NCBI GenBank assembly: GCA_002731275.1
Contig: PCBK01000039.1
Coordinates: forward strand, 1 to 35,336
Length of the DNA: 35,336 nt
Direction of reading: 5' to 3'
From: Deltaproteobacteria bacterium
GTDB lineage: Bacteria; Myxococcota_C; UBA6777
A model generated the notes under the pieces. That model made no database searches and was not told the DNA's origin. It was given only the letters and a program-made list of their open reading frames with translations. The number at the start of each line of letters is the position of its first letter. Position 1 is the first letter of the stretch. Positions 1 through 35,336 of the stretch are shown here, one piece after another. A program made the position numbers and the translations under genes.

Positions 1-743
1 CTCCTCTCGAAAGGCTTGAGAGGAGGGAAGAGCCGGAGGCTCAGGGTGGAGAGTTTGTTGAGGTGGATGATTGCAAGCGAAGACGCAAAAAACCCACTGC
101 AACTTCGCGAGCAAAAGGGAATGCAAGGATATGGCTTGCTATATCCGCCTGGAAGAAGGGGATTGCAGAGTGGAGTCAGGGGAGTTTGCGGAGACGCAAG
201 TGCAACGTCCGCCGGATCAGATTTCGAGCTAAACCACGTATATATCGATAGAATAGTCCCTCCTCTCGAAAGGCTTGAGAGGAGGGATGTCACGGAGTGA
301 CAGGGAGGAGAGTTTGTTGAGGCGGATGATTGCAAGTGAAGACGCAAAAAACCCACTGAAAACTCGAAAGCAACCGAGCTATACAAGGATATGGCTTTGC
401 TATATCCGCCTACAAGAAGGGGATGATTGGGTGGAATCAGGGGAGTTTGAGGAGACACAAGTACAACGTCCGCCGGATCAGATTTCGAGCTAAACCACGT
501 ATATATCGGTTGAATGTTCCCTCCTCTCGAAAGGCTTGAGAGGAGGGAAGAGCCGAAGGCTCAGGGTGGTGAGTTTGTTGAGGCGGATGATTGCAAGCGA
601 AGACGCAAAAAACCCACTGAAAGCTCGTAAGCAAAGGGGCTTTATAAGGATGTCGCCTGCGACATACGCCTGGAAGAAGGGGATGATTTGGTGGAATCAG
701 GGGAGTTTGCGGAGACGCAAGTGCAACATCCGCCGGATCAGAT
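1..743 (-). repeat. Array of three tandem ~260-base hairpin repeats (5' array)
   Basis: Three copies follow one another: 1-257 (cut by the window edge), 258-518 and 519-743. The period is 260-261 bases, judged by the recurring GGATCAG at 214, 475 and 735. Each copy has a pyrimidine/purine hairpin (258-267 with 277-286; 519-528 with 538-547), a short second hairpin (30-34 with 38-42; 288-293 with 297-302; 550-554 with 558-562) and a third with a 4-5 base loop (127-134 with 139-146; 387-394 with 400-407; 650-655 with 660-665). Stem sequences differ between copies while pairing is kept. I give minus as the sense strand because the neighbouring gene (stop at 743) reads into the array on that strand. 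Short open frames inside the copies have no ribosome-binding site and I do not regard them as genes. The identity of the family is unknown to me. Confidence 0.9.
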
Positions 744-1285
744 TAGCGTGCGGCGGGTTTTTTCTCTTCTTTTTTCTCAGCTTTGCGCTTGGCGGGTTTT
801 TTGGTGACGGGTTTTTTCGCGCGCAACCATGTTTGGCTACGACCAATCAAGGAGAAGCCGATGAATCCACGGACGAGAAGTTTCTTTCCGTCATTTGTGG
901 GGGAGATCCAGGTACCGTAAATTTTGCCGTTGTTGGGATCGAGGATTTTTCCTTTGTTGTACCAGTCACGACCTTTCCACTTACTTGGTGCCTTTTTCAG
1001 GTTTTCGAGGATTTGCATCCCGATGATGGGCTTGTTTTTTCTGTGGTCTGTACACTTGGTACACTTGGGATTTTGGTCTTGGCTGGGTTTGCGGAACAAT
1101 CGGATGATTTTGCCGAAGTACTTACCGCCTTTTTTGAAGATCTTGACGATGGATTTTTTGGACTTGGTTTTGTCATCGATGGTCTTCCAGTAACCGAGCA
1201 CAATCTCACCAGCAAACGCAGGTGTAGCGATCCCCATCAAAAAAACAGCAAGAAATGCAGTTGCAATCATTCGGTGCAATTTCAC
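743..1285 (-). CDS. DUF2147-family exported protein
   Basis: The 180-residue product begins with a clear Sec signal peptide, with likely cleavage after AFA near residue 25. The mature part carries the features of the DUF2147 family: GYWKTIDD near the start, a K-C-T-K-C-T-D stretch, GMQIL, and a C-terminal VRGFIG...SQTW block. Members are small periplasmic beta-rich proteins of unknown biochemical function. The start is GTG, chosen because AGGAGG lies five bases upstream. The last ~25 residues are a Lys/Pro/Ala tail outside the conserved domain. The stop codon coincides with the edge of the upstream-numbered repeat array, so the transcript would run straight into that array. The family call is by motif recognition; the role is unknown. 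Confidence 0.82.
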   Translation of the reverse strand: MKLHRMIATAFLAVFLMGIATPAFAGEIVLGYWKTIDDKTKSKKSIVKIFKKGGKYFGKIIRLFRKPSQDQNPKCTKCTDHRKNKPIIGMQILENLKKAPSKWKGRDWYNKGKILDPNNGKIYGTWISPTNDGKKLLVRGFIGFSLIGRSQTWLRAKKPVTKKPAKRKAEKKEEKKPAAR

Positions 1286-1588
1286 AGTAACCTCCTATTT
1301 GGATTCACAGAGCACGTTTGTGCACATCTTCCTGACCTAGCAGAGAAGAGTCACGTTCATGTCAATTGGACTTTGCCTACAGTGTGGAAAGGTGTAACAA
1401 GTCCCCTTGAGGGTGTCAAGAGGACACGACAAAACAGTTGTCCTCTCCACAGACAGGCGCACATACGGTCCACGATAGAGGTTGCGGGTGTGGTACAGAG
1501 TACACACAACTCATTGGACGTCGCGTTCGAAGATTGATTCAATTTGTCCGACAAAAGAAGGTACAGGCAGGTAGGTCTCAGGAAGGTT
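1286..1588. other. 303-base intergenic stretch
   Basis: It lies between the start of the DUF2147 gene and the stop of the RNase H gene, both on the minus strand. Apart from the possible -35 box at 1360-1365 I see no gene, strong hairpin or repeat. Short open frames on both strands lack ribosome-binding sites and recognisable products. Confidence 0.6.
1360..1365 (-). promoter_or_regulatory. Possible -35 element for the DUF2147 gene
   Basis: On the minus strand this is a perfect TTGACA, about 75 bases upstream of the GTG start at 1285. At a 17-base spacing the -10 candidate is TGCTAG, a poor match, so the promoter is only tentative. Confidence 0.3.
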
Positions 1589-2236
1589 CTATTTTCGCCC
1601 AAAGTCGGCAGGGATCTCTCCCCAGACATCGGTCTCCCATTTGAGAATGGTGTTTGCGCGCTTGGGATTATCTTTCAGCCACTGTGTCGCCTGTTCCATC
1701 TTCTGAAAGACGATCTCATTGCTGATATTGCGCTCAAGTGTGGTCTTGGCAAAGGCATTACGGACCCAAGCCATCGCAGTCCGAGAGTCTGAATAGATGG
1801 GGATCTCACTCCCCTTCTCTGCCAACATTCTCAGGCCATCGACGAGCGCGAGGAACTCACCAATATTGTTAGTCGCCCATTCAAACGGCCCTTCGTGGAA
1901 GTAGACCTCCCCAGTCTCTGTATCAACCCCACGATATTCCATCAAGCCAGGGTTCCCACTGCACGCAGCGTCCACTGAAAGACTTGGTATGATGGCCTTT
2001 GTCGCATTGGGCAAGGTGAGCTGTTTGCCCTTACCACCCGATGAAGACTTTCCGACGCCGACATGTGCGGATGAACCCTCTTTATAAGCGCTCTCTGCGG
2101 CGGCACGTGTTTTAAAGGATTTGTACTTCGCGTCAGGAAACCCGTGGATCTGCTTTTGACATTCAGGCCATGACGTGTAAATCCCAGGTCTTTGACCTCT
2201 CCAAACGACATACCATTTACTTTTTGACTTCGCCAT
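1589..2236 (-). CDS. rnhA: Ribonuclease H with viroplasmin-type N-terminal domain
   Basis: The 215-residue protein would cut the RNA strand of RNA-DNA hybrids, removing R-loops and primers in the cytoplasm. Residues ~6-50 (KWYVVWRG, PGIY, W..C..Q..GF..A.YKSF) match the viroplasmin / RNase H1 N-terminal hybrid-binding domain. A Gly/Ser/Lys linker (~55-72) precedes the catalytic domain. All four acidic residues of the active site appear present: D89 (VDAACSGNPG), E127 (NNIGEF), D150 (YSDS) and D211 (ADFG). I place the start at the ATG before AKSKSKWYV, with TGAGG upstream. A start 19 codons earlier is possible but adds residues with no domain match. This two-domain layout is typical of eukaryotic RNase H1 and of a minority of bacterial enzymes. 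Confidence 0.88.
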   Translation of the reverse strand: MAKSKSKWYVVWRGQRPGIYTSWPECQKQIHGFPDAKYKSFKTRAAAESAYKEGSSAHVGVGKSSSGGKGKQLTLPNATKAIIPSLSVDAACSGNPGLMEYRGVDTETGEVYFHEGPFEWATNNIGEFLALVDGLRMLAEKGSEIPIYSDSRTAMAWVRNAFAKTTLERNISNEIVFQKMEQATQWLKDNPKRANTILKWETDVWGEIPADFGRK

Positions 2237-2427
2237 CGACAACCTCATCTCAATCTTGGACAGAGAACACTTCGAAAGCGCTGTTGGTATCAAAACAACA
2301 CCAACACGTCAACTATCCAAAAACGAAAGGAGACAACAAAAGCAGGACGGAATCAACACGGAAAAAACAGAAGAAATGGGGGCGTTAAGGAGGTCAGATG
2401 GGAAGATGCTTTGTGGAGACGAGCAGA

Positions 2428-3024
2428 TCAGATGCGCATGTGCATGATGCCTTTGAGATTGTCAGGTGTAGGTTGGTTGGGGATGTCGACCTTCACAGGG
2501 ATCAAACGTGTGATGACCCAACCATACGTGCTTGAGGCTTTTTTGTGAAAACGCAGCTTCCAGAAGGTCTCATCGAAAGGCACAATGTTACTGCCCTTTG
2601 CCGCAATACCAGAGCATGTCATATACACCCGAAGGTCTCCATTCGAGAGCCGCTTGATACGATGGACTTTTGCCTTCAATTCGCGGAATTTCCAGCTTCG
2701 GCCAGAGCGTATGAGTTTGTTTTTGAGCTGCGCAAAAGAGACATCTCTGTAATTGTAAGACTTATCGAGGTAGGGGATCATCGCGTTGAGACGACGCGCC
2801 TTGATGTCGTGCATCATCGACGTCATCACCTTTTGGACCTGTTCTTTTTCTGTCGTCACGAAGGTGCTCACGAGCGGCAACAACAAACAGACTGCCCCCC
2901 ACCCAATCATGACAGGCTTCCAGATCTTTGAACGCGTCAACATCCAAAGCGCCAACACAGACAACCACACAATGCCCAACGCAAGTGCCAACTCAACAGG
3001 TCTCTCAAACAAAAATTCACTCAT
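2428..3024 (-). CDS. Unknown membrane protein with a soluble C-terminal domain
   Basis: I do not recognise this family. The 198-residue product has two membrane segments at about residues 9-28 and 36-55, followed by ~140 residues that are probably soluble. That tail starts with a helical stretch (EKEQVQKVMTSMMHDI...) and continues with alternating strands, a layout reminiscent of SnoaL/NTF2-like folds attached to membrane anchors; this is inference only. The ATG at 3024 is chosen because GAGGAG lies six bases upstream. A start 11 codons earlier exists but has no such signal. It could be an envelope protein; no partner is evident from its neighbours. Confidence 0.7.
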   Translation of the reverse strand: MSEFLFERPVELALALGIVWLSVLALWMLTRSKIWKPVMIGWGAVCLLLPLVSTFVTTEKEQVQKVMTSMMHDIKARRLNAMIPYLDKSYNYRDVSFAQLKNKLIRSGRSWKFRELKAKVHRIKRLSNGDLRVYMTCSGIAAKGSNIVPFDETFWKLRFHKKASSTYGWVITRLIPVKVDIPNQPTPDNLKGIMHMRI

Positions 3025-3209
3025 CACAAACTCCTCTACACAGCTCTCAATATTCATCTACGGCATACATATACCGCCAATCGTGTTGTGGTCTAAGCAT
3101 ATTCTGTGCCACAGATCGCGACGAACACAAAAAACCAACAAACAACGAAAATGTAGCCTAAAAAGCAGGGTTGGGGCGTCGTCACTATGACAGAGATGAC
3201 AGAGAGGTC

Positions 3210-3226
3210 ATTGACAAGTTGTCAAT
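3210..3226. promoter_or_regulatory. Perfect 17-base palindrome, possible operator
   Basis: ATTGACAAGTTGTCAAT is an 8-1-8 perfect inverted repeat. It is 186 bases upstream of the start at 3024 and 84 bases past the stop of the tricorn-like gene. TTGACA is present on both strands, so it may also serve as a -35 box. TGACAGAGA occurs twice nearby (3188 and 3198). Confidence 0.4.
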
Positions 3227-3284
3227 TCTTCAGGGGGATTGGAGCAAGGTGTCAGGAGAGGTGGAGTAGAAGGACCGCAGACTG

Positions 3285-3305
3285 TAAAGTGAAAGAAACA
3301 CTTTA
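3285..3305 (-). terminator. Weak hairpin after the tricorn-like gene
   Basis: A 7-base stem (TAAAGTG with CACTTTA) encloses a 7-base loop directly after the stop at 3310. There is no following T-run, so factor-independent termination is doubtful. Confidence 0.25.
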
Positions 3306-3309
3306 GACC

Positions 3310-6300
3310 CTACTTCTTTTTCAACTGGGACAACAAGATCTTGATCGCACGCTTGAGCTGTGGATCACGTCTAAACTGCTCATCAGTCGGCAAAATAGGT
3401 ACCAGAACATGGGGCACGGCGGGACCATTCTCCATGTTTTTGCGCTTGGGCAACGTCCACCAACCACGGAGCGGCAAACGGAACCACGAACCATCGAGTA
3501 GACGCGCACCACCTGTGGAGATGACCGCACCTGCAGTGGGCATCCCCACAACAGTACCGAGCTTATGAAGCTTCACTGCGTGTGTAAAGATCTCCGCGTT
3601 TGAACCACTTCGCTCATTACAAAGCAGGATAATCGGCTTGTGCCAGTAGTAGTAGGGACGACGGCTGACAGGATATCCACCTCTCTTGGCGTGTCGGTAA
3701 CGTGTGACCGCGTGTGCCTTTGGCAAGAACATCGAGAGCAGACGATCGGCAGTCCAACCACCACCGTTGTTGCGAACGTCGATGATCAAACCCTTCTTGT
3801 CATGAGCGTGTGCATAGAGTTCGCGCTCAAAACGATCGAGGCTCTTCATGTTCATGCTCTGGATATGAAGATACGCAAGCGTTCCCTTGCTCAACGTCTT
3901 CACTTGGTCTCGCACCGCATCAACCCAGGCGTTATAGCGTTGTTGATACGTGTGGCGGAAGCCGATCGGACGGATGTAGAAGAATCGAGTCTTACCCTCA
4001 CGTGAGATCTTCAACTCGACCTTACGTCCGACCTTCCAGTCGAGATACTTATAGAGATTGACATCTTGTCCGAGTGGCTGACCGTTGAGCGCCAACAAAA
4101 CGTCTCCCTTCTTGAGGAGGCTACGACGGCGAGCGGCAGGACTTTTGGGACGGACATAGGCGATCTTAAGTCCCTTCCCTTTGTAGGACGCATCAAAACG
4201 AACACCCAATTCACCAGTGCGGCTCTTGGGTCCTTTCTTTCGATGATAAATCCCCAGGTGACTTGCGTTCAGCTCACCGAGCATCATGAAGATGACATCA
4301 TCGAAACCATCACGTGTCACAGTTTGTTTGATCAGGTGGCGATAATCTGCGCGGATTTTGGCCCAGTTGGCACCGTGGAAGGTAGGATCGTAGAAGCCGT
4401 GATTGATGATCCCCCACGCTTCTTCGAACAACTGCAGACGCGCCATATCACGACGCCCACTCCACTCCGCGACAAAACGCACGGGCTTGGGACGCGCTTT
4501 ACCACGCATCCCCAACGCGACGATAGTACCGCCTTTGCCAATGAAGTAGAGCGCCCCTTTGGCACCCCACTGCAATTGACTCGCGGGGCCTTTGTACAGA
4601 CGACGAAGACCTTTGCCATCCCAACCAATGCGGTACAATCCCTTCAGCTTCCCACGCACTGTAAAGTAGAAGGTGCTACCATCTGCAGAGAGCAGGAGCT
4701 GATTGGGTCCACTACCAGGCAACCCTGTCAGTGAACGCAGACGGAAGGCCAAGCCTTTTTTATCGATACGCACGAGGTGACGGCGCTTCTTCTTACCTTT
4801 TTTGTGAGCTTTGTCCTTCTTGGCTTTTTGCGTTGTCGGCGCTTTCTTGGTTTTCTTCGACCTCTTGCCTTTTTTGCCTTTTTTACCTTTTTTACCTCTC
4901 TTGCCTTTTCTACGCTTGGAGGCTTTCTTCCAGCGTTTAAAGGTCCGGATCAGCTCCTCACAGCTCTTTTCATGATCGACACTGCGCAAAAATGCGTAGC
5001 GGATCTGCATACGATCGAAGACACCATTTGAGAGATACGCCATCATCTTCCCGTTGGCTGACCAGACAGGTCGCACATCGGTGTCAGGGAAACGGCTGAT
5101 GTTGAGAGCCGGCTTTTTACCGCTCGCGTGGACGAGGAAGATATCATCATTGGATTGGTAATCTGTACGGGAGAACAAGAACCAACGACCATCTGGAGAC
5201 CACTGAAAAGCACCGATATTCCAGTCCTTCGTCACCACACGTTCTTTCTTCCCATCGACAGAACGAACGACGAGTTCGCCGTTACCACGGACAAACGCGA
5301 TCTCATTCTTTTTGGGCGACCAATCGGGACGATGTTCGATCTTCTTGTTCCCTTTGGGTGTCCAGCGCGTGATCTTGATTCGGAAGGTCTTGGACAAAGA
5401 GAGCTTCTTCTTTTTGCGCATCCCTGCGTGGGCGAAGTAAATGGCCTTGTCTCCCCCTTTGTTAGAGGTAAAGGCGAGCGTGCGTCCGTCAGAAGACCAC
5501 GTCAGATGTTGTTCACGCCAATCGTTATGTGTCACACGTCGAGCCCATTTTACGGGGTCTTTGAGGGATTTGACGTAGACATCTCCTCTGAGCACAAACG
5601 CGACCTCTTTTTTGTTGGGAGAGAGCGCAAATTCGGACACACCGCGACGTAGGATCTTTCTCATGAAGACATTTCGGGGAACGTCAGCGGTCGCTTTGAT
5701 GTTGATCTCAGCGAACTTACCGAGGTCTACGTGATACTTGAACAGTTTGTCCCACTGTGAGAAGACGACGACCTTCCCGTCACGACTTGCCCGGACATAG
5801 CGAACACCATGTCCTTTAAAGTGGGTCAGTTGTCTGCGAGCCTTGGACTTGAGGTGCATGGACCAGAGGTTGAATGTCCCGCCCTTCTCGGAGCGATACA
5901 CGATCGTATCTTTGCCGATAAAGTTCGGATAATCATTGGTCATCTTCTCAGGAGTGAGGGAGGTGTAGGACTTTTTTGTGCGGTCATACATCCAGACATT
6001 GCGGTGGTAGGGGTTGGTGTTGTGTTTGCGCCACCAACGACGTGAGCCACGGGTGTACACAAAGAATCGACCATCTGCGGAGATATCACCGCTCACACCT
6101 TGTACAGGCAAAAAGTACGTGGGCATCCCGCCTTTTGGGGAGATCTGAAAGAAGTATCTTCGCCACAATGCACCGAGCACACGGGTTGAATAGAAGACGA
6201 TCTTTTTGGTCACAGGATCCCAGAATAGAGGTGTATCGGGACGAGAGTGGTAGGTCAGACGTTTGGGGAGACCACCTGTCGCGCGCATCACGTAGACATC

Positions 6301-6573
6301 ATCGTTCCCAAAACGCCTAGAAGCAAAGGCGATCCACTTGCCATCGGGGGACCACACAGGGTGGTGGTCGAAGGCTTTATGTGTCGTCAACTTTCGAGCG
6401 GTCCCACCGTGTGAGGCGACGACCCACAGGTCACCGCGCCAACTAAACACGACCTTGGAACCATCAGGAGAAACGGCCGGGTGTCTGGCAAACTTAACCT
6501 CGACACTGGCCTGTGCTGGGTGAGCGAGCAAAAGACAAAGTCCAAAAGCCCACCAAAAGGCGATCTTTCGCAT
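3310..6573 (-). CDS. Tricorn-like S41 protease, exported
   Basis: The 1087-residue product has a signal peptide (cleavage near AQA, residue 22), so it probably acts in the periplasm rather than in the cytoplasm like archaeal tricorn. Residues ~25-530 contain repeated SPDG / W blade motifs of PD40/TolB-type beta-propellers. A Lys/Gly-rich stretch (about 546-600) interrupts the chain, then a second short propeller follows to ~700. The tricorn core lies at ~705-775 with the S771-H772 pair (ELNASHLG). A PDZ domain spans ~780-870, and the C-terminal S41 domain contains the likely nucleophile S991 (RSGSNAE). Archaeal tricorn has Ser-Asp at that point; here it is Ser-Asn. GAGGAG lies six bases before the ATG. 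The family degrades peptides; the substrate here is unknown. The Lys-rich insert is not a family feature that I know of. Confidence 0.88.
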   Translation of the reverse strand: MRKIAFWWAFGLCLLLAHPAQASVEVKFARHPAVSPDGSKVVFSWRGDLWVVASHGGTARKLTTHKAFDHHPVWSPDGKWIAFASRRFGNDDVYVMRATGGLPKRLTYHSRPDTPLFWDPVTKKIVFYSTRVLGALWRRYFFQISPKGGMPTYFLPVQGVSGDISADGRFFVYTRGSRRWWRKHNTNPYHRNVWMYDRTKKSYTSLTPEKMTNDYPNFIGKDTIVYRSEKGGTFNLWSMHLKSKARRQLTHFKGHGVRYVRASRDGKVVVFSQWDKLFKYHVDLGKFAEINIKATADVPRNVFMRKILRRGVSEFALSPNKKEVAFVLRGDVYVKSLKDPVKWARRVTHNDWREQHLTWSSDGRTLAFTSNKGGDKAIYFAHAGMRKKKKLSLSKTFRIKITRWTPKGNKKIEHRPDWSPKKNEIAFVRGNGELVVRSVDGKKERVVTKDWNIGAFQWSPDGRWFLFSRTDYQSNDDIFLVHASGKKPALNISRFPDTDVRPVWSANGKMMAYLSNGVFDRMQIRYAFLRSVDHEKSCEELIRTFKRWKKASKRRKGKRGKKGKKGKKGKRSKKTKKAPTTQKAKKDKAHKKGKKKRRHLVRIDKKGLAFRLRSLTGLPGSGPNQLLLSADGSTFYFTVRGKLKGLYRIGWDGKGLRRLYKGPASQLQWGAKGALYFIGKGGTIVALGMRGKARPKPVRFVAEWSGRRDMARLQLFEEAWGIINHGFYDPTFHGANWAKIRADYRHLIKQTVTRDGFDDVIFMMLGELNASHLGIYHRKKGPKSRTGELGVRFDASYKGKGLKIAYVRPKSPAARRRSLLKKGDVLLALNGQPLGQDVNLYKYLDWKVGRKVELKISREGKTRFFYIRPIGFRHTYQQRYNAWVDAVRDQVKTLSKGTLAYLHIQSMNMKSLDRFERELYAHAHDKKGLIIDVRNNGGGWTADRLLSMFLPKAHAVTRYRHAKRGGYPVSRRPYYYWHKPIILLCNERSGSNAEIFTHAVKLHKLGTVVGMPTAGAVISTGGARLLDGSWFRLPLRGWWTLPKRKNMENGPAVPHVLVPILPTDEQFRRDPQLKRAIKILLSQLKKK

Positions 6574-6757
6574 AGACTACTCCTCAGGCAGACAAACACA
6601 TCTGACTGCCTTGTCAAACAGCTCGTGACTTCTCTGTCCTCGAAGCCACAAAGCGTAAATCAAAAAACTCTCATATGTTGAGCTGCTGTCGGTATACCAC
6701 ACAACCACAAAAATGTCGTTGGTGTTTTCGCTGACAATATCTCTCACACTTTTTCTC

Positions 6758-6786
6758 TTGACGCACACTCCACAAACGTCTATCTC
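6758..6786 (+). promoter_or_regulatory. Possible sigma-70-type promoter for argH
   Basis: TTGACG (6758-6763) and TATCTC (6781-6786) are separated by 17 bases, and the argH start is ~58 bases downstream. The -10 match is modest. No TGAAT/ATTCA ARG-box palindrome is visible here, unlike upstream of argR. Confidence 0.35.
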
Positions 6787-6843
6787 AAGTCGCTTGTAGA
6801 AGCGTTGTTTTTTTGGATCCAATGACAACAGGAGAGAGCTATT

Positions 6844-8226
6844 ATGGGTAAATTATGGGGTGGTCGATTCACGGGTGATATCGATGCAACATTTGATCTG
6901 TTTAATGCATCCTATTCATTCGACAAACGTCTCTTTGAAGCGGATGTCGTAGGTTCACAAGCCTATGCAAAGGGACTGCATAAAGCGGGAATACTGGATG
7001 ACAACGAGCACCAAACACTCCAAGATGCTCTCGCCGCGCTCCTCGAAAAAGGCCGCACCGATCAAGCTTTCATCGATCAAGGCGTGACAGACGGCGTAGA
7101 AGACATTCACAGTTTTGTCGAATCTGCGCTCATCGCAGAGGTCGGAGATGTTGGACGAAAGCTCCACACAGGACGCAGCCGCAACGATCAAGTCGCCACA
7201 GACATCAGACTCTATCTTCGCGACGCAATCGAAGGGATCAAGGAACAACTCACCACCCTCTCACAAACACTCATCGAGAAGGCTGAGGCCCACCCAGAGG
7301 CCGCGCTCCCTGGCTACACACACCTACAAAAAGCGCAGCCGATCTTGCTCGCACATTATCTCCTCTCCTATGTCGAGATGTTCTTACGCGATCGAGATCG
7401 CCTCACAGACGTACACAAACGCGTCAACATCCTTCCCCTCGGCTCCGCAGCGATGGCAGGGACCAACTACCCTATCGACCGACACTTTCTCGCAGAGACG
7501 TTGGGATTTGACGATATCACTTACAACAGCATGGACGCGGTCAGCGACCGTGACTTTGTCCTCGAATTCCTCAACGCCGCCAACCTGATCATGATGCACA
7601 TGAGCCGCCTGTCGGAAGACCTGATCATCTACGCATCGACGGAGTTCAAATTTGTCAGCATGAGCGACCAAGTCTCCACAGGCTCATCGATCATGCCACA
7701 AAAAAAGAACCCCGACGCGCTCGAACTGATCCGCGGAAAAATGGGGCGCGTCGTCGGCGCTTACACCACTCTCTCAACTGTCCTCAAAGGACTCCCGCTG
7801 TGCTACAACAAAGACCTGCAAGAGGACAAAGAGCCTCTGTTCGACGCGATCGATACGGTCAGCATCAGCCTCGAAGTGATGAACACTGTCATCGCGACGA
7901 TGATCGTGCACGAAGAACACATGAATCACTCTGCCTCACGCGATTATCTGAGCGCCACAGAGCTCGCGGACTACCTCGCACGCAAAAAGCTCCCCTTCCG
8001 AGAAGCACATGAGGTCGTTGGCCGCGTCGTCCTCGGCTCTATTGATCAAGGAAAACAGCTCGACGAGTTGACCCTTGAAGAATACAAGGCGTATCATCCC
8101 CTCTTCGAAGAAGATATCTTTGACGCCATCTCTCTCAAGAGTACACTCTCACGAAAAGATGTCCCCGGAGGCACTGCCCCAAACCGCGTCACAGAGGCTA
8201 TCGAACACGCGAAGAAGCGTTTGTAA
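6844..8226 (+). CDS. argH: Argininosuccinate lyase
   Basis: The enzyme splits argininosuccinate into arginine and fumarate, the last step of arginine synthesis, as a cytoplasmic homotetramer. The 460-residue length is normal for the family. The N-terminus MGKLWGGRF, the HTGRSRNDQV block and the fumarase/lyase signature GSSIMPQKKNPD (residues ~280-291, holding the catalytic serine) are all intact. CAGGAGAG lies upstream of the ATG. It stands alone on the plus strand, 5.3 kb from the end of the minus-strand argRCDB operon and divergent from the tricorn-like gene, so it has its own promoter. argG, which makes its substrate, is not in the window. Confidence 0.97.
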   Translation: MGKLWGGRFTGDIDATFDLFNASYSFDKRLFEADVVGSQAYAKGLHKAGILDDNEHQTLQDALAALLEKGRTDQAFIDQGVTDGVEDIHSFVESALIAEVGDVGRKLHTGRSRNDQVATDIRLYLRDAIEGIKEQLTTLSQTLIEKAEAHPEAALPGYTHLQKAQPILLAHYLLSYVEMFLRDRDRLTDVHKRVNILPLGSAAMAGTNYPIDRHFLAETLGFDDITYNSMDAVSDRDFVLEFLNAANLIMMHMSRLSEDLIIYASTEFKFVSMSDQVSTGSSIMPQKKNPDALELIRGKMGRVVGAYTTLSTVLKGLPLCYNKDLQEDKEPLFDAIDTVSISLEVMNTVIATMIVHEEHMNHSASRDYLSATELADYLARKKLPFREAHEVVGRVVLGSIDQGKQLDELTLEEYKAYHPLFEEDIFDAISLKSTLSRKDVPGGTAPNRVTEAIEHAKKRL

Positions 8227-8355
8227 ATCCATCAAAAGAAATACAGAGATGGGGGTGCGCAGTGAACACCATCGACGAGAAACAAGCGTCCCCCAACCCC
8301 CGAATGCAACAGGTACGTTTCCCGCTGCATTTCGCATCCCATGGAGGTGAATCAC

Positions 8356-8769
8356 ATGATCTTAAATGATGTTTGTCGTGAAGTTGTGAAAGACATTTCC
8401 GACGCGTTTGCATTTGGTGTCGTTGATCTAGGTAGCGGTGCATTGATAGCAGTACACAACGAAGTAACCGACCTCACACAACCCTACCTTGATGCACTTG
8501 CTGCCACCGCAGCCGATATGTTCCGGGGAAAAAACATACGCCGTATCGAGCAGCTGATCAGCGATCATCGTGGCGTCGAGGTCAAACACACACTTCAGGA
8601 AGTGTTTACCAAAACAGACAGAACCTTCCACTTTATGAAAGTCATCCGTAGTCGAAATGTCGTGGCAGTCCTCGTCACACATACAACCACCAATCAGGGG
8701 ATGGGCTGGGCTGGCTTGCGAATGGCCTGTGATGAACTTGAACACGCTATGGGCGTACTACAGCCATAG
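8356..8769 (+). CDS. Roadblock/LC7-like small protein
   Basis: The 137-residue soluble protein has no signal peptide. Its pattern (an N-terminal helix, AFGVVDLGSGALIAVHN, a long helix YLDALAATAADMFRG, then FHFMKVIRSRNVVAVLVTHTT) fits the alpha-beta roadblock/LC7 fold, whose bacterial members often partner small Ras-like GTPases or act in signalling. This is fold-level recognition only. The start is decided by GGAGGTGA seven bases before the ATG at 8356; the ATG at 8341 is itself part of that ribosome-binding site. It follows argH by 129 bases on the same strand, and no GTPase gene is adjacent. Confidence 0.7.
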   Translation: MILNDVCREVVKDISDAFAFGVVDLGSGALIAVHNEVTDLTQPYLDALAATAADMFRGKNIRRIEQLISDHRGVEVKHTLQEVFTKTDRTFHFMKVIRSRNVVAVLVTHTTTNQGMGWAGLRMACDELEHAMGVLQP

Positions 8770-8960
8770 AGCAGCTCATCGCGGGCTCCAAAAAAAACGC
8801 TCTCCCTCCTCCTCTCCGACACAAAATCAATGACCTCGCCAGACTTGCCACACAAAGCAAAAAAAGGCATACTCAACACAACTTCACTCAAAAATAAGAA
8901 ATTGAAGATTTCTTGTCGTTCTATTACCAAAACAAACATGGATGTTGTGAGGGCGGTGTT

Positions 8961-11900
8961 ATGCTTCGAAAACAAATTTTTTTGCTATGTATACTGGGGG
9001 CTCTCGTTGCGCTCTTTAACGCAGGAGGCTGCTCATCAGGGCAACGAGCCTGCCAGACTGACGACGATTGCACAAGCGAAGCCCCCTATTGTCTCGATGG
9101 CTATTGTAGCCAACAACAATGTAACCCCGGACAAACCAAGTCCTGCTACGAAGGACCACCCAACACAGAAGGCGTCGGATTATGCAAAAAAGGCACCCAA
9201 CTTTGTCGCGAAGACGGTGCTTGGTCCAAGTGCTTCAACCAATATACCCCCAGAAAAGAATATTGTGATCTTCAAGACAACGACTGTAACGGAAAAGTTG
9301 ATGATCTTGACGGCACAGAAAATAGCCCAAAATGTATCTGCAAAACCCTCGCCCAAGAACGTAGATGTTACCAGGCTCGCGACAAAGTCATCGGTGTCGG
9401 CGAATGTTTTGAAGGCGTCCAGACGTGCAAAAAGGTCGACCTTGGACTGCGCTGGGGTCCATGTCGCGATCAAGTCCTCCCCTCCCTCGAAGTATGTGAC
9501 GGCCGAGACAACGACTGCAACGCTGAAACTGATGATAACAAGCGTTGCAAGTGCTACAAAGGCGACACACAGCTCTGCTTCACCTACCCACTGCGCTTTG
9601 CCACCAAAGGACTCTGTCGTGCAGGCATCCAAACCTGTAACGAAAAGACCAACAGCTATGAAGGACAGGAATGCAAAGAGCAAATCGCCCCCAAAGACGA
9701 TGAAGACTGCACAACTCCTGGCGACGATGACTGCGATGGCGTCCCAAACGAGGGCTGCGCCGCCTGTGAAGCGGGAAAAACATCTTGTGCTGGAACCTGT
9801 GTCAATACAAAAACCAACGCTGAACACTGTGGACAATGTGGCAAAAAATGTAGTGCCGGTGAATCTTGCGTAGACGGAGCATGTAGCCTCTCCTGTGGTG
9901 GCAGCACGCCCACGCCCTGTGGCAATGCTTGCGTCGATACAAAGATAAACCCTAAACATTGCGGACAATGTGGCAACGATTGTGGTCCAGGCGAAGTTTG
10001 CTCAGACGGGACGTGTGGCCTGTCTTGTGGTGGTACGACGACAAAATGTGGAGGAGAGTGTGTTAACACCAAAACCGATCGCAAGCACTGTGGAGCGTGC
10101 GATCAAGAATGTACCACAGGTCAAGTCTGTTCAGACGGTCAATGTGGCCTGACGTGTGGCGGCAAAACCCCTACACTCTGTGGCGATGCTTGCGTCGATA
10201 CCCAAACGGACATCAAACACTGTGGTGAGTGTGGGACCGCCTGTAAAGCAGGTGAGGTTTGTTCTGGCGGCAAGTGCGGTCTCTCTTGTGGTGGCGCTAC
10301 GGCTACAAAATGTGGAAATGCCTGTGTTGATACCCAAACCAACGCCAGCCACTGTGGGGCTTGTGATAGCAAGTGTGCCTCCGGTGAGGTCTGTTCTGGC
10401 GGCAAATGTGGACTCTCCTGTGGTGGCGACACCGCCACCAAGTGTGGAAACTCCTGCATCAACACACAGGCAGACACCAATCATTGTGGTGCTTGCAACA
10501 GCAAATGTGCCTCTGGTGAGGTCTGCTCTGGCGGCAAATGTGGCCTCTCCTGCGGTGGCGACACCTCCACCAAGTGCGGAACGGCGTGCGTCAACATCCA
10601 AACCAACGCCAGCCACTGTGGTGCCTGCAACAAACCATGTAAAGCAGGAGAGTCTTGCATCAAAGGCGCCTGTGTCCTCTCCTGTGGCGGTGACACCCCT
10701 ACACGCTGCGGAAATGCCTGTGTCAATACGAGCAACAACCCCCAACACTGTGGCAGCTGTAGCAACGCCTGCGCAGCCGGACAGCTCTGCTCCTCTGGAA
10801 CCTGTGGACTCTCTTGCGGAAACAACACCCCCACAAAATGTGGCGACCGCTGTGTTGATACAACAGTCGACAACCAACACTGTGGTGCTTGCAACAATAA
10901 GTGTGCCTCAGGCGAGGTCTGTTCTGGCGGCAAATGTGGACTCTCTTGTGGCGGTAGCACCGCGACACAGTGTGGAACAGCGTGTGTCAACACACAAACA
11001 GACCGAAACCATTGCGGTGGATGTGGAAAGAAATGTGCTGCCGGTGAAGTTTGCTCTGGTGGGACATGCAGCCTCTCTTGTGGTGGCGACACCTCCACCA
11101 AGTGCGGAAATGGTTGTGTCGACATCCAAACCAATATCAACCACTGTGGCGGATGTGGGAAAAAATGCGCCGCCGGTGAAGTCTGTTCTGGCGGCAAGTG
11201 TGGCCTTTCATGTGGTGGCGCGACTCCAACTCGATGTAGCAACGCTTGTGTGGATACACAGAGTAACCCACTTCACTGTGGTGCTTGTGGACAAGCCTGC
11301 GCCACAGGACAAAAGTGTGAAAATGGAGCTTGCAGCCTCTCTTGTGGAGGGTTGACTCCCCTCAAATGTGGAAACGAGTGTGTGAACATGCACACAAACA
11401 GACGACACTGTGGAGGATGCAACCAACCATGTGCCTCTGGTCAGATCTGTTCAAGCCGAGTCTGTCAGTACACCTGTGGTGGCAACACCCCCACACAATG
11501 TGGAAGTGCATGTGTCGACACCAAAACAGACAGACTGCATTGTGGGAGTTGTAATAGCCCTTGCAAAGCAGGCGAGATCTGTGTGAACAGTGTTTGTACT
11601 CTCTCCTGTGGCGGCAACACTCCCACAAAATGTGGTAGCGACTGTGTCAACACACAAACCAATCCCAAATATTGTGGAAACTGCCTCAACTCCTGCTTTG
11701 CTGGCCAAAAATGCGTGGGCGGCAGCTGTGTCACAGAGTGCCCTTCGGGTTCATCAAAGTGTGGTGGAATCTGTGTCGACACACAAACCAACCACAAACA
11801 TTGCGGAGCCTGTAATGTTACCTGTGATGTTCACGAACGCTGTGACAACGGCACATGTACAACCCCATGTACAGGCGATCAGGAGAAATGTCAGGACTTC

Positions 11901-12026
11901 AACGATCCAACACGCACGATCTGTGTTGATACCAAGACCAACCCACGACATTGTGGAAGATGTGAAAAAGATTGCATTGTTGATGGGCAAAAGTACTGCG
12001 AAAATAGTGTCTGCAAAGGCGGCTGA
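8961..12026 (+). CDS. Giant Cys-rich repeat lipoprotein with MopE-like motifs
   Basis: The ~1021-residue product starts at ATG 8961 (GAGGGCGG upstream) with a lipoprotein signal ending in AGGC (Cys24), so it should be membrane-anchored. The N-terminal ~270 residues hold DNDCNG..DD-type acidic motifs (CDLQDNDCNG, CDGRDNDCNA, DDDCDGVPNE) as in MopE-like putative metal-binding proteins. From about base 9760 to the stop there are 17 tandem units of mostly 44 residues with eight cysteines each, pattern SCGG.TPTKCG.ACV.T.TN..HCG.C...C..GE.C..G.C; the final units diverge and lengthen. The domain is seen in myxobacterial-type surface proteins; its function is not established. Cysteine spacing suggests many disulphides. 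DNA similarity among units 5-7 and 9-11 is high, so copy number may vary. Confidence 0.88.
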   Translation: MLRKQIFLLCILGALVALFNAGGCSSGQRACQTDDDCTSEAPYCLDGYCSQQQCNPGQTKSCYEGPPNTEGVGLCKKGTQLCREDGAWSKCFNQYTPRKEYCDLQDNDCNGKVDDLDGTENSPKCICKTLAQERRCYQARDKVIGVGECFEGVQTCKKVDLGLRWGPCRDQVLPSLEVCDGRDNDCNAETDDNKRCKCYKGDTQLCFTYPLRFATKGLCRAGIQTCNEKTNSYEGQECKEQIAPKDDEDCTTPGDDDCDGVPNEGCAACEAGKTSCAGTCVNTKTNAEHCGQCGKKCSAGESCVDGACSLSCGGSTPTPCGNACVDTKINPKHCGQCGNDCGPGEVCSDGTCGLSCGGTTTKCGGECVNTKTDRKHCGACDQECTTGQVCSDGQCGLTCGGKTPTLCGDACVDTQTDIKHCGECGTACKAGEVCSGGKCGLSCGGATATKCGNACVDTQTNASHCGACDSKCASGEVCSGGKCGLSCGGDTATKCGNSCINTQADTNHCGACNSKCASGEVCSGGKCGLSCGGDTSTKCGTACVNIQTNASHCGACNKPCKAGESCIKGACVLSCGGDTPTRCGNACVNTSNNPQHCGSCSNACAAGQLCSSGTCGLSCGNNTPTKCGDRCVDTTVDNQHCGACNNKCASGEVCSGGKCGLSCGGSTATQCGTACVNTQTDRNHCGGCGKKCAAGEVCSGGTCSLSCGGDTSTKCGNGCVDIQTNINHCGGCGKKCAAGEVCSGGKCGLSCGGATPTRCSNACVDTQSNPLHCGACGQACATGQKCENGACSLSCGGLTPLKCGNECVNMHTNRRHCGGCNQPCASGQICSSRVCQYTCGGNTPTQCGSACVDTKTDRLHCGSCNSPCKAGEICVNSVCTLSCGGNTPTKCGSDCVNTQTNPKYCGNCLNSCFAGQKCVGGSCVTECPSGSSKCGGICVDTQTNHKHCGACNVTCDVHERCDNGTCTTPCTGDQEKCQDFNDPTRTICVDTKTNPRHCGRCEKDCIVDGQKYCENSVCKGG
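9766..12020 (+). repeat. Coding tandem repeats, ~132-base unit, 17 copies
   Basis: These are the DNA copies underlying the 44-residue Cys-rich units. Some neighbours are nearly identical over long stretches (for example around 10380-10560 and 10905-11215), as expected from recent duplication or gene conversion. The periodicity keeps other frames open on both strands, which produces long spurious open frames. Confidence 0.9.
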
Positions 12027-12151
12027 ATCCTCCGAAGGTCTTCACTCCCCCCTCTCTTCCCTGCCTCCACCAAACAAGCGCTTGTCCTTCTCTCCCAACT
12101 TGCATACAATTGACCTGCCCTTTCTTCCACAATGACAAAAGGAACGCTCCA

Positions 12152-13447
12152 TTGCACAACAGGATCGCATCTTTCCATGACATCCATCGTCTCCCCACCG
12201 CTCTCCTCTGTCTCCTACTTGTCCACTGTGTGCTCCTCTCTCCGCTCTGTCACGCACAAAGCAAAAAACCCACGACGAGACCTACCACACGAGCAAGTGT
12301 TAAGAGGGTGCATAAAAAGAAGCCAGCAACCACAAAGCCCACCAAACGCTATACACTCGACCAAGCATACGCGTTGTACAAACGATATAGACGGGGGATC
12401 GTGCACATCCATACATTAGGAGGAGAAGGGACTGGCTTCTTTATCGCGAAGGATATCATCGCGACCAATTACCACGTCATCAAAGACGGAAGGTCTTACA
12501 CCATCCGAAGCTTTGACAACAAAAAGGTGAAGGCGAAGGTCATCGCGAGTCGCCCTGGTATGGATCTCGCGCTGCTCAAGCTCAACAAGCCATTGGCAGG
12601 GGCGCTTGTGTTACGTATCAAAGAAGGCCTCCCAAAGCCTGCAACCCCCGTCATCGCGATCGGTCAACCTTACGCTCCCTATGCACGCAGCGCACCTCGC
12701 AGCCTAGGTGTCTTGCGTTGGCACTGGAGCGTCGGACATGTCACCAACAGCGCACGATTCAAAGTCTTGACGAGCGCTCCAATATACCCAGGGAACTCGG
12801 GCGGCCCGCTGCTCAACATGAGAGGAGAAGTCGTCGGCGTCATCCACGCGATCGTCGCCAATCGACCCGGACTCGCGCTCGCCATCCCAACCTCCCAACT
12901 TAAACAAATCAAGAACGGAACACGTAACGGATATACCAAGGAGTGGGGAACGAGTGTGTACCTCTCCTTGGGACTCCAAACGACTTTCGCCGAAGACATT
13001 ATCCCCTTACCTGCAGTGGCCCTCCGTCTCGCCTACTTTGTCGATGAGCTCCAACTCTCATTGCACGTACGCCTGTCTACAAACGCCCCTCTTGGCTCCT
13101 TCTTGCAAGGTGGAAATGATAGAATCAATGATTTCACGTTCGGCGTCAGCGGAGGGTATCGGTGGCGAGCACGTTTAGGATTGCTCTCGCTGATCTTCCT
13201 ACTCGAAGGTGGACTCCAACTAACACGGCAAGAACGCCTCAAACAGACTCTCGACATCGCACCACAATGTACACAAAACTGCACCTACACATTTAAAGAA
13301 CAGCCTGTCAGTGAGCGCTTCATCTTGAGTATCCCCATCGCCTTTGTGTGGGAGCTCAACCCCCTCTTTTTCCGGTTCGAAGCCTCCATCAGACCCATGA
13401 CGATCGAACAAGTCACGATCTTCATCGCAGCAGGTTTTCACTTTTGA
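12152..13447 (+). CDS. HtrA/S1C-type serine protease with barrel-like C-terminus
   Basis: The product is exported: the signal peptide ends near CHA-QS (residue ~36), followed by a Lys/Thr/Pro linker (37-66). Residues ~70-260 form a trypsin-like domain of the HtrA type with all three catalytic residues: H108 (TNYHV), D138 (GMDLALLK) and S216 (GNSGGP). There is no PDZ domain. Instead residues ~266-431 alternate hydrophobic strands and end in GFHF, the C-terminal aromatic expected of an outer-membrane beta-barrel. I choose the TTG at 12152 because AAGGA lies eight bases upstream; no ATG or GTG is available before the signal peptide, and the TTG at 12110 has no ribosome-binding site. It ends 30 bases from the convergent argB stop. 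Protease: confident. Barrel: inference. Confidence 0.8.
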   Translation: MHNRIASFHDIHRLPTALLCLLLVHCVLLSPLCHAQSKKPTTRPTTRASVKRVHKKKPATTKPTKRYTLDQAYALYKRYRRGIVHIHTLGGEGTGFFIAKDIIATNYHVIKDGRSYTIRSFDNKKVKAKVIASRPGMDLALLKLNKPLAGALVLRIKEGLPKPATPVIAIGQPYAPYARSAPRSLGVLRWHWSVGHVTNSARFKVLTSAPIYPGNSGGPLLNMRGEVVGVIHAIVANRPGLALAIPTSQLKQIKNGTRNGYTKEWGTSVYLSLGLQTTFAEDIIPLPAVALRLAYFVDELQLSLHVRLSTNAPLGSFLQGGNDRINDFTFGVSGGYRWRARLGLLSLIFLLEGGLQLTRQERLKQTLDIAPQCTQNCTYTFKEQPVSERFILSIPIAFVWELNPLFFRFEASIRPMTIEQVTIFIAAGFHF

Positions 13448-13477
13448 GATCGTGAAGACGAATGTATGTGTAACGGC

Positions 13478-14377
13478 TTACATTGTCATACCATCCTGGA
13501 AGATCATCGTCCCCGTCCCAGCCTTTGTGAAGATCTCTTTGAACAGAACATTCCGACGCAAGCCATTGATGATATGTGCGCTTTTTACGCCACGTTCGAC
13601 AAGATGAATGATCGATTTGAGCTTTGGCAACATCCCCTCGGAGATCTCGCTGGAGTTGTAGAGTGTTTTGGCTTCTTCGAGTGTAAGGCGGTTGATCTTG
13701 GTCGACGGATCGGAGAAGTCACGATAGATCCCATCGACATTGCTCAAGAGCAGGAGCTTCTCGGCCTTCAGGTGGACAGCGATCTCTGCAGCGATCGTGT
13801 CGGCGTTTACGTTAAAGACATTCCCTTGATCGTCTGCCGCGAGAGAAGAGACCACGGGAATGTAACCGCCGTTGAGCAACAGACGCAAGAGATCCGTATC
13901 CACCTTCACGATGTCCCCGACATGCCCGAAGTCCACCATCTCCTTCTCACCGGTCTCTCGGTTGGTGATGGCCTGTGCTTCTCGACGCTCAGCGTGTAAC
14001 ACATTTCCATCGATACCGGAGATCCCGACAGCTTTTGCACCCATTTGACGGAGTGTGGAGAGGATGTCTGTACGGATTTGACCGGCAAAGACCATCTTCG
14101 CGAGCTCAAGGGTCTTACCATCTGTCACACGACGACCATCGACGATCGTCTGTGGGACATCAAGTTTGTTCGCCATCTCAGTCAGCTGCTTTCCACCACC
14201 GTGCACGAGCACGACATAAAAGCCAACCTGCTGAAAGAGCGCAACCTCCTCCATCAAAGACTTGAGATACTCCTTGTTCTCCGTCACTTTGCCGCTGAGT
14301 TTGATGATAAACACCTTACCGTCAAAGTGCTGGATATATGGAAGGGCTTCACGAAGCAAATCGAGCGAGTCATTCAT
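13478..14377 (-). CDS. argB: N-acetylglutamate kinase
   Basis: It phosphorylates N-acetylglutamate in the second step of arginine synthesis. The amino-acid-kinase fold is clear: IIKLSGK near the N-terminus, VLVHGGGKQ (nucleotide/substrate loop), DGRRVTD, and NVNADTIAAEIA plus LLLSNVDGI in the C-terminal lobe. Before the first strand is a helix ending REALPYIQHFDGK, which matches the N-terminal helix of arginine-inhibited hexameric kinases and is lacking in the arginine-insensitive E. coli type, so feedback inhibition is likely. I prefer the ATG at 14377 (299 residues, usual length). A GTG at 14431 overlapping the argD stop would add 18 residues with no family match. It is the last gene of the argRCDB operon. 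Confidence 0.93.
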   Translation of the reverse strand: MNDSLDLLREALPYIQHFDGKVFIIKLSGKVTENKEYLKSLMEEVALFQQVGFYVVLVHGGGKQLTEMANKLDVPQTIVDGRRVTDGKTLELAKMVFAGQIRTDILSTLRQMGAKAVGISGIDGNVLHAERREAQAITNRETGEKEMVDFGHVGDIVKVDTDLLRLLLNGGYIPVVSSLAADDQGNVFNVNADTIAAEIAVHLKAEKLLLLSNVDGIYRDFSDPSTKINRLTLEEAKTLYNSSEISEGMLPKLKSIIHLVERGVKSAHIINGLRRNVLFKEIFTKAGTGTMIFQDGMTM

Positions 14378-14430
14378 CACTAAAAAACCTTTTTTATCAT
14401 TGGAGGGAGTGATTGGACGGGAAAAGGACA

Positions 14431-15606
14431 CTATCCAAGCGCGGAGAGAACCTCTTGTAGTGCATTGAGAAACAAATCGATCTCTTGTTGTTTCAGCGTG
14501 AGTGGTGGCAACAAACGCATGACATGGTCATCGCCGGATAGACCTGTGATGATCTGTTTTTTCAAAAGCGCCTTTTGAACGTCCGAAGCAGGTCGCTCAA
14601 AACGAATCCCCATCAGGTATCCGAGGCCAAGACTTTCGACAACACCATCGATAGACGCGAGCTTTCCGCGCATATACTCGCTCTGCTGGTTGACATTGTC
14701 GAGCAGATCTTCTTCGAGAATCGTCTGGATCGTCGCTTCGAGCGCAGCGCTCGCGAGTGGTCCACCACCAAAGGTCGTCCCGAGATCACCGTAATTGATG
14801 CGATTGGCGATATCATCGCTGGTCAAGATCGCGCCCATCGGCATCCCACTCGCGATGCCTTTTGCGAGGGTCGCCAGATCAGGCGTTACACCGTATCGTG
14901 AGGAGAAAAAGAACGTTCCAGTCCGACCAAAACCAGTCTGCACCTCATCGTAGATCAACATCGCGCCATGCTTATCACAAAGCGCGCGTAATCCTTGATA
15001 GTACGCTGGTTCTGCCATACACACACCCGCCATACTTTGGATCGGTTCGAGGAGGATCCCGCCAATCTCTTCTTTCTCCATCAAAGCAGCCACCGCGTCG
15101 AGATCGCCAAAGGGCAAAAAGAAGTGCTTGTCGATCCGTGGTGAGAATGCCTCTCTGTACTTGCTGATCCCTGTCGCGCTCAACGCGCCAATCGTCCGAC
15201 CGTGGAATCCACCTTCAAAGGATATAATGCCGGACTTTCCGCTCATGTGACGTGCGAGCTTGATCGCGTTCTCGTTGGCCTCAGCCCCGGAGTTGATAAA
15301 GAAGATATGCTTGAGGCCTTCTGGAGCGACCTCTCCAAGGGCTTTGGCAGCTCGTGCTCTCGTGTCGTTGTACACGAGGTTGGAGAAGAACATAAAGCGC
15401 TCGGCCTGTGACTTGATCGCCTCGACGACGCGAGGGTGACAGTGACCTGTCGAGACAACTGCATGTCCGCCATATAAATCAAGATAGCGCGTGCCATCTT
15501 CATCCCACACCCACACATCCTCACCACGGACCAACGTGAGAGGAAATTTCTTGTATGTTTTGAGTTGATATTGTTCTTCCACAAGCTGTGTTTGTGTCAA
15601 TGTCAT
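14431..15606 (-). CDS. argD: Acetylornithine aminotransferase
   Basis: This class III PLP aminotransferase turns N-acetylglutamate semialdehyde into N-acetylornithine, using glutamate as donor. The 391-residue length is typical. Visible marks are DLYGGHAV and GHCHP near the N-terminus, NSGAEANENAIKLAR (PLP phosphate binding), FHGRT, IYDEVQTGFGRTG (the PLP-contacting Asp) and LAKGIASGMPMG with the Schiff-base lysine K249. It could also use succinyl-diaminopimelate, as ArgD enzymes often do. AAAGG lies ~10 bases before the ATG. It sits between argC (38 bases upstream) and argB in one transcription unit. Confidence 0.96.
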   Translation of the reverse strand: MTLTQTQLVEEQYQLKTYKKFPLTLVRGEDVWVWDEDGTRYLDLYGGHAVVSTGHCHPRVVEAIKSQAERFMFFSNLVYNDTRARAAKALGEVAPEGLKHIFFINSGAEANENAIKLARHMSGKSGIISFEGGFHGRTIGALSATGISKYREAFSPRIDKHFFLPFGDLDAVAALMEKEEIGGILLEPIQSMAGVCMAEPAYYQGLRALCDKHGAMLIYDEVQTGFGRTGTFFFSSRYGVTPDLATLAKGIASGMPMGAILTSDDIANRINYGDLGTTFGGGPLASAALEATIQTILEEDLLDNVNQQSEYMRGKLASIDGVVESLGLGYLMGIRFERPASDVQKALLKKQIITGLSGDDHVMRLLPPLTLKQQEIDLFLNALQEVLSALG

Positions 15607-15643
15607 CGGTTGTTTAACCTTTCGTGGTGTGCCCTTTGGGCAT

Positions 15644-16675
15644 TTAAGGATGTGTCCCAGGGAAAAAGAGCCCGGCCTTCTCAGGCAGGCCCATCATGAC
15701 ATTCATGTTGTGAATGGCCTGCCCGGAGGCGCCCTTCACGAGATTATCGATCGCGACGAAGACTGTCACTTCAGCACCATCAACAGCCCAGCCGATATCC
15801 GTAAATTGTGTGGTCTTGACCCAGTTGACGTCTGGAGATGAACCCACCAGTCGCACAGACCATGCATCTGCATAATATGCAGAAAATGCCTCAGCCACTT
15901 CATCGTGGGTCATGGGTTGGCGCAGCGTAGCGTAAATGGACGCGAAGATACCACGCACCATCGGCGCAGAGTGGGTTTGAAAGACAAATGGCTGTGACCA
16001 TGTGGGGTCGAGTTGTCGGAGCCATTGCTCGATCTCAGGCTGGTGTCTGTGTGCATAAGATTTATATGCATAAAAACTGTTGCTACGTTTGGGGTGATGT
16101 GTGCCCGCTGAGGGCTGATTTCCAGAACCAGAGGAGCCGGTCTTGGCGTCGACAACGATCTTACCTGTCAACAACTTCTGTGAGATAAGGGGCGAGAGTC
16201 CCATCAACGTCGCGGTCGCAAAACATCCGGGGTTCGCGACATAATCGGACGTCGCGATTTGCTCCTTGTTGCTCTCCGTCAGACCGTAGGCGAACTTTGA
16301 CTGAAGCGAAAATGCGGAGTGTTCACACTTATAATAGTGTTCATAGATCGCTTGATCACGTAGACGAAAATCACCGCCTAGATCGATGACCTTGACCCCT
16401 TCGGGGATAGAGGGGATGATCTGCATACTCTTGTTGTGAGGGAGGCCAACAAACAATACGTCGACATCGCCCCAATGGCCTTGTTCATCATTGGACTGAA
16501 AGACAAGCTCTGTCAGTCCACGTAAGTTCGGATGGACCTCATCGACACGCTTTCCCGCTTTGGAGTGGGCCGTCGCAAACACGATCTCCACGTGGGGGTG
16601 TCCGAGCAACAAGCGCAACAGCTCACTCCCACCATACCCTGAACCACCGATGATACCAGCCTTTACCGTCTCCAT
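15644..16675 (-). CDS. argC: N-acetyl-gamma-glutamyl-phosphate reductase
   Basis: It reduces N-acetylglutamyl phosphate to the semialdehyde with NADPH, between ArgB and ArgD. The 343-residue protein has the Rossmann start GIIGGSGYGGSEL, the active-site cysteine C151 in VANPGCFATA, and the SGSGNQPSAGTHHP loop typical of the longer ArgC form. AAGGGA lies eight bases before the ATG. It is 43 bases downstream of argR and 38 bases upstream of argD on the same strand. Confidence 0.97.
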   Translation of the reverse strand: METVKAGIIGGSGYGGSELLRLLLGHPHVEIVFATAHSKAGKRVDEVHPNLRGLTELVFQSNDEQGHWGDVDVLFVGLPHNKSMQIIPSIPEGVKVIDLGGDFRLRDQAIYEHYYKCEHSAFSLQSKFAYGLTESNKEQIATSDYVANPGCFATATLMGLSPLISQKLLTGKIVVDAKTGSSGSGNQPSAGTHHPKRSNSFYAYKSYAHRHQPEIEQWLRQLDPTWSQPFVFQTHSAPMVRGIFASIYATLRQPMTHDEVAEAFSAYYADAWSVRLVGSSPDVNWVKTTQFTDIGWAVDGAEVTVFVAIDNLVKGASGQAIHNMNVMMGLPEKAGLFFPGTHP

Positions 16676-16718
16676 TCAAAGTTCCCTTTCTGTGTTGATG
16701 CTCTAACATCCAAACTGT

Positions 16719-17159
16719 TCAAGAGGCGCTGTGTACGCGAATACGAAACAATTGGAGGATCTTCTTGATCGCCCTATTTTGCTCGGCGCGTCCCTTCACT
16801 GCGACAAAGATCGAGTCGTCACCTGCGATGGTACCGACCACTTCAGAAAATCGAGCGCGATCGATCGCGACACCAGCCATCGACGCCTGCCCCACTTCGG
16901 TCTTCAAGACGATCAAATGATCGCCGGCAGTGTCGATCTCCAATTTATCTAGCATTGCCGATTCACCGGGCACCAAGAACGGAGCTCGATAGACACCACT
17001 GACCTTCACGAGACCCAACTCGGAGAGATCTCTTGAGATACTCGACTGGTTGACCACCACGCCCTGATCAGACAGCGCTGTCAGCAGCTCTCGTTGGCTA
17101 CGAATCGCCTGACCACGGATGATTTCAATGATCTTTTCATGTCGCTCTCGCTTTGTCAT
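16719..17159 (-). CDS. argR: Arginine repressor
   Basis: The 146-residue protein has an N-terminal winged-helix domain (RSQRELLTALSDQGVVVNQSSISRDLSELGLVKV, written here only as the family-typical stretch starting near residue 20, with the conserved SSISRDL at 39-45) and a C-terminal hexamer/arginine-binding domain ending with VGTIAGDDSIFVAV. With arginine bound, such proteins block arg promoters at ARG boxes. It is the first gene of argRCDB, and a near-perfect ARG box lies 64 bases upstream, so it very likely represses itself and the operon. AGGAG is present upstream but rather far (~13 bases) from the ATG. Confidence 0.95.
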   Translation of the reverse strand: MTKRERHEKIIEIIRGQAIRSQRELLTALSDQGVVVNQSSISRDLSELGLVKVSGVYRAPFLVPGESAMLDKLEIDTAGDHLIVLKTEVGQASMAGVAIDRARFSEVVGTIAGDDSIFVAVKGRAEQNRAIKKILQLFRIRVHSAS

Positions 17160-17222
17160 CTTCTTCGCTCTGCTCCTGTCCTGGCTCCCAAATCGTCTGA
17201 CCTGTCACTTAGACGACATCGC

Positions 17223-17236
17223 TGAATGCATATTCA
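17223..17236. promoter_or_regulatory. ARG box (ArgR operator)
   Basis: TGAATGCATATTCA is a perfect palindrome and matches the TGAAT-N4-ATTCA core of the ARG box. It lies just downstream of the predicted -10 box of the argR promoter. A second, weaker site (TGCGTTTCTATTCA, 17246-17259) is centred 23 bases away and overlaps the -10 box, as paired ARG boxes often do. Confidence 0.85.
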
Positions 17237-17249
17237 ACGAATAAATGCG

Positions 17250-17278
17250 TTTCTATTCAGAACGCCATGCAGTGTCAA
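17250..17278 (-). promoter_or_regulatory. Promoter of the argRCDB operon
   Basis: On the minus strand a perfect TTGACA (17273-17278) is followed after 17 bases by TAGAAA (17250-17255, four of six matches). Transcription would start near 17243, within the ArgR operator region, leaving a leader of about 80 bases before argR. Confidence 0.7.
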
Positions 17279-17467
17279 GCATAGATTGCAACAAATATCC
17301 TCAAAATGTGCATAGTTGTGCATGGATATAGATTCGATCGGCCCCATTCAATTGGTGTCTGGGATGCGTTTTGGGGAGCGCGACATGTGTCTGTGTACAC
17401 AGGGGGATGATTGGATGGAAGGTGTTGGTTAGATGAAAGATGTCGTTTGTGGAAGGAGTGGCAGAGT

Positions 17468-19105
17468 TCAGCGGCGTAGCAACCAGAAGATCAGGAAACC
17501 GATCGCAGCGATCGCGAGCACACTGCTTGCGATCGCGATCCACTTATTCGCGCCAGCAGAGGGAGAAGAGATCGGCTTGACAGGTGACAGCTCCCCTTCA
17601 TTGACTGTCTTGAATGGATCAGGATGACCTGCAAAAGGAGAGAGTGTATTACCTGGCGTGGTCTGCTCAAAAGGATCAGAGTCTCCGAGCTCATCGAACT
17701 CCTGTGATGTGATACCGACGTGTTCCTGTGCAGCTTGCTGTCGTGCAACCTCCAAGAGCGCCTCGGCAAGCTCGGCGTCCTCTCTCGTAGCGCGGTTATC
17801 GACAGGCTGATAATTGCTCAAATCGACCTGCGCACCGACAAGTGTCGGTCCAGAGAGGACATTCGAAAAGTCCGAAGAAGACGCTGTAGGTGGAGTGGGT
17901 GACGGAGTAGGATCGGGAGTGGCTGGCGCACGCAGAAATTCGTCCTCTTCGACATAGAGTTCACCGCTCTGTTTCGAGGAGAATGAATCAGGTCGAAGAA
18001 ACTCATCTGACGCAAACTCCTGTGATTCGAACACCTGATCGTCTTGCTCGGATGTTTCTTGCCTATCAGTTTCAGCAGGAGGTTGTGATGCGTATGAAGG
18101 AGGGCCGCTTGTGAGCTGCGTGGCGATCGGCGCGAGCGCTTCCCAGAAGGCCTTTGCAGAGGGAAACCGCTGCGCGGGTTCTTTCTCAAGAGCGCGCAGC
18201 ACAGCCTGCGCAAGCGCAGGAGGGATCTCCCGATCAGGACGCATACTTCGAGGATTTGGAGGTTGGGAGGACATATGTGCCATCGCGATCTCAAGCGTCG
18301 CCATCGCCCCTCCAAGCGAAGAGAACGGTGTCTTTCCTGTTAACATCTCGAACAAAATGATCCCCATCGAGTAGATATCCGATGCTGCAGAGACGCCCTT
18401 TGCTGAACATTGCTCAGGAGACATGTAGTATGGCGTCCCAAGTGGACCTTGTGTCAGATTTGTGATCTTGAGAGATTCTGCGTCCACGGGCTTCGCGATC
18501 CCAAAATCGATCACCTTCACAAAAAATGGGTCATCATCCCGTTTGATCAAGTGGATGTTTTCAGGTTTCAGGTCGCGGTGGATGATCTCTTCCTTGTGTG
18601 CTGCTTCCATCGCATCACAAAGCTGCTCAAAGATATGCAAACACGTTGACAATGAAGGTAGATCTTGTGGTTCTTTGAGTAACTTTCCAAGTGTGTGTCC
18701 TTGCAGATACTCCATCACGTAAAAGAAGCCGATCTGTGGCTCCTCCCCAAAATCATCGAAGACGCGCACGATGTGCTCGTTTCTCATCGAGATACTCGAC
18801 GTCACTTGCACCTCACGCTCAAAGCGCGCCTCCATCCCATCGAGCTTAAACAACTCTGGACGTAGGATCTTGACGACACGCTCGGGATCGCGACTCATCC
18901 GAACGTGGTGCGCGAGATAGACAGTCCCTCCGCTCCCCTCCCCAATCGCCTCTTTGAGTTGATACTTTCCAGCGATAAGTGTCAGCGGCAACTGGCACTT
19001 GGGACAAAAGGACAGGACATCCAACCCTGGCAGTTGCTCTTTTGCGCGCACCAAATCGTACTCACATCTGGGGCATACCTCAGGATTTCCAGCATTTTTC
19101 TTCAT
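17468..19105 (-). CDS. Membrane-anchored Ser/Thr protein kinase with zinc ribbon
   Basis: The ~545-residue protein begins with two CPxC pairs (C11/C14 and C34/C37), a probable zinc ribbon. The kinase domain follows at about 47-315: GEGSGGTVY glycine loop (55-63), K79 in VVKIL, HRDLKPEN catalytic loop (D178), DFG (200-202) and GTPYYMSPEQ activation segment, so it should be active. A low-complexity acidic/Ser/Pro region (about 330-515) leads to a C-terminal membrane segment (~520-542) ending in RR. Kinase and zinc ribbon would then face the cytoplasm. I prefer the ATG at 19105; a GTG four codons upstream is equally possible, and neither has a strong ribosome-binding site. Substrates cannot be told from the neighbours. 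Confidence 0.9.
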   Translation of the reverse strand: MKKNAGNPEVCPRCEYDLVRAKEQLPGLDVLSFCPKCQLPLTLIAGKYQLKEAIGEGSGGTVYLAHHVRMSRDPERVVKILRPELFKLDGMEARFEREVQVTSSISMRNEHIVRVFDDFGEEPQIGFFYVMEYLQGHTLGKLLKEPQDLPSLSTCLHIFEQLCDAMEAAHKEEIIHRDLKPENIHLIKRDDDPFFVKVIDFGIAKPVDAESLKITNLTQGPLGTPYYMSPEQCSAKGVSAASDIYSMGIILFEMLTGKTPFSSLGGAMATLEIAMAHMSSQPPNPRSMRPDREIPPALAQAVLRALEKEPAQRFPSAKAFWEALAPIATQLTSGPPSYASQPPAETDRQETSEQDDQVFESQEFASDEFLRPDSFSSKQSGELYVEEDEFLRAPATPDPTPSPTPPTASSSDFSNVLSGPTLVGAQVDLSNYQPVDNRATREDAELAEALLEVARQQAAQEHVGITSQEFDELGDSDPFEQTTPGNTLSPFAGHPDPFKTVNEGELSPVKPISSPSAGANKWIAIASSVLAIAAIGFLIFWLLRR

Positions 19106-19257
19106 CACACACTTCACGCTCTATGAGAAACCAACCACACACTCACACTCGGTGAAAAACCAACAAGCAAACGCGTTTGGTTAACAAAAAAACCCCTATA
19201 TGTCAATGAATCCCCCACGAAATCGTCTCCAACTTCCTCACCAAAAACGGACAGCGC

Positions 19258-20418
19258 TCAACGACCATACCCACGACATTTTCCAATGATCTCATTCATA
19301 ATTTCGGATGTCCCTCCACCGATTGGGAGCAGCCGCGCGTCTCGATATAGCCGCTCGACAAGAGTCTCACGCATATACCCCATCCCACCAAAGATCTGCA
19401 CTGCGTGGTCACAAACCTCAAGGGCGGCCTGTGCAGAGAAATTCTTGGCCTGACTGACCGCCTCAAGGACATGCTCTCCCCGACGCATAGCGTCGGCGAC
19501 CTGGTAATTCAGTGCCTTGGCTGCACGCACAAGTGTCGACATGTGCGCGAGCTTGTGACGTGTCACCTGAAACCCCATAATCGCACGACCAAAGGCCTGC
19601 CTGTCTCGCGCATATTGTTCCGCCTCAGCGAGCGCAACCTCGGCTGTCGCGTGACCTTGTGTTGCGAGCATCATCCGCTCGTTTTGGAAGTTTTGCATCA
19701 ACGCCACAAACCCACTGCCCTCCTCTCCAATGCGGTTCTCCACAGGGACACGACACTCATCAAAGCGCAACGTCGCTGTATCACTTGCCCGCCAACCCAT
19801 CTTCTTGAGGCTTTTGGAGACAGAAAACCCCTCTGTACCTTTCTCCACAACAAAGAAAGTCAACCCTGCATGTGGATCGGGGTCTGTACGAGCCAATACA
19901 ACCACCATGTCCGCTCGGACACCACTCGTAATGAAGGTCTTGGAGCCTTGAAGTACATACTCATCTCCCTCGCGCTTTGCCCGTGTCTTGATCCCTGCGA
20001 CATCCGAACCTGTATCTGGTTCTGTGATCGCCAACGCGGCAACTTGCTCACCTCGCAGGACAGGAGGAATCCAGCGCTGCTTTTGAGTCTCTGTCCCAAG
20101 CAATAATAACGGCGGTAAGGCGATCTCAAGACTCCCCAGACCAACCGCGACACCAGTACTCCCAGCCGCAAGCATCGCCTCTGTCGACATGATCATATGG
20201 AAGATATCCCCACCCCCACCGCCATACTCTTCGGGCATCGTCACACCAAGCAAGCCTGCTTCGGCGGCCTTTCGATGGAGCTCTTTGGGAAAAAACTCCG
20301 CCTCCTCCCATTCTACAACGTTTGGCACGATCTCATTTTGTGTAAAGCGCGCACACACTTCGTAAAATGCCCTGTGAGAGTCGTCCAAAAATCCCGCAAA
20401 AAATGGATCCAATGCCAT
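19258..20418 (-). CDS. Acyl-CoA dehydrogenase
   Basis: This 386-residue FAD enzyme would oxidise an acyl-CoA to the 2-enoyl-CoA and pass electrons to an electron-transfer flavoprotein. The family blocks are intact: AITEPDTGSD (FAD/substrate loop), GSKTFITSG, KKMGWRASDT, QAFGRAI.GFQ, and VQIFGGMGYM near the C-terminus. The usual catalytic Glu of short/medium-chain enzymes is Gly here (GGGTSEI), while a Glu lies on the other site in QNERMM (E247), the arrangement of isovaleryl-CoA and long-chain enzymes. Branched-chain or long-chain acyl-CoA is therefore likely, though not proven. GAGGAG lies seven bases before the ATG at 20418. No partner beta-oxidation genes are nearby. Confidence 0.92.
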   Translation of the reverse strand: MALDPFFAGFLDDSHRAFYEVCARFTQNEIVPNVVEWEEAEFFPKELHRKAAEAGLLGVTMPEEYGGGGGDIFHMIMSTEAMLAAGSTGVAVGLGSLEIALPPLLLLGTETQKQRWIPPVLRGEQVAALAITEPDTGSDVAGIKTRAKREGDEYVLQGSKTFITSGVRADMVVVLARTDPDPHAGLTFFVVEKGTEGFSVSKSLKKMGWRASDTATLRFDECRVPVENRIGEEGSGFVALMQNFQNERMMLATQGHATAEVALAEAEQYARDRQAFGRAIMGFQVTRHKLAHMSTLVRAAKALNYQVADAMRRGEHVLEAVSQAKNFSAQAALEVCDHAVQIFGGMGYMRETLVERLYRDARLLPIGGGTSEIMNEIIGKCRGYGR

Positions 20419-20477
20419 CACATCACTCCTCTTGAGGCCGTTGAAAGGAAAATGTCACAAAGAAAATGTCGTCTGCT

Positions 20478-20525
20478 TCAACACATGTTGCATTTTCCAG
20501 CACAACATGCCTCACAAGACAACAT
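20478..20525 (-). CDS. Possible 15-residue Cys-rich peptide
   Basis: The tiny frame encodes MLSCEACCAGKCNMC and has GGAG four bases before its ATG. Five of 15 residues are cysteine. It sits 60 bases upstream of the acyl-CoA dehydrogenase start on the same strand and could be a leader peptide or chance. A hairpin (CATGTTG with CAACATG, 20483-20509) overlaps it. Confidence 0.2.
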   Translation of the reverse strand: MLSCEACCAGKCNMC

Positions 20526-20536
20526 CTCACTCCAGG

Positions 20537-20644
20537 TCAAGCAGGCTTACAACAGCAGCCTGAGGCCGGCATATCGCTTTGTCTTTCACGACAATGGAAA
20601 GCAGCACAGTCCTTCACCACCTTACCACAACCGCAGACTGGCAT
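20537..20644 (-). CDS. Possible 35-residue Cys-rich protein
   Basis: From an internal ATG the frame gives a 35-residue peptide starting MPVCGCGKVVKDC and ending GCCCKPA, with seven cysteines placed as CGC...C...C...CCC. The composition resembles metal-binding mini-proteins. It has no clear ribosome-binding site, and the frame is open further upstream, so the start is unknown. I do not recognise a family; it may not be a gene. Confidence 0.25.
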   Translation of the reverse strand: MPVCGCGKVVKDCAAFHCRERQSDMPASGCCCKPA

Positions 20645-20758
20645 GTGGGCATAGATGTTGCTGAAGACACATACCAAAGATAGCCACTCATCTCTGCGTC
20701 CCTCACAGCGAGGAAAGATGACATGATCCCCCACATCACAACCAACAGGGAGCCAACC

Positions 20759-21061
20759 ATGAGACGACGACCTTACCGAAGAGACCCAACCCCAGCACCT
20801 CCCAAACAACCTCAACCACACACTCCTCTCAAGCTCAAACTCGCCAGACTCTACACAGCGCTCGGGACATTGTTCTTTTTTCTGCTCGTGTGCGGTGAGT
20901 GTTTGTTCGGCGATCCTGTTGAGACGTTACCTGGCATACTCTACGTCGGCGTGTTGTATCTCGTTGGTGGTCTGACCTTTCAGGCCGTCTTACAACGCGA
21001 ACAACAGGAGCTCCCTCCCAAACCCCACTCACGACCAAGAAAGCGCAACAGGATGCGGTGA
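20759..21061 (+). CDS. Small two-segment membrane protein, unknown
   Basis: I do not recognise this 100-residue protein. It has an Arg/Pro-rich cytoplasmic-looking N-terminus, two hydrophobic segments (about 32-48 and 56-76) and an Arg/Lys-rich tail, so both ends probably face the cytoplasm. The ATG at 20759 has AGGGAG seven bases upstream. Its last 33 bases overlap the end of the convergent DUF523/DUF1722 gene, so the two transcripts are antisense at their 3' ends. Confidence 0.6.
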   Translation: MRRRPYRRDPTPAPPKQPQPHTPLKLKLARLYTALGTLFFFLLVCGECLFGDPVETLPGILYVGVLYLVGGLTFQAVLQREQQELPPKPHSRPRKRNRMR

Positions 21062-21976
21062 CAGGTACACCTGTTGTTTGAGCCACGGCATCACATCGTG
21101 TCCCTCAATCACCTCCTTCAGCGCCTCCCGCAACACATACAACGCCAACGTTCCGTCAGTATAATCACGTAACTGTTGTTCCAAACGCTTCCGTACAGGA
21201 GCCGGAACAGCCCGCTTCATCATCCCGAAGAGATGCATCACAGTGTTGACATGATCCCCTTTTTGAGGCGGCGTCATGAGCGCTTGAGACATTAACTTCG
21301 CGTACGCATGACATGTCTGTTCCATCCCTCTCTGTTTCCACTGCGCAACGAGCGGCCCCATTTTCCGATAACATGACTGATCGTAAGACAAGAACAACAT
21401 CTTGTGACTTGCGTGAAAGGCCTGTAACTGCGCAGCAGTTTGCCCCTCCTCTTGCCATGCCTTCCAGCGCGCATGTGTGAAGATCTGTGTCAAAAAGTGT
21501 TCCTGTTCCTCCACGTCATCAAGCCCTTTTTCGGAACGCACAAAAGGTACACTCTCTACAGCACACAACGCCTCCGCGAAGAGGCCCCGCCCAGCCTCAA
21601 CGACCTCTCCTTCTGTATCGAATACATCGACACCTGCAAGACCACAGCTCGGCGATTTGCTCTTAAGAATGACACCATCCAGAGATAACGCTCGCCATCT
21701 TTCGAGTTGCTGCTCGATCCACTCCATCATAGCGGGAGTATAATCGCGATGAGACTCCCAACCGATCATCTCATTCTGTTGCATCCCCTGTCTCAAAAAA
21801 ACAGGTTCACGTGGAATGCCCATTCCGGCGCCGGCTTCAGGACATATCGGACACCACTCGACGTGTGGTCCGAGTGTCTCAACAAGGAATGTATGTCTCT
21901 TGTCTCGGCCGTCATAGCGAACCGGCTCTCCCAAGAGACACGCACTGATCCCAACACATGGCCTGATCGTACTCAT
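21029..21976 (-). CDS. DUF523-DUF1722 two-domain protein
   Basis: The 315-residue soluble protein joins DUF523 (about 1-155: GISACLLGEPVRYDG, CPE.GAGMGIPREPV, LKSKSPSCG) and DUF1722 (about 190-305: HKMLFLSYDQSCYRKMG...). The same pairing is known from bacterial YbgA-type proteins, which are often found near DNA photolyase genes. DUF523 cysteines (C7, C13 and SCG) suggest metal or redox chemistry, but the function is not established. The ATG follows GAGGTGGGGG; a TTG one codon earlier is possible. The neighbouring epimerase-like gene ends 33 bases upstream on the same strand, so the two are probably co-transcribed. Confidence 0.85.
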   Translation of the reverse strand: MSTIRPCVGISACLLGEPVRYDGRDKRHTFLVETLGPHVEWCPICPEAGAGMGIPREPVFLRQGMQQNEMIGWESHRDYTPAMMEWIEQQLERWRALSLDGVILKSKSPSCGLAGVDVFDTEGEVVEAGRGLFAEALCAVESVPFVRSEKGLDDVEEQEHFLTQIFTHARWKAWQEEGQTAAQLQAFHASHKMLFLSYDQSCYRKMGPLVAQWKQRGMEQTCHAYAKLMSQALMTPPQKGDHVNTVMHLFGMMKRAVPAPVRKRLEQQLRDYTDGTLALYVLREALKEVIEGHDVMPWLKQQVYLSPHPVALSWS

Positions 21977-22009
21977 CAACCCCCACCTCTCGTGTCCCCA
22001 AAAGAGAGC

Positions 22010-22888
22010 TCACTCATTACGACCCTTCCCCCACCCCAACGCATTGATCATTTCGGTGTATCCTTCTTTGTACGTTGGGTAGGAGAAAACATACCCTTCG
22101 TCGAGGAGTCGTGTGTTGCGGCATCGTTTGTTGCTTTGGGCTCTGCGGCTTGTGGACTGTGTATCGGATTCGAGAGGTACAGGAGCGCCCATTTGTTCGG
22201 CCATCCATCCATACACCTCCCGCTTCGAAGCAGGCGCACAATCAACCCCGAGATAACAGTCCTTGGGTGTCTCAATTTGGATAAGGTGATGAAGCATCCC
22301 AGCACAATCAGCTCGATGGATGCGGTTTGTGTAGTGTGTTTTGCCTGGATGGAGCGTCGCCTTACCTTGCCGCACGTTGTTGAGCAGCCTTGTGCGTTCT
22401 GGCCCATAAATCCCCCCCAATCTCACAACAGTCGCAGGGATCGAGGATGCCAAACACAACGTCTCTCCCTGACGTACATATTGTCCAGAGAAGTGCGTAG
22501 GCTGTGTAGGTGACGCCTCATCAACCCACTCTCCATCGGTCTGGGCATAGACGCTGGTGCTAGAGACAAAGAAAAGGCGACGTGGTGGTGTGTCCCTTTG
22601 TTCGTAAACATCGAGGATGTTGCGAACGCCTTCTGCATACGCCCGACGATAGCGCTCCTCATCAAAGCCCCCTGCTGAGACGGCATACACAATGACATCG
22701 ACATCAGGTAGCGTCTGGAGGCTGTTAGGCTGGGTGATATCAGCCTGGACAGGCTGCACAAAGGACGGCAACGTCTCGACGTGTCTTTTCGCCCCCCAGA
22801 CCATGTATCCATCGTTGGAAAGACGCTCCGCGAGCGCTGTTCCGACATAACCACAACCTACGATCAAGATCCGTTCTTTGCTCTCCAA
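22010..22888 (-). CDS. NAD-dependent epimerase/dehydratase-like protein
   Basis: The 292-residue product starts with a Rossmann loop, ILIVGCGYVGTALAERL (the G-x-G-x-x-G type), and carries FFVSSTSVYAQTDG and RLGGIYGPER as in extended short-chain dehydrogenases. It resembles the YeeZ-like group, whose substrates are unknown. The usual YxxxK catalytic pair is not evident: the expected site reads YVRQGE, so activity is uncertain. The start is TTG, chosen because AAGGA lies seven bases upstream. It lies between a kinase gene (33 bases upstream) and the DUF523 gene, all on the minus strand with short spacing, so the three may form one operon. Confidence 0.8.
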   Translation of the reverse strand: MESKERILIVGCGYVGTALAERLSNDGYMVWGAKRHVETLPSFVQPVQADITQPNSLQTLPDVDVIVYAVSAGGFDEERYRRAYAEGVRNILDVYEQRDTPPRRLFFVSSTSVYAQTDGEWVDEASPTQPTHFSGQYVRQGETLCLASSIPATVVRLGGIYGPERTRLLNNVRQGKATLHPGKTHYTNRIHRADCAGMLHHLIQIETPKDCYLGVDCAPASKREVYGWMAEQMGAPVPLESDTQSTSRRAQSNKRCRNTRLLDEGYVFSYPTYKEGYTEMINALGWGKGRNE

Positions 22889-22921
22889 CGCACTTTCCTT
22901 TCAAAAACAACATCTGTCATC

Positions 22922-23773
22922 TCATTGATGGTGAGGCAGAAAAACATCCGCCCCCATCTCCTCAATGGCATCTTGCAACATACTCTTCACGACCACCGCA
23001 GAGCGAGGGCGCTGTCCTGGTTCCTTCTGAAGTAACGATGCGACGAGCCGCTCCCACTTCGTCTCAGCAAAAGCAGACGCACATTCACCGAGGAGCGGTG
23101 GTGAATCCTGAAGCACGAGCATCGTGTGTTCAAAAAAACTCTCCCCTTCGATGGGGAGCGCTCCGGTGAGACATTCAAACAAGATAACACCGAGCGCATA
23201 AAGATCAACGGCAGGTGTGAGTGTGACTTTGCCCCGAATCTGCTCGGGAGCAAGATAAAGGGGTGTCCCAACTGCCAACCTTTTGGAGGAGCGCGCTTGG
23301 GGATACAAGCAAGCAACCCCAAAATCCAACAACACGACGTGTTGGAATCTGTCGCCAAGAACAAGTAGGTTGGAGGGAGTCAAATCACAATGTATGACGC
23401 TCCTTTGGTGGACGCTCTCCAAGACTGTACACAATTGTTTCGCGACTTCCCCGAACCACAACACCGATAACCTATCCTTTGCAAGCACATCTTTGAGCAC
23501 CAAGCCATCCAGCCAGTTGAGGACGAAATACATTCCAAACCGTTCATCGACTCCTTCGCTCACGAACTCCACGACATGAGTATCCTGACATCGCTTTGTG
23601 AGCGCAATCTCCTGCTGAAATTGACGGATAGCCTCAGACTCTGTTGAACGTAAACGCTTCAACGCGACACGCTGTCCTGTCTCGACGTGCTGCGCGAGAA
23701 AAACATCAGACGTCCCTCCACGTCCCACACGTCGAAGTAAACTCCAAGGACCACATCGTTCAAACTTTACCAT
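22922..23773 (-). CDS. Ser/Thr protein kinase, atypical catalytic loop
   Basis: The 283-residue protein is a bare kinase domain without a membrane segment, hence cytoplasmic. The glycine loop GRGGTSDVF (17-25), K39 (VALKRL), E55, D130 and DFG (150-152) are present, followed by GTPLYLAPEQ. The catalytic loop reads HCDLTPSN: the Arg of HRD is Cys (a non-RD kinase), and the following Lys is Thr, a position also changed to Ser in many myxobacterial kinases. It is probably active without activation-loop phosphorylation, which is inference. The start at MVKFERCGPW is preferred because the domain begins there; the longer frame adds 21 unmatched residues. It heads a possible operon with the epimerase-like and DUF523 genes. 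Confidence 0.87.
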   Translation of the reverse strand: MVKFERCGPWSLLRRVGRGGTSDVFLAQHVETGQRVALKRLRSTESEAIRQFQQEIALTKRCQDTHVVEFVSEGVDERFGMYFVLNWLDGLVLKDVLAKDRLSVLWFGEVAKQLCTVLESVHQRSVIHCDLTPSNLLVLGDRFQHVVLLDFGVACLYPQARSSKRLAVGTPLYLAPEQIRGKVTLTPAVDLYALGVILFECLTGALPIEGESFFEHTMLVLQDSPPLLGECASAFAETKWERLVASLLQKEPGQRPRSAVVVKSMLQDAIEEMGADVFLPHHQ

Positions 23774-23969
23774 CTGCCCATGTCCCCACGTTCTCCTTTT
23801 TGAGAGCGAGCATCCAACGATGTCGCACAAACGCAACCATCACCCTGACAACAACGATCTCTGTATGGTGTTGTCTGAGGACTCTTTTCGAGACACACTA
23901 CCCTACCAAAAAACGAGTCATAGCCGAATAGAATCTTGACTTATTCGTGCGTGCTTGGTACCCCTATGA

Positions 23970-23991
23970 CAATCATTTATGGCAATCATTT
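23970..23991 (+). promoter_or_regulatory. 9-base direct repeats upstream of the redox cluster
   Basis: CAATCATTT occurs at 23970-23978 and 23983-23991, 13 bases apart and ~75 bases before the cytochrome lipoprotein start. A regulator-binding site is possible; no standard -10/-35 pair stands out. Confidence 0.25.
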
Positions 23992-24065
23992 CGTGGTTCA
24001 ACATCACCATACTATGACCTACTGCGGGAATCACTGGCGGAATAACAGAAACATTGAGGTGTAAC

Positions 24066-24869
24066 ATGACCAGTAGAAGAGTGTTTTTTGCGCTTGCTAT
24101 CCTCTTGTCCTTCGCGCTCATAAGCTGCAAAGACAAGACCACGCCCAAGAAAAGAAAGGCGCCCACAAAAAGAAGAGAGACCACCAAGCCCAAGAAACGG
24201 GTGGAGAAAAAAGTAGAGAAGAAAAAAGACGACGGCGAAGTCGACATGAAGAAAGAACACTTTCGCCTCGCAAACAAAGTCCTCGACGCTGTCATCGAAG
24301 GTAGCCTGGACAAAGCCAAAAAAGCCGGTGAGTGGCTCGCATCTGCAGACCGTCTCAAAGAGCTCCCCAAAGCGTGGGCACCACACTGGAAAGGTGTACA
24401 AGACGCAGGAAAGGCCCTCACAGAGGCCAAAGATCAACAAGCTGCTGCGCTCGTTGTCTCCAAGCTCGCTGTCGCTTGTGGTGCCTGTCACACAGCCATG
24501 AAGGCCAAGATCAAGCTCAAAGACGTCCCACTCAAAGATGGACCCAAAGGCACCAAGTCATACATGCTCCGTCACATCTGGGCTGCTGCTCGTTTCTGGG
24601 AAGGGCTCTCCACTCCCGACGACAAAGCCTGGGTTAAGGGTGCAGAGGCGCTCGCAAAAGACAAATACCTCCACAAAAAACTCTACGCAGCCAAAAGCAA
24701 ACTGCAAAAAGAGATCCGTGGTTGGGCCAAATTTGTCTACAAGATGGGCAAAAAAGCAGCCAAGCTCAAGAAAACCAAAGACCGCGCTAAGTTGATGGGA
24801 ACGCTCATGCAAGGTTGCTTCCACTGCCACCAAAAAATGTATGTGGATCTCAAGCAATTCCCACACTGA
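24066..24869 (+). CDS. Dihaem cytochrome c lipoprotein
   Basis: The 267-residue product has a lipoprotein signal ending LISC (Cys21), then a strongly Lys-rich linker (about 22-62), then a helical domain. Two haem-attachment motifs are present: CGACH (138-142) and CFHCH (251-255), ~113 residues apart. Helical spacing and Lys/Ala-rich composition suggest a two-domain helical-bundle cytochrome; the precise family is not clear to me. It should be anchored in the periplasm or at the outer membrane as an electron carrier. GAGGTG lies six bases before the ATG at 24066. It is the first gene of a plus-strand redox cluster, 121 bases before the cyclic-nucleotide/flavoprotein fusion. Confidence 0.85.
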   Translation: MTSRRVFFALAILLSFALISCKDKTTPKKRKAPTKRRETTKPKKRVEKKVEKKKDDGEVDMKKEHFRLANKVLDAVIEGSLDKAKKAGEWLASADRLKELPKAWAPHWKGVQDAGKALTEAKDQQAAALVVSKLAVACGACHTAMKAKIKLKDVPLKDGPKGTKSYMLRHIWAAARFWEGLSTPDDKAWVKGAEALAKDKYLHKKLYAAKSKLQKEIRGWAKFVYKMGKKAAKLKKTKDRAKLMGTLMQGCFHCHQKMYVDLKQFPH

Positions 24870-24990
24870 GCCGCTTGACATCCAGTTCCTCCCCCCCCGA
24901 CTCTTCATAGAGGTCGTCCTCTCGAAGATGCCAATATCCGCAAACAACATATCCAATCGCTTTGACTGACCCAACTCCAGGGAGAATGAA

Positions 24991-27549
24991 GTGGACCACT
25001 ACATTCAAGTCCTTCAAGATACAGGGCTCTTCAATACACTCCACAAAGATGAATTTCTTCGACTCGCTGAAAAAATCCAGCCTGTCACGTATCCGCCTGG
25101 TGAGTGGATTATTCGCGAAGGCGAGATTGGTCGCGAGCTCTTCATCATTTTGGAAGGCGCCGTCCAGGTCATCGGCCAAACACTCGAAGGTGAGGTCGTC
25201 CTCGCAAAACTCACCGATGGCGCCTTCTTTGGTGAGCAGGCCCTCCTGCACCCCGGACAAACGGAACGTAACGCCTCGATCCGCTCATTCACCCACACAA
25301 AGCTGCTCAAGATCACCAAGAGCGACTTCCAACAAGTCCTCTCCACAAGCCAGTCACTCAAAGCACTGCTCGTACATGAAGGTCGTAAACAGCTTCGCGA
25401 CAGGATGCGCAAACAGTCGGAGTTGTTCCGCAGTCTGAAGGTCACAGATCAGCTCAAGTGGCAAAAGACACTTCATTTTTCTCCGGGACAGACGATCTTC
25501 AAAAAGGGTCAACCAGGGAAATACTTTTATCTCATCGGTCTCGGCGCCGTCAAACTCTACAAAGAAAAAAACGGCAAGCCCGAGTTCCTCGCATCCCTCA
25601 ACAAAGGACAGTGTTTTGGGGAGCTCGCGCTGATCGAGAACAGGAAGCGTTCGGCAACAGCTGTCGCAGAATCCAACGTCGAGCTGCTCGCGATCGAAAA
25701 GGCACAATTCGCAGAGCTATACAATCACTCTCCAGAGTTACGTGACTACCTGCAAACGCTCCAAAAGGCGTACAATATCGCCAATCAGGGCTTCGTCACG
25801 CAGCACTCGGGCCAATTTATGGGTTACGAGAGCACGACCAACCTCTTCCATCTCGAAGACGGTCGTGTCGCCATCTCGTCGTTTGTCAAAGGTCAAAACC
25901 TGTTTAACATGCACTTTGTCGACGATGACGACGATGAAGCGCTCGATACAGAGTACACGTACATACGCTACGAAGACCCGACCAAAGACATCGATCGAGA
26001 GATCATCTTGAGTGATTCTCGTATTGTTGGGATGACCATCCAGGGTCCGTGGACAGAACTTGGTCGTGTCCAGCGCAAGATGCTCAATTCTTCGCGTATC
26101 AGTGAGCGTGAGGTTGAGCGCTTCCAAAGAGAAGGTGCCCTGCTCGACCTGATGAGGACGACCTTCGCCAACAACGAGATCCTTTGCCACTGCCTTCAAG
26201 TCAGTCGTGGGGACCTTCGTGAGTTGATCCGCGATGGTGTGAACACGACCGCAGGACTCGCGATGAAGACAGGCGCTGGGACTGTTTGCGGTTCATGTCA
26301 CATCCAACTCGAAGCCCTCCTGGGACGTGCTGATTGGACCACTGTCGAGATCCGAGAAGAGATCCCCCTCACCGAAGACATAAAGACATTCCGTCTCTAC
26401 CCGACAAAAGGCAAGCTCAAGCCTTTCTTGCCAGGACAACACATCGTCGTACAGGCCCGCATCAATGGCCACTGGGTCCAACGCCCCTACACTCTCACTT
26501 CCGTCTACGACAACACCGAGTATCGCGAGATCACTGTCAAAGCCATTGAAAATGGCTACTTCAGCAAATGGCTGTTTGAGACCCGCAAGCAACCCATCTA
26601 CCAAGATACCCTCATCCAAGTCTCGCAACCTCAAGGGAATTTTTATACAGAGCTTCACGCTCCAAACCCCATCGTCTTCTTCGCAGGCGGTATCGGCGTC
26701 ACTCCCGCGATCGCGATGGCCCGCGCGTTCAACGAAAAACACGGACACCCTCCACTCTACATCGACTATTCGATCTCCTCCCCTGAACAAAACGCCTTCG
26801 CTGACGAACTGCAGGCTATCGCAGAGAAGAACAACAACATCAACGTCAATCTCCGAATCACCGCATTTGACGGTCGCTTACAGCCTAAAGAGATCAAGAA
26901 GGTCACGCGAGAGTATCCTGGCGCAATGTTTTACGCTTGTGGTCCTGAGCGCTACCAAAAGATGGTGGAGACTTCGCTCAAAAAAGCCCGCGTCAAACAA
27001 GAACGCATCCACGTTGAAGCCTTCGAGAAAGTCAGCACGGCCCCACTCGCGGCGGCGTCCAACACCTCTAAGTCATACATTTGGTTAGGTCTGGCATTGC
27101 TCATGGGTTTTCTCGTGCAATCCTTTGCGGGGCTTGAATGGTCATGGCTCGCGTCGATGCAAAGTGGTGAATCCTACCAGCGGTGGAGTGGCTTGTTCTT
27201 AATGACCTTCATCTTGGTACAGTGGATATTGCCAGCCCTACGACTCGCGAAACGATACCAAGAGGCCGCTCAATTCTATCCTGCGCACAAGTATCTCGGC
27301 GCGCTCTCGCCGCTGGTCTTCTATGTCCACTCGATCAAATTTGGTTATGCCTTCTTGGGCTTTTTGAGCATCACTTACTTTCTCAACACCTTCTTGGGAT
27401 TGTTCAACAAAGAGCTCCTGACGACATCCTCCAACACGACGCTCAAAGAAGGCTTCACTTTCTTTTGGCTGATCACACACATTGTCCTCTCGCTGATGAC
27501 CCTCTTGTTGATGCTGGTGCATATCTTTTTGGTGTTTGGTTACCAATAA
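24991..27549 (+). CDS. Fusion: two cNMP domains, [2Fe-2S], flavoprotein reductase, membrane b-type domain
   Basis: The 852-residue protein has, in order: cyclic-nucleotide-binding domain 1 (~15-120, FFGEQALL...RNAS); domain 2 (~145-240, FGELALIENRKRSATA, a full phosphate-binding cassette with R220); an unknown region with an acidic run (~260-390); a BFD-like [2Fe-2S] site (C399-x-C401 and C433-x-x-C436); a ferredoxin-NADP-reductase-like domain (~450-680, FAD motif RPYTLTS, NAD(P) motifs GGIGVTP and YACGPERY); and a C-terminal membrane domain (~695-850) with H766, H780, H830 and H844 as possible b-haem ligands. The GTG start follows GGAG by six bases. I infer a cytoplasmic NAD(P)H-oxidising module, gated by a cyclic nucleotide, feeding electrons across the membrane to neighbouring c-type cytochromes. 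I know no characterised protein with this exact order. Confidence 0.85.
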   Translation: MDHYIQVLQDTGLFNTLHKDEFLRLAEKIQPVTYPPGEWIIREGEIGRELFIILEGAVQVIGQTLEGEVVLAKLTDGAFFGEQALLHPGQTERNASIRSFTHTKLLKITKSDFQQVLSTSQSLKALLVHEGRKQLRDRMRKQSELFRSLKVTDQLKWQKTLHFSPGQTIFKKGQPGKYFYLIGLGAVKLYKEKNGKPEFLASLNKGQCFGELALIENRKRSATAVAESNVELLAIEKAQFAELYNHSPELRDYLQTLQKAYNIANQGFVTQHSGQFMGYESTTNLFHLEDGRVAISSFVKGQNLFNMHFVDDDDDEALDTEYTYIRYEDPTKDIDREIILSDSRIVGMTIQGPWTELGRVQRKMLNSSRISEREVERFQREGALLDLMRTTFANNEILCHCLQVSRGDLRELIRDGVNTTAGLAMKTGAGTVCGSCHIQLEALLGRADWTTVEIREEIPLTEDIKTFRLYPTKGKLKPFLPGQHIVVQARINGHWVQRPYTLTSVYDNTEYREITVKAIENGYFSKWLFETRKQPIYQDTLIQVSQPQGNFYTELHAPNPIVFFAGGIGVTPAIAMARAFNEKHGHPPLYIDYSISSPEQNAFADELQAIAEKNNNINVNLRITAFDGRLQPKEIKKVTREYPGAMFYACGPERYQKMVETSLKKARVKQERIHVEAFEKVSTAPLAAASNTSKSYIWLGLALLMGFLVQSFAGLEWSWLASMQSGESYQRWSGLFLMTFILVQWILPALRLAKRYQEAAQFYPAHKYLGALSPLVFYVHSIKFGYAFLGFLSITYFLNTFLGLFNKELLTTSSNTTLKEGFTFFWLITHIVLSLMTLLLMLVHIFLVFGYQ

Positions 27550-27591
27550 TCACAGCTCACAAACAGGCCGATGTGGCCAGGAGTATAGACT

Positions 27592-28215
27592 ATGACATCC
27601 AACATGCAACCCGAACGCGCTAGAGTCTGGGGATACATCGTCGGCGGACTGGTGAGTGTGATCTGCATCCTCATTTTGTGGCTCCCCGGCATGGAGGGAC
27701 TGAAAGCCATCGGACCCCACAACACAGGACACAAAGACTTCCCATGTGCGTCGTGCCACAAGCCCACAAAAGGAATCTTTGTCAGACATAAAAAGGTCGA
27801 CAACAAGGTCTGTTTAGAGTGCCACCAGCGCAACAATGACCTTCACCCAACGGAGCAATTCCTCAAGCCCAAATTTGCCAAACAGCGCAAGTTGTTTGCA
27901 CCTCACTTGTGTACTTCATGCCACAAGCAGCACAAGGGTGTGCGCGTAACGATTGAGACCACAGTGTGTCGACACTGTCACCAAGATCTCAAGCCGGAGT
28001 TCGACCCCCTCACCCCCACACACGAAGAGTTGGCCAAACAAAAACGCTTCGATACATGTACACGATGCCACGACTTTCACGGGAACCATATTCGGCGACG
28101 TCCCAAAAGACTCGAAGATGCCGCGTCAGTAAAAGACATCAAACAATACTTTCTTGGCGGAAAAGACCCATACTCCGACAAAAAACTCCACAACCCCAAG
28201 AAACCCAAAAAGTGA
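27592..28215 (+). CDS. Membrane-anchored pentahaem cytochrome c
   Basis: The 207-residue product has one N-terminal membrane segment (about 12-32) without a cleavage site, then a periplasmic domain with five CxxCH motifs: CASCH (52-56), CLECH (74-78), CTSCH (107-111), CRHCH (126-130) and CTRCH (156-160). Extra histidines (H43, H47, H66, H85, H105, H114) could be distal ligands, as in cytochrome c3/c7 and NapC/NrfH-like proteins. The layout resembles a NapC/NirT-type quinol or b-haem partner, but the haem spacing is not identical to families I can name. It follows the fusion gene by 42 bases with AGGAG before its ATG, so the two are surely co-transcribed. The tail is Lys/Pro-rich. Confidence 0.9.
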   Translation: MTSNMQPERARVWGYIVGGLVSVICILILWLPGMEGLKAIGPHNTGHKDFPCASCHKPTKGIFVRHKKVDNKVCLECHQRNNDLHPTEQFLKPKFAKQRKLFAPHLCTSCHKQHKGVRVTIETTVCRHCHQDLKPEFDPLTPTHEELAKQKRFDTCTRCHDFHGNHIRRRPKRLEDAASVKDIKQYFLGGKDPYSDKKLHNPKKPKK

Positions 28216-28221
28216 ATTAAA

Positions 28222-28257
28222 AAGAAGAGTTCCACAGGCGAAGGCTTCTTCTCTTTT
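28222..28257 (+). terminator. Possible terminator after the redox cluster
   Basis: Downstream of the pentahaem gene, an A/G-rich stretch (AAAAAGAAGAG) is mirrored by TTCTTCTCTTTTT ~16 bases later, giving an imperfect stem with a T-run. It could act in both directions between the convergent redox and leucine-rich-repeat genes. Confidence 0.35.
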
Positions 28258-28346
28258 TGTGGAGTCCGTCTTTTCGCCTCTATCTATTTTCTTCTCTGAT
28301 GACATAACACCAGACAAAAAATCTCACAAAGCCAACGACAAAGAAT

Positions 28347-29711
28347 TCACTCTCCGAGATTGACTTGCTGGAGTCCCAACAAATGTGGTGTTTCAGTGAG
28401 TAAAGCTTTTCCTTTATCCGTCACGCCACAAAGAGAGAGAACTTCCAGATTCTTGAAGCGCTTAAAAGAAGAGAGGAATTGGAGATCTTCATCACCACGT
28501 CCTCGACGCTGAAATTCTTTGTCTTCGGGTTGACTTGCTCCCTTCAATGGCTCATCTACCGGTATGTAACGCTCTGAAAGATGAAGCTCTCTTACGTCCC
28601 CAAGCACAGGAGAATCCAACCATCCTCCGAGAGGATGCTCATAGCCACTCAAATCCAGCGCCACAAGTCGCTTGTTCTCCAAACGTTGGATCGCCTCAAA
28701 GAGATACGATAACCCTTGGGGAGTCGAATTTTGATGATGGAGGTAGATTTCATTTTCTTCGCTCGCAGCGAGTTCTTGGACTCTCTGCATCACGTAAAGA
28801 GGGTTTGCCCCCACCTCTGCAGGCCTGTACGTTGCAGAGGCCAACAGCTCTTCTTCACTCATCTCGGGATCGACATGGTCCACCCAAAAACACTCATCTT
28901 CAAGTTCCCAAGCACCGTCGTAAACCTCTTCGATCCCCTGGATCATGGGAGAACACCACAGCGCAATCATGCCACGAAGCCGTACAGGATTTCCCTCCAC
29001 ATCCAACAGTTGTAAATGTTTGATACGATCGGATGCAGCGAGAAGATAAGCACCTTCATCGGTAATTTGGTTCGAAGAGAGTCTCAAAGACTCCCATTGT
29101 TCGACATATGGCGACTTCAGGATCGCACGAAGACCGTTATCATCGATACGATGACCCGAAATATCCACACTCTTCACATGTCTGGCATACGGTGATTGCA
29201 ATAACGCAAGGATACTTTCATTTCCAAAGGGTTGATTGCTTTTGTCCAGAGAAAGAACGGTACAGCTCTCCAAAAAGGTCGCGTGTGCAAAGGCAATGGC
29301 AAGGCTTTTTCCCATCTTCCAAGCGTAGCCCTGTCGCTTGATCGCGTCACAGATAGCATGTGACAATCTCTCTCTATCCTCCACAAGCCACTCACCTTCG
29401 ACGTCGTCAGCACTGAATTCCCCTCTTGTGTACACATCTACAGAGTAACGAATCATCCTCTCAAACAGCACCGAACGACCAAACACTACAGCATCTTCAT
29501 ACTCCAGTTCGTGAACACGCTCACATTGTATCCTTCTCAGTGATTGCAAAGAAGAAGACTCTGCAAACGCCTTAAGCGCTCCTCCACCAAGTTCGACACC
29601 TCGAAGATCGAGCAGCTTAAGTTGGCCTAAGTGAGGGGATTGTGACAAAGCAAACACCCCTTCTTCTCCGACCTCATTCCACCCAAGCCGAAGTGTCTCG
29701 ACAGATCGCAT
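28347..29711 (-). pseudogene. Leucine-rich-repeat protein, C-terminal part (probable frameshift fragment)
   Basis: The ~454-residue frame is made of leucine-rich repeats of the RI-like type (units such as LKLLDLRGVELGGGALKAF, LRLSSNQITDEGAYLLAAS). A non-LRR insert with Trp and acidic residues is present near the middle. Its first ATG (29711) lacks any ribosome-binding site and falls inside a repeat. Reading back in the same frame past 29711 gives SIDDAAIEALSKAPW, which continues the last repeat of the upstream frame (stop at 29746) with exactly the repeat length of its neighbours. I therefore read this as the second half of one gene. Function unknown; LRRs bind proteins. See the upstream fragment. 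Confidence 0.7.
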
Positions 29712-29745
29712 CCAGGGCGCTTTGCTGAGCGCTTCAATCGCAGCA

Positions 29746-30627
29746 TCATCGATGCTTATTCTCCGATAGGTCCAACGTCTTGAGCAGTGGAAAATGACCG
29801 TAACAAGCCAACACTTCTACGTCTTCCCGACCAAGCTGACATCCCCGCAACGTTAGCGTTTCCAAAGAGGAGAACACTCTAGACCTGGCAAATGCCTCAC
29901 TCCCTCCTTTACCGAGTAGGCAGTAACTCATATTGAGGGATTGCAAACATTGGAAAGATGAGCGTTCAACAAACTCGGCCATCCCTCCTTTTTGGAAATC
30001 GTTGGGTGCAGAGATATCGCCAGATAGATCCAGATGATGCAGCTCAACGAACGACAAAGAGTCTGCAAACGCAACAAGAGCGTTGTGATCCATTTGATTT
30101 TGGGAGAGATCCAAATACTGAACGTTTGGAAAACAATCTGATTGAATCAGTAATTCGACCCCCTCACGAGACAAAGAACTCTCTGGAAGAGACAAGGTTT
30201 TCAGCGCAGGCATCCGCGTCTTAGCGAGTTGCCTTACGTGCTCCAGTTCTTCCCCAAACACAGCTCGCTCCACCACAAAAGAGAGCAATTCACAGCTTTC
30301 CAGTACAGAGAGGACTTTCGTGAGATCTTCTGTTTTGATGAAAGACATCAAGGGAACACGAACGCTCCTCACCAAAGACAGCGCGCAAAGAGCGTCTTCG
30401 TCAAACATAAAGCCAGCGAGACGTTGATGCATACTGAACAGCTCGGCTTCCCGGCACTCGTCAGGCCAGCTGGACAAAACCTCTTCCGCCCTTGCCACGA
30501 CCTCCTCGATAGACTCTGTCCCGACCCAAGAAAACAGCGTTGACAGAAGCTGTTCAAAATGCTCCACAGAAGGCTGCAAAAGCAGGATCTCCTGGAGCCT
30601 CTTCATATCACCATACTGTTTATCCAT
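29746..30627 (-). pseudogene. Leucine-rich-repeat protein, N-terminal part (probable frameshift fragment)
   Basis: The 293-residue frame starts at ATG 30627 with GGGGGGAG just upstream and no signal peptide, so it is cytoplasmic. The N-terminal ~130 residues are helical and resemble the segments that precede repeats in myxobacterial-type LRR proteins. Four to five LRR units follow (LKTLSLPESSLSREGVELL, VQYLDLSQNQMDHNAL, LETLTLRGCQLGREDVEVL), and it stops at LDLSENKHR in mid-repeat. Skipping one A near 29756 (AATAAG region) joins it to the downstream frame. Together they would make a protein of about 760 residues. It may be a genuine inactivating mutation, programmed frameshifting or a sequencing error; the sequence cannot tell. 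Confidence 0.7.
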
Positions 30628-30986
30628 GACTCCCCCCTACTCATCGGTGGTTTGTTAGATAGCTTCGCCAAGTGGACTTCACAAGATGTTGCAAAGCTAA
30701 CCATGGAGACCATCGTTGACAAACAGTGATTTCGAATACAGAGACGCGATAATGGGGTCGGTGTGTTCTTTGCGCTCAGAGGGGTGAGGATGGGGCGGCT
30801 GGTTTGCGAGAGGGCAAACCAGGTCCAAATGCAGGAGATTTGAAGTCCAACGAGGCTGCCATTGGTGTCATTTTCCAATGAAGACAACCCCACAAAGAAG
30901 ACATTTCTGCCCACAGGGAGCTTACAAAAGAGAGTCTACAGTGTGAGTTAAAAACGTTGGTGGGTCGATGAGGAGAGGGTTTGAGC
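30628..30986. other. 359-base intergenic stretch with one strong hairpin
   Basis: It lies between the SppA stop and the LRR gene start, both on the minus strand. It contains the perfect 9-base-stem hairpin at 30799-30822. A weak minus-strand promoter (TTGTGA, 17 bases, TATCTA) may precede the LRR gene near 30660-30690. No gene was recognised. Confidence 0.55.
30799..30822. other. Perfect inverted repeat, 9-base stem and 6-base loop
   Basis: CTGGTTTGC pairs with GCAAACCAG around GAGAGG. It stands ~165 bases past the SppA stop and is not followed by a T-run on either strand, so it is not a classic terminator. It could be a Rho-independent-like RNA stabiliser or a protein-binding site. Confidence 0.5.
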
Positions 30987-32774
30987 TTATTTGAGGACGA
31001 TACGTGGTACAGGTGTCCACATGAGGATCTGTTTTTTGTCATGCATCAGGGGAAGGAGTGCCTGGCGAAGGTGGGGATGAAGTTGCATTGCGACTTTCCA
31101 GAGTGCGCCTTTGGCGTAGGGAAGCGCCTTATCTTGTGCAGAGGAGATTCCACGTAGCGCCTCAAAGAAGCCTTTGGGACGTGGGTATGTGATGAGTTGA
31201 ACCTTCCCTTTAAGTCCAGTACGTTTTTTGGCCCACTGGATCGTATCCTGAAGACTTCCGAGCTTGTCGACGAGACCATTTTTCTTGGCTTGTCGTCCGG
31301 TCCAGACGCGACCCCCTGCGAGGGCGACCATCTTCTTGTAGGTCATCTTGCGTCCCTTTGCGCCCTTGGTCACAAAGTCAACGTACACTTCATTGAGCAT
31401 CTTTTGAAGGATGGCACGTTCGGTTTTGTTGAAGGTCTTGAAGGGGGAGAAGATCCCAGAGTTTTTACCGATGGAGACGCTTTGGACGTTGACTCCGAGC
31501 TTGTTGAGGGTCTTGCCGAAGACGACCTTTCCACCAAAGACGCCGATGGAGCCTGTGATCGTGGAGGGTTCAGCGACGAGCAGGTCAGCCCCCATCGAGA
31601 TGTAGTATCCACCGGACGCAGCGACGTTCCCCATGGAGACAAAGAGAGGATATTTTTTCTTGAGTTGCTCAAGTCGCTTCCAGATCAGGTCACTCGCGAG
31701 AGCCGAACCACCAGGGCTATTTACGCGCAAGACGATCGCCTTGAGGTTTTTGAGCTTGGCGACTTTGTTAAGGGTCTTGAGCATATTGGAAGAGTAGATC
31801 CCTTTGTTGTTGCTGAAGGTTCCAGAGGGCTTGGAGCCATACATGATCGAGCCAGATGCGTAGATCACAGCGATCTTGGGCTTGGTGTTTTTGACCTTGG
31901 GTTTCTTGGAAGACCAGATCATAGACATCATGGACCAGAGGCTTGTGGGCTTCTTTTTCTTGCGCTTGGCGTAGTTCTTGACGAACTTGAGGGGGCGCAC
32001 GTTGATGTCTTTGTTGACAGTGTCGCGCAAAGAGGAGAGATAAGCGATGCTATCGATGAGGCCCATTTTTTTCGCCTGTTGAGGCGTTAGGAGCGCCTGA
32101 TCGATGGCTTTTTTCACGACCTCTTGTTTGATCTTGCGGCTCTTTGCGATGGTTTCGACCATCTGCCCGTATAGATCAGTGAGCAGCGCGGTGACTTGTT
32201 TGCGTTGGCTCTCGGACATGGATTCGCGAAGATAGGGTTCGGGGGCGGTCTTGAAGTCACCAACTGTGACAAAGTCGCCGACGAGTCCGAAGCGGTCCAT
32301 CATCTTTTTGAAGTAGAGCATTTCAGAGCGGAGACCAGGCAAGAAGAGCATCCCACCGGGCGACATGATCAGCTTCTGACAGCCACTCGCTGCGATGTAT
32401 CCGGGGGTTGATGCGGTGTCGAGGGTCGCATAGGTTTTTTTGCCAGCAGCTCCAAGGCCAGCGATCGCCTTTCGCAGCTCGGAAGCCTTAGCGAGTCCCA
32501 TGGAGACGCCACCAAAGCGAAAGACAACGGCTTTGACATAGCTGTCATTTTTTGCCCGCTTGATACGGCGAAGAAGCTTGGCGTATGTTTTCTTTTCGGC
32601 GAAAAAACTGACGGAGTCATCGTAATCGGGGTAGGCACCGTAGATTTTGATCACTGCGACTTTGTGGGACTTGACTTCGACTTTCTTTTTGCTGCTGATT
32701 CCCCAGAATGCCTGTGCAGGCAATGCCCATGTCATCGCCACAGCCATCAAAAATGAACAAAGCGCTTGTTTCAT
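30987..32774 (-). CDS. sppA: Signal peptide peptidase A, long (67K) type
   Basis: SppA degrades leftover signal peptides in the membrane/periplasm. The 595-residue protein has the two tandem S49 domains of the long type. The catalytic lysine is in the first half, K175 in GDFKTAPEPY, and the nucleophile serine in the second, S387 in GNVAASGGYYIS; both match the E. coli dyad (K209/S409). VNSPGGSALASD and GSIGVFGGKVVFG are typical S49 blocks. Unlike E. coli SppA, the N-terminus looks like a cleavable signal peptide (PAQAF near residue 22) rather than a permanent anchor. A Lys-rich linker (about 268-300) joins the halves. GAGGAG lies ~11 bases before the ATG. Confidence 0.92.
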   Translation of the reverse strand: MKQALCSFLMAVAMTWALPAQAFWGISSKKKVEVKSHKVAVIKIYGAYPDYDDSVSFFAEKKTYAKLLRRIKRAKNDSYVKAVVFRFGGVSMGLAKASELRKAIAGLGAAGKKTYATLDTASTPGYIAASGCQKLIMSPGGMLFLPGLRSEMLYFKKMMDRFGLVGDFVTVGDFKTAPEPYLRESMSESQRKQVTALLTDLYGQMVETIAKSRKIKQEVVKKAIDQALLTPQQAKKMGLIDSIAYLSSLRDTVNKDINVRPLKFVKNYAKRKKKKPTSLWSMMSMIWSSKKPKVKNTKPKIAVIYASGSIMYGSKPSGTFSNNKGIYSSNMLKTLNKVAKLKNLKAIVLRVNSPGGSALASDLIWKRLEQLKKKYPLFVSMGNVAASGGYYISMGADLLVAEPSTITGSIGVFGGKVVFGKTLNKLGVNVQSVSIGKNSGIFSPFKTFNKTERAILQKMLNEVYVDFVTKGAKGRKMTYKKMVALAGGRVWTGRQAKKNGLVDKLGSLQDTIQWAKKRTGLKGKVQLITYPRPKGFFEALRGISSAQDKALPYAKGALWKVAMQLHPHLRQALLPLMHDKKQILMWTPVPRIVLK

Positions 32775-32819
32775 GAGTAGAACTTCTCCTCTTTTGTAAA
32801 AAATGCCAGCGCCTCCCTG

Positions 32820-33623
32820 CTACATAAACAGAGAAAACTTCCCTTTTTGCCAAAGGGACAAGAGATCCATGGCAAATGCGACGGAGATGTGGATCAAAAA
32901 TCCGCTCCATACAGACATCGTACGCAACGACAAGATGCCAAGTGCGATCCCCGCGATGACTGCACCCAGTGTTTCAGCCATTGGTTTCCCAAAGTGAATC
33001 ATGCAGTACGGCACAGCCGAGAACAAAATAGCGTGCGCACCCACATGGCGTTTCAGGCCGTGCAGGATATAGCCTCGAAAGAAAAACTCCAGACAAAAGA
33101 ACTGTATTCCATAAAATGTCCACCAAAGCCCAAGATCGATCAGGCTACGAGAGGCCTTGTGATAAAATGGGTACGTCCTTTGAAAGGATTGTGTGTACGA
33201 TACGAAAATCACCGCAGGTAGCACAATCAAGAACAACATCACATAGATCCACAGGTGGTCTGTCATGCCCTTGAGCTTCAATCCGTAACGGTCAAAACGA
33301 TCGCCTGGTGTCAAGATGATAATCATGGCCGGCAACAACAAGTAGCCCGCTGAACAGCTCAATGACCAAAAGACATGGCGATAGACCGCGGAGTACTGTG
33401 TGTCTGTTGGTAAGACCGCAAGAAACCAACGGTACAAAAAGGATCCACTGTGTCCGTAGTATTCCATCAAGGTGAGGACAACAGCGACCCAACACATCAA
33501 AAACAACGCACCAAAACTGAACTTGTTACGTGCGTCCTTGTCCAGCTCACGCTGAATGATATACATCTGCTCAACAAACAAACCGTTCCACAAGGAAACC
33601 AGCCAACGTCCTAAGCTAACCAA
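32820..33623 (-). CDS. CPBP-family (CAAX protease-like) membrane protein
   Basis: The ~267-residue protein has about six to eight membrane segments and the three CPBP/ABI motifs: LEFFFRG (E179, R183), MIHFGKP (H210) and LIHISVAF (H245). In this family they form a membrane metalloprotease site. The first Glu of the usual EExxxR is Leu here, so proteolytic activity is uncertain. The start is decided by AAAGGAG six bases before a TTG at 33623; an ATG seven codons upstream (33644) lacks a ribosome-binding site. It lies 45 bases upstream of sppA on the same strand, so the two probably form an operon for membrane proteolysis. Confidence 0.82.
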   Translation of the reverse strand: MVSLGRWLVSLWNGLFVEQMYIIQRELDKDARNKFSFGALFLMCWVAVVLTLMEYYGHSGSFLYRWFLAVLPTDTQYSAVYRHVFWSLSCSAGYLLLPAMIIILTPGDRFDRYGLKLKGMTDHLWIYVMLFLIVLPAVIFVSYTQSFQRTYPFYHKASRSLIDLGLWWTFYGIQFFCLEFFFRGYILHGLKRHVGAHAILFSAVPYCMIHFGKPMAETLGAVIAGIALGILSLRTMSVWSGFLIHISVAFAMDLLSLWQKGKFSLFM

Positions 33624-33955
33624 TGCCAACTCCTTTATCGTCATGAGAGAGAAATTCTTGTAAGAAGATCACCGCGATATAGCATATACTCGCGATCATT
33701 TGATGCCATAGAGAGATGTGTCGGAGTATCCCTTGAATGGGGCACGACGTCAAGGACAACCACTCCGTCACCCGAGCAAAAAGACACTACCGAAAGAAAA
33801 GCCGGAGAAGATCGAAACTTTGTTGAAGGCGCTGGTTTCCTAGAATCTGTGTCAAGAGCTTGATTCAAAACGTGGAGTGTGGCACCAATAAGAGCTATAC
33901 AAGAGATGCAACATTCTTTTTATGATGTTCAAGCCAAAAGCAAAAAGGCGGTTTG
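33624..33955. other. 332-base divergent intergenic stretch
   Basis: This lies between the CPBP gene (minus) and the Cys-rich lipoprotein gene (plus). Promoters in both directions are expected; I see only fragmentary matches (TTGATT at 33860, TATACA near 33896) without proper spacing. No gene or repeat was recognised. Confidence 0.5.
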
Positions 33956-34657
33956 ATGAAATCAGCGATTCGTTTTTTATTGTGTTTTTCGATATGTTCG
34001 GCATGTATTTTCGTTTCGTGTGTGTACGATGTAGATCTGACCAAAGGTCGCTACGCCTGTACAACAGCGGCAGATTGCCCCACTGACTACACCTGCGTCA
34101 ACCAACTCTGTGTTGCACCAGGGACGCAACCTTGCGATGGAGGTAGCTGTACAGACAACACACCCGACACCAGCACGAGTTGCAATACACACACTGATTG
34201 TCAGGCCACACAGACCTGCCGCCCGCCACTCAATGGTGCGACCAACGGTGCCTGTGTCCCCCGCTGTAACCCTGTCACACAAGTCGGCTGTGAAGCCGAT
34301 GAGGTCTGTGTCGTTTGGTATGGTAGAGGCTACTGCACCGCCAAAAGAGGCGCAAAACGTGAAGGCAACCTCTGCACACAAGAGCTCGATTGTGAACTTC
34401 ACTTGTACTGTCGCCCCGTCAAAGGCTACCCCAATATCCGCCGCTGCGCTGGGATGTGTGCCCTCAACGTAGGTTGCAGCAAGGAAGGCCAAAGCTGTCT
34501 GCCTCTCCGCCCTGAAGATGATCCCATTGGCTACTGTGAGCCTGTCCCAACCAAGGTAGGCGAAGACCAAATTTGTAGCGGCGACATTATCTGTGAAGAT
34601 GGCTTACTCTGCACACGTAGAGAAGGCGACACGACCCCCAAGTGCTACAAAAACTGA
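33956..34657 (+). CDS. Cys-rich lipoprotein
   Basis: The 233-residue product has a lipoprotein signal ending FVSC (Cys22). The mature part has about 26 cysteines in blocks such as CTTAADCPTDYTCVNQLC, CNTHTDCQATQTC and CEADEVC, the spacing of small disulphide-rich Dickkopf/EGF-like repeats seen in many myxobacterial-type lipoproteins. Function is unknown; it is probably on the cell surface or outer membrane. The ATG at 33956 follows AAGGCGG; a TTG one codon earlier is possible. The gene ends 36 bases before the second repeat array and is read in the same sense as that array. Confidence 0.78.
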   Translation: MKSAIRFLLCFSICSACIFVSCVYDVDLTKGRYACTTAADCPTDYTCVNQLCVAPGTQPCDGGSCTDNTPDTSTSCNTHTDCQATQTCRPPLNGATNGACVPRCNPVTQVGCEADEVCVVWYGRGYCTAKRGAKREGNLCTQELDCELHLYCRPVKGYPNIRRCAGMCALNVGCSKEGQSCLPLRPEDDPIGYCEPVPTKVGEDQICSGDIICEDGLLCTRREGDTTPKCYKN

Positions 34658-34692
34658 TCCTCACATAATCCTCCACACCAAGCAATTGACTC

Positions 34693-35336
34693 TGCTCCAG
34701 GGGCAATTGCACTTGTGTCTCCGCAAACTCCCCTGACCATCCCGTATTCTCCACTTCCTCTCCGACCTTCGGAGAAGGCAAGGGGGAGGCTTTATACCGT
34801 ATACACGGGGGAAACTAGATTTCTGATCCAGGGGCAGTTGCACTTGTGTCTTCGCAAAATGCACCCGAATGTACGACACAATCCCTCATGACAATACAGA
34901 TACTGCAAGCAGTATCCTCTCAACGCTCGATTGCTCGGACAACATATGCGGTTGTCATTTGCTTCATTCACTTTGCAACCACCCCTTCTACAAACCTCTC
35001 CATCCCCCTGAGCCTTCGGCTCTTCCCCCTTCCTCTCCATCCTCCGGAAGAGGAAGGGGGAGGCTTATACCGTATACACGGGGGAAACTAGATTTCTGAT
35101 CCAGGGGCAGTTGCACTTGTGTCTTCGCAAAGTGCATCCGAATACACGGCATGATCCCTCATGATCATACGTATGTCGCAAGCGACATCCTCTTAACGCT
35201 CGATTGCTCGGACAGCATATGCGGTTGTCATTTGCTTCATGCACTTTGCAACGACCCCTTCCACAAACCTCTCCATCCCCCTGAGCCTTCGGCTCTTCCC
35301 CCTTCCTCTCCGACCTTCGGAGAAGGCAAGGGGGAT
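34693..35336 (+). repeat. Array of hairpin repeats (3' array), inverted relative to the 5' array
   Basis: Three copies: a half-length one (34693-34823), a full one (34824-35096, period 273) and one cut by the window end (35097-35336). Each starts TGATCC/TGCTCC followed by AGGGGC and TTGCACTTGTGTCT..CGCAAA, the reverse complement of the core of the 5' array. Hairpins match the 5' set: GAGCC/GGCTC (35010-35014 with 35018-35022), a long purine/pyrimidine stem (35025-35036 with 35049-35060), and a CAAG-loop hairpin whose stem differs between copies (34899-34905 with 34910-34916; 35173-35178 with 35183-35188). Open frames inside have no ribosome-binding sites. It may be a structured 3' UTR or non-coding repeat; the family is unknown to me. 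Confidence 0.9.

Follow-up and report, generated by a model that had tools for sequence, protein, structure and literature searches.

Tandem CNB domains gate PKG, which serves as a model for cyclic-nucleotide control of the protein described here; mycobacterial Pat acetyltransferases provide a further precedent for a CNB-containing enzyme, and NOX5, which is under Ca2+ control, is an analogue of the gating proposed below. FRD and NOX proteins join a cytoplasmic FNR-type reductase to a bis-haem membrane domain in which the haem histidines lie on TM3 and TM5 (PMC3591440). In CNB family 13 ('Bact_Pyrredox'), a pyridine nucleotide-disulphide oxidoreductase carries tandem CNB domains (PMC2246266). 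A Rubredoxin_C-BFD segment is found in NirB and NasB.

The window, which is the whole stretch of 35,336 nucleotides analysed here, is contig 44 of a metagenome-assembled genome (MAG). It encodes one protein that resembles each of these systems in part. As in Bact_Pyrredox, tandem CNB domains and a flavin reductase are present in one protein; that family differs in its N-terminal pyridine nucleotide-disulphide oxidoreductase, and no BFD or membrane chain is named for it. Pfam detected no Pyr_redox domain in the window protein. The Rubredoxin_C-BFD segment is shared with NirB/NasB, whereas their sirohaem, molybdopterin and Pyr_redox_2 domains are absent, and Pfam gave no match to sirohaem nitrite reductase domains. 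The cytoplasmic FNR and the predicted bis-haem arrangement on TM3 and TM5 are those of NOX/FRD, but five helices are predicted rather than six, the membrane domain is C-terminal, and there is an extra [2Fe-2S] site and a multihaem cytochrome partner. Judged by its sequence, the protein would work like NOX/FRD, yet it fails the Ferric_reduct Pfam test (PF01794; no match at E 0.1 with the whole sequence searched).

We favour, with moderate confidence, an electron-transfer chain that leads from NAD(P)H to a c3 cytochrome and is under cAMP or cGMP control by the cNMP pair. Electrons would leave NAD(P)H in the cytoplasm for FAD, then pass to the BFD [2Fe-2S] cluster and the two b haems. The inner haem would be held by H766/H830 on the cytoplasmic side and the outer haem by H780/H844 on the periplasmic side; the outer haem would hand electrons on to the pentahaem c3-type cytochrome encoded next door, with the upstream di-haem lipoprotein a probable further acceptor. 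The N-terminal cNMP domains would bind cAMP or cGMP and change either how accessible the reductase is or how electrons leave it. The predicted electron-transfer chain is well supported by sequence, with all catalytic motifs intact; the gating step is more conjectural. If the head works, it would let cAMP or cGMP control redox flow across the membrane with neither transcription nor a kinase involved.

Domain composition of the window protein

The main gene has a GTG start, and the ORF was confirmed as real and nearly as first described. Matches to cNMP_binding (twice), Fer2_BFD, FAD_binding_6 and NAD_binding_1 all passed the Pfam cut-offs, which bears out the two cNMP domains, the BFD-like [2Fe-2S] site and the flavoprotein reductase of the preliminary description. 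Domain matches, motifs, conserved residues and the neighbouring genes back its central proposal, in which a cNMP head is joined to an NAD(P)H electron-transfer chain across the membrane. The features are listed in Table 1.

Table 1. Features of the operon and of the window protein.
Feature	Coordinates	Strand	Evidence or remark
Putative lipoprotein, two CXXCH haem-c sites	24054..24869	+	lipobox-like LISC; CGACH and CFHCH
Main gene	24991..27549	+	852 aa; cNMP-cNMP-Rubredoxin_C-like-BFD-FNR-5TM
cNMP domain A (aa 1-130)	24991..25380	+	PF00027
Phosphate-binding cassette A (aa 80-96, FGEQALLHPGQTERNAS)	25228..25278	+	sequence; key residues kept in G003 homologue
cNMP domain B (aa 131-262)	25381..25776	+	PF00027, best stretch 161-246
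Phosphate-binding cassette B (aa 210-224, GELALIENRKRSATA)	25618..25662	+	sequence; degenerate in G003 homologue
Diverged Rubredoxin_C-like segment (aa 285-395, clearest from 315)	25843..26175	+	BLAST to NasA C-termini; TIGR02374 NirB
BFD-like [2Fe-2S] domain (aa 397-445)	26179..26325	+	PF04324, 9.5e-11
FNR-type FAD and NAD(P)H domains (aa 454-660)	26350..26970	+	PF00970, PF00175
Five-helix membrane domain (aa 695-850)	27073..27540	+	four invariant His (766, 780, 830, 844); no Pfam match
Membrane-anchored pentahaem c3-type cytochrome	27592..28215	+	PF14537, 7e-10

Residues 260-390 had previously been described as matching nothing recognisable. This is now largely explained, with 262-284 falling outside the assigned domains. 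Residues 315-444 match the C-terminal end of Bacteroidota NasA (BLAST E 9e-13), where the Pfam domains are Rubredoxin_C and Fer2_BFD; the stretch was recovered again when the whole genome was searched with NasA (E 4.3e-7), and the NirB model TIGR02374 matches residues 335-466. By alignment, residues ~319-395 are a diverged NirB/NasB-type pre-BFD segment, which is Rubredoxin_C in NasA. The acidic run reported earlier is present (DDDDDE), within or just ahead of the Rubredoxin_C-like segment. The predicted [2Fe-2S] ligands, C399-x-C401-x31-C433-xx-C436, fit the BFD pattern CxC-x31-33-CxxC. FAD_binding_6 covers residues 454-551 (1.5e-10) and NAD_binding_1 residues 564-660 (7e-6); the sequence contains an FAD motif of the RxY[ST] type (R498-P-Y-T) and the NAD(P) motifs GGIGVTP and CGP. 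Flavohaemoglobin reductase structures match residues 445-678.

The complete fusion of cNMP head and membrane domain was found in one MAG only, which counts against the favoured reading. The genome-contig scan returned no whole-length relative of the 852-residue protein, and a plasmid search with the same query gave no whole-length match, the Flammeovirga module being the sole match. Viral contigs scanned with the G003 homologue, described below, gave none. The MAG (10.75 Mb) is in 200 contigs with 5.5% contamination, which would be compatible with separate genes having been joined by an assembly error or a frameshift. This is nevertheless highly improbable, as there is a single open frame without stops, the head architecture recurs in the G003 homologue, and a matching c3 gene follows 42 bp 3' on the same strand. 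A single-sequence AlphaFold model of the full-length protein was uninformative (pLDDT 39).

The cyclic-nucleotide-binding head

PF00027 matches the protein in two stretches with an E-value of 8.7e-46 (154 bits against a cut-off of 27.5). Among solved structures, residues 6-244 are closest to the tandem CNB pair of cGMP-dependent protein kinases, with PKG and PKA structures aligning, and a Pat acetyltransferase model matches the CNB part. Direct gating of a redox enzyme by cyclic nucleotides had been called unusual; the family 13 and Pat precedents weaken this. Since CNB-flavoenzyme fusions are known (PMC2246266), the kind of protein is known too, and it is the fusion architecture and its module that were not found in the literature searched. 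The searchable literature, outside which most subscription papers lie, held nothing direct on the fusion architecture or the operon, and no name was found.

Both phosphate-binding cassettes are canonical-looking (A, G81-E82...R93-x-A-S; B, G210-E211...R220-S-A-T), and through E82/R93 and E211/R220 both agree with GE..L...R.A[ST] and with the motifs of PMC2246266. The preliminary description was right that the second cassette is intact in the window protein, but the first appears equally intact. The only whole-head relative found is a stand-alone cNMP-cNMP-BFD-FNR protein of 711 aa (G003), from the family of the window organism, which is 32% identical and has no membrane part. As cassette A is retained in this homologue and cassette B is not, the earlier stress on B should take in A as well.

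The chain may instead operate as proposed with cNMP domains that serve in oligomerisation or docking, or that bind another ligand, and no cAMP/cGMP gating. We regard this as unlikely, though it is the alternative that deserves the most weight. The loss of cassette B in the lone homologue points to it, as does the observation that CNB domains often take other ligands or none (PMC2246266); it is opposed by the two canonical-looking cassettes of the window protein, by the retention of cassette A in both proteins and by the cyclase domains encoded in the genome. Six class III cyclase-domain matches were found there, which makes a ligand for the head plausible. The many other cNMP-domain proteins of the same genome count against the gated chain.

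Two minor observations concern these proteins. cNMP domain A scores 2.7e-24 against the family 2B encapsulin model NF041163, well under its cut-off, probably merely because that encapsulin family also contains a cNMP domain. The gene for the soluble G003 relative (L009:1519-4871) adjoins a cytochrome P450 gene, and by this arrangement its product could be the redox partner of the P450.

The membrane domain and its neighbours

The C-terminal ~160 residues had no Pfam match. The four candidate haem-ligand histidines noted earlier, H766, H780, H830 and H844, are invariant in 11/11 aligned homologues. The AlphaFold model of this domain, built from a 10-row alignment with the plasmid-record row left out, has five helices (pLDDT 89); helix 3 carries His766/780 and helix 5 carries His830/844. 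The four histidines thus lie on two helices with a spacing of 14 residues in each pair, within the 13-14 of NOX/FRD. From sequence and model, the domain is predicted to be a bis-haem b carrier. Foldseek returned no match to the model at E<1. In the structural comparison, cytochrome b (Z 7.0-7.5) and NOX5 (Z 6.3-6.6) were among the rows, none being above helical background; this lack of a confident template fold match tells against the favoured reading, and the placement of the histidines on helices 3 and 5, as in FRD/NOX, speaks for it.

The shared FNR and bis-haem logic could also mean that the outer haem reduces O2 or Fe(III) directly, as in NOX or ferric reductases, and that the c-type cytochromes are incidental. 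The histidine placement, the NOX5 rows (not above background) and the imelysin and DHOR genes that adjoin one Chloroflexota copy of the membrane domain are in keeping with this. The lack of a Ferric_reduct match is not, and c3 adjoins the membrane domain in most of the loci examined and is fused to the reductase in some; we therefore consider direct reduction of O2 or Fe(III) improbable.

For the favoured chain, the pentahaem c3-type cytochrome is the predicted periplasmic electron partner, by its sequence and position. It is 39% identical to the cytochrome of the Flammeovirga operon (E 8e-56). The upstream gene, separated from the main gene by 121 bp, is probably the first gene of the operon; its product is weakly cytochrome c'-like (Cytochrom_C_2, E 0.0076, under the Pfam cut-off). 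There is no Tll0287-like gene in the window, the upstream gene encoding a different haem-c protein, and the absence of this partner weighs against the proposed chain. No globin gene was recognised among the ORFs flanking the operon.

Elsewhere in the window, 8913-12026 (+) encodes a large, repetitive, Cys-rich protein in which a CG-x-CV-T-HCG-C unit occurs about a dozen times, and 3310-6573 (-) a Tricorn-like protease candidate with a lysine-rich insert (KKGKKGK). Genes resembling argH (6844-8226, +) and argB, argD and argC (13478-16675, -) are arginine-biosynthesis-like by sequence appearance.

Related modules in other bacteria

Plasmid tblastn identified a 158-residue Flammeovirga protein that is 39% identical to the membrane domain (E 4e-37). 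On plasmid p1 of Flammeovirga kamogawensis (KM029_RS25535-25560), it is encoded in an operon with FNR-Fer2, c3 cytochrome, Tll0287-like protein, globin and hemA genes. The genome-contig scan yielded 11 further membrane-domain loci in Bacteroidota, Chloroflexota and one gammaproteobacterium; c3 and Tll0287-like genes accompany most of them, and FNR and globin genes several. The p1 module and its relatives (Cytophagales, Saprospiraceae, Chloroflexota, the gammaproteobacterium) share with the window a homologous four-His membrane domain, c3 and, where linked, an FNR-type reductase with a [2Fe-2S] cluster. They differ in having separate genes, plant-type Fer2 in place of BFD, no cNMP domains, and Tll0287-like and often globin genes in the cluster, the latter two being common rather than universal. 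The window operon likewise places the membrane domain beside a homologous c3. The membrane domain-c3-FNR operon in Flammeovirga, and the relatives in other phyla that keep the gene set wholly or partly, support the favoured chain. A recent preprint finds that stand-alone Tll0287-like domains have a redox function and not one in gas sensing (PMC12889525), which fits the view that the gene set serves electron transfer. In Saprospiraceae, FNR-Fer2 and c3 form one protein with a hydrophobic stretch between them; this places the flavin on the cytoplasmic side and the c haems outside, and likewise speaks for the favoured chain.

Other heads were also found. The genome G876, which belongs with G032 and G889 to a phylum other than that of the window, encodes Pyr_redox_2-Rubredoxin_C-BFD on a related membrane domain (L076:6880-8922), detected by profile (E 6.7e-7 in a ten-sequence test). 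This fusion shares the Rubredoxin_C-BFD segment, the membrane domain and an adjoining c3 with the window protein but has a disulphide-reductase-type flavoprotein instead of FNR and no cNMP domains; its occurrence is a further point for the favoured chain. In its operon (L076:4868-9570), the fusion gene is accompanied by genes for a Tll0287-like protein and a ten-haem c3, and a globin gene lies on the opposite strand; this is apparently an undescribed redox cluster. G889 has FNR-Fer2 and a more distant four-His membrane protein with an adjoining c3 gene. In G001, from the window's own family, an N-terminally extended FNR-Fer2 adjoins a more distant four-His membrane protein (L075:6827-11061); a repeat-rich GMRRRGM protein precedes the FNR-Fer2 gene.

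From the different heads in G876, G889, G001 and the window, the membrane-c3 core appears to accept different flavoproteins. We take it to be an unnamed module whose heads are interchangeable and which is predicted to pass electrons from NAD(P)H to a periplasmic cytochrome; the window protein accordingly reads as a chimera of cNMP pair, Rubredoxin_C-BFD, FNR and membrane domain. Among the loci found, only the window has a cyclic-nucleotide head on this module. A wider view is put forward tentatively: the window protein may be a cyclic-nucleotide-gated transmembrane electron valve, switched directly by the second messenger, in an unnamed and widely scattered bis-haem reductase family whose heads (FNR-Fer2, Pyr_redox-BFD, cNMP-BFD-FNR) were swapped between lineages.

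The membrane domain is rare. It is absent, with c3, from 4/4 other genomes of the window's phylum (five genomes in the comparison set). One phylum gave no match besides the centre genome among 395 genomes, and another gave one besides the centre among 400. This undescribed five-helix, four-His domain nevertheless accompanies a c3 cytochrome in several phyla and, as small separate genes, is open to cloning and testing.

The Cytophagales copies (L050, L051, L033, L034) lie within nitrate-assimilation clusters that hold NrtABC, NasA with Rubredoxin_C-BFD, nitrite reductase, hemA, globin and CcmF-like genes. Such a setting would suit an inward flow, from periplasmic c3 through the b haems and the cluster to FAD, with NAD(P)H or reduced ferredoxin as the product that could, for instance, feed nitrate assimilation. 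We think this has little likelihood for the window protein, flow from FNR to the cytochrome being the simpler reading. The best NasA match in the window genome is a different molybdopterin enzyme that spans only NasA residues 6-697, and a nitrate role in the window organism is thus unsupported. The gene for this molybdopterin oxidoreductase (G000:C35:221717-223744) contains one in-frame TGA, and its product is possibly a selenocysteine formate dehydrogenase.
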